The notes below the pieces were generated by a model. It did not search any database and was not told the origin of the DNA. It was given only the letters and a program-made list of their open reading frames with translations. A stretch of DNA of 64,000 nucleotides from Ideonella paludis (GTDB lineage: Bacteria > Pseudomonadota > Gammaproteobacteria > Burkholderiales > Burkholderiaceae_C), in the NCBI RefSeq assembly GCF_018069865.1, contig NZ_JAGQDG010000001.1, positions 868,001 through 932,000 on the forward strand, in the 5' to 3' direction. Position numbers and translations under genes: made by a program. Each line of letters begins with the position of its first letter. Position 1 is the first letter of the stretch. Below are positions 1 through 64,000 of this stretch, piece after piece.

Positions 1-1
1 G

Positions 2-814
2 CGGGGCGTGAGGGGCCAGCGCGTCTTGATGCCCGACAACGCCTACACCATGTTCAACCTGGAGGATGAGGTGGTGGGCGGCTACACGCCGGAGCGCGTG
101 GCGCTGCGCCGCGCCATTGCGCTGGGCATGGATGTGGAGCGCGAGATTCGCCTGACCCAACATGGCCAGGCGGTGATCGCCCAGGCCTCGGTCGCACCGC
201 AGACCACCTCTTACGACCCTCAGTTCCGCTCGGCCATGAGCGAGTACAACCCCACCAAGGCCAAGGCCCTGCTGGAGATGTACGGCTATGTGGACCGCAA
301 TGGGGACGGCTGGCGTGAGCAGCCTAACGGCCAACCCTTGGTCTTGAACTGGAGCATGGAGGACGACCAGCGTGGCCGTCAGCGTTCAGAGATTTGGCTC
401 AAGGACATGAAGGCCATTGGCTTGAAGGTGGAGTTCAAAACCGGCAAATGGCCCGAGTTGCTGAAGGCCGCCCGAGCCGGTAACTTTCAAGTCTGGCAGG
501 TGGGTGGGCAATCGGCCTCTCCCGACAGCCAGGGCTCTTTGCAGCGCTATGACGGCAGCCAGGTGGGTGGGCAGAACCTGGCCCGCTTCAAGCGGCCGGA
601 GATGGATGCGATCTACACCAAGCTCTCTGAAATGCCCGATGGACCAGAGCGCGACAAGCTGTTTGTGGAAGCCTTTCGCATCGGCACGGTGTGGATGCCC
701 TACAAGATCCGCTATCACTCGGTGCGGGCCGACCTCTTCCACAAAGGCGTCACGGGCTATCGCCGCCCCGTGTTCTGGCAAGAGTTTTGGCACTACGTGG
801 ACGTCGAGTCCTGA
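2..814 (+). CDS. Family 5 ABC transporter substrate-binding protein, C-terminal part
   Basis: This is the last 270 codons of a periplasmic solute-binding protein (SBP_bac_5 family: peptides, opines or similar solutes). The reading frame is open to the left edge, so the real start lies outside the window; the GTG at 8 is not a plausible start. It matches the C-terminal half of the next gene almost motif for motif: GGYTPERVALRRAI, a DRNGDGWREQP segment, GKWPELLKAARAG, and a C-terminal FWHYVDVES. The pair is therefore a tandem duplication. It ends 26 bp before the next start, consistent with one transcript. The ligand cannot be deduced from the sequence. Confidence 0.9.
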   Translation, partial: RGVRGQRVLMPDNAYTMFNLEDEVVGGYTPERVALRRAIALGMDVEREIRLTQHGQAVIAQASVAPQTTSYDPQFRSAMSEYNPTKAKALLEMYGYVDRNGDGWREQPNGQPLVLNWSMEDDQRGRQRSEIWLKDMKAIGLKVEFKTGKWPELLKAARAGNFQVWQVGGQSASPDSQGSLQRYDGSQVGGQNLARFKRPEMDAIYTKLSEMPDGPERDKLFVEAFRIGTVWMPYKIRYHSVRADLFHKGVTGYRRPVFWQEFWHYVDVES

Positions 815-840
815 CCCTTTGGTTCACCCGCAGACGCGCT

Positions 841-2649
841 ATGGATAGACGTACATTTTCTGGGCTGGCCCTGGGCTCAGCCCTTGTCGGCCCTGGCTTG
901 TCAGAGGCCTTGGCGCAAGCCAAGCCGGGCCCCAAAGTCTTGCGCTATGCCTTTCCGGTGGCCGAGACGGGCTTTGACCCGGTGCAGGTCTCAGACACCT
1001 ACTCACGCACGGTCACCGACCACATTTTTGAAGGCCTCTACCAGTACGACTACTTGGCGCGTCCCTACAAGGTCAAGCCTTGTTTGGCTGACGGCATGCC
1101 TGAAGTCTCCGAGGACTTTCGCACCTGGACCATTCGGCTCAAGCGCGGCGTCTTTTTTGCCCAAGACGCCGCCTTTAAAGGCCAGCGGCGCGAGGTGGTG
1201 GCGCAGGACTTCGTCTACGCCTTCAAGCGCTATTACGACCCCAAGACCAAGAGCCCGAACTTCCCGACTTTGCGGGAAGCGGGGATTCTGGGCTTGGAGG
1301 CCCTGCGCGAAGCGGCACTCAAGAGCCAGCGGTTTGACTATGACGCTCCGGTGGAAGGCCTGCAGGCCTTGGACAGCCACACCTTGCGCATCAAGCTGGC
1401 AGCCCCGCGGCCGCGCTTCCTCTATTACCTGGCGGCCGGTGATATCTACGGTGCGGTCGCGCGCGAGGTGGTCGAGCATTACGGCGACAACATCATGGCC
1501 CATCCGGTGGGCACCGGTCCGTTCAAGCTGGTGATCTGGCGGCGGGGCTCCTTGATCGTCTTGGAGCGTAACCCTGATTATCGGGAGGCCTACTTTGACG
1601 CTGAGCCCAACGCCGATGATGAGGAAGGCCAAGCTTGGCTGAAGCAGCTCAAGGGCCGGCGTCTGCCCATCATCGACCGCGTAGAGGTTTCGATCATCGA
1701 GGAATCCCAACCACGCTGGTTGGCCTTCTTGAATCGACAGTTTGATTTGGTGGCCGTGCCCTTGGAGTTTTCTTCGGTGGCCGTGCCGCAGGGCCGGCTG
1801 GCGCCCAATTTGGCCAAACAGGGCGTTCGTCTGGGGCGCCAACTGCTGCCTGATCGGGTGCTGTATTACTTCAATATGGAAGACCCGGTGGTGGGCGGCT
1901 ATACCCCTGAAAGGGTGGCGCTGCGCCGCGCCATTGGCCTGGCCACTGACCTGGCTGCAGAGATCCGCTTGGTGCGGCGCGACCAAGCCATCCCGGCGCA
2001 GACCATGGTGGCCCCCTACACCTGGGGCTATGACCCCAAGCTCAAAACCGAGAACAGCGACTACGACTTGGCCCGCGCCAAGGCCTTGCTCGACCTCTAT
2101 GGTTGGACCGACCGCGACGGCGACGGCTGGCGCGAGCAGCCCGATGGCTCGCCCCTGGTGCTGGAGTACGCGAGCCAGCCCGATGCGATTTCACGCTCCA
2201 TGGACGAGGTCTGGAAAAAGAACATGGATGCGCTGGGCATCCGTGTCGATATCAAGCTGGGCAAATGGCCCGAGCAGCTCAAAGCGGCCCGGGCGGGCAA
2301 GCTGCAGATTTGGCTGCTGGCTTACACGGCCACCAACCCCGATGTGCAGGATGCCTTGGACATTCTGTTTGGCCCGTCCTCGGGGGCGCAGAACTTGGCG
2401 CGTTTCAAGCTGGACGCCTATGACGAGGTCTGCCGCCGCATGCAGGCCTTGCCCGATGGCCCTGAGCGCTTGGCCCTGCTGCGGCAGGCCCAAAAGCTGG
2501 TGCTGGCCTACGCGCCGCACAAGTACACGGTGCACCGCATCGCCAACGACCTGACCCATCGGCACTTGGTGGGATATCGCCGCCCCGCCTTTGGGCGGCA
2601 GTTCTGGCACTACGTCGACATCGAGCCCAAGGCCGCTGACAGGACCTAG
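841..2649 (+). CDS. Family 5 ABC transporter substrate-binding protein, Tat-type signal
   Basis: A 602-residue periplasmic solute-binding protein of the SBP_bac_5 family, paralogous to the truncated gene upstream. The chosen ATG gives an N-terminus MDRRTFSGLALG followed by a hydrophobic stretch and an Ala-rich cleavage region (EALAQA), which fits a twin-arginine signal peptide; the reading frame extends 150 bp further upstream, but that part overlaps the previous gene and has no signal-like character. The body has the usual family order: substrate entry domain (AFPVAETGFDPVQVSDTYSR), then GTGPFKLVIWRRGS, then the C-terminal lobe. No permease or ATPase genes follow, because oxyR lies convergent, so the transporter partners must be upstream of the window or elsewhere. 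Confidence 0.88.
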   Translation: MDRRTFSGLALGSALVGPGLSEALAQAKPGPKVLRYAFPVAETGFDPVQVSDTYSRTVTDHIFEGLYQYDYLARPYKVKPCLADGMPEVSEDFRTWTIRLKRGVFFAQDAAFKGQRREVVAQDFVYAFKRYYDPKTKSPNFPTLREAGILGLEALREAALKSQRFDYDAPVEGLQALDSHTLRIKLAAPRPRFLYYLAAGDIYGAVAREVVEHYGDNIMAHPVGTGPFKLVIWRRGSLIVLERNPDYREAYFDAEPNADDEEGQAWLKQLKGRRLPIIDRVEVSIIEESQPRWLAFLNRQFDLVAVPLEFSSVAVPQGRLAPNLAKQGVRLGRQLLPDRVLYYFNMEDPVVGGYTPERVALRRAIGLATDLAAEIRLVRRDQAIPAQTMVAPYTWGYDPKLKTENSDYDLARAKALLDLYGWTDRDGDGWREQPDGSPLVLEYASQPDAISRSMDEVWKKNMDALGIRVDIKLGKWPEQLKAARAGKLQIWLLAYTATNPDVQDALDILFGPSSGAQNLARFKLDAYDEVCRRMQALPDGPERLALLRQAQKLVLAYAPHKYTVHRIANDLTHRHLVGYRRPAFGRQFWHYVDIEPKAADRT

Positions 2650-3569
2650 TCACTCAGCCGCGTGACCCCCGGCAGCTTGCAGGCATAGACGGCGTTGCGC
2701 AGCGCGGCAATGGCTTCGTAGCGCGTGAAACTGCGGCGCCAGGCCAGCACCACGCGGCGGGTGGGCACCGGGTCTTCAAAGGGGATGTAGACCACATGCG
2801 TCTGGGCTTCAGCGGGCACGGAGAGCTGGGGCACCACGGTCAGGCCCATGCCGGCGGCGACCATGTGTTTGATGGTCTCCAGCGAGGAGCCCTCAAAGCT
2901 CTTTTTGATGCCCTCGGCGTCGCTGGAGAAGCGCGCAAACTCGGGGCAGACCTCCAGCACTTGGTCGCGGAAGCAATGGCCCGTGCCCAGCAGGAGCATG
3001 GTCTCTTGCTTGAGCCGCTCGGCGCTGATGCGCTTCATCTTGGCCAAGGGGTGGGTCTTGGGCACGGCCACCATGAAGGGCTCGTCATAGAGCGGCGCCA
3101 CGGCCAAGCCGGCATCCGGAAAGGGCTCGGCCATGATGGCGCAGTCCAACTCGCCCAAGCGCAGCATGTCCAGCAGACGCACGGTGAACTGCTCTTGCAG
3201 CATCAAGGGCATTTGCGGCGTGCGCGCAATGGTGTTGCGCACCAAGTCGGGCAGCAGATAGGGGCCGATGGTGTAGATCAGCCCTAAGCGCAGCGGACCG
3301 GAGAGCGGGTCTTTGCCGCGCTTGGCGATCTCGCGGATACCCTGGGCCATTTCGATGACCTGTTGGGCTTGGCGCACGATGTCCTCACCCAAGGGGGTAG
3401 CGCTGACTTCATTGCCGCCACGCTCGAAGATCTTCACGTCCAGCTCTTCTTCGAGCTTTTTGATGGCCACCGACAAGGTGGGCTGGGAGACAAAGCAGGC
3501 TTCGGCAGCTCGGCCAAAGTGGCGCTCGCGGGCCACGGCGACGATGTAACGTAACTCAGTCAGGGTCAT
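2646..3569 (-). CDS. oxyR: LysR-family hydrogen peroxide sensor OxyR
   Basis: A 307-residue LysR-type regulator that activates peroxide-defence genes when oxidised. Residues 1-60 form the winged helix-turn-helix (TLTELRYIVAVARERHFGRAA). The peroxide-sensing pair is visible as GHCFRDQVLEVC, with Cys199 and Cys208 at the same numbering and spacing as in E. coli OxyR. I chose the ATG ending at 3569 because the sequence then begins exactly at the family N-terminus; the frame runs 42 codons further upstream without sense. It lies downstream of a protease gene and near recG; oxyR and recG are commonly neighbours in Burkholderiales. Its stop overlaps the stop of the convergent solute-binding gene by 4 bp. 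Confidence 0.96.
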   Translation of the reverse strand: MTLTELRYIVAVARERHFGRAAEACFVSQPTLSVAIKKLEEELDVKIFERGGNEVSATPLGEDIVRQAQQVIEMAQGIREIAKRGKDPLSGPLRLGLIYTIGPYLLPDLVRNTIARTPQMPLMLQEQFTVRLLDMLRLGELDCAIMAEPFPDAGLAVAPLYDEPFMVAVPKTHPLAKMKRISAERLKQETMLLLGTGHCFRDQVLEVCPEFARFSSDAEGIKKSFEGSSLETIKHMVAAGMGLTVVPQLSVPAEAQTHVVYIPFEDPVPTRRVVLAWRRSFTRYEAIAALRNAVYACKLPGVTRLSD

Positions 3570-3680
3570 GACATGGGATTGTGCAGGGATTTGCGCTGAA
3601 CTCGAATCGCTGTGGAGCTGATCCTCTAGGGGCTGTTCACACGAGATCAATGAGGCCGTGTGGGGCGCCAAAGCGCTACG

Positions 3681-3705
3681 GGCCCCGAGCCGCAAGCTCG
3701 GGGCC
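3681..3705 (-). terminator. Strong hairpin downstream of the M4 protease gene
   Basis: Perfect 10-bp stem GGCCCCGAGC / GCTCGGGGCC with a 5-nt CGCAA loop, 15 bp beyond the protease stop codon and about 110 bp upstream of the oxyR start. There is no T-run on either strand, so it could be a Rho-independent-like pause, an mRNA 3' end stabiliser or a processing site rather than a classical terminator. Confidence 0.5.
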
Positions 3706-3719
3706 TGTCTCGATCAGGC

Positions 3720-5315
3720 TCAGTTCACGTTCACGGCGCTCCAAGCCGCTTTGACCCCTTGGGTCTGAGCGGAGCTGGCGCCGAACAAGTCGCTCGATGC
3801 GCTGATCATCGCGGCACGCGCCTGTGCAAAGTTGGTGTTGCTGGTCATGTAGACCGTCAAGGCCCGGTAGTAGATGGCCGTGGCGTCCAAGTGGCCGATA
3901 CCGGTCACGGTGGCGCTGCCGGTCGCGACGCGGGTGTCCGAGGCTTGGCAGGTCGGCGAGGCGGGGCCGCCAGCGGGGCGGCTGCCCTCAGCCAAGATGT
4001 AGAACATGTGGTTGGCCACGCCCGACGAGTAGTGCACATCGATGTTGCCGACGCCGCTGTAATAGCAATCGGCCGAGCTGCCGTCGACACTGGGCTGAAT
4101 CATGTTGCGGAAGGGGCTGCCGTTGAGCGGCTCCTCACCGATCAGGTAGTCCGCCGGGTCGCTGGCATTGTTGGCAAAGCGCTCGACCATGGCGCCCATG
4201 ATGTCCGAGGTGGCTTCGTTCAGCCCGCCCGACTCTCCTGAATAGATCAGGCCGGCCGTGTTGCTGGTCACACCGTGGGTCATTTCATGCCCCGCCACAT
4301 CCAAAGACACCAAGGCGCCGTTGCCTGCACCGGCTTGGTTGGTGTAGGTCATGCAGAAGCAGCCGTCATCCCAGAAGGCGTTGTAGAGCGCGCCGCCCCA
4401 GTTGCTGGCGTGGACGCGCGATTTGCCGCCGCGCCCGTCGTCGGCAATGCCACTGCGGCCAAAACGGGTCTTGTAGAAGTCCCAGGTGGTGGCGAAGCCG
4501 TAGGCCGCATCCACACCGTCGCTCTGCGACTTATTGCCTTGCACCCCTGTGCCCCAGGCGTTGTCGGCATCCTTCATGACTTGGCTCTTGGGGTTGCCGA
4601 AGTAGGCGTCTTTGCCCTTGAGGTCATGGGTTTCGTGGTTGCCGCGGGTGGTATCCCGCAGGGCAAAACCGCCGGTGCTCAGGCTGTCTGTATTCAGCGT
4701 GACCGTGCCCACGTACAGGCTCTTGCCGGTGCCCACGGCGGCGGCGGTGTGCAGGTCATCCCAGCGGTCCAGCACGCGGCCGCTGTGGGCGTCGACCACG
4801 ATGTGGCTGCGGCTGGGCGCGCCATTGGCCAAGGTGCCACTCACGCTCACGTCATAAGCCAGGCGTGGCTTGAGGCCGCGCGCATAGACGGCCAATTGAG
4901 CCTGCGGTGGCAACTGCACCTCGCCCCCGAAGGCGGCGCGCGCCGCCACCACGGCTTGCTCGCTGTCCAAGGTGGCAGCGGTGCCCAGCTGGGGGGCAGC
5001 GCGCAGCGTTTGCGAGAGCTTGCGCAAGGTGCCCGAAGCACGGCTGTGCACCACCACATCGCCCCCAATCACCGGCAGATCTTGGTAGCGGCGGGCAAAG
5101 CGCACATGCTCGCTGCCATCGGCATCCACGATCAAGTCACGGGGGCTGTAGTCGTGCCCAGCGCCGGCGAGGCTGCGGGCATTCTCGGCCTGCAAATGGT
5201 TCAGCGCGCGTTGCACCGCGGGGTGGTCCGCTTGCGGCGGGGCGGCCAAAGCAGCGGTAACGCTCAATGCCAGGGTGGCCAGCGCCAGGGGCTTGACGGT
5301 GAAATGGGGGGTCAT
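3720..5315 (-). CDS. Secreted M4 (thermolysin-like) zinc metallopeptidase
   Basis: A 531-residue exported neutral protease. Residues 1-25 are a Sec signal peptide (LALATLALSVTAALAA). Residues about 30-185 are an FTP/PepSY propeptide. The catalytic domain follows with the zinc motif HEMTH (His343, Glu344, His347) and the third ligand in NEATSD (Glu367); the C-terminal M4 domain carries the HYSSGVANH segment with the catalytic histidine. All catalytic positions are present, so an active enzyme is expected. It probably digests extracellular protein for nutrition. It sits between oxyR and recG, genes that are often adjacent in this order, so it looks like an insertion into a conserved cluster. 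Start ATG at 5315 is preceded by AAGGACTGCCCC. Confidence 0.95.
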   Translation of the reverse strand: MTPHFTVKPLALATLALSVTAALAAPPQADHPAVQRALNHLQAENARSLAGAGHDYSPRDLIVDADGSEHVRFARRYQDLPVIGGDVVVHSRASGTLRKLSQTLRAAPQLGTAATLDSEQAVVAARAAFGGEVQLPPQAQLAVYARGLKPRLAYDVSVSGTLANGAPSRSHIVVDAHSGRVLDRWDDLHTAAAVGTGKSLYVGTVTLNTDSLSTGGFALRDTTRGNHETHDLKGKDAYFGNPKSQVMKDADNAWGTGVQGNKSQSDGVDAAYGFATTWDFYKTRFGRSGIADDGRGGKSRVHASNWGGALYNAFWDDGCFCMTYTNQAGAGNGALVSLDVAGHEMTHGVTSNTAGLIYSGESGGLNEATSDIMGAMVERFANNASDPADYLIGEEPLNGSPFRNMIQPSVDGSSADCYYSGVGNIDVHYSSGVANHMFYILAEGSRPAGGPASPTCQASDTRVATGSATVTGIGHLDATAIYYRALTVYMTSNTNFAQARAAMISASSDLFGASSAQTQGVKAAWSAVNVN

Positions 5316-5504
5316 GGGGCAGTCCTTATTGGGCTGTGCCAGAAAGTGGCGACAGCGGGTTTATGGCGTTCTGAGCGCATGCGGCACCCAGTGACCCCAG
5401 TATCGATAAGGCGACGCTCCTGCACACTCCCCCGCCCGTGGGAAGGGAATGCTCTTCCCTAGCTGATGCAACAAGATGTGCAGGAATGCCGGGGAGGTAT
5501 CGCT

Positions 5505-7628
5505 TCAGGCCTGCAGGTAATCCAGGTGGCCGCCGTGCCAGCGCCGCACCTGCGCCATGGCGGCGTGGGGGTGGCGCTCCCACATCAGCTTGGCAGCGGC
5601 CTGGGCGCGCTGCACCAGGGCCTGGTCTTCGTGCAAGTCGGCAAAGCGCAGCAGGGCGTCCCCCGACTGGCGCTCGCCGAGAAACTCGCCGGGGCCGCGG
5701 ATCTCCAGGTCGCGCCGGGCGATCTCAAAGCCGTCGGTGGTCTCGATCATGGCCTTGAGCCGCGCCTTGCCCGACACCGACAGCGGCGGCGTGTGCAGCA
5801 GCACGCACACGCTGGCGGCCGCCCCCCGCCCGACGCGGCCGCGCAGCTGGTGCAACTGCGCCAAGCCAAAGCGCTCGGCGTGCTCGATCACCATCAGGCT
5901 GGCGTTGGGCACATCCACGCCCACTTCGATCACCGTGGTGGCCACGAGCAGCCCCATGCGGCCTTCTTTGAACTCGGCCATCACCGCGGCCTTCTCGGCC
6001 GCGGGCATGCGCCCATGCAGCAGGCCCACGGTGACTTGGGGCAGGGCGGCGGCCAAGGCCTCGTGGGTGGCTTGGGCGTTTTGCAGGTCCAGGGTTTCGG
6101 ACTCTTCAATCAGCGGGCAGACCCAGTAGGCCTGGCGGCCGCGCTCGATCTCTTCGGCCACCCGCGCCACCACATCGTCGCGCCGCGCATCGGTGAACAC
6201 CTTGGTCAAGATGGGCGTGCGGCCAGGGGGCAGCTCATCAATGGTGCTGACGTCCAAGTCGGCGAAGTGGGTCATGGCCAGGGTGCGCGGAATGGGTGTG
6301 GCCGTCATCATCAGCAAGTGGGGTTCCAGCACGCCGGCATCATCTGGGGCGGGGGCGGACAGGTGCTGGCGCAAGGCCAAGCGCTGGGCCACGCCAAAGC
6401 GGTGCTGCTCATCCACGATGGCCAGGCCTAAGCGCGCGAACTTGACGTCTGCTTGAATGACCGCATGCGTGCCCACCACCAGCAGCGCCTGGCCGCTGGC
6501 AATCGCATCTAAGTGGGCTTGGCGCACCTTGCCTTTGCGGCTGCCGCTGAGCCAGGCCACGCTGATGCCCAGGGGCTCCAGCCATTGCACCAGCTTGGCA
6601 AAGTGCTGCTCGGCCAAGATTTCGGTGGGGGCCATCAGCGCGCACTGCCAGCCCGCGCCCATGGCCACGGTGGCGGCCAGCGCAGCGACCACGGTTTTGC
6701 CCGCCCCCACATCGCCTTGCAGCAGGCGGTGCATGGGCTGGGCGCGGCCCAGGTCGGCGCTGATCTCGGCCACCACCCGCTGCTGCGCGGCGGTCAGGCC
6801 AAAGGGCAGCACGGTCAAGAGGCGCTGGCTCAAGCTGTGAGCCTGCTCGGCCTGCGGCTTGTCGAGCAGTTGCGGCGCGCGGCGTGCGGCGCGCTCCAGC
6901 CGGGCCTGCCACTGTGAGAGCTGCTGGGCCAGCAGCTCCTCAAACTTGAGCCGCTGCCAGGCGGGGTGGGTGCGCTCTTCCAGTGCTGCCAGCGCCGTGC
7001 GCGGCGGCGGGTGGTGCAGCACCTGCAGCGCGTCGCGCAGCAGCGGCAAGCCCGGAGGCACCAGCTCGGGCGGGATGACCTCGTGCAAATTCGCCCGCTG
7101 TAAGCCCGCCGCCACGGCCTTGCGCAAATAGCTTTGCGGCAACTGGGCCGAAGCTGGGTAGACCGGCGTCAGCGTCTCGGCCAGCGGCGCGCCGGGCACC
7201 ACGGCTTTGAAGGTGGGGTGCACCATCTCGCGGCCGAAGAACCCGTGCCGCACTTCGCCACGCACGCGCACCACCTGCCCCACCGCCAAGCTCTTTTGGT
7301 GCGAAGGGTAGAAATTCACAAAGCGCAGCACCAGCTCGTCGCCGGCCTCATCCAGCAACCTCACCACCAGTTGGCGGCGCGGCCGCAGCTCGACTTTGCA
7401 CTCGCGCACCGTGCCTTCGACCTGGGCCGTGTCGCCGGCGTGCACGTCTGCCAGCGGGGTCAGGCGGGTTTCATCTTCATAGCGCAGCGGCAGGTGCAGG
7501 GCCAGGGCCACGGGGTGCGTCAGCCCCAGCTTCTGCAAGGCCTTGGCCGGGGCCGACAGCGTGCGCGCTGGCGCTGCTGCGGGGGGGGCGGCTGGGGCAG
7601 AGGCCGGTGGCGTGGACGCGCGGGGCAT
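5505..7628 (-). CDS. recG: ATP-dependent DNA helicase RecG
   Basis: A 707-residue superfamily 2 helicase that remodels stalled replication forks and Holliday junctions. The N-terminal wedge/OB domain occupies roughly residues 30-150. The motor has Walker A GDVGAGKT (305-312), the DEQH box (406-409), a TATPIPRTLAMT motif, and the helicase C domain with LLVATTVIEVGVDVPNA and QLRGRVGRG. The first 25 residues are an Ala/Pro-rich extension of doubtful value, so translation may start slightly later. In related genomes recG is often next to oxyR and queA; here a protease gene separates it from oxyR and about 10 kb from queA. Confidence 0.97.
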   Translation of the reverse strand: MPRASTPPASAPAAPPAAAPARTLSAPAKALQKLGLTHPVALALHLPLRYEDETRLTPLADVHAGDTAQVEGTVRECKVELRPRRQLVVRLLDEAGDELVLRFVNFYPSHQKSLAVGQVVRVRGEVRHGFFGREMVHPTFKAVVPGAPLAETLTPVYPASAQLPQSYLRKAVAAGLQRANLHEVIPPELVPPGLPLLRDALQVLHHPPPRTALAALEERTHPAWQRLKFEELLAQQLSQWQARLERAARRAPQLLDKPQAEQAHSLSQRLLTVLPFGLTAAQQRVVAEISADLGRAQPMHRLLQGDVGAGKTVVAALAATVAMGAGWQCALMAPTEILAEQHFAKLVQWLEPLGISVAWLSGSRKGKVRQAHLDAIASGQALLVVGTHAVIQADVKFARLGLAIVDEQHRFGVAQRLALRQHLSAPAPDDAGVLEPHLLMMTATPIPRTLAMTHFADLDVSTIDELPPGRTPILTKVFTDARRDDVVARVAEEIERGRQAYWVCPLIEESETLDLQNAQATHEALAAALPQVTVGLLHGRMPAAEKAAVMAEFKEGRMGLLVATTVIEVGVDVPNASLMVIEHAERFGLAQLHQLRGRVGRGAAASVCVLLHTPPLSVSGKARLKAMIETTDGFEIARRDLEIRGPGEFLGERQSGDALLRFADLHEDQALVQRAQAAAKLMWERHPHAAMAQVRRWHGGHLDYLQA

Positions 7629-7663
7629 GGCGGCGATTATGCTGGATGAAAACCCAGCTCAAT

Positions 7664-8848
7664 TCATCTTAACCACTGAATCATTTGCTGGCTGACTTGA
7701 GCCGAGTGGAGCAAGTCCAAGTGCCCGGTGTTCCAGACGGTCAGGCAGCGCTCAGGCTCAAAGGCCAGGCGTTGCGCGCTGCGGCGGTGCCAGCCCAAGG
7801 CGCTGTCCAGCGGCACCAGGCCGTCGCCCAGCAGCCGCTCGGCCAGGCGTGCCGGCTTGCCTGCGCGGGGAGCGCCGCTCAGGCAGGCGGCCACCGCATG
7901 GCAGCGCAGGCCCGTGGGCAAGGGCAGGTGCGCAGGCGGGCGCAGCACGGTGCCGTGGCGCAGGTCCATGATGCCCGCACTGCGCCACTGGCCCACTTGA
8001 GCCAGCGGGGCGGTGTAGGGTGTTTGCGCCAGGAGCAGGTCCAGGCCGTGGCCGGCCTTCTCCAGGGGCGCGCCGTGGTGCGGGCTGCCCAGGCAGATCA
8101 GGTCGCTGCAGGCCTTCACCCAGCGCTGCTGCGCTGGTGGCCCCGCGTGCAAGGCGCTGCGCAGCACCAGCCCGCCCATGCTGTGACCCAGCAGCACCAG
8201 GCGCTCGACGGCGTGTGGCCATGCCGCCAGCAAAGCCTCCAACTGCTGGGCCAGATCGGCGCCGTTGTGGGCAATGGGCAGTCCGGTGTTGTAGCGCAGG
8301 TAGACGGGCGTGAAGCCCAGGGCTTGCGCCAGCGCAGCACCGTGGTCGTGGCCTGTGTGCCGCCATTGGCCGTCATGCATGCACAGGCCGTGCACCAATA
8401 CCAACACCTTGGAGGTGCACCCTTTATCCCTCAAGGTGCGCTGTAGAAGGGCGGGCTCTGAGGGCAAGGTCTGGCCGTCCATGCGCCACTGCATCGGGGT
8501 GGCCAGTGGGTTTTGGCTGGCCTGCAGATGGTCACCGAGCACGCCATTCAGGGCGGCGATCAAGGCATCGCGCTGCGGGCTATTTGGGGCTTGGGCCTCA
8601 CCCTCGGGCAGCAGGTGCAGCAGCGCCTCGACACCGCCGCCGACAAAGCGAGCTACGCTGCGCACTGAGCGGTAGATCAGCCGTGTCAGGCCTTGGGTTT
8701 GGCCCGGTGTCGCGGGGTGTTCCGGCCAAGGGCTGATGCGCGCATGCATGCCCTCGACCACGTCGGTCACGCGGGTGGTGGCCTGGGTGAGCAGGCGGGC
8801 TGCGCCGCGCAGGTCGGCCGCCCGCAGGGGCCAGCGGCGCCGTGTCAA
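7664..8848 (-). CDS. Alpha/beta hydrolase, probable lipase/esterase
   Basis: A 394-residue alpha/beta-hydrolase. The first 140 residues have no clear family signal. The catalytic core starts at VLVLVHGLCMHDG (oxyanion region about 150-160) and contains the nucleophile elbow GHSMGG at 221-226 (Ser223), typical of triacylglycerol lipases and PGAP1-like esterases. A C-terminal GHLDLLHS supplies the likely catalytic histidine. The start is TTG directly abutting the TAA of the upstream small membrane protein gene, so the two are probably translationally coupled; internal starts are possible. The substrate is not known. Confidence 0.8.
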   Translation of the reverse strand: MTRRRWPLRAADLRGAARLLTQATTRVTDVVEGMHARISPWPEHPATPGQTQGLTRLIYRSVRSVARFVGGGVEALLHLLPEGEAQAPNSPQRDALIAALNGVLGDHLQASQNPLATPMQWRMDGQTLPSEPALLQRTLRDKGCTSKVLVLVHGLCMHDGQWRHTGHDHGAALAQALGFTPVYLRYNTGLPIAHNGADLAQQLEALLAAWPHAVERLVLLGHSMGGLVLRSALHAGPPAQQRWVKACSDLICLGSPHHGAPLEKAGHGLDLLLAQTPYTAPLAQVGQWRSAGIMDLRHGTVLRPPAHLPLPTGLRCHAVAACLSGAPRAGKPARLAERLLGDGLVPLDSALGWHRRSAQRLAFEPERCLTVWNTGHLDLLHSAQVSQQMIQWLR

Positions 8849-9178
8849 TTACAAGAGCAGCGCAAGGGCCACTCCCGCAAAAGACAGGCAGATGGCCACC
8901 ATATAGCGCTGAAAAGTCTGGTGGTAGTAGACCCCCGCTGTCGCGGCGTCATAACGGTTGTTGAGCAGGCGATAGAGCACATGCAGCATCAACAGGATGG
9001 CGCTGACAAAGGTGACCACGATGATCCAGTCGGCCATGGATTGGATTTGGTGCTCTTGTTGGTCATCAATGGCCCATTGGCCCAGGAAGTTGAGCAAAAA
9101 GCCCAGCACGATGCCCAGCGAGGTCACCATCGGTTGCCGAAAATCTTTGATGTCGTGGTGGGGGGTCTCGTCCGCCAA
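8849..9178 (-). CDS. Small membrane protein of unknown function
   Basis: A 109-residue protein with three predicted transmembrane segments: about residues 18-36 (MVTSLGIVLGFLLNFLGQW), 50-70 (IIVVTFVSAILLMLHVLYRLL) and 93-109 (AICLSFAGVALALLL), and a short acidic N-terminus. I do not recognise a named family. It is followed without a gap by the lipase-like gene and begins 11 bp after the stop of the exported deiminase gene, so all may belong to one minus-strand operon. Confidence 0.7.
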   Translation of the reverse strand: MADETPHHDIKDFRQPMVTSLGIVLGFLLNFLGQWAIDDQQEHQIQSMADWIIVVTFVSAILLMLHVLYRLLNNRYDAATAGVYYHQTFQRYMVAICLSFAGVALALLL

Positions 9179-9189
9179 GGGTCTCTCCG

Positions 9190-10290
9190 TCAGGTCGCAG
9201 GCACATGCAAGGTGACGCAGTGTATGCCGCCGCCACCCCCCGCGATGGCATCGATGTTCAGCGGCACGAGCACTCGGCCCGGAAAGAGGCTGGCCAGCAG
9301 GTCTTGGGCATAGCGATCCGCCACACGGTCACCAAACTCCGGCAAGAGCACCGCGCCGTTGAGGGTGATGAAGTTGACATAGCCCGGCGCAAAGTCTGGA
9401 TTGCCGGTGGTGAACTTGTTTCGGCGGGGCTTCAGCGGCGGTGGCAGGGTGTGGATTTGCAGCGTGCGTCCGTCGGCGTCGGTGGCGGCTTGCAAGATGT
9501 CCAGGTGGGTACGGGTGAGGGCATAGTCATAGGACTGGGGGTCGTTGTCCAGGTTGGCAATCACCACGCCAGGGCGCACAAAGCGGGCATAGAAGTCGAC
9601 ATGGGCATCGGTGATGTCTTTGCCGCGGATGCCCGGCAGCCAAATGATTTTTCTCAGGCCGAGTTGCCACATCAGTTCCGCCTCGATGTCGTCGCGGCTC
9701 CAACCTGGGTTGCGGTTGGGGTTGACCCAACTGCTCTCACAGAGGATGGCGGTGCCTGCGCCATCGACCTCGATGCCGCCGCCTTCTCCCACCAAGGCGC
9801 TGCGCATCCAGTGGCTCTGGATGGCGGCACTCAAGGTGCTGGCCACCTGAGCGTCTTGCCGATGGGTTTGCTTGCGGCCCCAGCCATTGAAGTTCAGGTC
9901 CACCGTGCCCAGGCTCTGTGCTTGCGCCTGCCGCACCATCAAGCCACCCGTGTCACGCACCCAAATGTCGTCCAGCGGGCTGATGACATAGCGCGTGTTG
10001 GTCAGCCCGCACTTCTCTTGGGCCAGCGCCAGTTGAGAGGCGCGACACAAGACCGTGACGGGCTGAAAGGCCGACATGGCGCGGGCCAGTCGCCCCACTG
10101 CGTTCTGCACATCGGCCGTCCATGCGCCCCAGATGGCGGGCTTGGCACCAAAGGCCACCGTGACACTGGCTTGAGGCCCATGCTCGTCGGGCATGAACCA
10201 GGCGCTGCTCGGGGCTGCCTGGGCCGCCAACGCGGGCCAAGCACCCAGGGCCAAGCCGGCCTGCAGCAGGCCTCGTCTCGATACTGTCAT
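9190..10290 (-). CDS. Exported agmatine deiminase / peptidylarginine deiminase-family protein (copy 1)
   Basis: A 366-residue PAD_porph-family amidinotransferase-fold enzyme. Family members hydrolyse the guanidine group of agmatine (to N-carbamoylputrescine) or of peptidyl-arginine, releasing ammonia. Visible motifs: IWVRDTGG, EGGGIEVDG, DAHVDFYARF and the C-terminal GGGGGIHCVT with catalytic Cys358. The N-terminus MTVSRRGLLQAGLALG is a twin-arginine signal, so it should act in the periplasm, unlike the usual cytosolic agmatine deiminase. A paralogue lies 9 bp upstream in the same operon. The ATG at 10290 is preceded by AAGGAACTCCC. Confidence 0.88.
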   Translation of the reverse strand: MTVSRRGLLQAGLALGAWPALAAQAAPSSAWFMPDEHGPQASVTVAFGAKPAIWGAWTADVQNAVGRLARAMSAFQPVTVLCRASQLALAQEKCGLTNTRYVISPLDDIWVRDTGGLMVRQAQAQSLGTVDLNFNGWGRKQTHRQDAQVASTLSAAIQSHWMRSALVGEGGGIEVDGAGTAILCESSWVNPNRNPGWSRDDIEAELMWQLGLRKIIWLPGIRGKDITDAHVDFYARFVRPGVVIANLDNDPQSYDYALTRTHLDILQAATDADGRTLQIHTLPPPLKPRRNKFTTGNPDFAPGYVNFITLNGAVLLPEFGDRVADRYAQDLLASLFPGRVLVPLNIDAIAGGGGGIHCVTLHVPAT

Positions 10291-10299
10291 GGGAGTTCC

Positions 10300-11385
10300 T
10301 TAACGGGATTCTTGTTGGGTGGCGCAGTGGATGCCACCGCCGCCTGCGGCAATGCCATCAATGTTGATGGCCACGATCTTTCGACCTGGGAAGTGCGCTG
10401 CGAGGGTGCGCTGTGCCTGGGCATCGGCGCGGGGGTCGCCGAACTCGGGGGTGATCACCGCGCCGTTGCACACATAGAAGTTGATGTAGCCGGCGGTGAA
10501 GTCATTGCTGTCAAAAGCGGGGCGCACTTTGGTCGGCGCCTCGATGGTGCTGACCTGAAGGCTTTGGCCCGAGGCATCTTTGGCCCGCCGCAAGATGGCC
10601 GCATGCTCGCGCGTGACGGCATGGTCGTAAGACTGCGGGTCAGGGTCGAGATGGGCCAAGACAGCGCCGGGGCGACTGAAGCGGGCATAGAAGTCGGTGT
10701 GGCCGTCGGTGATGTCCTCACCCGCAATGCCAGGCAACCAAATGATGTGGCGAATGCCGAGCAAACGTTGCAACTCGTCGGCCACGTCTTGCCGGCTCAG
10801 GCCGGGGTTGCGGTTGGCGTTGAGCACGCAGCTCTCGGTGATGATGGCCGTGCCGTGGCCGTCCACCTCAATGCCGCCGCCCTCCAACACCAACTCGGTG
10901 TCTAGGCGGGGCACCCCAGCGCTTTGGCACACACGCTCCGCCACCAAGGCGTCTTGCGCGTTGGCTTGCTTGTCGCCCCAGCCATTGAAATTGAAGTCCA
11001 CCCCGGCCCGCTGGCCTTGGGGCCCTTGCACGAACACGGGGCCGGTGTCGCGGATCCAAAGGTCATCCAGCCCAGCCTCCAAGAGACTGACCTGAGGCCT
11101 GAGACGCGGCGCGACGCTCGCCCGCTCTTCGGGCCTGACCAGCAGCGTGACGGGCTCAAACTGGGCGATGGTGTTGGCCAGCGTGATGAGGTTGTCTTGC
11201 ACCACCGGCAGCAGGCGCTTGCCCCAGACCTGACGGCTGGCCCCATAAGCCATCCAGGTGCGGCGGTGGGGCTCGGCCTCGTCGGGCATACGCCAAGGCC
11301 CCTCAGCAGGCTTGGCGCTGCTGGATGAACCGAGCCATCCAGCGCCAAATGCCAGCAGGGCTTGGCCAAGGGTGCGTCTGGTCAT
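10300..11385 (-). CDS. Exported agmatine deiminase / peptidylarginine deiminase-family protein (copy 2)
   Basis: A 361-residue paralogue of the following gene, with the same motifs: DLWIRDTGPVF, EGGGIEVDGHGT, DGHTDFYARF and IAAGGGGIHCATQ with catalytic Cys354. I chose the ATG ending at 11385 because it gives MTRRTLGQALLAFGAG, a twin-arginine signal; 23 further codons are open upstream, including another ATG. It heads a minus-strand operon and is transcribed divergently from a LysR regulator starting at 11488, which is the obvious candidate to control it. The two copies differ enough to suggest different substrates. Confidence 0.87.
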   Translation of the reverse strand: MTRRTLGQALLAFGAGWLGSSSSAKPAEGPWRMPDEAEPHRRTWMAYGASRQVWGKRLLPVVQDNLITLANTIAQFEPVTLLVRPEERASVAPRLRPQVSLLEAGLDDLWIRDTGPVFVQGPQGQRAGVDFNFNGWGDKQANAQDALVAERVCQSAGVPRLDTELVLEGGGIEVDGHGTAIITESCVLNANRNPGLSRQDVADELQRLLGIRHIIWLPGIAGEDITDGHTDFYARFSRPGAVLAHLDPDPQSYDHAVTREHAAILRRAKDASGQSLQVSTIEAPTKVRPAFDSNDFTAGYINFYVCNGAVITPEFGDPRADAQAQRTLAAHFPGRKIVAINIDGIAAGGGGIHCATQQESR

Positions 11386-11487
11386 GGGCTGGGGACGTGG
11401 TGGGATGAACATGTCGGCATCGTGCCATGCGGACTTCCTGAACGGAAATGGCATATTCAGGCCTGTTCAATCTAAAAAATTCATACC

Positions 11488-12354
11488 TTGTTCACTTCCG
11501 CGATTCCTTCCCTGCGCTGGCTGCAAGGCTTTGAGGCGGTGGCCCGCCTGGGCAACGTCACCCGGGCTGCCGAAGCCTTGTTCATCTCTCAATCGGCCGT
11601 CAGCCACCAGATCGCGCAGCTCGAAGCCCATCTGGGGCAGCCCTTGTTCCGCCGTGTGGGACGGGGCATGGAGCTGACGATGGCGGGCGAGTTCTTGCTC
11701 GACACCGTGGGCAAGGCGCTGGACCACATTCGCTCAGGCCTCGGCCGATTGGACACCTATCTGGATGCTCAACTGCTGACCATCGTCTGCCCGGCGGACA
11801 TTGCGCAGGGCTGGCTGCAGGCGCGCCTGCACAGCCTGCAAGCGCAGCTTCCGAACCTCTGCCCGGTGGTCTCGGTGGATGAAACGGCACGCTATGTGGA
11901 CCAGGTGGATGTCGATGTGGTCATCAGCCGCAGCCCGCTACAGCAAGCGGGTTTGACGGAGCGAGTCTTGTTTGACGATGCCTTGGTGGCGGTGTGCACG
12001 CCGGCCCTTGCCGCCGCGCTGGCGCAGAGCCCCCAGCCCGGAGGCTTCATCTGCCTGGAGGGCGATGCGATGTCGGCCACCGTCGGGCCGCACCTACGGC
12101 AGCACTTTGCGGGTTGGTCGCGACGCGGCATGTTTGATGACGCCCGGCTCTTGCTGGATGCGGCGCTTCGCGGCCTTGGCGTGGCCGTGCTGTCCCGTGC
12201 GGTGGCGAGCGAGGCCTTGGCGCAGGGGCGTTTGCAATGCTGGCCAGGCTTTGCGCCTTTGCCCAATGGCTCGCTGTGGCTTGCGCAGGCCCAAGAGCCG
12301 CGCTCAGCCTTGATCGAGCAGGTGGTGGCCCATCTGCTCAGCGAAACTCCTTGA
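11488..12354 (+). CDS. LysR-family transcriptional regulator (GcvA-like)
   Basis: A 288-residue LysR-type regulator. The helix-turn-helix covers residues about 7-65 (PSLRWLQGFEAVARLGNVTRAAEALFISQSAVSHQI), in the GcvA/AmpR-like style, followed by a LysR substrate-binding domain. There is no ATG; the frame is closed by TAA at 11473, so the start is probably TTG at 11488 (ATT at 11479 is the alternative). It is divergent from the exported deiminase pair across about 100 bp, the classical LysR arrangement, so it likely regulates those genes. Its 3' end overlaps the convergent cytochrome b gene by 17 bp. Confidence 0.87.
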   Translation: MFTSAIPSLRWLQGFEAVARLGNVTRAAEALFISQSAVSHQIAQLEAHLGQPLFRRVGRGMELTMAGEFLLDTVGKALDHIRSGLGRLDTYLDAQLLTIVCPADIAQGWLQARLHSLQAQLPNLCPVVSVDETARYVDQVDVDVVISRSPLQQAGLTERVLFDDALVAVCTPALAAALAQSPQPGGFICLEGDAMSATVGPHLRQHFAGWSRRGMFDDARLLLDAALRGLGVAVLSRAVASEALAQGRLQCWPGFAPLPNGSLWLAQAQEPRSALIEQVVAHLLSETP

Positions 12355-12913
12355 CGCCCGTCACCATCGCGCGGACCAAGCCCACGCGTTCGCGTTGGCC
12401 CATCACCAGCGCGGCGGCGGCGTGCAATCCCGCGGCGGCCAAGAGGCTGTTGGCCAGGGCTTGATGCAGGTCTTGCAGCCACTCTTCGCCCCAGAAGGCG
12501 TCGGTGCCCTGCAGAAAGCCGGTGACCCCCAAGCCCAGCACCAGGGCCATCAGCGCCAACATCATCAGCGCGCCCAAGGGGTTGTGGCCCAGATGGCGCG
12601 GCGGCTCGCCCGCCCGCAAGGCCTGCCAATGGGCTCGCAGCCGAGCCGGGGTGGGAAAGAAGTCCGCAAAGCGGGCGTGGCGGCTGCCGATGAAGCCCCA
12701 GACGATGCGGGCCAGCACCAGGGCACTGGCCAGATAGCCCGTCCAGGTGTGCGCGGTCTCGCCCGCCTCCAGCACGAACTGGTTCAACAGCACGCAGCTG
12801 ACCAAGCTCCAGTGAAAGACGCGCACAAAGCGGTCCCACACTTTGACGGGCGTGGGGCCGCTGTCGGGCGGGCTCGCCTCGGGGTCCGCAGGCAGGGTCG
12901 GGGTGGCGTTCAT
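12338..12913 (-). CDS. Di-haem cytochrome b561-type membrane protein
   Basis: A 191-residue inner-membrane cytochrome b of the Ni-Fe-hydrogenase/cytochrome b561 type. About four transmembrane helices are visible. Likely haem ligands are His34 (RVFHWSLVS), His55 (GETAHTWTGY), His150 (LQDLHQALA) and His164 (AGLHAAAA). It would pass electrons between the quinone pool and a periplasmic partner. The upstream minus-strand genes encode a PepSY protein (15 bp away) and a molybdopterin oxidoreductase, so a redox unit is likely, although the molybdoenzyme has no export signal. Confidence 0.88.
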   Translation of the reverse strand: MNATPTLPADPEASPPDSGPTPVKVWDRFVRVFHWSLVSCVLLNQFVLEAGETAHTWTGYLASALVLARIVWGFIGSRHARFADFFPTPARLRAHWQALRAGEPPRHLGHNPLGALMMLALMALVLGLGVTGFLQGTDAFWGEEWLQDLHQALANSLLAAAGLHAAAALVMGQRERVGLVRAMVTGVKEFR

Positions 12914-12928
12914 CGCTGGCCGCTGGGT

Positions 12929-13186
12929 TTACTTCTGTTCCAGGATGGCGGCGGTGATGGGGTCGAAGTAGATCTCGACCTTCTTGCCGGCCTTGTCAAA
13001 GCCATAGATCTCGTAGCACTTGCCCTTGCTGACCTTGAAGGTCTTGATGTCGTAGCCCTGCTGTTGCAGCTTGGCTTTGAAGTCGGCTTCCTTCATCCAC
13101 TGGGCTTCAGGGGCGGTGCAGGTGGGGCCGGCGAAGGTGGCGGTGGCGGCGAGGCACAGGGCGGCAGCAGTGAACAGTGATTTCAT
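12929..13186 (-). CDS. Periplasmic PepSY-domain protein
   Basis: An 85-residue exported protein: a Sec signal peptide (MKSLFTAAALCLAATATFAG) followed by a single PepSY domain (MKEADFKAKLQQQGYDIKTF ... YEIYGFDKAGKKVEIYFDP). PepSY domains of this size often accompany cytochrome b561 proteins. The ATG at 13186 follows a good ribosome-binding site (AGGAAGAG). Two cysteines (in PTCTAPE and GKCYEIYG) could form a disulphide. It is encoded immediately upstream of the cytochrome b gene. Confidence 0.85.
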   Translation of the reverse strand: MKSLFTAAALCLAATATFAGPTCTAPEAQWMKEADFKAKLQQQGYDIKTFKVSKGKCYEIYGFDKAGKKVEIYFDPITAAILEQK

Positions 13187-13319
13187 GATCTCTTCCTGGT
13201 TTGGGGTGACGGGACGGGACATCCATCTCGCTGCTCCGCATTGGGCCTGGGAGAGATTAAGCACGCATTAAATCAATGTGCGCTTTGCACATATTAACAA
13301 GGCGTGGAGAGTGTCCGCC

Positions 13320-15626
13320 TTAAAAGTGAGTAAACACTTTTGTTTTAGCGCCCTCAACCGCGACCATCTCGACGGGCAAGCCGCTGAGCACCGCGGTGCC
13401 CGAGAGCGGGTCACGCTGGTTCTCGTCCAGCAAGGCGTTGAGGTTGACGCCAGGCCGCTGGGCCGCCAGCTGCAGCTGCGTGCCCGGCAGGTCATGGCCC
13501 CAGCCATGCGGCAGGCTGACCACGCCGGGCATCATCTCGCTGCTCAGGCTGACCTGGGCGTCGATGTGCTGTGCGCCCTGCGACGTGCGGGTGCTGAGGC
13601 GCACCAGCGCCCCCTCGGCCAGCCCCAAGCGCGCCGCATCGGCCGGGTGGACCAGCGCCGTGCAGCGCATCGGCCCCTTGGCCAGCGTGGGCAGGTTGTG
13701 CATCCAGCTGTTGTTGCTGCGTGCATCGCGCCGGCCGATGATGACCAGCTCGGGCGTGGGCTGCTGCAGGTCGGCCAGGGCGCGGGGCAGGTCGGCCAGC
13801 AGGGCGGCTGGCGCCATCTCGATCAGGCCGCTGGGGGTCATCAGCATCTCGGGCAGGCGCGGCTGCAAGGGCCCTAAGTCGATGCCACCGCTGGGGCCGC
13901 TGGCTTGGACCTTAGCCAGCGTCAGGCCGTCGGGCTGTTGGCCAAACTGATCACCATAGGGGCCGGTGCGCAAGGCCACGTCCAGCAGGCGATCCGGCCC
14001 CCGCAAGCCCGCCGTGGCGGCCAGCACCGCCGGAGCCAGCGCGCCAAAACGGCGCTGCATGTCCTGGGCAAAGAGCTGGTCATCGAGCTGGGCTGCGGTG
14101 GCCGGCGTGGTGGCCTCGCCGGACGCGATGGCGGCCAGCCGCAGCAGGGTCTCCCAGTCCATCGCTTGCTCGGCGGCGGGTCCAAATACCGGCGCGCTGT
14201 AGCGGGCATGGTTGCGCCAGGAGAGCTGGGGGTAGGGCACGTCGTAGTGCAGGTCTTCCAGCGGCGAGGGCGCAGGCAGGATCACGTCGGCATGGCGCGT
14301 GGTCTCGTTCAGGTAGATGTCCATGCTGACCATGAAGTCCAACTGGCTCAGCGCCGCCGACAGGCGTGGCCCGTTGGGCGCAGAGAGCACCGGGTTGGTG
14401 GCCACGGTGATCAGGGCCTTGATCTGGCCCGCGCCGGGTGTCTCCATCTCTTCGGCCAGGCAGCCGATGGGCAGCTCGCCCATCACCTCGGGCGCCGCGC
14501 TGACCCGGCTGCTGAAGCGGCCCAGCGCCACGCCCCGGCCCTTGAGGGATTGGCCGGGCTGTGTGGCCGCAAGGTGGCTGGTGTTGAGCGCAAACGCGGC
14601 AGCCTTGGGGAACATCGCGCCACCGGGTTCGTCCAGGTGGCCGGTCAGCAGGTTGAGCAGGTCCACCAGCCAGGTGTTGAGCGCGCCATAGTGCTGGGTG
14701 CAGGTGCCAATGCGGGCATAGACGCTGGCGTGCGGGGTCTGCGCCAGTTGGCGCGCCAGCCCGCGCACGGTGTCGGCCGCGATGCCGCAGCGCGGGGCCA
14801 CTACCTCGGGCGTGAAGGGCTGCACCGCTTCGCGCACCTGCTCCAAGCCTTGGGCCCACTCGGCCAAGCGGCCGAGTTGGACCAGCCCTTCTGCAAACAG
14901 CGTGTGCACCATGCCGAGCAGCAAAAACACGTCGGCACCGGGGCGGATGAAGAGGTGGGTGTCGGCCAGGGCGGCGGTTTCGGTGCGGCGTGGGTCGATC
15001 ACCACCATCTGCCCGCCCCGCGCTTGCAAGGCCCGAGCCTTGGCCTTGAAGTTGGGCACCGTCCACATGCTGCCGTTGCTGACCACGGGGTTGGCCCCCA
15101 AGATCAGCAGAAAGTCGCAGCGCTCAATGTCGGGCACCGGCACACTCATCCACTGGCCAAACAGCAGGCCGCTGCTGAGGTGGCGCGGCATTTGGTCCAG
15201 CGTGGCGGCGGTGAAGATGTTGCGGCTGCCCAAGGCTTTGATCAGGCGCCCGAGGTAGAGCATCAGGCCGATCTTGTGCGAGGACGGATTACCCGCCACC
15301 AGGCCCACCGCGTCCCGCCCGTGGGCGGCCTGCACCGCGGGCAGGCGCTGGGCTATCTCGGCCCAGGCCTCTTCCCAGGTGGCTTCGACATGCCGACCGT
15401 TGCGCTTGATCATCGGTGTGCGCAGCCGGTCTGGGTCTTCATGCAGGTCTTTCAGCGCCACGCCCTTGGGGCAGATATAGCCCGCGCTGAAAACATCGTC
15501 GTCATGCCCGCGAATGCTGATGACCTTGCGGCCTTGCACCTGAACGGTCAGCCCGCAGCAGGCCTCGCACAGCGGGCAGATGCGGTGGTGCAGCGTGATG
15601 GGGGTGTCGGCGGTGGTGCTGTCCAT
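13320..15626 (-). CDS. Molybdopterin (bis-MGD) oxidoreductase with N-terminal 4Fe-4S site
   Basis: A 768-residue DMSO-reductase-superfamily enzyme. The N-terminal iron-sulphur motif is Cys17-x2-Cys20-x3-Cys24 with Cys52 in AGYICPKG. Molybdopterin-binding segments follow (LLILGANPVVSNGSMW, MVVIDPRRTETA) and a C-terminal dinucleotide-binding domain (RSNNSWMHNLPTLAKG, LPHGWGHDLPG). No signal peptide is present, so it is cytoplasmic, like formate dehydrogenase H or assimilatory nitrate reductase. In the region where those enzymes have Cys/Sec as the molybdenum ligand (around residues 145-160) I see no cysteine, so the ligand may be another residue. The substrate is unknown. It precedes the PepSY and cytochrome b genes. 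Confidence 0.88.
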   Translation of the reverse strand: MDSTTADTPITLHHRICPLCEACCGLTVQVQGRKVISIRGHDDDVFSAGYICPKGVALKDLHEDPDRLRTPMIKRNGRHVEATWEEAWAEIAQRLPAVQAAHGRDAVGLVAGNPSSHKIGLMLYLGRLIKALGSRNIFTAATLDQMPRHLSSGLLFGQWMSVPVPDIERCDFLLILGANPVVSNGSMWTVPNFKAKARALQARGGQMVVIDPRRTETAALADTHLFIRPGADVFLLLGMVHTLFAEGLVQLGRLAEWAQGLEQVREAVQPFTPEVVAPRCGIAADTVRGLARQLAQTPHASVYARIGTCTQHYGALNTWLVDLLNLLTGHLDEPGGAMFPKAAAFALNTSHLAATQPGQSLKGRGVALGRFSSRVSAAPEVMGELPIGCLAEEMETPGAGQIKALITVATNPVLSAPNGPRLSAALSQLDFMVSMDIYLNETTRHADVILPAPSPLEDLHYDVPYPQLSWRNHARYSAPVFGPAAEQAMDWETLLRLAAIASGEATTPATAAQLDDQLFAQDMQRRFGALAPAVLAATAGLRGPDRLLDVALRTGPYGDQFGQQPDGLTLAKVQASGPSGGIDLGPLQPRLPEMLMTPSGLIEMAPAALLADLPRALADLQQPTPELVIIGRRDARSNNSWMHNLPTLAKGPMRCTALVHPADAARLGLAEGALVRLSTRTSQGAQHIDAQVSLSSEMMPGVVSLPHGWGHDLPGTQLQLAAQRPGVNLNALLDENQRDPLSGTAVLSGLPVEMVAVEGAKTKVFTHF

Positions 15627-15707
15627 GGCGGGCTTTCAGGCGTGGCGGCGATGAAGCCCAGTATTGAGGCAGTGCCGCTGGACTGTCCAGCACCGAGGTG
15701 ACACCGC

Positions 15708-16352
15708 CTAAACCCAGGGCTGCGGCAATGCCTCATTCGCGATCGCCCGCTGCACGGCCGGCCGCGCCAACATGCGTTGCAAGTAAGGCCCCAGATGCGG
15801 CAGATCGCGTGCTGGCTGGCCAAAGTGCCGCGTCCAGCGGCAGAGCATGAAGGCCATGGCGTCGGCGGCGCTGTAGGCGTCGCCCAGGAGCCAAGGGCGG
15901 CCGTCGCTGAACTGCGCATCCAGCTGCTGCAGCAAGACGCCCACCCGGGCTTCGGCCTGGGCCTTGACCTCGGCGGCACCCGCCATATTGCCCGCGCTCA
16001 CCCAGCGCTCGGGGTAGAAGTACACCATCAAGGTCGCCTGCAGAGTGTTCGTCAGCCAGACCAGCCACTTGTAGAACTCACTGCGCGCCGCGCTGCTCAT
16101 GGGCGGGGCCAGGTGCGCGTCGGCATGGGTGTCCGCCAAGTGCAGCAGGATGGCGGCGGTCTCATAGAGCACCACCTCGCCGTCCTCCAAGACCGGGATC
16201 AGGCCATTCGGGTTGAGCTTGAGGTACTCGGTGGACTTGTGGGCGTTTTGCTCCCTGTCCACCAGCACGCGCTGGTAAGGCACGCCCAGCTCTTCCAAGA
16301 CGATATGTGGCGCGAAACTGGCGGTGCTGGGGTAGTAGTGCAGACGAAGCAT
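15708..16352 (-). CDS. Glutathione S-transferase family protein
   Basis: A 214-residue GST. The N-terminal thioredoxin-like domain (LRLHYYPSTASFAPHIVLEE) contains the cis-proline segment NPNGLIPVLEDGEVVLYETAAI with the glutathione-contacting Glu-Thr; the C-terminal helical domain has the PWLLGDAYSAADAMAF motif. I placed the start at the ATG giving MLRLHYYP, which matches family N-termini; an ATG 35 bp further upstream would add 12 residues. It stands alone between the molybdoenzyme gene and a divergent small ORF. Confidence 0.9.
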   Translation of the reverse strand: MLRLHYYPSTASFAPHIVLEELGVPYQRVLVDREQNAHKSTEYLKLNPNGLIPVLEDGEVVLYETAAILLHLADTHADAHLAPPMSSAARSEFYKWLVWLTNTLQATLMVYFYPERWVSAGNMAGAAEVKAQAEARVGVLLQQLDAQFSDGRPWLLGDAYSAADAMAFMLCRWTRHFGQPARDLPHLGPYLQRMLARPAVQRAIANEALPQPWV

Positions 16353-16804
16353 GGTGGTGTGGCGGCGTTGGCGCTGTGGGGCCGCCATGATCGCACCCTT
16401 GCTGAAGCGTGTCTGGCCGGCAAAGCAGGCCGTGCACTGTGCGCATTTGCGCGTCTCCTGTGACGCCCACGCCACAGCCCGTGCAAGACTTTGCGCAGCG
16501 CGGCTGACCCGCAGCGACAAGCGCACAGGCCCCACCCACAATCGCGCCCCAGACCCCACACCGCCTCCGGTGTTTCCTGCCACCTGCTCTGCCGATCACC
16601 ATGACTGCCATGCGCCTCGCTGCTCGAATCCTCACCCTCCTGGTCGTGGTGCTGGGCACCAGCTTTGCATTGGCCTGGGCCTGGGATCACTCGGACCAGC
16701 AGCATCGCCTCGAAGCCCCGGTGCGCTAAAGTCCACCGAAGCCCTTTGAGGGCCAGGTGCGGCGTGTTGCCGCTCCGCTTCTCCTCCCCCAACCAGGAGC
16801 ACCC
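16353..16804. other. Intergenic region with one possible small ORF
   Basis: This 450-bp stretch separates the GST gene from the VOC gene. It contains the GST 5' region, the small ORF at 16601-16729, and the leader of the VOC gene with a clear ribosome-binding site (CCAGGAGCACCC) just before 16805. No repeats or terminator-like hairpins of note were seen. Confidence 0.5.
16601..16729 (+). CDS. Possible small single-span membrane or exported protein
   Basis: A 42-residue ORF with a basic N-terminus (MTAMRLAARI), a hydrophobic core (LTLLVVVLGTSFALAWAW) and a polar tail ending LEAPVR. It looks like a membrane miniprotein or an exported peptide. There is no strong Shine-Dalgarno sequence (GATCACC precedes the ATG), and I know no family, so coding is uncertain. 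Confidence 0.35.
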   Translation: MTAMRLAARILTLLVVVLGTSFALAWAWDHSDQQHRLEAPVR

Positions 16805-17191
16805 ATGAAGCGCGTGACCGGCATTGGCGGCATCTTCTTCAAAGCCCAAGACCCCAAGGCCTTGGGTGCTTGGTACAAAAAGCACCTGGGTATCGACGTG
16901 GAGGACTGGGGCGGCTTTGGTTTTCGCTGGAACTCCCCCGACAACCCTGAGGGCGTGGGCAGCACCATCTGGAGCCCATTTGCCGCAGACAGCGGCTACT
17001 TTGCGCCCAGCACGGCGCCCTTCATGATCAATTACCGGGTGCATGACCTGCACGCGCTCTTGGCCGCCCTGCGTGCCGAAGGCGTGACGGTGATGGACAA
17101 GGTGGAAGAGTCTGAGTTCGGCAAATTCGGCTGGGCCATCGATCCTGAAGGCAATAAGCTGGAACTCTGGCAGCCGCCTGCGGGGCAATAA
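16805..17191 (+). CDS. VOC-superfamily (glyoxalase/bleomycin-resistance fold) protein
   Basis: A 128-residue vicinal-oxygen-chelate protein with the two beta-alpha-beta-beta-beta halves: GIGGIFFKAQDPKALGAWYKK at the start and FGWAIDPEGNKLELWQPP at the end. The terminal Glu of NKLELW is the usual metal-ligand position. The reaction is not predictable from sequence. Start at the ATG after the ribosome-binding site AGGAGC; the frame extends upstream but without family similarity. Transcribed alone; a 102-bp inverted-repeat element begins 4 bp after its stop codon. Confidence 0.85.
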   Translation: MKRVTGIGGIFFKAQDPKALGAWYKKHLGIDVEDWGGFGFRWNSPDNPEGVGSTIWSPFAADSGYFAPSTAPFMINYRVHDLHALLAALRAEGVTVMDKVEESEFGKFGWAIDPEGNKLELWQPPAGQ

Positions 17192-17505
17192 ACACAGGAC
17201 TGACGCAAAACGGGCCGGGCGTTGTTGCTTCGGCTTGCCGTACCGGGCGTACTGTCTGCGCCTTCGCGCCTAGCCCTGCCCGCTTTGCGTCAGTCCTGCG
17301 GCAGCCGGGGTGCACCGGCGCGGTTCCGGTGCATTTCCTCATCCCTGCCAGGGGCAGCCGCCGAACAGGCTGCCGCGCACAGACGCAGGCTGGCAAAATC
17401 GTGCCCATCTCGATACAGGCCGGTCCAGCCTTTCGAGCCCCTGCCGCGCTGGCTTGCTCCTGAGCCTGGCGCTGAGCCTGCAGGGCTGCGGCCGGCACCG
17501 CCGCC
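17192..17505. other. Intergenic region between VOC gene and queA
   Basis: This 314-bp stretch holds the inverted-repeat element at 17196-17297, then a second hairpin (TGCACCGG at 17311-17318 with CCGGTGCA at 17326-17333, 7-nt loop) that could act as a terminator, then the queA leader. No convincing gene is present. Confidence 0.6.
17196..17297. repeat. 102-bp inverted-repeat element, REP/MITE-like
   Basis: The ends are a perfect 14-bp inverted repeat, AGGACTGACGCAAA at 17196-17209 and TTTGCGTCAGTCCT at 17284-17297. Pairing continues inward with mismatches (CGGGCnGGGC on both arms), and the centre carries the self-complementary GTACCGGGCGTAC. No ORF fits inside. It could be a dispersed palindromic element or an elaborate terminator of the VOC gene; the long, precise ends favour a mobile repeat. 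Confidence 0.6.
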
Positions 17506-18636
17506 ATGCCACGCACCTTGCCTGCTGGCCACGTATTCACCGTGGCCGACTTCGACTTCACGCTCCCTCAAGAGCTGATCGCCCAACACCCCGCGCCCCA
17601 GCGCAGCGCCTCGCGCCTGCTGGACGGCCGTGGCCACCTGCCTGCCGACTTGGTGTTTCACCAGTTGCCCAGCCTGCTGGCGCCGGGCGACTTGATGATC
17701 TTCAACGACACCCGCGTCATCAAAGCCCGCTTGTTTGGCGAGAAGCCCACGGGCGGCAGCGTCGAGGCCCTGGTCGAGCGGGTGCTGCCAGCGACCGAGC
17801 CCGGTGGCGAGCCGCGTGAGGTCTGGGCTCATCTGCGGGCCAGCAAGTCGCCCCGGCCGGGCAGCAGCGTGCGCTTCTTTGCCCACAAGGACGAGCCCTC
17901 GGGCCCCGGTTTTGAGGCTGAAGTGCTGGGCCGCTGCGGGCCGGATGGCGGCCTCTTCCACCTGCGCTTCGAGGGCAACCCCTTCACCTTGCTGGAGGCG
18001 CACGGCCATGTGCCGCTGCCGCCCTATATCGAGCATGCGGACGACGCCGACGACGAGCGCCGCTACCAAACTGTGTTTGCCCGCGCCCCCGGTGCGGTGG
18101 CAGCACCCACCGCCGCGCTGCACTTTGATGAAGCGCTCTTGGCGGCTTTGGATGCGCGCGGCGTGCAGCGCGCCGCCGTCACCCTGCATGTCGGGGCTGG
18201 CACCTTCCAGCCGGTGCGGGTGGACAAGCTGAGCGAGCACCGCATGCACAGCGAATGGTTCGAGGTGCCTGAGGCCACCGTGCAGGCCATCCAGGCCGCT
18301 CGTGCTCGGGGCGGGCGCGTGGTCTCGGTGGGCACCACCGCGCTGCGTGCGCTGGAGAGCGCGGCTGCGCAGACCGACCCGCAAGGCCAGGCCCGCCACA
18401 TTGCGCGCGCCTGCAGCGGCGAGACCGAGATCTTCATCACCCCCGGCTTCAACTTCCGCGTGGTGGACACCCTCATCACCAACTTCCACCTGCCCAAAAG
18501 CACCTTGATGATGCTGGTCAGCGCCCTGGCCGGCTACGAGCACGTGATGGCGCTCTACCGCCACGCCATCGAGGCCCGCTACCGCTTCTTCAGCTATGGC
18601 GACGCGATGATCTTGAATCGCAGCCCGCATGACTGA
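17506..18636 (+). CDS. queA: tRNA preQ1(34) S-adenosylmethionine ribosyltransferase-isomerase
   Basis: A 376-residue QueA enzyme, which adds the epoxycyclopentane moiety from SAM to 7-aminomethyl-deazaguanine at tRNA position 34 in queuosine biosynthesis. Motifs: [24 protein letters not shown] at the N-terminus, [57 protein letters not shown] and [18 protein letters not shown] near the C-terminus. It is slightly longer than typical (about 340-350). The hydratase gene downstream overlaps by 8 bp. tgt, the preceding enzyme in the pathway, is in this window at 36405 but not adjacent. Confidence 0.97.
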
Positions 18637-19438
18637 CCGCCTGCAAGCCCTGGCCGCTGAAGCGCTGGCGGCCGCCCAAGCCGGGCGCCCCATCCCGCTG
18701 CTGAGCACCCGCCCAGGAGGGCTGAGCATGGCCGAGGCCTACACGGTGGCCCGGCACTTGCACCAGGGCCACTTGGCCTTGGGCCAGCGGCCGGTGGGCC
18801 GCAAGCTGGGGCTGACCTACCCGGCAGCATGGCCTGCCGGCATCACCGCGCCCCTGTGGGCGCCGCTTTATGCCCATACGGTGCAGCTTTTATCAAGCCA
18901 CGAGGCGACCGTGGCCATGGGCACTTGGGTGGCGCCCAAGCTGGAGCCCGAGGTGGTGTTCCGCCTGCGCCATGCGCCGCGCAGCGCGGCCTTGGCCGAT
19001 GTCGTGGACAGTGTGGACGCCGTCGCCCACGGCCTGGAGATCGTCACCTCGCCCTTCCCTGATTGGACCCACAGCCCCGCCGACAGCGTGGCCACCGGCG
19101 CCTGCCATGCTGCCTTGCTGGTGGCGCCCTGGCAGCCTTTGCCCAGCCTTGGGGCCGACCCGGTGGCGGCGCTGGCCCAGTTCAGCGTGAACGTGGTGTG
19201 CGATGGGCAACAGCGTGCGACCGGCACGCCCGAGCGCGTGATGGGCAGCCCACTGCGCGCGCTGATGGCCCTGGTGGACCTGCTGGCCCAGCAGCCCGAC
19301 GCACCGCCCCTGCAAGCCGGGGAGATGATCACCACCGGCACCCTGTGCGTGGCCGAGCCCTTTGCGGTGGGGCAGCAGTGGCAGACCCAGTTTGAGGGCT
19401 TGGCTTTGCATGGTTTGACGCTGCGCTGCACCGCGTAG
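18629..19438 (+). CDS. 2-keto-4-pentenoate hydratase / fumarylacetoacetase-superfamily protein
   Basis: A 269-residue protein of the MhpD-type hydratase/decarboxylase family, which acts on 2-hydroxydienoic or 4-oxalocrotonate intermediates of aromatic meta-cleavage, using Mg2+. Family features: [19 protein letters not shown], the metal-ligand segment [10 protein letters not shown], and [18 protein letters not shown] near the C-terminus. It overlaps queA by 8 bp, so the two are co-transcribed, although no aromatic-degradation genes are near. It may be a promiscuous or orphan member. Confidence 0.8.
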
Positions 19439-19487
19439 TGCGCAGGGCGGGGCGCCGGGCAGGGCACTCGCCTACACTGGGGCCACC

Positions 19488-19847
19488 ATGGCCGCCAAAT
19501 CTATTTCCACCTTGCTCGAAGACGTCCGCTTGCTCAGCGAAGAAGGCCATGCCCTGGTGCAGGCCGTCCGCGCCTTGGTGAAGCAGACCTTCGGCACTGT
19601 CGACGAAGAGGTCAAGTACGGCGGCATTCTCTTTGCCGTCGACGGCGTGTCATTCGCCGGCGTATTTGCCTACCGCCAGCATGTCTCGCTGGAGTTCGGC
19701 CAGGGTGCCGCCATCACCGACCCCTATGGTTTGTTGGAGGGCGCGGGCAAAGGCCGGCGCCATCTCAAGCTGCGTGGGCTTAGTGATCTGGCGGACAAGC
19801 AGGTGGCCGACTACCTGCCGCTGGCGCTGCAGGCAGCCAAGGGTTAG
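19488..19847 (+). CDS. DUF1801 domain protein
   Basis: A 119-residue protein of the DUF1801 (YdhG-like) family. The characteristic segments VDEEVKYGGILFAVDGVSFAG and FGQGAAITDPYGLLEGAGKG are present, with the C-terminal LKLRGLSDL. The family folds as a small alpha/beta domain of unknown biochemical role. It is 49 bp after the hydratase gene on the same strand and could be the third gene of the queA transcript. Confidence 0.8.
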   Translation: MAAKSISTLLEDVRLLSEEGHALVQAVRALVKQTFGTVDEEVKYGGILFAVDGVSFAGVFAYRQHVSLEFGQGAAITDPYGLLEGAGKGRRHLKLRGLSDLADKQVADYLPLALQAAKG

Positions 19848-19925
19848 CCTGGGTCTGAGGGCGCGCCTCAAACAGGGGCGAGATGGCATCATCCCGTCCG
19901 TTGTTTTGGACTTCCGATCAAGCCC

Positions 19926-20216
19926 GTGAACCTCCGCCCCACTCCCCTCACCGCCGCTTTGGCAGGCATCGTGGCCGCTGTCGCCTGGCCCTATTTGTGG
20001 AGCCGCTTTGGTGGCGCGTCGTCCAGCGGCACCACCGAGCTGGTGGTCGGCACCTTGCTGGTGATTGCCTTGCCGGCCCACGCCTTTGTGGTGGGCATGG
20101 GGCCCTCCGGGTCGGCTGAGGGCCGCGGGGTGGACGCGGCCCTGCTCAAGCGCATTGGGGCTTGGTTGGCGGCCGCCTGCGCCGTGACCTTGCTGCGCCC
20201 TGTTCTGGGCCTGTGA
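19926..20216 (+). CDS. Small hydrophobic membrane protein
   Basis: A 96-residue protein with three hydrophobic segments (LTAALAGIVAAVAWPYLW, LVVGTLLVIALPAHAFVVG and GAWLAAACAVTLLRPVLGL). The start is GTG. I do not recognise a family. It stands between the DUF1801 gene and another small membrane protein gene on the same strand. Confidence 0.65.
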   Translation: MNLRPTPLTAALAGIVAAVAWPYLWSRFGGASSSGTTELVVGTLLVIALPAHAFVVGMGPSGSAEGRGVDAALLKRIGAWLAAACAVTLLRPVLGL

Positions 20217-20299
20217 AGAAAATTTTTCGCTGAACTGAATCCAATCGGGTGTCCGCCCGCATCCAAGTCATCATCACCCCACTGACTGAGGAGCAAACC

Positions 20300-20686
20300 A
20301 TGGGTCCGGACACCTTGAAGCATTTGTTTGGCCTGATGATCCCCATCATCGCGCTGTGCATCCCTATCGTCGCCATCGTCGCGGGCATCCGCATGAAGAT
20401 GGCGCGCGAGCAACTGATGCACGAGACCGTGCGCCAGATGGCCGAGCGCGGCCAGCCCATCCCGCCGGAGCTGCTGAACGCGCAGCTGCGCGAAGCCAAG
20501 CCCGGCGGCTGGACCCCGGCGGCCAACCTGCGCGGCGGGGCCATCAACACGGCGGTAGGGCTGGGTTTGATCTTGATGTTCTCGGTGATGCAGCCCGGCA
20601 GCTGGCTCTGGTCCATCGGCTGCATTCCCCTGTTCATCGGCATTGCGCTGCTCTTGCTGTGGCGCATGGAGCGCGACAAGGCTTGA
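20300..20686 (+). CDS. Membrane protein, DUF6249-like
   Basis: A 128-residue protein with an N-terminal transmembrane helix (FGLMIPIIALCIPIVAIVAG), a charged helical middle (KMAREQLMHETVRQMAERGQPIPPELL) and two C-terminal helices ending LLLLWRMERDKA. This arrangement is characteristic of DUF6249 proteins, which are frequently encoded immediately upstream of an ECF sigma factor. The ATG at 20300 follows GAGGAGCAAACC. The sigma-factor gene begins 16 bp later, so the three genes likely form an operon. Confidence 0.78.
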   Translation: MGPDTLKHLFGLMIPIIALCIPIVAIVAGIRMKMAREQLMHETVRQMAERGQPIPPELLNAQLREAKPGGWTPAANLRGGAINTAVGLGLILMFSVMQPGSWLWSIGCIPLFIGIALLLLWRMERDKA

Positions 20687-20702
20687 TCGCGCTCTGAGCC
20701 CG

Positions 20703-21308
20703 GTGACCACCCGCGACGCCGCCGCCCAGGACCTGGCCTGGGTGCAGCAGGTTCAGCGCCACGGCGACCGCACCGCCTTTGCGCAGCTCATCCGCCGCCA
20801 CCAAGGGCCGCTGCGCGCGCTGCTGCGGCGACTGTGTGGCGGGCAGGCCGCGCTGGCCGATGAGCTGGCCCAAGAGGCCTGCCTGCGCGCTTGGCAAGCG
20901 CTGCCGGGTTTTCGGGGCGAGGCGCAGGTGCGCACTTGGCTCTACCGCCTGGCGTATAACGAGTTCTTGCAGCACCGCCGGCGCGCCGAGAGTCAACTGC
21001 AGGCCGCCAGTGAGCCCTGGGCGGAGGCCGATGAAGCCACGGACTCTGGCGCTGCGCCCTTGGCCCAAAATGTGGCACTGAGCGTCGCCTTGAGCCTGGA
21101 TGTTCAGCAGGCCTTGAACCAACTCAGCCCGGCTGAGCGCGAGGCGGTGGTGTGTTGCTGCATGGCCGAGTTCTCGCACAGCGAAGCAGCCGAAGTGCTG
21201 GGCTGGCCCTTGGGCACCGTCAAGACCCATGTGCTGCGCGGCCGTGCCAAACTGCAAAGCGCCTTGGCTGCTTGGGCCCCACACCGTCAGGAGAAGCGAC
21301 ATGACTGA
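20703..21308 (+). CDS. ECF-type RNA polymerase sigma factor
   Basis: A 201-residue sigma-70-family extracytoplasmic-function factor. Region 2 runs about residues 20-85 (RTAFAQLIRRHQGPLRALLRR ... ELAQEACLRAWQALPGF, VRTWLYRLAYNEFLQHRRR), and region 4 about 140-190 (LNQLSPAEREAVVCCCMAEF ... LGWPLGTVKTHVLRGRAKL). I chose the GTG at 20703, just after the preceding gene, because the upstream ATG lies inside that gene. Its stop overlaps the start of the next gene (ATGACTGA), so the pair is translationally coupled, as is usual for sigma and anti-sigma factors. Confidence 0.92.
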   Translation: MTTRDAAAQDLAWVQQVQRHGDRTAFAQLIRRHQGPLRALLRRLCGGQAALADELAQEACLRAWQALPGFRGEAQVRTWLYRLAYNEFLQHRRRAESQLQAASEPWAEADEATDSGAAPLAQNVALSVALSLDVQQALNQLSPAEREAVVCCCMAEFSHSEAAEVLGWPLGTVKTHVLRGRAKLQSALAAWAPHRQEKRHD

Positions 21309-21726
21309 GCGTTCGACCTCCACCGCGCCTCAGCCCGACGAGTGGCTGGATGGGCTGCTGCGTCAAGCGGCCCGGGCGGACGAGCCTGCCGATGACGGCT
21401 TCAGTGATGCCGTGCTGCGCGCCTTGCCAGCGGCGGCTCTGGCGCCTGTTTCACCGGCCGCCCCGGCGGCACAGCCCCACTGGGGCGCGGCCTTCTGGCG
21501 CCCAGTGCTCAACAGCCTGGGGCTGGCGCTGCTGTTGCTGTGCGCTGCGGCGCTGTGGCCGCAGTGGCAGACCCTGTGGGCCTGGGGGTCGCTGCTGGCC
21601 CAACAGCCCACCGCCTTGGCCGACCCGCGCCTCACCACCCAGTGGCTGGAGCCCTTGCTGGCGCTGGCTGCGCCGGCGGGGCTGTGGCTGTGGTGGTCGC
21701 TGTCTTTAGGGTCTGTTGACATATAG
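21301..21726 (+). CDS. Putative anti-sigma-like membrane protein, 3' end altered by inserted element
   Basis: A 141-residue protein with a soluble N-terminus (DEWLDGLLRQAARADEP), a transmembrane segment (LNSLGLALLLLCAAALW) and a second one near the C-terminus (LLALAAPAGLWLWWSLSL). By position it is the cognate anti-sigma or membrane partner of the ECF factor. The last residues (GSVDI) and the stop codon are supplied by the left end of the MITE-like element that starts at 21709, so the native C-terminus has been lost or replaced. Function may be retained because both transmembrane segments remain. Confidence 0.75.
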   Translation: MTERSTSTAPQPDEWLDGLLRQAARADEPADDGFSDAVLRALPAAALAPVSPAAPAAQPHWGAAFWRPVLNSLGLALLLLCAAALWPQWQTLWAWGSLLAQQPTALADPRLTTQWLEPLLALAAPAGLWLWWSLSLGSVDI

Positions 21727-21972
21727 ATCCTACCCGCGTGAGTCCTACAGGCCATGCCAGTCTAGGCGCGCTGCGCCGCCCGCACCGCTGTGCGGGCAAG
21801 CGGCGCAACAACGAAAGGCGTGGCCTGTAGGACTCACCCTGAGGGCAGGGCGTCCAAGGGTGCTGGCGGGCGTTGCTCACCTTGCCCGGGCACCAGCCCG
21901 GGCTGCGGATCGCGCCTACTCCAGCGCCCTTGGACACTCCTGCGCGGGTAGGATTTATATGTCAACAGACCC
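21709..21972. mobile_element. 264-bp MITE-like non-autonomous element
   Basis: The ends are 30-bp terminal inverted repeats with one mismatch, beginning GGGTCTGTTGACATATA and continuing (G/A)ATCCTACCCGCG. The element is flanked by TA on both sides (21707-21708 and 21973-21974), suggesting a TA target duplication as made by IS630/Tc1-type transposases; a YTAR target of IS5-type elements is an alternative reading (TTAG left, CTAG right). Inside is a second, nested inverted repeat: 21738-21758 against 21817-21837, 21 bp with one mismatch (GTGAGTCCTACAGGCC start). There is no transposase ORF. It interrupts the end of the gene at 21301. Confidence 0.85.
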
Positions 21973-22018
21973 TAGTGCAAGAGCGCTGGGCTACGAGCTG
22001 AGCGGGCCTGCCAGCGGC

Positions 22019-22426
22019 TTAGCGCGCCCGCAGCACCATCTGCGTGCAGCGGAACATCACCAGCGTCTTGCCGGTTTCGCGGTGGGTCACGGTGGCGTCC
22101 CACACCTGCGTGCTGCCGCCCAGGTGCACGGCGCGGGCCACGCACTCCACGGTGCCGTCACGGGCGGTGCCCAGGTGGTTGGACTTCAGCTCAATCGTGG
22201 TGAAGCCGGTCGCACCCTCGGGCAGGTTGGCCGCGCAGCCATAGCCGGCACAGGTGTCGGCCAGGGTCACCAGTGAGCCGGCATGCAAAAAGCCATTTGG
22301 CGCCATGAGCTGGGGCCGCACCGCTAGCTCGCCGCGCACCTCGGGGCCTTCGACCTGGGTGATGACGATGCCCAGGTAGCCCGGCAGCACCTGGCGGCCG
22401 ATCTCGTTAAAGCGCTGCAGGTCCAT
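22019..22426 (-). CDS. PaaI-type hot-dog thioesterase
   Basis: A 135-residue acyl-CoA thioesterase of the PaaI / 4HBT family. The motif NGFLHAGSLVTLADTCAGYG carries the typical HxGxxxxxxD(T/S) signature, with FTTIELKSNHLG forming the hot-dog strands. It probably hydrolyses aryl- or acyl-CoA. It overlaps the upstream hydrolase gene by 20 bp and is the last gene of a TetR-hydrolase-thioesterase operon, a combination that suggests turnover of an acyl ester or CoA thioester. Confidence 0.87.
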   Translation of the reverse strand: MDLQRFNEIGRQVLPGYLGIVITQVEGPEVRGELAVRPQLMAPNGFLHAGSLVTLADTCAGYGCAANLPEGATGFTTIELKSNHLGTARDGTVECVARAVHLGGSTQVWDATVTHRETGKTLVMFRCTQMVLRAR

Positions 22427-23282
22427 GCGGTGCTCCGATCAAGCTGTCCAAACATTCGTCCCACAGCACTTGGGCGTGCGGGCGGAAGTAACCCATATGG
22501 CCGATGTGGCCCATGCTCAGGTGCGGGTCCAAGTCGCGGCCGCGCCAGGGCGCTTGGCTGTAGCCGGCCATGAAGGCTTCGCGCGAGCGCGGTAGCGCCC
22601 AGAGGTCGTCCAGCGCGTTGTAGGCCAAGATCGGTGCGCGCACTCGGGCAAAGCGCTGGGCCATCTCCGGCCGGGCCGGGTCGTCAAAAAAGTAATGCGG
22701 GAAGTGGCACCAATGCCGCCAGTCGCGATAAACCCCCAAGGGCAGGTCTTCCCCCATGCCCAGCAGGCTCCAGGGCAGGTAGCCCTTCCAGCGGGTCATC
22801 AGCGGGCCCAGCACATTCCACATCACCCACACCCGCAGGCGCTCCAAGCGCGGCATCCAGCCGTGCCAGCCCGCGCCCACGCCAAAGAAGCAGGCGGCCT
22901 GCACCCGCTGGGGCTCAGGCAACAGGCCCAGCGCATGGCCGCCAAAGGAATGGCCTACCCAATACAGCGGCGCGTCTTGCGGCACCTGGGCCACCAGCGC
23001 GGCCAAGTCTTTCTCGGCCCAGTCCAGATAGTCCATCTCAAAGCCACGCAGCGTGGCGGGCTTGGAGCCGCCAATGCCGCGGTAGTCCAGCGTCCAGACC
23101 TCGAAGCCGCGCGCGGCAGCGTGCTCTGCAAAGCGGCGGTAAAAGCGCTGCGGCACGGCGGTGGCGGGGGCCACCACCAAGTGGCCGAGCAGGGGCCTGG
23201 TGGCGGGGTAGCGCGTGGCGGCCAGGGCATAGCCGTCGGTGGCTTGGAGGGTAAAGGCTCGCGCCTCAGCAGTGCTGGTCAT
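22407..23282 (-). CDS. Alpha/beta hydrolase
   Basis: A 291-residue alpha/beta-hydrolase of the COG4757-like type. The oxyanion region is LLGHLVVAPATAVPQRFYRRF, then LDYRGIGGSKP, and the nucleophile elbow GHSFGG (110-115, Ser112). A C-terminal MGHIGHMGYFRPH gives the likely catalytic histidine. The substrate is unknown. It overlaps the TetR gene by 4 bp (ATGA) and the thioesterase gene by 20 bp, indicating tight translational coupling. Confidence 0.85.
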   Translation of the reverse strand: MTSTAEARAFTLQATDGYALAATRYPATRPLLGHLVVAPATAVPQRFYRRFAEHAAARGFEVWTLDYRGIGGSKPATLRGFEMDYLDWAEKDLAALVAQVPQDAPLYWVGHSFGGHALGLLPEPQRVQAACFFGVGAGWHGWMPRLERLRVWVMWNVLGPLMTRWKGYLPWSLLGMGEDLPLGVYRDWRHWCHFPHYFFDDPARPEMAQRFARVRAPILAYNALDDLWALPRSREAFMAGYSQAPWRGRDLDPHLSMGHIGHMGYFRPHAQVLWDECLDSLIGAPHGPAAL

Positions 23283-23869
23283 GGGGTGGGTGGCATCAGG
23301 GTGTCGAGCAGGTCCAGCAAGGCGGCGGCACTGTCGGCCATGGGGCCCACGTGGCCGGCCACGCGCGCTTGCAGCAGCGCGCCTTCATAGGTGGAGACCA
23401 CCAGCGCCGCCAAGCGCCGGGCTTGGGGCTCGGGCAAGCCGCCGCGCGCCAAGAGCAGGGCAATGCGCTCGCGGATGGCGCTAAAGCCTTGGGCCAAGGC
23501 TTGGCGCAAGGCGGTGTCTTCGGCGGTGGATTCCAGCGCCACGGTGGCCAGCGGGCAGCCGCGCTCAAACTGGCCGCGCTCCAGTTGCTTGAGCCCGGCG
23601 GCAAACCAGCCGCGCAGCGTGGGCTGCGGGTCGGCCTTTTGCGCCAAGAGATCATCCAGCGCGCGGGTGATGTGGCCCACCGTGGCCTCAATGGCGGCGA
23701 CCGCCAACTCGGTCTTGCCACCCGGAAAGTGGTGATAGAGCACGCCCTTGGGCGCTTGGGCCTGGGTCAGCAGCTCATTCAAGCCCACGCCATGCAAGCC
23801 GCGCTGCTGCAGCGCCTGGGACATGGCGCGCACCAGGCGGTCTCGGGTACCCAGGTCGGTGGTGGTCAT
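23279..23869 (-). CDS. TetR-family repressor, LmrA/YxaF type
   Basis: A 196-residue TetR regulator. The helix-turn-helix occupies about residues 10-60 (GLHGVGLNELLTQAQAPKGVLYHHFPGGKTEL), and the C-terminal domain has the GCPLATVALES segment typical of the LmrA/YxaF branch. A matching palindrome, TAGACCAGTCGGTCTA, lies 15 bp upstream of its start codon, so it very likely represses its own operon with the hydrolase and thioesterase, and possibly the divergent gene at 23945. Ligands of this branch include flavonoids and drugs; the ligand here is unknown. Confidence 0.9.
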   Translation of the reverse strand: MTTTDLGTRDRLVRAMSQALQQRGLHGVGLNELLTQAQAPKGVLYHHFPGGKTELAVAAIEATVGHITRALDDLLAQKADPQPTLRGWFAAGLKQLERGQFERGCPLATVALESTAEDTALRQALAQGFSAIRERIALLLARGGLPEPQARRLAALVVSTYEGALLQARVAGHVGPMADSAAALLDLLDTLMPPTP

Positions 23870-23883
23870 GGCGCGGCAGTCTA

Positions 23884-23899
23884 TAGACCAGTCGGTCTA
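23884..23899. promoter_or_regulatory. Palindromic TetR operator (LmrA/YxaF box-like)
   Basis: The perfect palindrome TAGACC-AGTC-GGTCTA has 6-bp arms around a 4-bp centre. It sits between the divergent TetR gene (starts at 23869) and the sugar dehydrogenase gene (starts at 23945). The half-site TAGACC is the one I recall for LmrA/YxaF/NemR-type repressors. Confidence 0.75.
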
Positions 23900-23944
23900 G
23901 TGTCAAACACAGGTGACTTTGGCACTGACCGAAGTGGTGCGATC

Positions 23945-25258
23945 ATGCTGGGCATGCAAAACAAGCCTGTCCTTTTGGGGCGTGCCTTATGCCTGCTGGC
24001 AGTATGGGGCGCCCAGTCCGCGATGGCCGCCCCGGCCGCCTACGTCCCCTCCGGTCAATGTGCGGGCTACCCACGCGTCGCCATCACCGCGCCCAAGGGC
24101 TGGTGCGTGGGCTTGGTGGCTGACGCGCGCGACGGCCTGCGCATGCCGCGCCGCTTGTTGGAGGTGGCGCCGGGCCGCTTCTGGATCACCGACATGGGCA
24201 ACTGGGAGCCGCGCCGCGGCCGCTTGCTGGAGCTGCAAACCGCCGGCCAGCCCGGCAGCCCTGGGCGGGTGAGCGTGTTGGCGGAGGGGCTGGACCGCCC
24301 GCACGGCTTGGCCAAAGGCCCAGACGGCCGCATCTATATCGGCGAGGCGGGCAGCGTGTGGCGCACGCCGGTGGCCAAGCCGGTGCAGCGTGACAACCTG
24401 CTGATGGGCCTGCCCGACCAGGGCGCGCACCCGCTCAAGGAGATTGTCTTTGGCCCCGAGGGCCAGCTCTACGTCAACATGGGCTCGGCCACCGATGCCT
24501 GCCGGGATGACAAAGGCCAGCAGCCCGACACCTGCCCCGAGCTGGGCGGTGACAAGCCCCGTGCTGCGGTCTATGAAGCCCGCCTCACCCCCAGCGGTGG
24601 CTTGCAGTCCTTCAAGCCTTTTGCGCTGGGTTTGCGCAATTCTTTGGGCTTGCTGGCGCTGCCCACTGGGGCGGTCTGGCAGGCTGAAAACTCGGTGGAC
24701 TACAACGACCCCAAGGCCCCGGCTGAAGAGCTGAACTTATTGCAGGCCGGCTCCCACCATGGCTGGCCCTATTGCGTGACGGACGCCAAGGGCCGCAGCG
24801 TGGTGGCCAAAGGCTATGAAGGCCGCGCCCGCTGCGAGGCCGCGCTCTACAAAGCCCCGGCCATGGCCTGGCCCGCGCATGTGGCCCCCTTGCAGTTGCT
24901 GGCTCCACCCGCCACGCCCGCCAGCCCCTGGGCCGGCAAGCTGCTGGCCGTGTGGCACGGCTACCGCGCCGAGGGCCACCGCATCGTCGCGTGGCGCTTG
25001 GACGCCAAAGGCCATCCGCAAGGGGCTCGCGAAGACCTTCTGGGTGCCCCCGAGGGCCGGCCGTTGCCCGACCCGGCCCCCCAAGGGGGCGCGAGAAAAC
25101 TTGGGGCGGACCGGCGTGTTCTCAACAGTGGCTGGGACGAGCAGCCCGGCCTGCGCCCGCGCGGCACGCCCGCCGGAGCCACGGTAGACAGCCAAGGCCG
25201 CCTCTGGGTGGTGGAAGACCGCAACCGCACTGTCTTGGTGGTGGCGCCTGAAAACTGA
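23945..25258 (+). CDS. Exported PQQ-dependent sugar dehydrogenase-like beta-propeller protein
   Basis: A 437-residue exported protein of the glucose/sorbosone dehydrogenase superfamily. The N-terminus is a Sec signal (LLGRALCLLAVWGAQSAMAA). The beta-propeller follows with segments such as LDRPHGLAKGPDGRIYIGEAG, IVFGPEGQLYVNMGS and LRNSLGLLALP...WQAENSVDYND, ending in QGRLWVVEDRNRTVLVV. Such enzymes oxidise aldoses in the periplasm using PQQ; some members lack cofactor-binding residues, so activity is not assured. No strong ribosome-binding site precedes either ATG (23945 or 23954). It is divergent from the TetR operon. Confidence 0.82.
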   Translation: MLGMQNKPVLLGRALCLLAVWGAQSAMAAPAAYVPSGQCAGYPRVAITAPKGWCVGLVADARDGLRMPRRLLEVAPGRFWITDMGNWEPRRGRLLELQTAGQPGSPGRVSVLAEGLDRPHGLAKGPDGRIYIGEAGSVWRTPVAKPVQRDNLLMGLPDQGAHPLKEIVFGPEGQLYVNMGSATDACRDDKGQQPDTCPELGGDKPRAAVYEARLTPSGGLQSFKPFALGLRNSLGLLALPTGAVWQAENSVDYNDPKAPAEELNLLQAGSHHGWPYCVTDAKGRSVVAKGYEGRARCEAALYKAPAMAWPAHVAPLQLLAPPATPASPWAGKLLAVWHGYRAEGHRIVAWRLDAKGHPQGAREDLLGAPEGRPLPDPAPQGGARKLGADRRVLNSGWDEQPGLRPRGTPAGATVDSQGRLWVVEDRNRTVLVVAPEN

Positions 25259-25270
25259 GAGACTGAGCCG

Positions 25271-25708
25271 ATGAACACCTTTCACAACCAACGCGTCTTG
25301 CCCGCGCCCCCTGCGGCCGTGTTCGCGGCCATCGCCACGCCTGAGCGTTTGGCGCGCTGGTGGGGCCCGGCGGGCTTCAGCAATCGCTTTGAGCGTTGCG
25401 ACTTCCGGCCCGGCGGGCGCTGGGTGTTTGAGATGGTCGGGCCGGATGGCACGGTCTATCCCAACGAGTCGGTGTTCCAGCACATTGAGCCTCACCGCCA
25501 AGTCGTGGTGCGGCACACCTGCGCCCCGTTGTTCACGCTGACCATCACGCTGGAGCCCGTCGCCGAGGGCACGCGCGTGCAGTGGCAGCAGGTGTTTGAT
25601 GACCCCGCCTTTGCTCAGGCGGCGGCGCACATTCTGCAGCCCGCCAACGAGCAGAACTTGGATCGACTGCACGCTGAACTTGAAAGGAGTGCGACATGCC
25701 CAGGTTAG
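25271..25708 (+). CDS. AHSA1/SRPBCC-domain protein
   Basis: A 145-residue START-like (SRPBCC, AHSA1 family) protein: LPAPPAAVFAAIATPERLARWWGPAGF at the N-terminus, FRPGGRWVFEMVGPDG in the middle and a long C-terminal helix. These bind hydrophobic ligands; roles range from polyketide cyclisation to chaperone activation, and none can be assigned here. It follows the sugar dehydrogenase gene by 12 bp and overlaps the DUF1992 gene by 13 bp, within a run of small co-oriented genes. Confidence 0.85.
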   Translation: MNTFHNQRVLPAPPAAVFAAIATPERLARWWGPAGFSNRFERCDFRPGGRWVFEMVGPDGTVYPNESVFQHIEPHRQVVVRHTCAPLFTLTITLEPVAEGTRVQWQQVFDDPAFAQAAAHILQPANEQNLDRLHAELERSATCPG

Positions 25709-26028
25709 AGCTGTTGGACGACGAGATCGGCCGCAAGCTGCAAGAGGCGCAGCAGAGCGGCGAGCTGGCCGGCGCCAAAGGCTATGGCCAGCCCCTGCAA
25801 CACAGCGAGGGCTGGGAGCAAACCCCCGATGAATGGCGCATGCCCTTCAAGATCTTGAAGGACGCGGGCGTGGTGCCGCACGAGGTGGAGATGATGCAAG
25901 AGCGCGCCCTGTTGCGGACCGCGCTCGACAACTTGCCTGCAGGCGCTGACCGCGACAAAGCCCAGAAGCGCTTGGCCGAGTTGGAGCAGGCGATAGCCTT
26001 GCGGCTTGAAGCGCTGCAGAGGAGATGA
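25696..26028 (+). CDS. DUF1992 (DnaJ-C28-like) domain protein
   Basis: A 110-residue protein of the DUF1992 family (the conserved domain of DnaJ homologue subfamily C member 28). Key segments are LDDEIGRKLQEAQQSGEL, MPFKILKDAGVVPHEVEMMQE, and a C-terminal coiled helix (KAQKRLAELEQAIALRLEALQ). The role is unknown. It overlaps the SRPBCC gene by 13 bp and ends 1 bp before the VOC gene start. Confidence 0.85.
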   Translation: MPRLELLDDEIGRKLQEAQQSGELAGAKGYGQPLQHSEGWEQTPDEWRMPFKILKDAGVVPHEVEMMQERALLRTALDNLPAGADRDKAQKRLAELEQAIALRLEALQRR

Positions 26029-26029
26029 C

Positions 26030-26410
26030 ATGGCGGCCGACCGACTCGATCACTTCTTCATCGAACCCTCCGACTTTGATGCCACTGTCGCCTTCTACCG
26101 CGATGGCCTAGGCTGGCTTGTGCGCTTTGAGTGGGGTGGTCAGGGCGCACCCCGGGGCGTGGCACTGAGCGGTGGCGAGGTTGGCGTCGTATTGGCCGAG
26201 CGGCACCCTGCGGAGGATCACTCCAAGAGCCATGGCATCAACGGCCATCGGCCCACGCTGCACTTCAAGGTGGCCGACTTAGACGCGCGCTATGCGGCGT
26301 TGCAAGCGCAGGGCCTGCCGCTGTTCGCGCCTGAAGCCACGCATTGGGGGACGCGTTGGTTTGTGGTGAAGGACCCGGACGGCAACTTGCTGGCGTTTGA
26401 ATCGGCCTGA
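26030..26410 (+). CDS. VOC-superfamily protein
   Basis: A 126-residue glyoxalase-fold protein: DHFFIEPSDFDATVAFYRDGLGW at the start and WFVVKDPDGNLLAFESA at the end, the typical paired beta-alpha-beta-beta-beta modules. The ATG at 26030 follows GAGGAGATGAC at the end of the preceding gene; a start 8 codons earlier is less likely. The substrate is unknown. It ends the run of overlapping small genes begun at 25271. Confidence 0.85.
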   Translation: MAADRLDHFFIEPSDFDATVAFYRDGLGWLVRFEWGGQGAPRGVALSGGEVGVVLAERHPAEDHSKSHGINGHRPTLHFKVADLDARYAALQAQGLPLFAPEATHWGTRWFVVKDPDGNLLAFESA

Positions 26411-26563
26411 TTCCATTGCTCCATCGCGCCACACACCGTGGCGGGCATGCTGTACCGCTTGTGCCACTCTGGCGAAATGGTGTGGGGGCTTGACGCGCAT
26501 CAAAGCTCGGCCCGCGTGGCGTTTTATGGTGAGGCCATCACATCGATGCCTAGGAGCTTCACC

Positions 26564-26953
26564 ATGAAAAAGACGCTGTCACTCACCGCCCTGGTTCTCA
26601 GCCTGGCCGCCTCAGCCTCGCAGGCTGCCCCTGCCAGCCCCAGCGAGGCGATCAAGATCGCCACCAACGCGGGCTGCATGACCTGCCACCACATTGAGCC
26701 CGGCGCCAAAGGCCCGGACGGCCTGGCCCCCATCGGCCCGGCGTGGCGCGATGTCTCGGCCAAGTACCAGGGCCAAAAAGACGCGCAGAAGACCTTGACC
26801 CACACCGTGCTGACGGGCTCCAACCCCTATGACAGCCATTGGAAGGGCAAGGTCAGCGGCTTGGCCATGCCGCCCAACAAGGTGGCCATCAGCGAAGCGG
26901 ACGCCAGCAAGGTGGTGGCGTGGATCATGTCGCTGGAAGCCAAGAAGAAGTAA
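26564..26953 (+). CDS. Periplasmic class I cytochrome c
   Basis: A 129-residue monohaem cytochrome c. The Sec signal is residues 1-21 (KKTLSLTALVLSLAASASQA), the haem motif is CMTCH (Cys38, Cys41, His42), and the distal methionine is in GLAMPPNK. It resembles the c551/c552 electron carriers. The ATG at 26564 follows TAGGAGCTTCACC. It is monocistronic and ends 37 bp before a strong intrinsic terminator. Confidence 0.92.
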   Translation: MKKTLSLTALVLSLAASASQAAPASPSEAIKIATNAGCMTCHHIEPGAKGPDGLAPIGPAWRDVSAKYQGQKDAQKTLTHTVLTGSNPYDSHWKGKVSGLAMPPNKVAISEADASKVVAWIMSLEAKKK

Positions 26954-26990
26954 ACGCCAGGGCGCGCGGGTGGCGCCCTAACGCGCTGCT

Positions 26991-27014
26991 GGGGCCTTGA
27001 CAGGCCCCTTTTTT
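26991..27014 (+). terminator. Intrinsic terminator of the cytochrome c gene; loop equals a -35 box
   Basis: The stem GGGGCC / GGCCCC encloses the 6-nt loop TTGACA and is followed by six T residues. It lies 38 bp after the cytochrome c stop. The loop is at the same time a perfect -35 hexamer for the promoter of the next operon. Confidence 0.85.
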
Positions 27015-27043
27015 GTGCCCACAATACAAACCAACTAGTAGGT
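26997..27043 (+). promoter_or_regulatory. Promoter and operator O1 upstream of the SDR-FAD-cupin operon
   Basis: The -35 TTGACA (26997-27002), a 17-bp spacer and the -10 CACAAT (27020-27025) are followed after 4 bp by the operator ACCAACTAGTAGGT (27030-27043), which would cover the transcription start. The same arrangement occurs at O3 and O5. The leader to the SDR start is about 145 bp and contains a second operator, O2. Confidence 0.72.
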
Positions 27044-27137
27044 TTATTGAATTCGAATCTGCAGTCGACACAGGTGCCTCCCCATTGGCAACGGGACATC
27101 CCCCCTGAGACGCTGCCGATTCGGCGTCCTGAAACAA

Positions 27138-27151
27138 ACCTATTGATAGGT
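27138..27151. promoter_or_regulatory. Operator O2, ACCTATTGATAGGT
   Basis: A 14-bp near-palindrome 23 bp upstream of the SDR start codon and about 108 bp centre-to-centre from O1. No good promoter hexamers flank it, so it may be an auxiliary site for looping or a roadblock in the leader. Confidence 0.7.
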
Positions 27152-27174
27152 ATTATTGCGAAGCAGTGTGAACC

Positions 27175-27843
27175 ATGAGTCAAGACAAAACCATCCTCAT
27201 CGCTGGCATGGCACCAGGGCTGGGCACCGCGCTGCAAGCCCGCTTCGAACAAGGCGGCTATTGCGTCGTCGGTGTGTCGCGGCAAGCACCGTCGCCATGG
27301 GCGGTCGACTTGACGGATGCGCTGGCGACACACGCCCTGTTCCAGCAGCTTGATGAGCGTTGCCCGCCGCTGGCAGGGGTGATCCACAACGCCATGCAGT
27401 TTCATCGCCAGGCGATGTTGGACACCACGCCCCAAACGCTGCAGTCGGTGTGGCAATCGATGGTGCTGACGGCCTTCAACACCGCGCAAGCGGCGATCCC
27501 TCGGCTGCAACGTGCGGGGGGCGGCAGCTTGATCTTCAGCGGTGCCTCGGGCAGCTTGCGGGCCGGTCCTCGATTTGCCGCATTCAGCTCGGCCAAGTTC
27601 GCGCTCAGAGGCTTGGCGCAAGCGTTGGCCCGAGAGCACAACCCGGACGGCATCCATGTGGCGCATGTGGTGATCGACGGCCTCATTCGCAGCAAAAAGA
27701 CCGAGCAGCGCTTCGCGCCCGGCCGAAGCGAGCCCTTGATCGAGCCCGATGCGCTGGCCGAGCAGTACTTCCAGCTGTTCCACCAGGCGCCAAGCGTCTG
27801 GAGCGACGAAGTGAATTTCCGCCCTGTGTTGACCTCCCACTGA
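27175..27843 (+). CDS. Short-chain dehydrogenase/reductase family protein with Phe at the catalytic Tyr position
   Basis: A 222-residue SDR. The N-terminal nucleotide-binding loop is GMAPGLG (residues 11-17) in place of TGxxxGIG, the N-(A/S)-G position reads IHNAMQ, and the catalytic region is FSGASGS then FSSAK. The usual active-site Tyr of YxxxK is Phe137, with Lys141 retained, so classical proton-relay chemistry is doubtful; I recall related SDRs with FxxxK. It is the first gene of the first operon of the ACCWAYTRRTAGGT regulon and is followed 11 bp later by an FAD oxidoreductase. Confidence 0.87.
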   Translation: MSQDKTILIAGMAPGLGTALQARFEQGGYCVVGVSRQAPSPWAVDLTDALATHALFQQLDERCPPLAGVIHNAMQFHRQAMLDTTPQTLQSVWQSMVLTAFNTAQAAIPRLQRAGGGSLIFSGASGSLRAGPRFAAFSSAKFALRGLAQALAREHNPDGIHVAHVVIDGLIRSKKTEQRFAPGRSEPLIEPDALAEQYFQLFHQAPSVWSDEVNFRPVLTSH

Positions 27844-27854
27844 AGGAGCGTGGT

Positions 27855-28982
27855 ATGTCTCTCCCTATCGTCATCATTGGTGCAGGCCTGAGTGGCCTGT
27901 ATGCCAGCACCTTGCTCAACCGTGCCGGCCACAGATCCGTCTTGGTCGAAGCTCGCCCACGCGCAGGGGGGCGCATCTTGAGCCACGTCGAAGCCGAGCA
28001 TGCCCAGCGCCTGGACCTTGGCCCAACTTGGTTTTGGCCGGGCATGAACCCGCGCATGCAAGCGCTGGTGGATGCGTTGGGGCTGGCCCACTACCCGCAG
28101 CACACCCAGGGTGCCATGACCCTGGAGGCGCCCGACGGCAAGGTTCTACATCGCCCGGTGACCTGGGAGCAATCTCCGCCCTCACACCGCCTGGTGGGTG
28201 GCATGCAATCGCTGACCGATGCATTGCAAGCCCGGCTGGGTGATCAGACGCACCTGATGCTCAACACCACACTGCTGTCCATGAAGCTCAGGCCCAACGG
28301 CGTGGAACTCGCGTTGCAGGACGGTGGCGGTCGTTGGACGCAATTGGCCACCCAGGTCATCGTGACCATTCCACCGCGCTTGATGGCCCAAGACATCGCG
28401 TTGACGCCGGCGTGGCCCAGCGAGACGCTTGCCGACATGACCGCGACGCCGACATGGATGGCGGGCCAGGCCAAGTTCGTCGCCGCCTACGCGCGACCCT
28501 TTTGGCGAGAGCAGGGTCAATCGGGCTCTGCCGTCAGCCACCGTGGCCCGCTTTCCGAGGTGCACGACGCCAGTGATGCGACCGGTGCCCACGCAGCCTT
28601 GTTTGGCTTTGTTGGCGCCACGCCCGACTATCGCCGTGGCATCGGCGTTGACGAACTGCGGCGGCTGAGCGTGCTCCAGCTGACCCGCCTCTTCGGTGAG
28701 GCCGCAGCCACGCCGCTGTGGACCCAGGTCCAAGACTGGGCCTGGGAGCCGCACACCGCAGCCCAGCAAGACCAGCGGCCTTTGGCCTATCACCCGGCTT
28801 ACCGAGACCCAGAGGTGCCTGAGGCTTGGCGGAAAAGCGTCTGGTTGGCCGGTACCGAGCGTTCCGCCCTGTTTGGCGGCTACCTGGAAGGGGCCTTGGA
28901 GGCTGCCGAAGCGGCCGTCGAAGGTGTGCTGCAGAACCTCTCCAGCACGTTCTCGCCACGCCCTCAGCAGCCGCTGGCATAG
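27855..28982 (+). CDS. FAD-dependent amine oxidase-family oxidoreductase
   Basis: A 375-residue flavoprotein of the monoamine oxidase / NAD(P)-binding Rossmann family. The FAD-binding motif IIGAGLSGLYAS is at residues 7-18, followed by VLVEARPRAGGRI; the C-terminal flavin motif is GTERSALFGGYLEGALEAAEAA. It lacks the cysteine used for covalent flavin in mammalian MAO. It would oxidise a small amine or related compound. The ATG at 27855 follows GAAGGAGCGTGGT. It is the second gene of the operon, between the SDR and the bicupin. Confidence 0.9.
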   Translation: MSLPIVIIGAGLSGLYASTLLNRAGHRSVLVEARPRAGGRILSHVEAEHAQRLDLGPTWFWPGMNPRMQALVDALGLAHYPQHTQGAMTLEAPDGKVLHRPVTWEQSPPSHRLVGGMQSLTDALQARLGDQTHLMLNTTLLSMKLRPNGVELALQDGGGRWTQLATQVIVTIPPRLMAQDIALTPAWPSETLADMTATPTWMAGQAKFVAAYARPFWREQGQSGSAVSHRGPLSEVHDASDATGAHAALFGFVGATPDYRRGIGVDELRRLSVLQLTRLFGEAAATPLWTQVQDWAWEPHTAAQQDQRPLAYHPAYRDPEVPEAWRKSVWLAGTERSALFGGYLEGALEAAEAAVEGVLQNLSSTFSPRPQQPLA

Positions 28983-28990
28983 GAGAGATC

Positions 28991-29677
28991 ATGAGGATTA
29001 ACGCAGATTTTGAGCAGCGCGCTGCGGTGCATGCCGCACAGGCCGCCTGGCTGCCTTCACCGATGGCTGGGGTGTCCCGACGCATGCTGCATCGCGAGGG
29101 CGAGGAAAAGGCTCGCGCCACCACCATCGTTCGCTATGAGGCCGGCAGCCACTTCAAGGGGCATTCGCACCCTGGGGGCGAAGAGTTTCTGGTGCTCGAA
29201 GGCACGTTTCAGGATGAGTACGGTGACTACCCTGCGGGCACCTATGTGCGCAACCCGCCGGGCAGCTTTCACACGCCCAGGTCCGATGAGGGCTGCACCC
29301 TCTTCGTCAAGCTCTGGCAATTCGATCCACACGACAGAACGCCGACTCAGGTCAACACGGAAAAGCTGGCGCGTGTGCCCGATGCGCGTCGGCCCGGTGT
29401 TGCGGTCTCGCCCTTGTTCAGGGATCGGCGAGAAGATGTGCGCATGGAAGTCTGGGCGGCTCACACCCTGATCCACCTGGATCTTCCCTTGGGCGGGGAG
29501 TTCCTCGTCCTCGAAGGAGGCTTCTCGGAGGGCTCGGAGATCTTCACGCCCCAGTCGTGGCTGAGGCTGCCCCGCGCCAGTGCGCTGACGGTTCGCACGG
29601 GCTCGCGCGGCACCAAGCTGTGGGTCAAGCTGGGCCAAGTGCTCGATGGGCCCGTCAACATCGAGGCTGGGCTGTGA
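28991..29677 (+). CDS. Bicupin, ChrR-like cupin domain protein
   Basis: A 228-residue protein with two cupin domains. The first has a full metal site: His58, His60, Glu64 (GHSHPGGEEFLVLEG) and His94 (GSFHTP). The second (about 130-220) repeats the fold (GGEFLVLEGGFSEGSEIFTPQSWLRLP) but lacks the histidines, so it is degenerate. The family is the ChrR-type cupin found in anti-sigma factors that respond to singlet oxygen and organic peroxides, but no zinc-binding anti-sigma domain is present. It may be a small dioxygenase or a sensor. It starts 8 bp after the FAD gene with an AGGAGAGATC ribosome-binding site. Confidence 0.85.
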   Translation: MRINADFEQRAAVHAAQAAWLPSPMAGVSRRMLHREGEEKARATTIVRYEAGSHFKGHSHPGGEEFLVLEGTFQDEYGDYPAGTYVRNPPGSFHTPRSDEGCTLFVKLWQFDPHDRTPTQVNTEKLARVPDARRPGVAVSPLFRDRREDVRMEVWAAHTLIHLDLPLGGEFLVLEGGFSEGSEIFTPQSWLRLPRASALTVRTGSRGTKLWVKLGQVLDGPVNIEAGL

Positions 29678-29737
29678 CATCGTGCCGCGCGGCGCACAGG
29701 GACTGTCCGTTGGTTTTGAAAAAAGACTTCGAATGAC

Positions 29738-29784
29738 TTGACAAGCACAAAAGCTGCGCTCAAAATACCTACCAAGTGATAGGT
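29738..29784 (+). promoter_or_regulatory. Promoter and operator O3 upstream of the PfpI-EF-G operon
   Basis: The -35 TTGACA (29738-29743), a 17-bp spacer and the -10 CAAAAT (29761-29766) are followed after 4 bp by the operator ACCAAGTGATAGGT (29771-29784). Geometry is the same as at O1. Confidence 0.75.
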
Positions 29785-29848
29785 CGAATGCCTGGGCTCT
29801 AACGGCAACATTTCAATGCTGTGACCAGGCTTGTTTCGGCCTTTGTTT

Positions 29849-29877
29849 TTGACTTCATCACCTACCTATTAGTAGGT
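29849..29877 (+). promoter_or_regulatory. Second promoter region with operator O4
   Basis: The operator ACCTATTAGTAGGT (29864-29877) lies about 93 bp (centre to centre) downstream of O3 and 78 bp before the PfpI start codon. A -35-like TTGACT (29849-29854) precedes it, with a weak -10 overlapping the operator's right half, so it may mark a second, tightly repressed promoter. Confidence 0.65.
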
Positions 29878-29955
29878 TGCAAATGATTCAACGGCGCCAC
29901 CGGTGATGCACGGTGGGCAACGCCTCTCAACGCATCGACTCGAAAGGACATTGAA

Positions 29956-30660
29956 ATGACTCCCACTGGCAACAAGCAAAAACGCGTTCTCTTGGTCATG
30001 TCGTCGGTTGACGAGATGGGCCTGAGCGGCAAGCAGACTGGCACGTGGTTCCACGAACTGGCGGCCCCCTATTACATCTTGACGGAAGCTGGCTATGAAG
30101 TCGTCTTCGCCTCACCCGAGGGCGGTGAAGCCCCGATCGACTTGCTCAGCCTGAAGGTGCCCTTCACCACCGAGTACACCGACCGCTTCTTGAAGGACCC
30201 GGTGGCGCTGTTTGCCGCCAAGCACACCCGCAAGCTGCGCAACATCGACGTCGAGACCTACGACGCCGTGTTCTTCCCTGGTGGCTACGGCCTGCTGTGG
30301 GACTTGGCCTCGGACTCCTTTGCCATCAAGCTGATTCGCGACTTCCATGCCGCCAACCGCCCGATCGCCATGGTCTGCCACGCACCGGCCATCCTGCGCG
30401 ATGTGAAGAAGGCCAATGGTGAGTACCTGGTCAAGGGTGTCAGCCTAACGGGCTTCAAGAACGACGAGGACACCGAGATCGAACTGCTGCACCACCTGCT
30501 GTTCTCGCTGGAAGACGAGCTCAAGGGCCGTGGTGCCAAGTACGTCAGCAAGGCGAACTGGGAAGCCAACGTCATCGTCGATGGCCCCTTGATGACCGGC
30601 CAGAGCCCCGCGTCTGCCGCCCCCTTGGCTCAAGCCTTGGCTGAGCGCCTGAAGGCCTGA
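29956..30660 (+). CDS. DJ-1/PfpI (Hsp31-like) family protein
   Basis: A 234-residue class I glutamine-amidotransferase-like protein. The nucleophile elbow is AMVCHAPAIL with Cys141-His142, and the conserved glutamate is probably Glu34 (WFHELAAPYYIL). Length and motifs fit the Hsp31-like / ThiJ-PfpI group, whose members detoxify methylglyoxal (glyoxalase III activity) or act as stress chaperones. The ATG follows GAAAGGACATTGAA. It is the first gene of the second regulated operon and precedes a cysteine-free EF-G, supporting a role in carbonyl or redox stress. Confidence 0.9.
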   Translation: MTPTGNKQKRVLLVMSSVDEMGLSGKQTGTWFHELAAPYYILTEAGYEVVFASPEGGEAPIDLLSLKVPFTTEYTDRFLKDPVALFAAKHTRKLRNIDVETYDAVFFPGGYGLLWDLASDSFAIKLIRDFHAANRPIAMVCHAPAILRDVKKANGEYLVKGVSLTGFKNDEDTEIELLHHLLFSLEDELKGRGAKYVSKANWEANVIVDGPLMTGQSPASAAPLAQALAERLKA

Positions 30661-30744
30661 TCGGCCGGCCCCGCCACCGGCGGCCCCAACCGGGCTGCGG
30701 GCGGCGGGGACTCCCCAACACCTTGACCCTGCTTGGAGACCTGC
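30661..30744. other. GC-rich spacer with extended hairpin between PfpI and EF-G genes
   Basis: CCCCGCC (30669-30675) can pair with GGCGGGG (30703-30709), enclosing an inner CCGG...CCGG stem. There is no T-run, so it is unlikely to be a full terminator; it could tune relative expression of the two genes. Confidence 0.4.
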
Positions 30745-32850
30745 ATGTCCCGCCCCACCCCGCTTGAGCGCACCCGCAACTTTGGCATCTCGGCGCACAT
30801 TGACGCTGGCAAGACCACGCTCACCGAGCGCATCTTGTTTTACACCGGCGTGAACCACAAGCTGGGCGAGGTGCACGACGGCGCCGCCACCATGGACTGG
30901 ATGCCCCAGGAGCAGGAGCGCGGGATCACCATCACCTCCGCAGCCACCACCACCACTTGGCGCGGCATGGACCTGTCGCAGCCCATTCACCAGTTCAACA
31001 TCATCGACACGCCCGGCCACGTGGACTTCACCATCGAGGTGGAGCGCTCCATGCGTGTGCTGGACGGCGCGGTCATGGTCTATGACGCGGTGGGTGGTGT
31101 GCAGCCGCAGTCTGAAACCGTGTGGCGCCAGGCTGAAAAATACAAAGTCCCTCGCATCGCCTTCGTCAACAAGATGGATCGCGTGGGCGCCGACTTCTTT
31201 CGGGTGCGCCAGATGATGGTCGAGCGCCTGAAGGCCAACCCCGTGCCGCTGGTACTGCCGCTAGGCGCCGAAGACAACTTTCAGGGCGTGATCGACCTGG
31301 TGCGCATGAAGGCCCTCTATTGGGACGATGCCGACCAAGGCAGCCGCGTGCGCGAAGAGGAGGTTCCTGCGGCGGCCCTCGAGGCCGCCCTGCTGTGGCG
31401 CGAACACCTGGTGGAGGCAGCGGCTGAGGCGAGCGATGCGCTGATGCACCGCTTCTTGGACAGTGGCGCCCTGAGCGAGGACGAGATCCGCCAGGGTCTG
31501 CGAGCCCGCACCCTGGCGGGTGAGGTGCAGCCGCTCCTGGCCGGATCGGCCTTCAAAAACAAAGGCGTGCAGCGCCTGCTCGATGCGGTCATCGAGTTTC
31601 TGCCCTCGCCGCTGGACATTGGCGCGGTGCAGGGCTTGGACGAGCAGGCGCAGCCGAGTGCTCGACGCCCTGACGACGCCGAGCCCCTGGCGGCCTTGGC
31701 CTTCAAGCTCATGAGCGACCCCTATGTGGGCCAGCTCAGCTTTGTGCGCGTCTATGCCGGCGTGCTGCGCCAGGGCGACACGGTCTTGAACCCGCGCACC
31801 GGCCGGCGCGAGCGTGTGGGCCGCTTGGTGCGCATGCATGCCAACCAACGCGAAGACATCACTGCGCTGTATGCCGGTGACATCGCAGCCGTGGTGGGCC
31901 TCAAAGAAGTGGCCACCGGGGACACGCTCAGCGACCCCAGCCGCCCCATTCTTCTGGAGCAAATCCAGGTGCCCGACCCCGTCATCTCTCAGGCCGTGGA
32001 GCCCAAGAGCCGTGCAGACCAAGAGAAGCTGGGCATGGCGCTGGCCCGCTTGGCGGCGGAAGACCCGTCGCTGCGGGTGCGCACTGATGCGGAGTCAGGC
32101 CAAACCTTGATCGCAGGCATGGGCGAGCTGCACCTTGAGATTGTGATGGACCGGCTGAGCCGTGAGTTCGGCGTGGAGGCTCGCGTTGGCGCCCCCCAGG
32201 TGGCCTATCGAGAAACCATCCGCCACACTGCCAAGGATGTGGAGGGCCGCTTTGTGCGGCAGTCGGGCGGCAAAGGCCAATACGGCCATGTCGTGCTGAC
32301 CGTGGAGCCCCTGCCGCCGGGCAGCGGCGTGACCTTTGTCGACGCGAGCAAGGGCGGTGTGGTGCCCCGCGAATTCATCCCGGCCGTTGAAAAGGGCGTG
32401 CGCGAAGCCTTGCCTCAAGGCGTGTTGGCGGGTTACCCCGTCGTGGACGTGAAGGTCACCCTGACCTTTGGCTCCTCTCACGAGGTGGACTCCAGCGAGC
32501 AAGCCTTCAAGATGGCGGCAGCCCTGGGCCTCAAAGAAGCCCTGCGGCGAGCAGACCCGGTGCTGCTGGAGCCGCGCATGGCGGTGGAGGTGGAGACCCC
32601 CGAAGACTACGCGGGCGCGGTGATGGGCGACCTGGCGCGTCGGCGTGGCCAGGTGCAGGGCTTGGACGAGCAAGCCGCGGGCCTGGGCAAGCTGATTCGC
32701 GCGGAGGTGCCGCTGTCGGAAATGTTTGGCTATGCCACCACGCTGCGTTCGCTCACGCAGGGCCGTGCCAGCTATGCCATGAGCTTCGACCACTACGCGG
32801 CTGTGCCCTCGGGGGTGGCCCAGGCGGTGCACACCGCTGCGCTGCACTGA
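30745..32850 (+). CDS. fusA2: Elongation factor G paralogue, entirely lacking cysteine
   Basis: A 701-residue translational GTPase, full EF-G length. G1 is AHIDAGKT (17-24), the switch I region is [15 protein letters not shown]3 is DTPGHVDF and G4 is NKMD; domains II to V follow ([22 protein letters not shown]). It lacks any cysteine: at the positions I recall as E. coli Cys114, Cys266 and Cys398, it has Asp114 (VYDAVGG), Ala264 (AGSAFKNKG) and Ser394 (GDTLSDP). Start ATG at 30745 follows TTGGAGACC. It is not in a str operon but downstream of a PfpI gene within a TetR-controlled operon, so it is a secondary, stress-linked EF-G; EF-G activity itself is inferred from intact motifs. Confidence 0.93.
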
Positions 32851-32873
32851 GGCCGAGCCCGGAGGTCCGCACC

Positions 32874-33869
32874 ATGACATCGCGCATCACTCGACACATT
32901 CCGCTGTCCTTCTTCAGCATGGCCGTGGGCACCTTGGCCTTCTCGCAGGCTTGGCAAGCCGCGTCAACGGTCTGGCCCATGCCGCCGTGGATCCCTCAGG
33001 CGGCCACCCTCATCGGTCTGGCGCTGTGGGCCGTCCTGGGGCTGGCCTACCTGCGCAAGTGGTGGCATCAGCCTCTGGCCGCCCAAGAGGAGCTGCACCA
33101 CCCCACCCAGTCCGCGATGGCGGCCTTGGTGCCCGTCTCCACGCTGCTGGCGGCGATGTCGCTCCAGCCTTGGTGGTTCGAGCTGGCGCACGCCCTGTGG
33201 CTGCTGGGCCTGGGTGCACAACTGTGGCTGGGTGTCTGGCTGGGGGGCCGTTTGTGGCAAGGCGGGAGAGCTGCCAGCCCCACCACGGCCGCGCTTTACC
33301 TACCGGCCGTCGCCCAGAACTTTGTCGCTGCCACGGCCTCGGCCAGCTTTGGCCACGCCGCACTCGCGGCACTGTTCTTCGGTGCGGGGGTGTTCTCGTG
33401 GCTGGCGCTGGAGTCGGTGATCCTGCATCGCACCATGCACCAGCCTGCGCTGGACAAAGCCTTGCGCCCCTTGCAGGGCATCCAAGCCGCGCCGGCTGCC
33501 GTGGGCGGGGTGAGCTACCTGGCCTTGACGGCGGGCCCGCCAGACCTGCTGGCTCAGATGCTCTTCGGATATGCCCTCTATCAAGCCGGGCTGGCGCTGC
33601 GTCAGCTGCCATGGACCGCCCAGTCCGGGCTGACGCCGGCCTACTGGGCCTTCAGCTTCGGCGTGATGGCCCTGGCCACGATGAGCATGAGCTTTCTCGC
33701 GCGGGCTCCCCAAGAGCCCGTCTGGCAAGCCCTGGCCCCGCTGCTGTTTGCGGCGGCCAACCTCAGTTGGATGGCCCTGGTGGCCCTCACGGTGACCCTG
33801 CTGCGGCAGGGGCGCCTGTGGCCCACCACCGGCCCCCTCAGCACCGAGCAGTGGGTTGGCTCTCGGTGA
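32874..33869 (+). CDS. TDT-family transporter (TehA/SLAC1-like)
   Basis: A 331-residue inner-membrane protein with about ten hydrophobic segments. The N-terminus HIPLSFFSMAVGTLAFSQAW is characteristic of TehA-type tellurite-resistance/dicarboxylate transporters, relatives of SLAC1 anion channels. It would export anions or weak acids; tellurite itself is only one possibility. The ATG follows CCGGAGGTCCGCACC, 23 bp after the EF-G stop, so it is co-transcribed with it. Confidence 0.87.
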   Translation: MTSRITRHIPLSFFSMAVGTLAFSQAWQAASTVWPMPPWIPQAATLIGLALWAVLGLAYLRKWWHQPLAAQEELHHPTQSAMAALVPVSTLLAAMSLQPWWFELAHALWLLGLGAQLWLGVWLGGRLWQGGRAASPTTAALYLPAVAQNFVAATASASFGHAALAALFFGAGVFSWLALESVILHRTMHQPALDKALRPLQGIQAAPAAVGGVSYLALTAGPPDLLAQMLFGYALYQAGLALRQLPWTAQSGLTPAYWAFSFGVMALATMSMSFLARAPQEPVWQALAPLLFAAANLSWMALVALTVTLLRQGRLWPTTGPLSTEQWVGSR

Positions 33870-33907
33870 CTACCTGGCCTCAACCATTTCACACTTAGGA
33901 GAAACAC

Positions 33908-34369
33908 ATGTCCCTCACTACCTTCATCCGTGCCGTCGCCGTGGCCACACTCGCAGTGGCCGCCTGGTTCAACCCTACAGGGGCCAGCGCCGCGCCGTCG
34001 GCCTCGCCCATGATCGTCACCCCATACGAGTCGCTGAGCTTCTCGGCCAAGCAGCCCGGCAATCCGCAGATCGCACCCGTGAAGGGCCAGCCCGAACGCG
34101 AGGCCTCGTCCATCGTCATGAAGATGGGCCGAGGCGCCTTCCCCATGCACACGCACACGGCCAACTACCAATTGGTCGTCATCAAGGGCGTGATGAAGCA
34201 CTGGGACGCCAAAGGCAGCCAAAAGGCCGCCCCCAAGATGGGCCCCGGCAGCTTCTGGTACCAGCCGGCGGGCCTTGCCCACGGCGACGCCTGCGAGTCC
34301 GATGAGTGCGTGTGGTTCATCACCTTTGATGGCCCGCGTGACTTTGAGGCGGCGGCCTCTGCTCAATGA
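33908..34369 (+). CDS. Exported cupin domain protein
   Basis: A 153-residue protein with a Sec signal (AVAVATLAVAAWFNPTGASAA) and one cupin domain. The metal-type motif is FPMHTHTANYQLVVIKG and the second is LAHGDACESDECVWFITF. It is probably a periplasmic metal-binding enzyme or binding protein. The ATG follows TAGGAGAAACAC. Last gene of the PfpI-EF-G-TehA operon; the TetR gene follows with its own promoter. Confidence 0.83.
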   Translation: MSLTTFIRAVAVATLAVAAWFNPTGASAAPSASPMIVTPYESLSFSAKQPGNPQIAPVKGQPEREASSIVMKMGRGAFPMHTHTANYQLVVIKGVMKHWDAKGSQKAAPKMGPGSFWYQPAGLAHGDACESDECVWFITFDGPRDFEAAASAQ

Positions 34370-34393
34370 TCGAGGCGCACTGACCCGGAGGGC

Positions 34394-34442
34394 TTGACGG
34401 CGCGGGTACTGCTCCGCAGAATCTCTCTAACAACTGATAGGT
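34394..34442 (+). promoter_or_regulatory. Promoter and operator O5 upstream of the TetR gene
   Basis: The -35 TTGACG (34394-34399), a 17-bp spacer and the -10 CAGAAT (34417-34422) are followed after 6 bp by AACAACTGATAGGT (34429-34442). The same layout as O1 and O3 implies autoregulation by the TetR protein encoded at 34463. Confidence 0.75.
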
Positions 34443-34462
34443 TTGGCTCGCCCTCTCGCCAC

Positions 34463-35047
34463 ATGAAGCAATTTTCCGACCTCACCCCCTCCGCCGAGCG
34501 CATCGTTGATGCCGCCGAAGGCCTCATTCAAACCTTGGGCTACAACGGCTTTTCATACGAGGACGTGGCCAAGATCGTGGGCATTCGCAAGCCCAGCATC
34601 CACCACCACTTCCCGTCCAAGATGGAGTTGGGGGCGGTGGTGGCGCAACGCTACACCCACCGATTCCGCGAGGCGCTGCTGCATGTAGAAGGCACGGTGA
34701 GCAAAGCGCCGGCGCGCTTGCGCGCCTATGCCGATCTCTTCGAAGCGACTTATGAGAAAAGCCGCCGCCTCTGCATTTGCGGCATGCTGGGCGCTGAGGC
34801 CGACTCCTTGCCCCAAGAAATCACTGCTCAAGTCAAACGCTTTTTCAGCGTGAACTTGGAATGGCTGACCACGGTGTTTGCCGAGGGCATGGCAGAAGGC
34901 AGCCTGAAAAGCGGCCACAGTGCAGCCGAATTGGCGGAGGCGTTCATGTGCACGCTCGAAGGTGCCTTGGTGGTCGGGCGCGGCTGGCCCCAAGCCCATG
35001 GCCCGCGTCGGTCGGCGGAAGTGCTGCTGGCGGCACTGGCCCCTTGA
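34463..35047 (+). CDS. TetR-family regulator, probable repressor of the O1-O5 regulon
   Basis: A 194-residue TetR protein. The helix-turn-helix is about residues 10-60 (IVDAAEGLIQTLGYNGFSYEDVAKIVGIRKPSIHHHFPSK). The ligand domain has a C-x-C pair at Cys104 and Cys106 (RRLCICGMLGAE); Cys106 has the same number as the sensing cysteine of E. coli NemR, which may be coincidence. I chose the ATG at 34463; the more upstream TTG at 34394 coincides with the -35 box. With an operator in its own promoter and four more in front of the two operons upstream, it is the natural local regulator. A redox or electrophile signal is inferred, not shown. Confidence 0.88.
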   Translation: MKQFSDLTPSAERIVDAAEGLIQTLGYNGFSYEDVAKIVGIRKPSIHHHFPSKMELGAVVAQRYTHRFREALLHVEGTVSKAPARLRAYADLFEATYEKSRRLCICGMLGAEADSLPQEITAQVKRFFSVNLEWLTTVFAEGMAEGSLKSGHSAAELAEAFMCTLEGALVVGRGWPQAHGPRRSAEVLLAALAP

Positions 35048-35078
35048 GCGGCTAGCCTGCCAGCTCGCACAAGGGGCA

Positions 35079-35378
35079 TCAGCTGCGCGGGCGGGTGGTG
35101 GCGTTCGGCCGCGTCAGCAAATACAGCAGCGGCCCAAACGAGCCCGCCACCAAGGTCAGGCCAATCCAGGGCCAGACATTGCGGCCCAGGGCGCGGGCGT
35201 CGTGCCACATCCAGATCATCACCAGGGTCAGCGCGATCACCAGGTCGGCAAACACCTGGGCTGGGCCCCAGCTCTTGAAGTGGGGCTCGAAGATGCCCCA
35301 AAAGCCGTGGTGCCAGAGCGCCACCGCGGTGAGGGCGCCGAACAGAGCCAAGGTGATGAGCAGCAGAGCGCGTTGCAT
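35079..35378 (-). CDS. DUF2834 membrane protein
   Basis: A 99-residue protein with three transmembrane segments (LLLITLALFGALTAVALW, AQVFADLVIALTLVMIWMW and WPWIGLTLVAGSFGPLLYLL). The conserved DARALGRNVWPW segment before the last helix is typical of DUF2834. Function unknown. It is convergent with the TetR gene and divergent from the XRE regulator. Confidence 0.8.
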   Translation of the reverse strand: MQRALLLITLALFGALTAVALWHHGFWGIFEPHFKSWGPAQVFADLVIALTLVMIWMWHDARALGRNVWPWIGLTLVAGSFGPLLYLLTRPNATTRPRS

Positions 35379-35492
35379 GGTGGGTGGGTGTCTTGGAGTC
35401 AGTCAGACGGCCAGTGTCGGCCCGCCAGGTCATCCCCGCAATTACCTCGCAGGTCATTGCGCTGCGGCGGTGCTGTGGTCGAATGCGGCAGC

Positions 35493-36293
35493 ATGACGCC
35501 CCCCGATCAACTGCCTGACACCCTGCGCCACCTGCGCCAAGCCCGCCGCCTGAGCCAATTGGCGCTGTCCTTGACGCTGGGCGTCTCGCAGCGCCACATC
35601 AGCTTCGTCGAGCAAGGCCGGGCCCAGCCCAGCCGGGCGCTGTTGATGGCCTGGCTGCAGGCGCTGGACGCCCCCTTGGCCCAGCGCAATGCCGCCTTGC
35701 TGCAAGCCGGTTTTGCCCCGGCTTATGGCGACGCGGCCCGGGGCGACCCGGGTCTGGCCCAAGCCGAGTGGGCCTTGCGCCATTTGCTGCAGGCCCACGA
35801 CCCGCTGCCGGCCTTGGTGGTCAGTGCGCAGTGGGATGTGCTGCAGGTCAACCAGGGCGCGCAGTGGCTAATCCACACCCTGCTGCCCTGGACGGCCGAG
35901 CTGCCCCCCACCACGCCCATGAACATGCTGGACCTGCTGGCCCACCCGCAAGGCCTGTTCACCTGCATCAGCAACTTGCCCGAGGTGGCGCCGCACCTGA
36001 TGGCCCAGTGGCGGGCCGAGCTGGCGCTGCAGCCCACGCTGGCGCCCCGCATTGCGGCGGTCGAAGCCGCGCTGCACGCCCGCATCGGCCCGGGCCACAA
36101 GCCTGCCGCTGCGCCGCGCAGCCCGGTGCTGACCACGCGCTTTGCCAGCCCTAGGGGTGAGCTGGCCTTTTTCAGCATGTTCACCACCTTTGGCACGCCG
36201 CAAGACATTCACCTGGCCTCGCTGCGGGTGGAGCACCTGTTTGCTGCCAACGAGGCCACTCGCCTGACCCTGGAGCAGCAGGTGCCCCGGCCC

Positions 36294-36296
<3 letters not shown>
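35493..36296 (+). CDS. XRE-family regulator with MmyB-like ligand-binding domain
   Basis: A 267-residue regulator: an N-terminal helix-turn-helix (LRHLRQARRLSQLALSLTLGVSQRHISFVEQGRAQPS) and a C-terminal MmyB-like domain (about 100-260; PLPALVVSAQWDVLQVNQGAQWL ... FSMFTTFGTPQDIHLASLRVEHLFAAN). This family often controls an adjacent enzyme gene. The start ATG at 35493 gives the family N-terminus; the frame is open upstream through non-coding sequence. Its TGA stop is also the first base triplet of the tandem hairpin repeats before tgt. Confidence 0.87.
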
Positions 36297-37550
<1,254 letters not shown>

Positions 37551-37567
37551 CGCTGAGCATGAGACCC

Positions 37568-38200
37568 TTATTCGCCCTCAGGCGCCAAGGGTCTGGCAAT
37601 GAGCTGGCGCCGTATCTCCAACATGGCGGCGTCGAGCGCCCACTGCAAGTCTCCTGACGACGGATCAAGGGCAAATTTCTTGCCTCGACGCGCCAGGAAT
37701 TGCTTGCCACCGATCTCCAGCTCTAACTGCACATCAACCCAGCCTGCTTGCATCGATGCATTGACCGCAGAGCGGACCAGGTAGTCGACAGCGGCCATGC
37801 CCGGCAAGCCGCTGGGCTCACGTTCCCCTAGTGCTTCAGTGGCGGTGATCCGAACATTGAACTCTTTGAGTTGCACGCCAACGGTTTGGAGTTGTTGCCT
37901 CCTCGCCGCAGGGATCGCCGTGTCAACGCTGAGCTTGCTCATGTGCATTGCCACGGCCTGCTCCGGGCTGATGGTAAAGCGCTGATCACCGAGCCGAAGT
38001 CGCTGCGGGTCTATCCGTAGTTCTTGGCGATCCCCCACGGGTCTCACATCCACGACGCGAACGATTAAAGGCTGTGCTGCGGCTGTGTCCATCAGTTCGT
38101 AGGTTCGATGGCCGTCGTCACGTAAGGTGTTTGTGGTCGCGCATCCTTGCAACGCGATGGAGAGCAGCACTACGGCTATAGGGCGGGAGCGGAAATTCAT
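37568..38200 (-). CDS. Lipoprotein of unknown function
   Basis: A 210-residue lipoprotein with lipobox IALQGC (Cys20). The mature part has a conserved-looking N-terminal domain (QPLIVRVVDVRPVGDRQELRIDP) and a C-terminal LARRGKKFALDPSSG segment, somewhat like YajG-type or LPS-assembly-type lipoproteins, but I cannot name the family. It is convergent with tgt and stands at the edge of a region of lower GC. Confidence 0.75.
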   Translation of the reverse strand: MNFRSRPIAVVLLSIALQGCATTNTLRDDGHRTYELMDTAAAQPLIVRVVDVRPVGDRQELRIDPQRLRLGDQRFTISPEQAVAMHMSKLSVDTAIPAARRQQLQTVGVQLKEFNVRITATEALGEREPSGLPGMAAVDYLVRSAVNASMQAGWVDVQLELEIGGKQFLARRGKKFALDPSSGDLQWALDAAMLEIRRQLIARPLAPEGE

Positions 38201-38402
38201 GTTGACTCAATGAGATTGGCCGGTGAAGCCGATCATAAGCATGCGCCACACAGCAGCGGATTCCATCGGGATGTGCCGGTAGGTGTGAGCGCTCAAGCAA
38301 CATCCGAGCAAGCTGGCGGAGTCATTTATACACTCAAGTTAAGGTTTTGTTATAAAGCTTATGTTGAGGCAACGTATCATTTCAATGGATACCTCTGATT
38401 AG
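38201..38402. other. AT-rich intergenic region at the edge of a restriction-island remnant
   Basis: About 200 bp of visibly lower GC than its surroundings (for example around 38325-38400). It contains the lipoprotein promoter region and the point where the hsdS reading frame is lost (stop at 38400-38402). No ORF or clear repeat is present. Confidence 0.5.
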
Positions 38403-38618
38403 ATAAGCAGCTTCGGTTCTTTGAACGTGCACAACACTCTCCTCACTTACACCGACAGGCCTACCGCTCCCCTACTGGCCAAAGACTTTCGGGGCGAGCT
38501 GGTGCCGCAAGACCCGAACGACGAACCCGCCAGTGAACTGCTCAAGCGCTTGGCTGCTACAAGTTTTTCCCCGGCCTCAAAGCGTGGTCGCAAGAAGTCG
38601 TTGGGCACAGCAGCATGA
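38403..38618 (+). pseudogene. C-terminal remnant of a type I restriction specificity subunit (hsdS)
   Basis: An open frame from 38403 encodes about 70 residues with the typical HsdS C-terminal signature LLAKDFRGELVPQDPNDEPASELLKRLAA, here interrupted in quotation for length only as GELVPQDPNDEPAS. The frame is closed upstream by TAG at 38400; no target-recognition domain or ATG start is present, and TTG at 38421 would give a 65-residue fragment. Its stop overlaps the start of the next gene (ATGA), which indicates an ancestral hsd operon. Confidence 0.78.
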
Positions 38619-39442
38619 GCACATCGAGTCCTCCTGCCCCGAGCGATGCGGTGAAGCCTTCGACGGGTTTGTCACCTGAACAGCGCGTGTTCTTCCGAGA
38701 CCGTTTGCGCGAAGCACGCTATGCGGCACTGGCCGATGCGGAAGGGTTTCAACAGATGTGCTTTGCCATTGAGGCACTGGGGAAGCACTTGAAACCGGAG
38801 GGAAATGGCCTGGGACCTCGTCGAGAGGCGCTGCATACGCTGGCCAGCCAATCAAAGCTCCTGCCGGATACGGATGAAGGCGATCGCGCCATCAAGTCCT
38901 TCGACGCCCTGTTTGTAGCGCTCAAAGACGCACGCAACGACGCCATGCATACCGGCGCTTACGCGCGGCATGTCGCTGCCGATGCGGTGGCACTTTGTCT
39001 CATTCTGGAGGACGCACTCATGGTGCAAGGAAAGTCAGAAAAACAAGTCAAGCGCCTGACTGTCGGTGACTTCATGGTGTCCACCCCGGTGGTGGTGCAC
39101 CACTGGCAAACGGTGGAGCACGCACGGCAGTTGATGCTCCTCAACTCGTTCTCGTACTTGCCCATTTGGCACGAAAAAAAGTGGTGGCTGATCTCAGACA
39201 TTGCGATGGCGAAATACCTGCGGCCTGAATGGCCGGCAAAGGATCGCCTGAAGAAGACGCTCGGCGATGCTCGACAAGGTGAGGATCGTCTGTTGTTTGT
39301 TAGCACCAAGCCTGTCTGGCAAAGCACGCCCGTAGATGAACTGCTGGTCGGCCGCCGTCAGCCAGGACTTTGGTTGGTGAGAAAGAAGGGATATCCAGTT
39401 GATCATCTCGTCGGCGTGCTTTCTCCCTCCGAGTTGATGTAA
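38615..39442 (+). CDS. HEPN-like and tandem CBS domain protein
   Basis: A 275-residue protein. The N-terminal helical domain (about 20-140) contains the R-x4-H motif Arg107...His112 (DARNDAMHTG), the hallmark of HEPN RNases. Residues about 148-275 form a CBS pair (LTVGDFMVSTPVVV ... SYLPIW; then LLFVSTKPVWQSTPVDELL ... LVGVLSPSEL), which normally binds adenine nucleotides. I infer a nucleotide-gated RNase or nucleic-acid-binding effector. It is coupled by ATGA overlap to the hsdS remnant and followed by a DNA glycosylase, so it is part of a defence-type locus. Confidence 0.72.
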   Translation: MSTSSPPAPSDAVKPSTGLSPEQRVFFRDRLREARYAALADAEGFQQMCFAIEALGKHLKPEGNGLGPRREALHTLASQSKLLPDTDEGDRAIKSFDALFVALKDARNDAMHTGAYARHVAADAVALCLILEDALMVQGKSEKQVKRLTVGDFMVSTPVVVHHWQTVEHARQLMLLNSFSYLPIWHEKKWWLISDIAMAKYLRPEWPAKDRLKKTLGDARQGEDRLLFVSTKPVWQSTPVDELLVGRRQPGLWLVRKKGYPVDHLVGVLSPSELM

Positions 39443-39479
39443 GCCTGACCATCGCCCTGCAACAACGATTCACACAACA

Positions 39480-40283
39480 ATGACAAACCAAGCATTTCCC
39501 TACGCCGAAGTATTTGCAGCGGTAGAACAGCAAGTGATAGGGACCGGCTCGAAGCAGTTGGGTGCACCGGCCGTGCACGAGTACCTGAGCGAATTCAAGA
39601 CCTTCGCAGACCGCCGCTTTAGCGACGACGAGGTTTTCTGGAAGCTGGTTTTGGTGGCCTTCTATTCGGGCTTCCGCGCTGCCACGGTGGCCAGCAAGTT
39701 GGAGGTAATCAGGCGGCACTTTCCCGACTGGCAATCGGTCGCTCAGTATGGCGAGGCCGACATTCAGCGCATCTTGAACGACGGCGAGATGATCGCCCAC
39801 AAAGGCAAGGTGCAAGGCTGCGTGGACAACGCCCGCACCCTAGGGATTCTGGTGAACCAGTACGGATCTTTCCAAGCGTTCCTTGACAGCCAGTTGCCCG
39901 ATGACTCGCTAGAAAATTTGTTGCTGCTCAAAGAGCTGCTTCAGGTCAAGTTTGCCTACCTGGGTGGCATCACGGTCTATCACTTCATGACCGACATTGG
40001 CCTGAACGTGTTGAAGCCTGACCGTGTGATCTGCCGGCATTTCCACCGTTTGGGCTTGCTGGAGAGCGAAGACCAGATCTTCAAGGCCATCTTGGAGGGC
40101 CGGCGCTTTGCGAGGGCGACGGGCTTGCCGATTCGATACATCGACATTGTGTTTGTCGTCTTTGGGCAAGTGAAGTCGCCGAATGCGGGGATCTCTGAGG
40201 GCATCTGTTTGAGGGAGCCTCGATGCGCGAAGTGCTCAATCCGCTCCAATTGCGCTCACGGGGATACATCCGCAAAGGCTTAA
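39480..40283 (+). CDS. HhH-GPD DNA glycosylase (Tag/Endo III-like) with Fe-S cluster motif
   Basis: A 267-residue base-excision glycosylase-like protein. The N-terminal half resembles 3-methyladenine glycosylases (FWKLVLVAFYSGFRAATVASK), the helix-hairpin-helix region is LGGITVYHFMTDIGLNVLKPDR with Asp181 in the place of the catalytic aspartate, and the C-terminus has C-x5-C-x2-C-x5-C at Cys243, 249, 252 and 258, as expected for a 4Fe-4S cluster. It should excise a damaged or modified base. Placed 37 bp after the HEPN-CBS gene in a restriction-island remnant, it may act on modified foreign DNA. Confidence 0.78.
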   Translation: MTNQAFPYAEVFAAVEQQVIGTGSKQLGAPAVHEYLSEFKTFADRRFSDDEVFWKLVLVAFYSGFRAATVASKLEVIRRHFPDWQSVAQYGEADIQRILNDGEMIAHKGKVQGCVDNARTLGILVNQYGSFQAFLDSQLPDDSLENLLLLKELLQVKFAYLGGITVYHFMTDIGLNVLKPDRVICRHFHRLGLLESEDQIFKAILEGRRFARATGLPIRYIDIVFVVFGQVKSPNAGISEGICLREPRCAKCSIRSNCAHGDTSAKA

Positions 40284-40365
40284 GTCTCGATGGGAGGGCG
40301 CCAAGAAAGGCGACGGTCACGCCCCCGCTAAAGCGCGCCTACCCACCTCTATGGGCGATTGCCGC

Positions 40366-41178
40366 TCACCGGCCCCGCAACCCCCGCCCAATCTCCCGAA
40401 TCCGCGCCTCGCCCTGCTCCAGCGCCTCAGCCGAGGTGTGCACCGAGTAATTGCCCAGCACCAGCTCATGCGGGTGCAGCACGGCAGAGCCAAAGAGGAA
40501 GCCGCCACCCTCAGTGCTGCTGAAGTGCAAGGGCTCGGGCCCCTCATGGGCCAGCACGGCCAGCTCGCTGCGCAGGGTCTCGCCGGCCACTTGCACGCTG
40601 CCGCGCTTGGCGGCCAGCCACAGCACGCTGTGGCCTTGGGGCACGGTGTAGTGCCAGCTTTGGCCGGGGGCCAGCTCCACCCAGAACAAGTTGGCATCGT
40701 GCGGTGCGGGCACGGCGCTGCGTTGCCCCTCGTGGCTGCCCAGCAGCAGCTTGGCCGGGCCTAGCGTGGGCACCTGCTCAGGCGCGATGAAGGCGGCCAC
40801 CGGCTCGGCCAGCTCGTGCGAGGCGGGCAGGGCCAGCCAGAGTTGATAGCCTTCAATGGCGGCGGTGCTGGTGACCTGGCTCTTGTGCCAGATGCCGCGG
40901 CCGGCTTGCATCCATTCCTGGCCGCCAGCGGCCACATGGTCGACCCGTCCCTCAGACGTTTCGTGTTCGATGTCAAAGGTCAGCGGCACGCTCAGCGTGG
41001 CAATGCCCGAGTGCGGGTGAAAGCCAAAGCGCGGCCCGCCGCCCGCAGGCGCGGCAATGTCGTCCAAGAAGACGAAAGGCTTGGTGAGTTGGCCCACGTC
41101 GCCCGGGCTCATCAGCCGGGTGATGGGGCCGTGGCGGTGGCCGTTGTGGCGCAGCACGATGCGTGTGGTGTTGGTCAT
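40366..41178 (-). CDS. Pirin-family cupin protein
   Basis: A 270-residue pirin. The N-terminal cupin has the metal site FGFHPHSGIATLS and the acidic EHETSEGRVD segment with GGQEWMQAGRGIWHKS; the C-terminal pirin domain has LFWVELAPGQSWHY and a degenerate second cupin. Bacterial pirins act as quercetin dioxygenases or regulatory proteins. The ATG at 41178 gives MTNTTRIVLRHNG; a longer frame is open upstream. It is convergent with the glycosylase gene. Confidence 0.92.
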   Translation of the reverse strand: MTNTTRIVLRHNGHRHGPITRLMSPGDVGQLTKPFVFLDDIAAPAGGGPRFGFHPHSGIATLSVPLTFDIEHETSEGRVDHVAAGGQEWMQAGRGIWHKSQVTSTAAIEGYQLWLALPASHELAEPVAAFIAPEQVPTLGPAKLLLGSHEGQRSAVPAPHDANLFWVELAPGQSWHYTVPQGHSVLWLAAKRGSVQVAGETLRSELAVLAHEGPEPLHFSSTEGGGFLFGSAVLHPHELVLGNYSVHTSAEALEQGEARIREIGRGLRGR

Positions 41179-41316
41179 GCCCCAATGGTAGGCCGACGGT
41201 CGGGCCTGTGCTTCAGCGGCTTTGCATGCTGCGTGCGGGCGGCATGAAGATCGGCTCTGAGCCGTTCCGCCTGCCGTCCACACGGTTGGCGCGCCCCCCT
41301 CGGTCCTTGCGCGGGC

Positions 41317-42534
41317 TCAGTTCACCCAGTACAAGTGGCGCAGGGTCTTGGTGCCCACGGCTTCAGAGCTGGCGGCGCGCTCGGCCATCTCGGCCAAGCG
41401 TGAGGCCGGCTTCGAGGGGCTGAGGGCTTGGCAGGCCTCGCTCACATCAGGCAGCGGGCCACTGCTGCCAAGCCGTATGCCTTTGGTCGGGGGCTTGAGG
41501 TAGAGCTGCTTGATGTTCAAGCCTTGGCCCTCGGCGCACAGCGGCGCCATTTGGCCCAGCAGGCCACGCGCGTTGCGGCTGGCTGGCAGCAGGTGCTGGC
41601 CCTGCCAAGTGGCGCGGGCCTCGGCCATCACCTCCCGCCACGTCTGGAAGTCCTCGGCGTCCAGCACCAGCGGGAACACGCTGTGGCGCTGCTGCGGGTT
41701 GGCGATCCACTCCTGCTCGTCATCGGTCTCGGCCAACACGGCATGGCGCATGCGGTCTGAGGTTTCCAGCCCTTGCCCAATCAGCTGGTGGGCCTGAGCC
41801 AGCAAGGCCGGGCGCGCCAGCGTCAACTGCCAGGTCTGGGTGTTCAGGTCGAACGCGCGCACATGGGTCAGCAGGCCTTCAATGAACTGGTGATAAGACA
41901 GTGCCCACAGCACATCGGCCTGGTCCACGGCGATCTGCGCGGCGGGCGCATAGCGGCGCTGGATGTGCGCCTCGTCATTGCGGGGCAGGCCCCAAGACGC
42001 CTGGCTCAGGCCGCGTTTGGGAATGGCGAAGAAGTACTTCTCCCAGACTTCCATCTGCCCGTCACCATTCAGGTCGATCTGCCACTGCCCCGGCGCAATG
42101 CGCAGGCTGCGGCGCTCACCCAGGTTGAGGCGTGCCAGGACCTGCCGGGTCTGCGCCATCTCGCGGCGCACCTCGTCGATCTTGCGCTCGACTTCGGCCA
42201 CCACCTGTGACGGCGGCAAGTGATCGATGCGCTTGAAGTTCTGTGTGCCCCAAGTGATCAGGCGTCGGGTCTGGTCGGTGTCGCGGCAAATGGCCCAGGC
42301 GATGCGCTCGTCGTCGCTCTTCAGGCGGCGCGCGTCGCGGGGCATCTGCTTGCAAGTCTGGGCAAAGCCGGCCGTGGTGCTCATGTCCAGGGTTAAGGGT
42401 GCTGCCTCAGCGGCTGCGCCATATCCCAGGCCCACGGCCAATGCCGCTGCAGCGGCCAGGTTGGAGAGATGCGAGGTGAGATTGGAAGTGGTCAAGGTCA
42501 AAGGCCTGCCTTGCGCAAGCCAGGTGTGGAACAC
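41317..42534 (-). CDS. Exported hypothetical protein
   Basis: A 405-residue protein. A hydrophobic segment (LSNLAAAAALAVGLGYGAAAEAA, about 24-46) looks like a signal peptide after a longer-than-usual N-terminus, so the GTG start at 42534 may be too far upstream. The mature part has a helical region with VAEVERKIDEVRREMAQTRQ and a calcium-like loop DLNGDGQMEVWEKYF. I know no assigned function; similar proteins are common in Burkholderiales by my recollection. Transcribed alone and divergent from the membrane protein gene. Confidence 0.72.
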   Translation of the reverse strand: MFHTWLAQGRPLTLTTSNLTSHLSNLAAAAALAVGLGYGAAAEAAPLTLDMSTTAGFAQTCKQMPRDARRLKSDDERIAWAICRDTDQTRRLITWGTQNFKRIDHLPPSQVVAEVERKIDEVRREMAQTRQVLARLNLGERRSLRIAPGQWQIDLNGDGQMEVWEKYFFAIPKRGLSQASWGLPRNDEAHIQRRYAPAAQIAVDQADVLWALSYHQFIEGLLTHVRAFDLNTQTWQLTLARPALLAQAHQLIGQGLETSDRMRHAVLAETDDEQEWIANPQQRHSVFPLVLDAEDFQTWREVMAEARATWQGQHLLPASRNARGLLGQMAPLCAEGQGLNIKQLYLKPPTKGIRLGSSGPLPDVSEACQALSPSKPASRLAEMAERAASSEAVGTKTLRHLYWVN

Positions 42535-42645
42535 GGGCCGATGCTAGGCGCGGGGTCACACACCGGGCGGTGCGTGGCCGCACAGTGGCGGCCTGTGCGC
42601 TGGCTGGTATCGTGTGCCGATGCTGGCCACCCACTTCAGGACTCC

Positions 42646-43155
42646 ATGAGCCACCCTCGCCCCTGGTGGCGCCGCGCCCTGCTGGGCCTCGTCCGCTGGC
42701 CGCTGGCCCTCCTCATCGTGTTCGAGGAATGGGGCTGGGTGCCGCTGCAGCGGGTCTTGGCGGCCATCGGCCAGTGGCCCGGCTTTCGTTGGGTCGAGGC
42801 CGCCGTGCGCCGCCTGCCGCCCTACGCCGCGTTGGCCCTCTTCCTGCTGCCCTCGCTGCTGCTCTTGCCCGTCAAGCTGGCGGCCCTCTGGCTCATCGGC
42901 CAAGGCAAAGCGGTGTGGGGTGCGTTGCTCATCATCACGGCCAAGATTGTGGGCACCGCCATCGTCGCCCGGCTCTTCACGCTGACGCAGCCAGCGCTCT
43001 TGCAATTGGCCTGGTTTGCCCACCTGTATGCCCGCTGGACGGTCTGGAAAGACGGCCTGCTGGCCTGGGTGCGCAGCAGCGCCGCGTGGCGCGCTGGGCG
43101 GGTGCTGAAGGCGCAGCTGAGGCGGATGATGCGCAGGGTGTCGGGGCGGGGCTGA
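42646..43155 (+). CDS. Membrane protein of unknown function
   Basis: A 169-residue protein with two or three hydrophobic segments (LLGLVRWPLALLIVFEEWGW, LALFLLPSLLLLPVKLAALWLIG, WGALLIITAKIVGTAIVARLF) and a basic C-terminal tail (RVLKAQLRRMMRRVSGRG). I cannot name a family. The ATG at 42646 was selected because the upstream frame covers the intergenic region. Followed by a strong hairpin before the next gene. Confidence 0.72.
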   Translation: MSHPRPWWRRALLGLVRWPLALLIVFEEWGWVPLQRVLAAIGQWPGFRWVEAAVRRLPPYAALALFLLPSLLLLPVKLAALWLIGQGKAVWGALLIITAKIVGTAIVARLFTLTQPALLQLAWFAHLYARWTVWKDGLLAWVRSSAAWRAGRVLKAQLRRMMRRVSGRG

Positions 43156-43220
43156 AACCGATGTCAGGCCGAAGGCGAGTTGAGGATGCCACATCCCATG
43201 AGCGGCCCTCAACCTTTTGT

Positions 43221-43241
43221 GGGGGGGAGAAAGCCCCCCTT
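43221..43241. terminator. G/C-run hairpin between 42646 and 43304 genes
   Basis: A run of G residues (43221-43227) pairs with CCCCCC (43234-43239), loop about 6 nt, followed by TTCT. It is a plausible weak intrinsic terminator for the upstream membrane protein gene. Confidence 0.5.
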
Positions 43242-43303
43242 CTGCGATACCGCGACCGAACGCTAAACTGACCAGCATAAGAGGATGACTGAGGAGTGAG
43301 AGC

Positions 43304-46300
43304 ATGAACATCGTTCGTTGGGTAAAGGCCGCTGCATTGGGCCTTGTGACGGCAGGCTTTGTGGCCTGCGGCGGAGGTGGTGGCGGAGGCAGTGAGCCAA
43401 CATCCAATCCCCCACCCGCGCCTGCGCCGGCTGTTGCCATCAAGGCGGTTCAACCTCAGTCGCCGGTCGCAGGCCAGAGTGTGAGCATGGCCGCTCAAGG
43501 GGAGGGGTCGGGGCTCAGCTACAGCTGGTCCTTTGGCGATGGGGCGACGGCCGACGGCGCTAATGTCAGTCACACCTTCTCTCAGCCCGGAAGCTACACC
43601 GCGACAGTGACCGTGAAGGACAGCACGGGGCGTTCAGCCACCGCGACTGCCAACATCACAGTGTCGGCTCCCGCATTAACTGCTGTGGTGACGGCCGCCT
43701 CAAAAGAAGCTGCGGCAGGGCAGTCCTTGAGCTTTACCGCGCAGCAGTTGCCGCAGGCCGGCGTGACCTATCGGTGGTCATTCGGCGACGCAGGCAAGGC
43801 CGAAGGCCTGTCAGTCAACCACCGCTTCTTGGTTCCTGGAACCTATACCGTGATGCTCACGACCTCCAACGCGGAAGGTCAATCGGCCACGGCCAGCGTC
43901 ACGGTGTTGGTGACAGGAACAGGCCCCGCCATTGGCGTTGGTCAAGACGCAGCGGTGGCTGGACTGGCCTACGACCTTCGCGTGACAGGCTTATCGGAGC
44001 CTAGCGGGGTGGATGTGGCTTGGGATTTTGGCGACGGGACCGGCCAGTTAGGTGCTGTTGCAACGCACACTTATGTCGCAACAGGTACGTACACAGCCCG
44101 AGCGCAACTCTATGGCTCCAATGGCAGCATTTACGACCTCACCCGCACCATCACGGTGGTCTCGCAAGGCCTGCCCGGTGAGTTGACGCTTCAGATTCAA
44201 GGTGACAGCGTCACCAAGGTTGGCAGCCAGGCCACTTGGCGCTTGAACGCCTCAGCGCCGCTTCAAGCCGTAGAGTGGAGTTTTGGTGATGGCACGCAGG
44301 GCTACGGAGAGATTGCGTCGCACGCTTACGCGGCGGCAGGCGACTACACGGTCACCGCAAAGGCGACCGACACAGCGGGACGCAAAACCTCCACAAGCAC
44401 ACAGATCTCCATTCGGGTGGAGCTACCCACGGCCACGATCACTGGCTTCTCTCCTGCGGCACCGCGTGCGGGCGTGGCCGTGCAATTCAACGGCACCGGC
44501 ACGGGTGACTTGGCGGGTGCACAAGCCTACGAGTGGCACTTTGGCGATGGCGCGACCGCCACAGGCAGCAACCCCAGTCACACCTATCAGAGCGCTGGCA
44601 GCTACAGCGTGGTGCTGGTGGCCAGGGACCGCTCAGGCCTGGCCTCTGCGCCAGCCACTGCCACCATCACCGTCCTGCCCGCGTTGCCCAATGCGCCCTC
44701 AGCTTTGGTCATCAAGCCCAGCCAGTTGGTTTTGGGTGTCAGTGCACAAGTGGGCTTTGTCGGTGAGGCCGTTGGAACAGGGGCCTTGACCTATCAATGG
44801 CAGTTTGGCGATGGCAACGTGGCGACAGGGCCTCAGGCCAGCCATCGCTATAGCCGCGCTGGAACGTTCAATGTGGTGATGACTGTGACCGACCCGGAGG
44901 GCCAACAGTCATCAGCCAGCGCTACGTTGGTGGTGAGCCCCTATCAGACGTTGAACCTCTTGGCAGGTAACTTGGGCGGCCGTGGTTTCCGGGATGGCGT
45001 CGGAGATGACGCTCGATTCATCAATACTGTGGATATTGCGCAATTGAGCGACGGCTCGTTTGTGGTCGCTGACACCACCACGCTTCGGATCATGACGCCT
45101 TCTGGTCAAGTCCGAACGTTGATGGGGCAGCCTTACTCAAGCAATCGTGCTGACGGAAATCTGCTTTCCGGTAGCTTTGGATATATTTCGGCGGTGGTCG
45201 TCGGGAGAGATGACTCCATCTATGTATTGGATGGGTGTGCAATCCGAAAGCTCACTAACTTCAATGAGTTACGAACCATTGCGGGCAGCCTAGATCAGTG
45301 TGGAGATCGTGATGGTGTGGCTACCGATGCAAGATTTTACGCAAAGGATATTGCGATAGATCGGTCAGGGAATATATATATAGCTGACGAGCATGCTGAG
45401 AAAATCAAGAAATTGTCTGTCGATGGTACGGTAACAACAATTGCCGGGATTGGCCAAAATCCGGTCTGGTCTGCTCGCCCTGTTGAGGGCGTGGCTAAAG
45501 AAATTTACATTGGTAGAGTCTACGCAGTGGCGGTTGACTTGGACGATCGGCTTCTTTATAAGACTCAACGGCAGTTTGTGATGAGGTTGGGGGAAGATGG
45601 GCTAGTTTCTATGGTCCATGAGCCGACTACAGGCGATTTGAATTACAGTCTTGATTTGTCTGGAAGATTGGCTGTTGGTCCGGACGGAGCCATTTATTTC
45701 TCTGACCTGTCATCTGTGAAAAAGGTGGTTTCTCGCACGAGTGCGACCACAATTGTCGGCCCCACATCGCCCACGGAACCTGTGTTTGATGAGCCCCTTG
45801 GTTTAACAGTGGTGGCGACAGGAGACATCTTGCTTGCTGATGGACCGGCTGTTCGCAAGATATCCGGAAATGCCCTGGTTAGCCTTGCCGGTTCTCCAGC
45901 CACTCCCTCCAGTGGTGCTCTATTAGGTTTTGGTCTTCCGCGTGCTGGATATCTTTCGGGTCGCATCATTGGCGCCGACGCAGTGGGGAATGTGTATTCC
46001 GTCGCTCGCTGCATCATCAATGGTGCACCCACAGAGCTTTCATCGTATCGGAGGCGCACTCCATCTGGTGCATTTGAAATGCTCTATGTCGGCACTGGTG
46101 GTGGTTGGCGGGCTCATGTTGAAGAAGACTGTGCACAGTCCCTCGTAGAGTTTGGTCCTCCAGGACTTGTTCGTGCAACTCCTTCACCCTCGGGGGATAT
46201 CTACTTCGTGAATGATTGGTTTAGCTCCGAAATCCACAAGATAGATAAATTTGGGCAGCTGACCTTCATTGCCGGAAATAGAGAGCTTTTTTCTCCTACC

Positions 46301-46870
46301 GCTAAGGACGGAGTGGGGCGAGATGCAATCATCACTTTCGTTCAGTCAACGACCTTCAATGCTGATGGCCACTTGGTGATTGCAGGAGATGGATTGATTC
46401 GAAAGGTCACCCCAGATGGAAAGGTTGAAACCATCGTCGGTGTGGGTGACTTTGCTTATCGCATTGTTGGTGTAGCAGCGGCCCCAGGCGGCAACTACTT
46501 CTTCACCTCCGGGAATAGACATGATGTTCTGAAGGTGGATGCCCTGAAAAGGGTAACGGTGCTTGCGGGTGACAAAGATCAATCGGGTCTGACGGACGCG
46601 GTCGGCGCTTTGGCCAAGTTCTCTGAGCCGACAGACCTTGCGCTGGACTCCAAAGGTAATTTGTACGTGTCGGATTTCGTAAACCAAGCCGTCCGCCGTG
46701 TTGACCCCGCAGGCCGAGTGGTGACAGTGATCGGCGGAAAGCTCTACTCAGGCAACCAATTGGGTGCATTGCCTGCACTGATTTCTAGGCCCGAAGAGCT
46801 TTTCGTCACACCTGATGATCAGCTATTGTTGCAGTCAGAGGGTGCTGTTTTCATCACAGGTGGGCTGTGA
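43304..46870 (+). CDS. Large lipoprotein with six PKD domains and NHL-type repeats
   Basis: A 1188-residue surface lipoprotein, lipobox GFVAC (Cys22) followed by a Gly/Pro-rich linker. Six PKD domains follow (about residues 40-545), each with a (W/D)xFGDG-type core: SWSFGDG, RWSFGDA, AWDFGDG, EWSFGDG, EWHFGDG, QWQFGDG. The rest (550-1188) is a chain of NHL/beta-propeller-like repeats (DGVGDDARFINTVDIA, DGAIYFSDLSSV, DSKGNLYVSDFVNQAVRRVD). Such proteins bind polysaccharide or other surface partners. The propeller part has clearly lower GC than the PKD part, suggesting a fusion of sequences of different origin. Confidence 0.88.
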   Translation: MNIVRWVKAAALGLVTAGFVACGGGGGGGSEPTSNPPPAPAPAVAIKAVQPQSPVAGQSVSMAAQGEGSGLSYSWSFGDGATADGANVSHTFSQPGSYTATVTVKDSTGRSATATANITVSAPALTAVVTAASKEAAAGQSLSFTAQQLPQAGVTYRWSFGDAGKAEGLSVNHRFLVPGTYTVMLTTSNAEGQSATASVTVLVTGTGPAIGVGQDAAVAGLAYDLRVTGLSEPSGVDVAWDFGDGTGQLGAVATHTYVATGTYTARAQLYGSNGSIYDLTRTITVVSQGLPGELTLQIQGDSVTKVGSQATWRLNASAPLQAVEWSFGDGTQGYGEIASHAYAAAGDYTVTAKATDTAGRKTSTSTQISIRVELPTATITGFSPAAPRAGVAVQFNGTGTGDLAGAQAYEWHFGDGATATGSNPSHTYQSAGSYSVVLVARDRSGLASAPATATITVLPALPNAPSALVIKPSQLVLGVSAQVGFVGEAVGTGALTYQWQFGDGNVATGPQASHRYSRAGTFNVVMTVTDPEGQQSSASATLVVSPYQTLNLLAGNLGGRGFRDGVGDDARFINTVDIAQLSDGSFVVADTTTLRIMTPSGQVRTLMGQPYSSNRADGNLLSGSFGYISAVVVGRDDSIYVLDGCAIRKLTNFNELRTIAGSLDQCGDRDGVATDARFYAKDIAIDRSGNIYIADEHAEKIKKLSVDGTVTTIAGIGQNPVWSARPVEGVAKEIYIGRVYAVAVDLDDRLLYKTQRQFVMRLGEDGLVSMVHEPTTGDLNYSLDLSGRLAVGPDGAIYFSDLSSVKKVVSRTSATTIVGPTSPTEPVFDEPLGLTVVATGDILLADGPAVRKISGNALVSLAGSPATPSSGALLGFGLPRAGYLSGRIIGADAVGNVYSVARCIINGAPTELSSYRRRTPSGAFEMLYVGTGGGWRAHVEEDCAQSLVEFGPPGLVRATPSPSGDIYFVNDWFSSEIHKIDKFGQLTFIAGNRELFSPTAKDGVGRDAIITFVQSTTFNADGHLVIAGDGLIRKVTPDGKVETIVGVGDFAYRIVGVAAAPGGNYFFTSGNRHDVLKVDALKRVTVLAGDKDQSGLTDAVGALAKFSEPTDLALDSKGNLYVSDFVNQAVRRVDPAGRVVTVIGGKLYSGNQLGALPALISRPEELFVTPDDQLLLQSEGAVFITGGL

Positions 46871-47000
46871 AGATTCATCTGTAGTGGCCGTGGCGTCAGG
46901 GTCACCGTGGGGTCAGCCAACTTGCTGCCCCCGCTACCTCGCAGACGCTTGCTTCAGCACGATGTACAGCCTGAGTGACCTGTTTGAGGCCCCAACGGAA

Positions 47001-47029
47001 AAAGCCCTGGGCTCACGCCACAGGGCTTT
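47001..47029 (-). terminator. Intrinsic terminator of argG
   Basis: Perfect 9-bp stem AAAGCCCTG / CAGGGCTTT with an 11-nt loop. Reading on the minus strand, the stem is followed by a T-tract (CTTTTTCC), so it fits termination of argG, whose stop is at 47055. On the plus strand the downstream T-run is short (TTTG). Confidence 0.8.
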
Positions 47030-47054
47030 GATCTGTTCAGCGCGCTGAGTCGCT

Positions 47055-48419
<1,365 letters not shown>

Positions 48420-48478
48420 TCAGGGGGAAGTGGGTGGGCAGTCCCGCGCGGCCGGGGCGTTGCGGGGAATCTGCGATT

Positions 48479-48916
48479 TTAGGGGGTTGCGCGATGGCGC
48501 TGGCTTCCTTGTGGGGGCGCTCGACGTCTCGACTCCCAGACATGGGCGATGATCAAGAGCATGGGCGCAGCCAGCCACAGCCAAAAACCGGGTCCGAAAC
48601 TCCTGATGGTGCTATAGCCCAAGCCGTCGCCCGAGTCCCAAGTGGCATATCGCTTCACTATCAGGTTGCTGGCCATCAGCAAGGCGGTGGAGCAACTCCA
48701 AAACATGCCGGCACCTCTGCGAGCGGCGATGGTGTAGTAAGCGGCGATCCAGAGCATGAAGTTGGCCAGCCACGACAGATTGGTTAAGGAGAGTACTGAG
48801 ATCCAACCGAACAGCAGGCATACGAAGCCGTACTGGCCATCTACGGCTTCCATGGCGAGCGAGCCGCAATAGCTAGCGACGCTGGCAATGATGAGGACGA
48901 TGGTCGGGGCAGCCAT
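48479..48916 (-). CDS. Hypothetical membrane protein
   Basis: A 145-residue protein with about four transmembrane helices (PTIVLIIASVASYCGSLAM, GFVCLLFGWISVLSLTNLSW, FMLWIAAYYTIAA and FGPGFWLWLAAPMLLIIAHVW). No family recognised. I placed the start at the ATG ending at 48916; an earlier ATG would overlap the MFS gene's stop. It is codirectional with the MFS-acyltransferase gene upstream (14 bp) and may be co-transcribed. Its base composition is lower in GC than its neighbours. Confidence 0.7.
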   Translation of the reverse strand: MAAPTIVLIIASVASYCGSLAMEAVDGQYGFVCLLFGWISVLSLTNLSWLANFMLWIAAYYTIAARRGAGMFWSCSTALLMASNLIVKRYATWDSGDGLGYSTIRSFGPGFWLWLAAPMLLIIAHVWESRRRAPPQGSQRHRATP

Positions 48917-48929
48917 CTTGCTGGGCAGC

Positions 48930-50843
48930 TCAGCGTGCATGCAAGGCACTCACTTGCGCTTGCAAGCCCTCTAGCGTCACCTCCCCCACCGCCATCGGCG
49001 CGCCCACATTCAAGCCCACCGGGCTCCAGAAGCCTCGGCGCAGGGGTTTGACCATGGCGGTGCCACCTTCAATGCGGCTGAAGAAGGAGCCCCAGAGGTT
49101 GGTCAGGGCCATGGGGATGACGGGGGTGGGGCGGCGCTCCAGGATCTTCATGATGCCGCCCTTGAAGGGTTGCAGCTCGCCATTCAGGGTGATGCCGCCT
49201 TCGGGGAAGATGCCCAGCAGGTCGCCCTCGGCCAGCACTTGGTCGGCGGCGCGCAGTGCGGCTTCGTAGGCTTCGGGGTCTTCGCTGCGCGGGGCGATGG
49301 GAATGGCCTTGGCCAGTTTGAACAACCAGCCCAGCACGGGCACCTTGAAGATGCGGTGATCCATCAAGAAGCGGATGGGGCGGGGGCTGGCGGCCATCAG
49401 CAGCACGGCGTCGACAAAGCTCACGTGGTTGCATACCAAAACGGCGGCGCCTTGGGTGGGGATGTGTTCGCTGCCGTTCACCCGAAAGCGATAGATGCAG
49501 TTGGACAGCACCCAGGCCACAAAACGCAGCAGGTACTCGGGCACCAGCAAGAAGATATAGGCCGCGACGATGGCATTGAGCAGGGCCAAGATGCCCACGA
49601 TCTGCGGGATGCTGAAGCCATGGCTCAAGAGTTGGCCCACGCCCAGGCTGGCCGCAATCATGAACAGCGCGTTCAAGATGTTGTTGGCCGCAATGATGCG
49701 GGCGCGGTGGCTCTCCGGCGAGCGGATCTGAATCAGCGCATACATGGGCACGCTGTAGAGGCCTGCGGCGGCCGAGAGCAGGAACAGGTCCACCAAGATG
49801 CGCCAGTGGGCGGGTTGGGCCAAGAAGCTGCTCACGCTGTAGGCGCTGGCGGGCAGGGCCAAGCCGGTCGAGGCCAGGTAGAGGTCAAAGGCAAAGAGGC
49901 TCATGCCGATGGCGCCCAGCGGCACCAGGCCGATCTCCACATGCCGGTGGCTGAACTTCTCGCACAGCAAGGCGCCCAAGGCCACGCCCACCGAAAACAC
50001 CACCATCAAGACCGTGACCACGCTTTGCTGGGCATGCAGCACGTCTTTGGCAAACGCGGGAATCTGGGTCAGGAAGACCGCGCCATAAAACCACATCCAG
50101 GAGATGCCCAGCAGCGAGCGGTAGACGACGATGTTGCTATGGGCCAGGCGCAGGTTGCGCCAGGTTTCGCTGAAGGGGTTCCAGTTGACGCGCAGGCCCG
50201 GCGCGGTGGGCGGGCTGGCCGGCACATAGTGGGCGGCGATGCGGCCCAGCACGGCCACCACCACGCAGGCCACGGCCACCGCCTTGCTGGCCGTGAACCA
50301 GGCGCCATCGGGCAGGTCGCTCAACACGCCACCCGCGATATTGCCCAGCAAGATGGCCACAAAAGTGCCCATCTCGATCATGCCGTTACCGCCGGTCAGC
50401 TCACGCTCGTTGAGGTGCTGCGGCAGATAGGCATATTTGACCGGGCCAAACAAGGTGCTGTGCAGGCCCAGCAGGCCAATACAGCCCAGCAACACGCCCA
50501 CGCTGCCCTGGAACAGGCCCCAGGTGGCCAGCGCCATGATCACCAGCTCCAGGTCTTTGACAAAGCGGGTCAGGGTGCGCTTGTCGTACTTGTCGGCCAA
50601 CTGCCCGGCGGTGGCCGAGAAGAGCAGAAACGGGGCGATGAACACCGCCCCAATCACCAAGCCCGCCATGGCCGGCGGCATCCAACTGACCGAGACCTTG
50701 TAGGTCACCAGCATGGTGAAGGCGAACTTGAAGATGTTGTCGTTGGCAGCGCCCAAAAACTGCACCCAGAAGAAGGGGGCAAAGCGGCGCTGGGTCATCA
50801 GCGCGAACTGGTTGGGATGCTCGTGGCCGGTGGTGTGGCTCAT
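48930..50843 (-). CDS. MFS transporter fused to PlsC-type acyltransferase (LplT-Aas-like)
   Basis: A 637-residue two-domain protein. Residues about 1-410 form a 12-helix major-facilitator domain (FFWVQFLGAANDNIFKFAFTML, LLFSATAGQLADKYDKR) like the lysophospholipid flippase LplT. Residues about 430-637 form a 1-acylglycerol-3-phosphate acyltransferase domain with NHVSFVDAVLL (the NHx4D motif), FPEGGITLNGELQPFKGG and VIPMAL. Together they import and re-acylate lysophospholipids in the inner membrane. The AMP-binding third domain of some homologues is absent. The start is the ATG at 50843; the frame is open 42 codons further but unlike the family. Confidence 0.92.
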   Translation of the reverse strand: MSHTTGHEHPNQFALMTQRRFAPFFWVQFLGAANDNIFKFAFTMLVTYKVSVSWMPPAMAGLVIGAVFIAPFLLFSATAGQLADKYDKRTLTRFVKDLELVIMALATWGLFQGSVGVLLGCIGLLGLHSTLFGPVKYAYLPQHLNERELTGGNGMIEMGTFVAILLGNIAGGVLSDLPDGAWFTASKAVAVACVVVAVLGRIAAHYVPASPPTAPGLRVNWNPFSETWRNLRLAHSNIVVYRSLLGISWMWFYGAVFLTQIPAFAKDVLHAQQSVVTVLMVVFSVGVALGALLCEKFSHRHVEIGLVPLGAIGMSLFAFDLYLASTGLALPASAYSVSSFLAQPAHWRILVDLFLLSAAAGLYSVPMYALIQIRSPESHRARIIAANNILNALFMIAASLGVGQLLSHGFSIPQIVGILALLNAIVAAYIFLLVPEYLLRFVAWVLSNCIYRFRVNGSEHIPTQGAAVLVCNHVSFVDAVLLMAASPRPIRFLMDHRIFKVPVLGWLFKLAKAIPIAPRSEDPEAYEAALRAADQVLAEGDLLGIFPEGGITLNGELQPFKGGIMKILERRPTPVIPMALTNLWGSFFSRIEGGTAMVKPLRRGFWSPVGLNVGAPMAVGEVTLEGLQAQVSALHAR

Positions 50844-51207
50844 GCAGGTAACGACTGGCGTCGGTGTGGCTGTACGTGAGGACGAAATGTACAGGCGCAC
50901 TTTGACGCGCTTGGGGCGGGGCTTGCCCGGGTATCGCGGCGCAGTACTCAGGGCGGCGCGGCAACGCACCTCTCACCAGGCAGATCAAACAGGCCTCCCG
51001 CTCGCGAGAGGCCAGGACAACTCTCGTTTATTAGCGATTTTCGAGAGGGTTTCAATATAGGGAGAGATATTAGAAATAATTCGTTTTGCCAAGGCGTCCG
51101 AAAATGACAACTATGACCAGACATATTCAGCGCATTCCAGAATAATTATGTTTTCTGAAAACCTTGCTTGACGGGGATGTCAGGGGTTTAGTGGTGCGGG
51201 GTGTGTG
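50844..51207. other. Intergenic region with AT-rich stretch upstream of pilY1
   Basis: Of this 364-bp stretch, about 51000-51175 is noticeably richer in A+T than the rest of the window. It contains a CTCTCG...CGAGAG hairpin (around 51022-51049) and the palindrome GTTTTCTGAAAAC at 51150-51162. It likely holds the promoters for the two divergent genes. No ORF was seen. Confidence 0.6.
51150..51162. promoter_or_regulatory. 13-bp palindrome upstream of pilY1
   Basis: GTTTTC-T-GAAAAC, perfect 6-bp arms around a single base, 45 bp before the pilY1 start. The position suits an operator or activator site, but no regulator can be named. Confidence 0.4.
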
Positions 51208-54200
51208 ATGCAGTGGCAGCAATGGGCACGGGTGGTCAAGGTGCTGGGCGTAGGGGCCCTGGCGGCGACGGTGTGGTGGGCGGTGGCGCAAAGCCAGGTG
51301 CGCCCGCCGGAGGGGGGCTTTTTGGAGCTGGGGGCGCAGGTCACCGGGCCGGTGGGCACGCCCACGCTGTACAGCACGGATGATGTGAGCGGCGGGGATG
51401 TGGTGCGCTGGACGAGCTACGGCCAGTCGCGCCTGACCGCACCCTTTGACACCGAGGGTGAGCTGGCGCTGCCGCCGGGCCAAACCTGGGTCAGCGGCTC
51501 CTTCAAAGCGCCGCCCAACACCAGCTTGAAGTGGAAGGTCAACGGCGCCTGGGTCAGCAATGAGCCCGCCAGCGGCACGGCCGTCAGCGCGGTGGCCTGG
51601 ACGGTCAAGCCGCTCTATACCTTTGAGGCGACGCCGCTGCCCGAGATCATCGACTTTCAGGGGACGGGCGATGGTTTGCGGGTGATCCCTTATGCCGACC
51701 GCCTCTATGTGCTGAACCACGTCTACTCCACCAGCTACACCGACGACCACCCCTTTGGCTGCCGTGATGCCACCACCGGCTTCGCCTGCAAGGGCTTTGA
51801 GGGCGGCAACCAAGGCCTGCAGTTGGTGGCGGGCACACCCATCCAAGGGCGCTCTAATCTGAATGTCAGCATCGCCCCCTTGGAGGCGGTGAACTACGCC
51901 ACCGGCGAGTTATTTGTGCCGGTCCGAAATATCGGCGACAACACCATTCACATCGCGTGCGTCAATCTCACCACCACGCCGCATAAAGCCTGTCAGTCAT
52001 TTCCGCTGGGCAGCGCCAGTTCGGCCCCTTATGGCTTGGAAACCGTGGGTGATGAGTATTACGCCTACAGCCCAGAGACCAGTACCCTGTATTGCCTGAA
52101 CATCGTCACCAAAGCCCGCTGTGCCGGCATGACGACGGGCACCTCGGCTGGTGGCAACAACTACAGTTTTGACGCCAAAGCCATCGGCACCAAGCTGTTC
52201 TGGAACGATGGCAGCCGCACCTATTGCTACGACACCGATGCGGGGGTGCGCGGCACCTGCCAGGGCTGGGCCACCTCCGGCAAGTCGGCGGCGGCCACCC
52301 GCACCCACACCCACGCGGGCCGCGATGGCCTGCCCAACGGGGTGTGCACGCGCTCGGGCCAATGCTTTGCGCTCGATGGCTCCTCGTTCAGCCCGTCGGC
52401 CAACTACATGGCTTTCATTAACGCCTATGCCAACGACACCTACAACTGCTGCGGCAACCGCTGGGGCGCGTTCCAAGAGGGCAAGTGGTGGGCGGCCAAT
52501 GGCAGCCAAAAGGCCTTGGCCTGTTTTGACTTCAAACAAGATGCGATGTGCACCAGTTTCAAGCCGCACACGGTGCATGACTGGTATCCCTACACCACGC
52601 GCCTAGACCCCACCCGCGCCAACTGCCTGATGGTGCTGGGGGACGGCGGTGTGGGCGACTTTGTGGATGTCACGACCGGCGGTGCCTGCAAAGGCAGCCT
52701 CAGCGGCAAGGTGCCCGACATCGACGTGGTGCCCGCCAAGTCCTATGCCTGCGACATCAGCCGCTCGCGGGTCAGCGCCTGGGGGCAGGTGCGCCTGAGC
52801 CCGGTGATGCCTTGGGGCGGTGCCAATGGCCTCTCGGCCGTGACGGTGACGCTCAAGGACGCCACCGGCAAGCTGCTGCCCGCGGCCCTCAAGCCGGTGC
52901 GCACCTTCACCACCGGGCAGTACACCCTGAGCATTGCCGACATTCCCTACCGCGACTATCCCGCGCTGAAGATTGGCGTGGATTTCCAAACCCCCGGCGC
53001 CATGCCTGCCGTGGCGGGCTTGGGCATTGATGTCAGCTGGGACGGAGACCCGATTCAAGTCTGCGTCGGCACCAAGATGCCGGCCTCGCCCGATTGCCTG
53101 ATGGGCGCCAGCCTGACCGTCAAGACCCGGCTGCTGCAAAGCGCTGCGGGCACGTACGACGAAACGCTCACCGTCTCCAAGACGCTGTCACCCGGCGGCC
53201 TGAGCAGCGGCTACTCGGCCGTGGCCACACCCACCTCGGCGCGGGCGGTGCTCAGCGACCTAGGCCCTCGCGACCCCAAGACCTATGTGGTGCAAGGCCG
53301 CTGGGCGCTGCAGCAGTTCAGCGGTGACTTGTGGGCCTTTGGCTTGGCGCCTACCGGCCAGATCGATCGCAGCAGCTACCTCTCGGCCCAATCGGCCACG
53401 GCGGCGGCGGCTGCGCGGCCCATGTTCACCGCCCCCGCGGCCAGCGGCGTGCAAGCCGTGCAGCCGCTGGCTTGGGCCTCGCTCTCGCCGGCCCAGCAGC
53501 AAGCCCTGAACCTGGACTTGGGTGGTGTGGCTGACGACAAAGGCCCGGCCCGCGTGGACTATCTGCGCGGTCTGGACGGCGGCTTCCGCCCGCGCGGCGG
53601 CAAGACCTTGGGGCCGGTCATCAACTCCAGCCCCGCCATGCTGTTGCCGGCAGCCACCGTCAGCCTCAACGAGCGCAACTACCCCGGCTATGCGGCCTAC
53701 CGGGCGCAAAGCACGCGGCCCTATCCCATCGCCTTGTTTGGCGGCAACGACGGCGCCTTGCACGCCTACGAGGTGCGCAGCGGCAGCCTGCGCGAGGCCT
53801 GGTCTTTTGTGCCTAACGTGATGTTGAGCCGAGCAGCCAACTATGCCGACCCGAGCATTGCGGGCGTGCGCGCCAACCCCTACTTTGTGGACAACATTCC
53901 CATGGTGGGCCATGTCAACACCACCGGTGAGAGCAGCAAAGACGGCTGGCGTGCGGTGGCTGTGGTGACCTATGGGCGCGGTGCGCGGGCCATCACCGCG
54001 ATAGACGTCACCAAAGAGGACTTGAGCAAGGGTGACGGCGTGCTCTTTGAGTACAGCAACACCAGCGACCCCGCGCTGAAGGACTTGGGCTACATCATCA
54101 GCCAGCCCGTCAGCAGCAACGCCATGGTCTCGCAGCACCTGGTGCAGCTCGCTGAAGGCGCGGGCCGCCGCGCGGCCGTGCTGTTGGGCAACGGCATCAA

Positions 54201-55329
54201 CAGCAACGACGGTGTGGGTGGCGCTGCCGCCAGCGGCCCCGGCAAAGCGGTGCTCTATGCCTTCTACCTGGACCAAGGCGGCGCCAGGCGCTGGCAACGC
54301 TGGGCCGTGGATGAGCTGTGGGCGGGCGCCAAGAGCGAACCCGGCTTGGGCGAAAACAACGGCCTGAGCTCGCCGACGCCCGTGGACGTGGACGACGACG
54401 GCCGGATCGATCTGGTCTATGCCGGCGACTTACAGGGCAATATGTGGCGCTTTGATGTGCGCAACCCCGCTGCCGCCAGCGTGACGCGCTTGTTCAAGAC
54501 CGAGGCCCAGCAGCCCATCACCCAAGCACCGTTTGTCAGCATGAACCCCAACGCCACCGGCTGCGGCGGCAGTGAGCCCGGCGCCAGTGCCGCAGCCAAG
54601 CGCTGCTGGCAGGTGGTGTTCGCCACCGGCGCGGCCATCTCTCCGCTGATCGGCTCGGCCAATGTGGCGACGCAATCTCTCTACGGCGTGCTGGACAAAG
54701 GCAGCGGCGCAGCCGTGGCGCGCACTCAGCTGACCAACATCGCCTTTGAAGCCAACAAGATCATCAACGGCGTGGAGTACCGCGCGCTCAAGCCCACCAC
54801 CGTCAACTACAAGGCCGGGGCCTTGGGCTGGGTGGTGGACCTGCAGGCCTATGAGCATGGCGTGGGCGCGCCGCGCCAGCAGCCCACGGGCTTGGTGATG
54901 TTTTCGTCCATCCGGCCGACCACACCCGACAAGGCCATCAATGTGTGCATTGGGCCGCGCTCCTGGCTCAATGAGGTGGATCCGCTCAACGGCTACAGCG
55001 CCATCGTGCCCTTTGACACCAATGGCGACGGCAATATCGATGGCCAAGACCGGCTCAACCCCGACAGCAGCACCCCTTTGACCCCGTCCGGCATGGCCGT
55101 CAGCGGCGCGCAGTTTGGCCCGCCCGCGGTGCTGCTGGCCGCGTCCAACCAGGCTCAGCAAATGTCGCTGCTGTTGCCCAGCTTGGGCCAGGACACAGGC
55201 CAGGCCAATTCATGGTCGGGCGGGCCGGGCAGCGGCGGCAGCAGCCCTGCACCGGGCAGCAACAGCGCGGCCCTGACGCACGCCAACCCGGCCAAACTGG
55301 GGCGCATGAGCTGGCGCGAGAAGTACTGA
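51208..55329 (+). CDS. pilY1: Type IV pilus assembly/adhesion protein PilY1 (PilC family)
   Basis: A 1373-residue exported protein of the PilY1 family, which sits at the pilus tip and controls retraction and adhesion in a calcium-dependent way. A hydrophobic N-terminal segment (VVKVLGVGALAATVWWAVA) is the signal. The C-terminal beta-propeller has the conserved segments IALFGGNDGALHAYEVRSG, GLSSPTPVDVDDDGRIDLVY (calcium loop, about residue 1058), AGDLQGNMWRFDV and a second loop DTNGDGNIDGQD (about 1270). ATG at 51208 or the GTG immediately before it could be the start. No pilV, pilW, pilX or pilE genes adjoin it, unlike the usual minor-pilin cluster. Confidence 0.9.
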   Translation: MQWQQWARVVKVLGVGALAATVWWAVAQSQVRPPEGGFLELGAQVTGPVGTPTLYSTDDVSGGDVVRWTSYGQSRLTAPFDTEGELALPPGQTWVSGSFKAPPNTSLKWKVNGAWVSNEPASGTAVSAVAWTVKPLYTFEATPLPEIIDFQGTGDGLRVIPYADRLYVLNHVYSTSYTDDHPFGCRDATTGFACKGFEGGNQGLQLVAGTPIQGRSNLNVSIAPLEAVNYATGELFVPVRNIGDNTIHIACVNLTTTPHKACQSFPLGSASSAPYGLETVGDEYYAYSPETSTLYCLNIVTKARCAGMTTGTSAGGNNYSFDAKAIGTKLFWNDGSRTYCYDTDAGVRGTCQGWATSGKSAAATRTHTHAGRDGLPNGVCTRSGQCFALDGSSFSPSANYMAFINAYANDTYNCCGNRWGAFQEGKWWAANGSQKALACFDFKQDAMCTSFKPHTVHDWYPYTTRLDPTRANCLMVLGDGGVGDFVDVTTGGACKGSLSGKVPDIDVVPAKSYACDISRSRVSAWGQVRLSPVMPWGGANGLSAVTVTLKDATGKLLPAALKPVRTFTTGQYTLSIADIPYRDYPALKIGVDFQTPGAMPAVAGLGIDVSWDGDPIQVCVGTKMPASPDCLMGASLTVKTRLLQSAAGTYDETLTVSKTLSPGGLSSGYSAVATPTSARAVLSDLGPRDPKTYVVQGRWALQQFSGDLWAFGLAPTGQIDRSSYLSAQSATAAAAARPMFTAPAASGVQAVQPLAWASLSPAQQQALNLDLGGVADDKGPARVDYLRGLDGGFRPRGGKTLGPVINSSPAMLLPAATVSLNERNYPGYAAYRAQSTRPYPIALFGGNDGALHAYEVRSGSLREAWSFVPNVMLSRAANYADPSIAGVRANPYFVDNIPMVGHVNTTGESSKDGWRAVAVVTYGRGARAITAIDVTKEDLSKGDGVLFEYSNTSDPALKDLGYIISQPVSSNAMVSQHLVQLAEGAGRRAAVLLGNGINSNDGVGGAAASGPGKAVLYAFYLDQGGARRWQRWAVDELWAGAKSEPGLGENNGLSSPTPVDVDDDGRIDLVYAGDLQGNMWRFDVRNPAAASVTRLFKTEAQQPITQAPFVSMNPNATGCGGSEPGASAAAKRCWQVVFATGAAISPLIGSANVATQSLYGVLDKGSGAAVARTQLTNIAFEANKIINGVEYRALKPTTVNYKAGALGWVVDLQAYEHGVGAPRQQPTGLVMFSSIRPTTPDKAINVCIGPRSWLNEVDPLNGYSAIVPFDTNGDGNIDGQDRLNPDSSTPLTPSGMAVSGAQFGPPAVLLAASNQAQQMSLLLPSLGQDTGQANSWSGGPGSGGSSPAPGSNSAALTHANPAKLGRMSWREKY

Positions 55330-55375
55330 CGACCGGCAGCGAGCGGGGGGCTCGCAGGAACCTTTAGCGTACCTT

Positions 55376-55392
55376 GAGGCCAGCATGGCCTC
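55376..55392 (+). terminator. Hairpin after pilY1
   Basis: GAGGCC (55376-55381), loop AGCAT, GGCCTC (55387-55392), about 47 bp after the stop of pilY1 and 89 bp before the subtilase gene. There is no T-run, so it may be a pause or processing site rather than a classical terminator. Confidence 0.35.
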
Positions 55393-55480
55393 TCTTGAGG
55401 ACGCGTGACTAAGCTGGGGATCGACGCGGGGCTGCTGGGCTGCTCTGCGCATCCAAGATCACCTTCTCAGTCGTTGTTCC

Positions 55481-57454
55481 ATGAGTACCTCCTTTGCCTT
55501 GACGCTGCGCCTCACGGCAGCCGCTGCTGCTGTCTCGACCCTTCTTGCCGCCTGTGGCGGCGGCGATGATGCCCCGCCGGCGGCCGTGACCACCGGTACC
55601 TGTATTGACGGCACCACCGCCAATGCTGTCGGCGCTGATGACCCCTTCGCTGCCCATGCGTGGCATTTGCTCAATACCGGCGCCACACAGGCCGTGTCGG
55701 CCCAGAGCAATGCCGGTGTGGCGGGGATTGACGCGAATGTCAGTGACATCCACAAAGCCGGCAAAGGCTGCACCGGCAAGGGCGTGAAGATCGCCGTTGT
55801 GGACACCGCGATGGAGCTGGGCCACGAAGACTTGCAGCCCAATGTGCTGCCGGGTCAATCGTTCAGTTTCGCCACGCTGAGCAGCGACACCTCGCCCGCC
55901 GCAGATCAGGTGGATCTCGATCACGGCACCGGTGTGGCCGGGGTTGCGGCCGCGCGCGGTTGGAATGGTCTGGGCTCGCGAGGCACCGCACCCTTTGCGT
56001 CACTCTTGGCGTTTCCGACCGTGGACGTGAAGCTGCATGAAAGCCTGTCGTCCGATGCGGTGGCTTATCTCTCCTTTGGGGCCAGCGAGCTGGCGGGTCA
56101 AGGGCCCGCCGTGACGCTGTTCGCCAATCGATCGAGCGGGGTCGACGTCTTCAACTACAGCGCCGGCATGGACATCGGCGTGCCCGCGCCGGTTGAGTCG
56201 CCCGGCGCACAAGAGAGCGCGATGGCCTTTGGCGTCAAGACGCGCCGCGAGGGCAAGGGCGCGATCTATCTGCAGGCCGCCGGCAATGAGTATCAGGGCT
56301 CCGAGAAATTCTTCATGCCGGATGGCAGCACCGCAGAGATCTTCTGTCAGACCGCGCTGTCTGCGGCTCAGCTGCCGGGGTCTTTTGCAAACCTCGATGC
56401 GGTGAGCTGTGGCTCGCCCAACCAAGACTACCGCGGCCACGAAAGCAAGTACATGATTGCCGCGATGCACAACACGGGTCGCGCCGCGTCGTACTCCAGT
56501 GCCGGCTCGTCAGTCTGGGTGGCGGGCTTCGGCGGGGAGTTTGGCGGTGACCAAGCCGCCATCATCACAACCGACAACAGCGGCTGCGCAAGTGGCGCCA
56601 ACAACGTGGCCAATGCGGCCAAGTGGAAGGCCAGCTTCCCGGACTGGACCAAGATCATTGCCGACCTCTTTGGCGCCAGCACCCAAGACCCGAATTGCCA
56701 TTACACCGGCCGCATGAACGGGACCTCGGCGGCAACGCCCTCCGTCAGCGGCATTGTGGCGTTGATGCTGGAAGCCAATCCCAAGCTGACTTGGCGCGAT
56801 GTGGGCTACATCTTGGCCCGCAGCGCCCGCCAGGTGGACCCGACCATCGCGGACAGCAGCCGCCAGCCGCGCTATCTGCCCCAGGGCAACGCCGTGGGCT
56901 GGCCGCTGGACCTGCCTTGGCAAACCAATGCGGCGGGCTATCGCTTCCAGAACCGCTACGGCTTCGGCATGGCGGATGCCCGCGCCGCGGTGAACATGTC
57001 TATCGGCTTCACGGCCCCCAAGGGCCGACGTGAGGCGACTTTGGTGGCGCCGCTTTCGGGGCCCTCCACCACCAGCACGATCGACGGCTTCACGGTCTAC
57101 AGCGGCCTGGCCCGCTTTGCGGACACTACGGCGGTGCAAGGCAAGCTGCAGCTCGATGTGACGCTGACGAATGTGTCCGGGGCGCCGCTCAATGTGGGGG
57201 GCCTGCAGTTTGAAGTGATCAACCGCCGCAGCGGGACGCGGTCCATCGTGATGCCGGCCTTCACGGCGTGGTACATCGGCGGTCAGCGTGACGATGCGCT
57301 GCTGATGAACGGTGCCAGCCAGAGCCTGCGCTTCTTCAGCAATGCCTTTTTCGGCGAGAGCCTGTCCGGCGACTTCGAGGTGCGGGTGGTGGATGTTCGA
57401 GGCCAATCCAAGGGCTTGAACTTCACGGCCAACCTGAGCTCACACAGCCTCTGA
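55481..57454 (+). CDS. S8 (subtilisin/kexin-like) serine protease lipoprotein without propeptide
   Basis: A 657-residue subtilase. The lipobox is LLAAC (Cys25). The mature start DPFAAHAWHLLNTGA (residues 54-68) lies almost directly after the signal, where family members normally have a 70-100 residue propeptide. Catalytic residues are visible: Asp108 (AVVDTAMELGHEDL), His148 (DHGTGVAGVAAARG), the oxyanion Asn269 (AAGNE) and Ser416 (GTSAATPSVSG). A C-terminal domain (about 515-657) resembles a P-domain-like sandwich. The next gene, 2 bp away, appears to encode the missing propeptide in trans. Substrate unknown. Confidence 0.9.
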   Translation: MSTSFALTLRLTAAAAAVSTLLAACGGGDDAPPAAVTTGTCIDGTTANAVGADDPFAAHAWHLLNTGATQAVSAQSNAGVAGIDANVSDIHKAGKGCTGKGVKIAVVDTAMELGHEDLQPNVLPGQSFSFATLSSDTSPAADQVDLDHGTGVAGVAAARGWNGLGSRGTAPFASLLAFPTVDVKLHESLSSDAVAYLSFGASELAGQGPAVTLFANRSSGVDVFNYSAGMDIGVPAPVESPGAQESAMAFGVKTRREGKGAIYLQAAGNEYQGSEKFFMPDGSTAEIFCQTALSAAQLPGSFANLDAVSCGSPNQDYRGHESKYMIAAMHNTGRAASYSSAGSSVWVAGFGGEFGGDQAAIITTDNSGCASGANNVANAAKWKASFPDWTKIIADLFGASTQDPNCHYTGRMNGTSAATPSVSGIVALMLEANPKLTWRDVGYILARSARQVDPTIADSSRQPRYLPQGNAVGWPLDLPWQTNAAGYRFQNRYGFGMADARAAVNMSIGFTAPKGRREATLVAPLSGPSTTSTIDGFTVYSGLARFADTTAVQGKLQLDVTLTNVSGAPLNVGGLQFEVINRRSGTRSIVMPAFTAWYIGGQRDDALLMNGASQSLRFFSNAFFGESLSGDFEVRVVDVRGQSKGLNFTANLSSHSL

Positions 57455-57456
57455 TC

Positions 57457-58140
57457 ATGGTCATGCAACGCACGCCCACCAAGGCGGCAGGCCATGCGCA
57501 TTGGTGGTGGGGGGCCGCAGCAGCGGTGGCCGTTGGCCTGGCGCTGTATGCCTGGGCTCCTGATCTGGCCCAGGCTGAAGCAGAGCCTCCGCCCGCGGGG
57601 TCTGCGGCTGCGGGGGGTGCAGGGGGCCCTCAGTTCGCGGCGGCCTCGGCGGCTTTGCAGCCGCCTGGCGCACAGCCTGCACCCCACGATGCGGGCGCGG
57701 CGCCGCACGCGGCGGGGCCCATGGTGGCGAGCGCGGCCTCTTCGGTGACTCGTCGGGTCAAGGCACGGCCACTGGCGCTGCCAGAAGGCGCCCCCACGCC
57801 ATGGGTGCTCTTGGGTCAAGACAGGGTCGAGCTGCTGGCTCAGCGGCCGGTGGAGGTGGCGGCAGGCCGGACTCAGCCGCTGCTCACTTTGCGCGACCCC
57901 GTCACCGGCCAGGTGCACTACCGCCTCTCGGTGCTGCGGGTCGAGCTGACACCGGGCGCCGATGCGGCGTCCTTGGCCCAGGCTTTGCCAGGCGCGCGCC
58001 TGGAGTTCAGCAACCCGGGCTATGCCTTGATCGAGGTTGTGCCCGAGCACATGCCCGCAGCCTTCAAGCAATTGCAAGCCGACGCACGGGTGCTCAGCGT
58101 CGGCCTGAAGGCCTACACACCGCCAGCGCGCCCCAAGTGA
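57457..58140 (+). CDS. Probable separate subtilase propeptide/inhibitor-like protein
   Basis: A 227-residue protein with an N-terminal membrane anchor or signal (WWWGAAAAVAVGLALYAWAP), an Ala/Pro-rich linker (about 40-95), and a C-terminal domain. Its last 70 residues (LRVELTPGADAASLAQALPG ... ALIEVVPEHMPAAFKQLQADARVLSVGLKAYTPP) have the look of a subtilase propeptide of the fervidolysin/I9 type, in which the tail precedes the mature protease. It begins 2 bp after the stop of a protease that lacks a propeptide. I infer a trans-acting chaperone or inhibitor; family membership is by eye only. Confidence 0.6.
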   Translation: MVMQRTPTKAAGHAHWWWGAAAAVAVGLALYAWAPDLAQAEAEPPPAGSAAAGGAGGPQFAAASAALQPPGAQPAPHDAGAAPHAAGPMVASAASSVTRRVKARPLALPEGAPTPWVLLGQDRVELLAQRPVEVAAGRTQPLLTLRDPVTGQVHYRLSVLRVELTPGADAASLAQALPGARLEFSNPGYALIEVVPEHMPAAFKQLQADARVLSVGLKAYTPPARPK

Positions 58141-58202
58141 TGCCTCTGCACTGCCGTCGGCACGTTTGATGCCCTCTCCCCTCTACTGAACAGGTATTCA
58201 CC

Positions 58203-58577
58203 ATGAAGCGCTTTTCTGCCTTTCGTCACGCCCTGATGGCGCTCCCCATGCTGCTGGCCTTGGGGGCTTGCACCACTTATGAGTACGTGCCGCCCAGCAG
58301 CGATGCAGGGCGCGCCTGCGCCGCTCAGTGTGAGCAGCCACGCCAAAGCTGTATCGCCTCTGCCCAAGACCGAGCCGAAGCCGGCGCCAAGGAATGCCGG
58401 CAAACCCGCGCCTTCACGCTGGCTCTGTGCTTGGCTGGCGCCAATGACAAAGCCCAGAAGGAGAAGTGCCATGAGCGCGCGCCGGCATGCGTCGCCATCC
58501 CCATGACTGAAAGCTGCGAGGCCAGCTTCAGGCGCTGCTACACCTCTTGCGGCGGCCAGGTCATTGAAGTCGATTGA
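58203..58577 (+). CDS. Small cysteine-rich lipoprotein
   Basis: A 124-residue lipoprotein with lipobox LALGAC (Cys23) and ten further cysteines in the mature part (AACAAQCEQPRQSC ... SCEASFRRCYTSC), with several spaced as C-x3-C or C-x6-C. The even number suggests five disulphides in the periplasm. No family recognised. It follows the propeptide-like gene by 62 bp and ends 186 bp before the response regulator, whose leader separates it from the two-component genes. Confidence 0.75.
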   Translation: MKRFSAFRHALMALPMLLALGACTTYEYVPPSSDAGRACAAQCEQPRQSCIASAQDRAEAGAKECRQTRAFTLALCLAGANDKAQKEKCHERAPACVAIPMTESCEASFRRCYTSCGGQVIEVD

Positions 58578-58763
58578 GGCTCGTTCGCCGGACGCTCAAG
58601 ACTAGCTTAGGCGATCCTCAATGTTTCCTATGTTTCTGTCGAAAGAGAGAAGCGGTCTCAGTGCTGACGTGGCTTTCCAAGGGGCAATCTCCTAGACTTT
58701 CTGTCAACAACTAGGACATCGTCGTTGACCGTGAACATTGCCACACCCAGCCCTTGGGCTCCG

Positions 58764-59423
58764 ATGAAAGTGCTGACCATTGAGGACGATATTGATATCG
58801 CCAGTGGTATTGGCCGAGCTCTGCATCACGAGGGCTTTCAAGTGACTCAAGTCCGGAGCTTGAAGGCGGCGCGCCAGGCCTTGCAGGACTCTGTTTTTGA
58901 TCTGTTTTTGTTGGACCTAGGGCTGCCCGATGGTGATGGCATGTCGTGGCTGAGGGAGATGCGAACAGCGGGCTATCAAGCGCCGGTGTTGATCCTGTCT
59001 GCGCGGGACGGCCTGTACGACCGCGTGCTGGGCCTGCAATGCGGCGCCGACGATTACCTCATCAAACCTTTTGAGATGTTGGAGCTGTCGGCCCGCGTCA
59101 ACGCCATGGCGCGGCGGGTGCGGGGCTTTCAGGTCGGGCAGCTCACCCGCGCGGGCGTGAGCCTGGACGACAAGGCCATGCGCGTCCAAGTGGATGGCCA
59201 GAACATTGCATTGTCCAAGACCCAATATGAGCTGCTGCGCGCCCTGCTGCTCAAGCAGGGCAGCGTGGTGCCGCGCAGCACACTGGAGCGGGTGGTGTTG
59301 CCCAGCGCAGACAGCACCTCTTTGGACATGCATGTCTCCAATTTACGCAAGAAGATTGGTGCGCACCGACTGCGCACAGTCAGAGGGGTAGGGTATGTCA
59401 TTGATGCCGACAGACGCGCCTGA
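58764..59423 (+). CDS. OmpR-family response regulator
   Basis: A 219-residue regulator: receiver domain (MKVLTIEDDIDIASGIG; acidic Asp8/Asp9; phosphoacceptor Asp51 in LLDLGLPDGDG; Lys in YLIKPFEMLEL) and a winged-helix output domain (LSKTQYELLRALLLKQGSVVPRSTLE ... LDMHVSNLRKKIGAHRLRTVRGVGY). ATG at 58764 matches the family start; TTG 39 bp upstream is possible. It is followed 12 bp later by its kinase. Targets unknown. Confidence 0.93.
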   Translation: MKVLTIEDDIDIASGIGRALHHEGFQVTQVRSLKAARQALQDSVFDLFLLDLGLPDGDGMSWLREMRTAGYQAPVLILSARDGLYDRVLGLQCGADDYLIKPFEMLELSARVNAMARRVRGFQVGQLTRAGVSLDDKAMRVQVDGQNIALSKTQYELLRALLLKQGSVVPRSTLERVVLPSADSTSLDMHVSNLRKKIGAHRLRTVRGVGYVIDADRRA

Positions 59424-59435
59424 GCAGGTGCAGCC

Positions 59436-60827
59436 ATGAGACCCAGCGCCTGGCGTTGGCCCGTGCTGGGCATATCCTGGCGTGCCGCCTTGGCCGGCTT
59501 GGTGATGGCCCAGGTCTTGTGGATGGTTGTGGGCACCTTGATGTACCTGTTCGACGATTGGAGCGACAAGGACCTTCACACTGATGGGCGGCACACCTTG
59601 GTTTTTGAGGTTTTGCGTCAAACCGAACGCAACCCTGTGCAGCAGGCCCTGCTGCTGACTGCATTGAACAAGCACTTTTTTGCCCGTGACCAACATGCCA
59701 ACGATGAGCCCGACTTGGTCACCTCCTTGGTCATTTGGCGCGACGGGCAGCTCGTCTACAGCCCGCCGCATTTGCCGCACCCGGCGGCGCCGACACCCAT
59801 GGGCGAAATGGTGGACTTGGGCCACGGAGCGGCAGGTCAGCTCTGCAAAGCGGAAGCCTCCAGCCCTTACATCGTCTGCTTCACCACCCAAGGCCCGCAC
59901 TTTTTCATTCGGGCCATTGGCGGCACCCTGAAGGACTACATGCAAGTGCTGCTTTACATGGCAATCCTGAGTGGGCCCTTCATGCTGCCCATTTACTGGT
60001 GGGCCATGGGGCCTGTCCGGCGCCTGAGCCGGCAAATCGCGGCACGCCAACCGGAGCAGCTAGACCCCATCGACGTGCAGAAGCATCCCAAGGAGCTGCG
60101 GGCGATGGTGGCTGCCTTGAACCATTGGATGGCTGAGCTGCAATCCAGCCGCATGCGGGAGCGGCTCTTCTTGGCGAATGCCGCCCATGAGCTCAGAACG
60201 CCCCTGACCGCGATCCAGGTCAATGCCGAGCAGTTGCAGCGGCAGACGGGGCCTGAAGTGGACGGTGCCTTGGCGCCCTTGCTGAGCGGCTGCCGTCGCA
60301 TGACGCGCGTGGTGGAGCAGTTGATGCGCTTGGTGCGCCATGAGAGCGAGGTGATGGTTGAGGCCGAGCCTCAGTTGCTGGATTTGGCGCGGGTGTTGGA
60401 GTCCCGCTTGGCGGAACTCAGCAGTGTGGCAGACCGCAAGTCGGTGACCCTGGAGCTGCAAGCCGCCCTTGGCCTGCGGGTCTGGGCACCGCCGGAGTCC
60501 TTGGAGTCCCTGATCGACAACATTGTGGGCAATGCCATCAAGTATGTGGACAGCGGCGGCGAGGTCTTGGTGCGTCTGACCCAGCGCGATCACACCGCGC
60601 TGCTCGATGTGGAAGACAACGGCCCGGGCATTGCCGAGGCCGACCGCGAGCGCGCCTTTCAGCGCTTCACGCGGCTGGACAACCCGCGATCCGAATCGGG
60701 CGCGGGCCTGGGCCTGTCCATTGTGCAGTCGGTGACACAGGCTTTGGGCGGGCAGGTGGCGCTGCGCCGCTCAGAGCGACTGGGCGGCCTGCAGGTGCAC
60801 ATTGAGTTACCGCTGAAGTCGATCTAA
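59436..60827 (+). CDS. Sensor histidine kinase
   Basis: A 463-residue membrane sensor. Two transmembrane helices (AALAGLVMAQVLWMVVGTLMYLF, about 18-40, and VLLYMAILSGPFMLPIYWW, about 171-189) flank a periplasmic sensor of about 130 residues. HisKA has the phosphorylated His251 (AHELRTPLTAIQ); the ATPase domain has NAIKY, DNGPGI and GAGLGLSIVQ boxes. It is the cognate partner of the regulator at 58764. The signal is not predictable. Its stop overlaps the DUF2145 gene's stop by 4 bp. Confidence 0.93.
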   Translation: MRPSAWRWPVLGISWRAALAGLVMAQVLWMVVGTLMYLFDDWSDKDLHTDGRHTLVFEVLRQTERNPVQQALLLTALNKHFFARDQHANDEPDLVTSLVIWRDGQLVYSPPHLPHPAAPTPMGEMVDLGHGAAGQLCKAEASSPYIVCFTTQGPHFFIRAIGGTLKDYMQVLLYMAILSGPFMLPIYWWAMGPVRRLSRQIAARQPEQLDPIDVQKHPKELRAMVAALNHWMAELQSSRMRERLFLANAAHELRTPLTAIQVNAEQLQRQTGPEVDGALAPLLSGCRRMTRVVEQLMRLVRHESEVMVEAEPQLLDLARVLESRLAELSSVADRKSVTLELQAALGLRVWAPPESLESLIDNIVGNAIKYVDSGGEVLVRLTQRDHTALLDVEDNGPGIAEADRERAFQRFTRLDNPRSESGAGLGLSIVQSVTQALGGQVALRRSERLGGLQVHIELPLKSI

Positions 60828-61627
60828 CGGATGACTTGAGGCGACCCTGACAAGCCACTGCGCTGTGTCCAGCTGAACATGGAGTCGACTGTCACCGTGT
60901 CGATGCGGTTGGAGAAGCGTTTGGCATTGGGGTGGTCGTCAAACGCCACATTGGCGGTGGTCACACGGGCGCCTAAGCGGGTGAAGGTGCCCAGGTGCAG
61001 CGTGGTGGGCTCATAGCCTTTGAATTGCAACCAAGCCTGGGCGCGGCTGCGGGTGCTCGCGCTGGGCTCCAGGGCACCGGCCAGCGTCTCCAACGCCCAT
61101 TGGTTGGACTGTTGATAGCGCTGGCTCCAAGGGTAGGCCACCATGCTGTAGGCGGGGCTGTGCCATTGCGGCAGGCGTGCGTTGTCTTGCAGCAGCGGCA
61201 GCAGCTTGGCTTGGGCCTCGGGGCTCAGCACCACATAGGCGGCTTCATAGCGGTGGGGCCGGTCCAAGAAAAACTCACCCAAGCCTTGGCGAAAAAGCTG
61301 GGCGCGGTCGGTGCCACATTGGTTGAGCTTGTGCAGCACGCGCCATGGCGGCGCGGGGCTGCCTGCGGTGGCGGCCGGGCGATAGGCAAAGCCCAGGTGC
61401 GACCACTGCAAGCCATGCTTGCTCAGGTCTTGCCCGGCGCGGGCCAGCAGCAGCACCTGTGCGCCGGTGGCGTCCAATTGCTTGGCGGTGGTCTCGGCCA
61501 GTTTCAGGCCTTGCTCCAGCTCGCGCAGGCTCAGGGGCTTCTCTTCGCAGGTGCGGCCGGCCAGCGCGGCGGTGCTGGCGGCCCACAACAGCACGGCAAC
61601 AGCCGCGATACGCGGGGCGGGGCTCAT
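60824..61627 (-). CDS. DUF2145 exported protein
   Basis: A 267-residue protein with a Sec signal (APRIAAVAVLLWAASTAALAG). The mature part, GRTCEEKPLSLRELEQGLKLAE then HLGFAYRPA and LFRQGLGEFFLDRPHRYEAAYVVLSPE, is characteristic of DUF2145, a family I know only as hypothetical. The start ATG at 61627 overlaps the stop of the gene upstream by 4 bp (ATGA), so the two are coupled. Substrate and role are unknown. Confidence 0.8.
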   Translation of the reverse strand: MSPAPRIAAVAVLLWAASTAALAGRTCEEKPLSLRELEQGLKLAETTAKQLDATGAQVLLLARAGQDLSKHGLQWSHLGFAYRPAATAGSPAPPWRVLHKLNQCGTDRAQLFRQGLGEFFLDRPHRYEAAYVVLSPEAQAKLLPLLQDNARLPQWHSPAYSMVAYPWSQRYQQSNQWALETLAGALEPSASTRSRAQAWLQFKGYEPTTLHLGTFTRLGARVTTANVAFDDHPNAKRFSNRIDTVTVDSMFSWTQRSGLSGSPQVIR

Positions 61628-62049
61628 CGGGTGATGGGCTCGTTGTAGAGCAGCGAGGCCCCAATCTCGTTGGGGATGAAGCACAAGGCCTCACCGGCCG
61701 CAGAGAGCACCCAGCCCGCACCGATGGCGACCACGGTGACGCTCGTGCCCACGGCGGCCACCGACTCGCCGGCAAAGCGCACGCTCATGCGCACGCCGTC
61801 CGACGCGCGCTGCAGCACCCAGACCGAGCCGGCGGCGGTGGCTTCCACCGCGACCACCGTGAAGGCCACTCCGGCCGACAGCACGGCGACCGGCGCCGCC
61901 ACCGAGACGGCAATCGGCAGGGCCGAGAGCAGGCTGATGTCGGATGCATGCGAGTTGCAGCAGCGGTGGGCCGAGGCGATAGGTGACACCGTCAGCAGGC
62001 TCAGGCTGAGGGCGGCGCATAGGCTGATACGGGTGAAGCTTGTGGTCAT
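61624..62049 (-). CDS. STM0539-family exported protein
   Basis: A 141-residue protein with a signal peptide (ISLCAALSLSLLTVSPIASAH) and a very hydrophobic, Ala/Val-rich mature part (LPIAVSVAAPVAVLSAGVAFTVVAVEATAAGSVWVL), resembling the STM0539 family of unknown function. It lies between the YiaAB-like and DUF2145 genes, a combination I associate with one conserved locus. The ATG at 62049 follows AAGGAGCCCGAC. Confidence 0.72.
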   Translation of the reverse strand: MTTSFTRISLCAALSLSLLTVSPIASAHRCCNSHASDISLLSALPIAVSVAAPVAVLSAGVAFTVVAVEATAAGSVWVLQRASDGVRMSVRFAGESVAAVGTSVTVVAIGAGWVLSAAGEALCFIPNEIGASLLYNEPITR

Positions 62050-62059
62050 GTCGGGCTCC

Positions 62060-62548
62060 TTATTCGGCGTTGCGGGCAGCGTGTTGGCGGGCTTCGTGAC
62101 GGCCTTCTTGGCGGGCGGTCCAGCGGGCTTCCAGCAGGTCGGCGTCATAGGCGTCGCGCAGGGTCTTGGCCAGGGTGAAGACGCAGGAGATGAGGAACAA
62201 CCAAGACACCAGCAGGTAAGACTTCCACACCGGCTGTATGTTCATACGCCACAGGCCCCAGGCCGTCAGCACCATGGCCAGCACAAAGCCGGCCCAGGCC
62301 ACGTTGGACCACATGGGCGAGTCTTGACGTTGCTCTTGGTTGTCGCGGATGGTTTTGGCCAGCACAAAGGCGCTGCACAAACAAAACACATAACCCATCA
62401 CCATGAAGGCGCGGTCCAGGTCCTCGCCGGGCAACCAGGCCAGGCCGGTGGCGCACAGCGAGGCGGCGATACCGAAAGAGATCCAGACTTGCGCTCGCCA
62501 CGCACGGGTGTCGCGGCGGATCATGGTCAGGGGTTGGTGTGAGTCCAT
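62060..62548 (-). CDS. YiaA/YiaB-like inner-membrane protein
   Basis: A 162-residue protein with four hydrophobic segments arranged as two repeated two-helix units (AFMVMGYVFCLCSAFVLAKTIRDNQEQR and SYLLVSWLFLISCVFTLAKTLRDAYDAD), typical of YiaAB-family proteins. Function unknown. It precedes the STM0539-like gene by 10 bp in the same direction, so the three minus-strand genes form an operon. Confidence 0.85.
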   Translation of the reverse strand: MDSHQPLTMIRRDTRAWRAQVWISFGIAASLCATGLAWLPGEDLDRAFMVMGYVFCLCSAFVLAKTIRDNQEQRQDSPMWSNVAWAGFVLAMVLTAWGLWRMNIQPVWKSYLLVSWLFLISCVFTLAKTLRDAYDADLLEARWTARQEGRHEARQHAARNAE

Positions 62549-62639
62549 ACAGGGCTTTCAGGGTTGAACAGGGTTTCATCATCGAACGCTGCGTGGCCGC
62601 AGCGCAGGCGCTTGCGTGCGTGTGCAGGTCCGTCGGCCC

Positions 62640-63905
62640 TCAGGTATCTGCGGGCGATACTTTGAGCGGCTTGACGAAGTGGCGTCGGGTGTCAAACACC
62701 GCGTCACTCAAGCCCTGGCCTTGCCAGCGCAGCGTGCGCTTGAGCATCAGATCGAACAGCAGCGGGTTGTGCGCCCGCACGGTCTCCAGCACCGGCACCT
62801 GCTCGGCGGCCAGCAGGCCCGCTCGCACCAGGCCTGAGGGGCGGTAGAGCGGGGCCACGCCGGGCAGCGGGTAGTCGGAGCCATGCAGCAGGCGCGGCTG
62901 CCAGTCTTGCCGCGCCAGCAGCGTGCGCCAGACTTCGGCGCTGCGGTTGGCCTGGAACACGGCCGAGATGTCGCCCAGCAGCAAGTCCTTCCAAGCGGGC
63001 TCGTCCATCAAGCGCTCAAACAAAGAGAAAGCGCTGCAGGGGCTGGGGCGGCGCTGGTCCAGGTCGAGGGCCTCGCCCAGCGAGGCGCAGTGGGCCATGA
63101 TCACCCGCACACCGGCTTGCAGTGCCGCGCGCGCTTTGAGCGGGTTGCCCAGCTCGTCGCGGCCCGCACCCGGCACAGCCTTTTCTTCGCCGCAGTGCAC
63201 GATCAAGGGCAGGCCGCTGCGGGCCAGTCGGGCGTAGAAGGGCGCGAGGCGCGGGGCGGCCAGGTCGATGTTCATCGCGCTGGGCAGCCACTTCAGGGCC
63301 ACGGCACCGCTGGCGATGGCACGGTCCAGCCGCTCCAGCGCATCGGCACGGTGGGGGTGGATGGACGCGACCCAGGCAAAGCGCTCTGGGTGGCGCTGGG
63401 CGATCTCGGCCGCATAAGCGTTGGGCACATGAAAAGTGGTCCAGTCCGGGCGGGGGCGGCCGAAGTCGTCCAAGGCTTCGTCAAAGGCATACAGCATCCA
63501 GCGCGCACCTGGCGGAAAGTCGGCCGTCAACTGCAGCAGGCGCTGCACATAGGCGCGGTCGATGGAGGGGGCATCGGGGGCCACGCAGGCCGCATTCAGG
63601 ATCACGCTGCGGCGGGCCACGGCCGCCGGGTGCCACCACTGGCTCATGCGCGCATCGACCCAGCAGCCCGAGCCGGCATCACCGGTGCCCAGCAGGTGGG
63701 CGTGGCTGTCCCACAGCGCGTGCGGGTCCAGCCCCGCAAAGGTCTGCGCCACGAGCGGGTGCTCGACGAGAGGGCCAGGGAGTGGGCCTTTGCAGGGGTT
63801 GCGCCAGCCGGCTTGCGCGGCGGGCGTGGTGAGGCTGCTGAACAGGCCGGCCACGGCGGCGGCACCACAGCACAGGGCATGACGGCGGGAGATCAAGGCA
63901 GGCAT
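62640..63905 (-). CDS. Tat-exported amidohydrolase-family (TIM barrel) metalloenzyme
   Basis: A 421-residue amidohydrolase 2-type protein. The N-terminus ISRRHALCCGAAAVAGLFSS is a twin-arginine signal. The metal motif WDSHAHL is near residues 64-70, and further positions include FAWVASIHPHR, LIVHCGEEKA (metal-binding His) and the C-terminal HGSDYPLPG with the catalytic Asp. Related enzymes act as hydrolases or decarboxylases of small aromatic or carboxylic compounds; here the enzyme should be periplasmic. The substrate is not known. Confidence 0.88.
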   Translation of the reverse strand: MPALISRRHALCCGAAAVAGLFSSLTTPAAQAGWRNPCKGPLPGPLVEHPLVAQTFAGLDPHALWDSHAHLLGTGDAGSGCWVDARMSQWWHPAAVARRSVILNAACVAPDAPSIDRAYVQRLLQLTADFPPGARWMLYAFDEALDDFGRPRPDWTTFHVPNAYAAEIAQRHPERFAWVASIHPHRADALERLDRAIASGAVALKWLPSAMNIDLAAPRLAPFYARLARSGLPLIVHCGEEKAVPGAGRDELGNPLKARAALQAGVRVIMAHCASLGEALDLDQRRPSPCSAFSLFERLMDEPAWKDLLLGDISAVFQANRSAEVWRTLLARQDWQPRLLHGSDYPLPGVAPLYRPSGLVRAGLLAAEQVPVLETVRAHNPLLFDLMLKRTLRWQGQGLSDAVFDTRRHFVKPLKVSPADT

Positions 63906-64000
63906 GGCGGGCTTTTTGAGGTTGCAAGGCCGCGCATGCTCGCTGCGGATGGGGCCCCGAGTCGCGCTGGCGCTGCCAAGTGCCCACCCGGGGGGCTGGC
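63906..64000. other. Upstream region of the amidohydrolase gene
   Basis: The last 95 bp carry the 5' region of the minus-strand amidohydrolase gene. I see no further gene or clear regulatory motif before the window ends. Confidence 0.4.

Follow-up and report, generated by a model that had tools for sequence, protein, structure and literature searches.

A cysteine-free elongation factor G in a PfpI/TetR gene module of Ideonella paludis, and the distribution of redox cysteines among str and non-str EF-Gs

Elongation factor G (EF-G) is a known point at which oxidants slow bacterial protein synthesis. A survey describes it as the most duplicated bacterial translational GTPase (PMC4342817). A stretch of 64,000 nucleotides from Ideonella paludis (contig NZ_JAGQDG010000001.1, positions 868,001 to 932,000; hereafter the window) encodes an EF-G without cysteine amid the genes of a stress-type operon with a TetR regulator, which raises the question of what such a protein would be for and whether the loss of its cysteines is tied to the operon around it. 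The original prediction was that of a stress-induced, oxidation-resistant EF-G that replaces a damaged housekeeping copy.

Translation of the gene gave 701 amino acids and no Cys, as had been claimed, and a Pfam scan of the ORF identified the EF-G domains. With 1078.3 bits against the NCBIfam model TIGR00484 (cut-off 659.4) the protein classifies as a bacterial EF-G (EFG I). It stayed below the cut-offs of the models for EF-G2 (NF009377, 530.5 vs. 890), for tetracycline ribosomal protection proteins (NF012153, 381.5 vs. 775) and for Bacteroides EF-G2 (NF058620, 475.6 vs. 1000), the last of which points to a different subfamily. The gene does not adjoin rpsG and tuf in the manner of a housekeeping EF-G gene, pfpI being found upstream instead; as a second EFG I copy outside str, it belongs with the accessory EF-Gs of the EF-G1B type. 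Among 331 columns that are near-invariant (at least 99%) in 98 other EF-Gs, 306 are kept and 25 differ, and all of these 25 lie outside the five GTPase motifs and both domain IV loops, which agrees with the earlier statement that the motifs are intact; loop II of domain IV carries a Ser where the genome's own str-encoded EF-G has a Tyr. In domain III, the Pro-x-Pro and GMGELHL stretches, which we take to have a role in drug binding, are kept, and residue 409 beside Pro-x-Pro is changed. The protein sits on a very long branch and its composition is odd. No ortholog was found among 299 family, 16 genus, 399 order, 399 relatives and 369 class genomes, sets which overlap and in which the large searches scored 2 or 3 candidates per genome; the best non-self match reached 74%.

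The genome (4.8 Mb in 22 contigs) encodes a second EF-G beside rpsG and tuf on another contig (G000:C18:233983), which places the window gene outside the str operon, as proposed. The two proteins are 71.4% identical. Alignment with this housekeeping copy, which had been suggested as a check, revealed seven Cys residues in the str protein at positions 70, 110, 114, 266, 383, 396 and 600 (window numbering), where the window protein has T70, V110, D114, A266, V383, S396 and L600; the housekeeping EF-G is therefore not equally devoid of Cys, and an organism-wide avoidance of the residue is ruled out. When residues were matched by alignment to the E. coli EF-G from the PDB, Asp114 stood opposite Cys114, as originally stated, while the numbers of the two other residues named at the time, Ala264 and Ser394, had to be corrected, Ala266 and Ser396 being the residues opposite Cys266 and Cys398. 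The alignment shows that the known redox switch is absent from the window EF-G.

Compared with the str protein, many Lys, Ile, Asn and Met residues have been exchanged and most Ala, Gly, Pro and Arg are retained, a pattern of GC drift. Cys has no AT-rich codons, and its loss is not explained by drift of this kind; at six of the seven lost positions the present codon is two or three changes away from a Cys codon. Loss of Met as a defence against oxidation was considered and dropped, since it fits the drift pattern. The chance of losing all seven Cys residues, calculated post hoc as a product of conservation-matched change rates, is 6e-5, and without positions 110 and 114 it is ~2e-3 (likewise post hoc), the latter being the fairer figure because losses at these two positions are common to most non-str relatives. 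An index of codon use built from str genes gave 0.60 for the window EF-G and 0.74 for the str EF-G; the codon use of the former lies between that of the operon's other genes and that of the str copy.

The genes around the EF-G gene all read in the same direction, in the order SDR, amine oxidase, ChrR-type cupin, pfpI, EF-G, TehA/SLAC1-type transporter, small cupin and tetR (Table 1). The EF-G gene directly follows the DJ-1/PfpI gene, as had been noted, at a distance of 84 bp, and the transporter gene begins 23 bp after it. Between pfpI and the EF-G gene, at 30661-30710, there is a GC-rich inverted repeat without a T run which may be an attenuating or processing hairpin. The regulator possesses a TetR_N domain (39.2 bits, gathering score 24); its identification as the acrylate regulator AcuR was rejected, NF051457 giving 54.4 against a cut-off of 247, and it is regarded as a relative of AcuR. 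The cupin Cup1 scored 33.4 bits with the ChrR anti-sigma model TIGR02451, below the cut-off of 124.5.

Table 1. Genes and candidate regulatory sites around the accessory EF-G gene (positions in the window).
Feature	Position	Strand	Remarks
Sigma-70-like promoter, SDR unit	26997..27025	+	TTGACA-17-CACAAT; consensus match only
TetR-type palindrome ACCAACTAGTAGGT before SDR gene	27030..27043		palindrome scan
TetR-type palindrome ACCTATTGATAGGT before SDR gene	27138..27151		palindrome scan
Short-chain dehydrogenase (SDR)	27175..27843	+	2 Cys
Flavin-containing amine oxidase family protein	27855..28982	+	0 Cys
ChrR-type cupin protein (Cup1)	28991..29677	+	1 Cys
Sigma-70-like promoter, pfpI-EF-G unit	29738..29766	+	TTGACA-17-CAAAAT; consensus match only
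Weaker palindrome ACCTACCAAGTGATAGGT	29767..29784	+	directly 3' of the -10 hexamer of the pfpI-EF-G promoter
Strong TetR-type palindrome ACCTATTAGTAGGT before pfpI	29864..29877		palindrome scan
DJ-1/PfpI family protein	29956..30660	+	one Cys (MVCHAPA)
Accessory EF-G	30745..32850	+	701 aa, 0 Cys; GGAGA ahead of ATG
TehA/SLAC1-type transporter	32874..33869	+	0 Cys; TehA-like by family, just under the model's cut-off
Small cupin protein (Cup2)	33908..34369	+	2 Cys
Operator-like site AACAACTGATAGGT before tetR	34429..34442		one base from ACCAACTGATAGGT of relatives; under scan threshold
TetR-family regulator	34463..35047	+	Cys104 and Cys106

Palindromes of the type ACCTATNNATAGGT have three strong occurrences in the 64 kb (27030, 27138 and 29864), all before the SDR gene or pfpI, compared with 0.35 per shuffle in a control of 20 crude two-base shuffles. 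The SDR gene, pfpI and tetR each have a sigma-70-like promoter upstream, with palindromic or operator-like sites directly after it. This excess, together with promoters that run into the palindromes, supports the predicted presence of TetR-type operators, which we regard as probable.

We then compared 171 distinct EF-Gs, mostly from Burkholderiales, of which 104 are encoded in str and 67 outside it (non-str). They came from loci of the genome searches, from second copies in part of the two-copy genomes of the family sample, and from plasmid or megaplasmid copies of Klebsiella, Pantoea and Cupriavidus. Kept apart from this set were two copies of the ~55% kind described below that have an in-frame stop (G139 and G197); the class loci, namely five str copies with Cys114 and two gammaproteobacterial copies at contig ends (L178 and L179) with Cys114 and no str neighbor found; the P. 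chlororaphis and A. baumannii str copies (Cys114); and PDB chains. Cys114 and Cys266, which we take to be the oxidation-sensitive pair of E. coli EF-G, occur together in 100 of the 104 str copies and in none of the 67 non-str copies. The str proteins have 4 to 9 Cys each, with Cys114 in 100/104 and Cys266 in 104/104; Cys114 is absent from all 67 non-str proteins, 14 of which are Cys-free. Non-str EF-Gs of a ~70% kind (46, window included) invariably have Asp114 and contain 0 to 6 Cys, six of them being Cys-free, and in the ~55% kind, with 21 members, Asp114 occurs in all 21 and Ala266 in 20, eight members being Cys-free. The latter (L322-L341 and L140), an EF-G kind of ~55% identity in the same bacterial family, score as EF-G.

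Besides the window protein, the Cys-free EF-Gs are that of genome G484, four that form one clade (L302, L304, L305 and L306) and the eight of the ~55% kind, and the neighborhoods fetched for these 13 contained no match to other module genes. The loss of Cys is therefore an accessory EF-G trait that the operon did not make. The tie between Cys loss and the PfpI operon, as implied by the original prediction, did not hold: unlinked non-str EF-Gs also lack Cys114 (67/67) and can be wholly Cys-free (14/67), so that, judged from these sequences, what we see is largely a general trait of accessory EF-Gs. That Cys-freedom might be unique to the PfpI-linked copy was ruled out by the second EF-Gs of two-copy family genomes.

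Several individual copies deserve description. In G484 the Cys-free EF-G gene lies beside a divergent TetR gene, and a nitroreductase gene follows (L162:4134-8117); the gap between the TetR and EF-G genes contains two similar stretches, CGTTACAAAAATAAAT and CGTTACATAAATAAAT. A Klebsiella pneumoniae plasmid record (L185:8002-10104) and a Pantoea plasmid (L187:5971-8067) encode non-str EF-Gs with Asp114 and 4 Cys. Among PDB chains, 4fn5 (EF-G 1), like the P. chlororaphis str EF-G, has Cys at both 114 and 266. The chain 6n0i (EF-G 2), presumably from P. putida, has Ser and Leu there; it resembles the window EF-G in this respect but keeps other Cys residues, unlike the window copy, which is wholly Cys-free and encoded in a TetR/PfpI operon. 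Four str copies have Asp114 (L015, L018, L096 and L123), of which L015 and L018 fall inside an accessory clade and L096 and L123 do not; it is as though the str gene of the first two had been replaced by an accessory one.

In trees built without the Cys columns, Cys-freedom in the ~70% kind corresponded to three changes and D114 to four or five. Because state changes on the trees are few, the association is strong in count and has few independent origins, and independent-pairs tests had too few pairs for significance.

A PfpI search of named genomes identified 43 loci (L042-L084) ranging from Comamonadaceae to Rhizobiales, Rhodobacterales, Pseudomonas and Bacteroidota. Genes for TetR were present in 30 of them, SDR in 28, amine oxidase in 35, ChrR cupin in 32 and the transporter in 10, and TetR, SDR, amine oxidase and ChrR cupin occurred together in 23/43. 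Palindromes similar to those of the window were found within 240 bp before pfpI at 21 loci. None of the 43 contained an EF-G gene in the stretches of 6.5 to 14.7 kb that were covered, which disposes of an orthologous EF-G traveling with the module. At L058, L060 and L061 the transporter gene directly follows pfpI; the window EF-G gene thus lies between two genes that can adjoin elsewhere. At two of these loci (L043:10946-12319 and L082:11387-12760) the ChrR cupin gene is separated from the transporter gene by one for a protein of 457 residues, which gave weak matches to TPR and has 1 and 0 Cys, respectively. In the 15 other genomes of the genus, PfpI was detected at E <= 1e-40 in two, with 45% and 39% identity, and PfpIs of other families reach 92%; on these grounds the PfpI/TetR module of the window looks acquired.

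The cysteine content of the module proteins provided a new observation: the module enzymes are Cys-poor while the module TetR keeps a Cys-x-Cys pair. At the 43 loci, with ORFs predicted by a simple GC-based gene caller and counted over their full length, the amine oxidase has 0.19 Cys per 100 aa (13/32 Cys-free), the SDR 0.39 (10/25), the PfpI 0.51 (0/40, with the motif AMVCHAP in 34/40), the ChrR cupin 0.58 (7/20) and the transporter 0.66 (1/8). Other ORFs of >150 aa at the same loci have 1.17 Cys per 100 aa, and 8% of these 252 are Cys-free. A density test gave p 9e-22, a descriptive value only, as related proteins were treated as independent. PF01593 proteins of the genus outside the module have 1.03 Cys per 100 aa in 30 rows, one of which (L247) is the window's own amine oxidase as an overlong ORF, and none of the 29 others is Cys-free; PF00106 proteins of this genome outside the module have 1.07 (21 rows, 2 Cys-free). 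The small cupin Cup2, with 1.44 Cys per 100 aa in five homologues, is not Cys-poor. In the window, the EF-G, the amine oxidase and the transporter each have no Cys. The module TetR has 1.29 Cys per 100 aa, and Cys104-x-Cys106 is kept in all 30 rows, window included. We read the module as a regulon that probably meets thiol-reactive chemistry.

Our preferred explanation, to which we assign a probability of about 0.45, is that a stress operon, Cys-poor and probably thiol-sensing, captured an accessory EF-G that lacked the redox switch, and that this EF-G shed its remaining Cys to become an oxidation-insensitive backup translocase. The protein would be a working translocase with neither the Cys114/Cys266 switch nor any other Cys, its gene having presumably been taken up into a mobile module of stress type under TetR control, at a point between pfpI and the transporter gene. 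Through Cys104-x-Cys106, TetR would release its operators upon oxidation or alkylation of thiols, the operon would then be expressed, EF-G included, and the Cys-free EF-G would carry elongation at a time when disulfide formation or alkylation slows the str copy. The Cys114/Cys266 disulfide cannot arise in an EF-G with Asp114; therefore oxidants could act as a brake on the str EF-G but not, by this route, on the accessory one, and the loss of all other Cys may protect the window protein from electrophiles as well. The signal sensed, the induction, the translocase activity and the benefit under stress are what we infer here. The original idea of an oxidation-resistant EF-G in a stress operon thus survives in a broadened form: the lack of Cys, the missing switch and the PfpI/TetR operon speak for it, and the part that made the Cys loss specific to the operon does not stand. 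Counting against our explanation are the Cys loss in accessory EF-Gs unlinked to the module, the lack of EF-G at the other 43 module loci, the long branch, the odd composition, the less str-like codon use, a Cup2 that is not Cys-poor and a sample drawn mostly from Burkholderiales.

Known systems offer partial parallels. Zinc-independent ribosomal protein paralogues that lack cysteines are induced by zinc shortage. They resemble the window EF-G in being stress-controlled paralogues of translation parts without cysteines, the control in the window being presumed; in their case the zinc site is the reason for the Cys loss, whereas EF-G has no zinc site. The Bacteroides EF-G2 is a regulated alternative second EF-G; the likeness lies in regulation of a second copy, and the difference in subfamily, as the window protein falls under the NF058620 cut-off. 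A Cys-less E. coli EF-G made in the laboratory is reported to have D114, A266 and S398; our literature search found no match for this design. According to the review PMC8141631, oxidation joins two conserved cysteines of EF-G in a disulfide, which lowers GTPase activity, and Cys-to-Ser mutants resist oxidation with no significant loss of activity (Kojima 2009; Nagano 2015; via PMC8141631). Both conserved cysteines are removed in these mutants as in the window EF-G, but the mutants are laboratory-made, whereas the window protein is natural, has Asp and Ala instead and has lost all other Cys too.

The module resembles the RpoE-ChrR singlet-oxygen regulon (PMC5507510), with which it has SDR, flavin-containing amine oxidase and ChrR-type cupin in common at the family level; the window set differs in having TetR and PfpI, and its cupin scores 33 bits where the ChrR cut-off is 124.5. 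A study of chlorite dismutase neighborhoods connects reactive chlorine stress with cupins and SDRs (PMC9751292). A literature search that covered few subscription journals found no report of a Cys-free EF-G, of redox cysteines in accessory EF-Gs or of a str/non-str cysteine split.

The rival with the best standing, possible yet somewhat doubtful, is that accessory EF-Gs are specialized in another way, through a division of translocation and ribosome recycling or for ribosomes in a particular state, that their Cys were lost as unneeded and that the stress operon only regulates. Cys loss across non-str EF-Gs in mixed neighborhoods fits this, as does the case of P. aeruginosa, whose EF-G1A and EF-G1B differ in how they respond to fusidic acid, in recycling and in poly(U) translation (PMC3832671). 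EF-G1B, like the 6n0i protein, is a full EF-G outside str beside a str copy. The same source gives the str EF-G1A as 75-fold less active in vitro than EF-G1B, and a search of its text yielded no mention of cysteine, oxidation or stress; one idea is that the low activity came from oxidation of the switch-bearing str copy during preparation. Specialization of this kind does not account well for a redox pair that is lost without exception in 67 non-str copies, nor for the position of the window gene in an operon that is poor in Cys but whose regulator retains it.

That the gene is a decaying duplicate drifting without function is unlikely. Its very long branch, its shifted composition and the failure to find an ortholog (best other match 74%, from 2 or 3 candidates per genome in the large searches) would suit decay, but it is full-length without a stop, retains 306 of the 331 near-invariant columns and all motifs, and has a ribosome-binding site and tight operon spacing. 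Slightly less credible still is sulfur sparing, in which the window copy would replace a sulfur-rich EF-G when sulfur is scarce: its 0 Cys are accompanied by 21 Met, below all 98 other aligned EF-Gs (minimum 25), but this Met loss goes along with losses of Ile, Lys and Asn in the GC-drift pattern, the Cys-free G484 copy has 31 Met, and no sulfur-starvation genes were found among the neighbors annotated by domain and family scans. Bypass of an antibiotic acting on EF-G is the most improbable reading, as the transporter gene and the fusidic acid response of second EF-Gs, which can differ (PMC3832671), are set against scanned neighbors without any antibiotic biosynthesis or resistance family and a domain III that keeps Pro-x-Pro and GMGELHL, though with residue 409 changed.

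Returning to the backup translocase, we regard the str/non-str cysteine rule as a more interesting result than the single window operon. The presence in many bacteria of a second EF-G gene outside str has mostly gone unexplained, and the split in the redox pair (100/104 vs. 0/67) offers a simple and testable reason: spare EF-Gs without the oxidant-sensitive pair may sustain protein synthesis under oxidative or electrophile stress. We tentatively suggest, at lower confidence than for the window protein itself, that proteobacterial accessory EF-Gs are a recurrent backup elongation system defined by the missing Cys114/Cys266 switch, in which the housekeeping EF-G would be a brake applied by oxidants and the accessory EF-G would keep stress proteins being made, here within a regulon nearly purged of enzyme Cys and with the sensor alone keeping a Cys pair. 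The window protein, as a natural Cys-free EF-G, is suited to testing the idea of the redox pair. If true, a general rule is suggested, whereby stress regulons may rid their enzymes of Cys while the sensor retains it.
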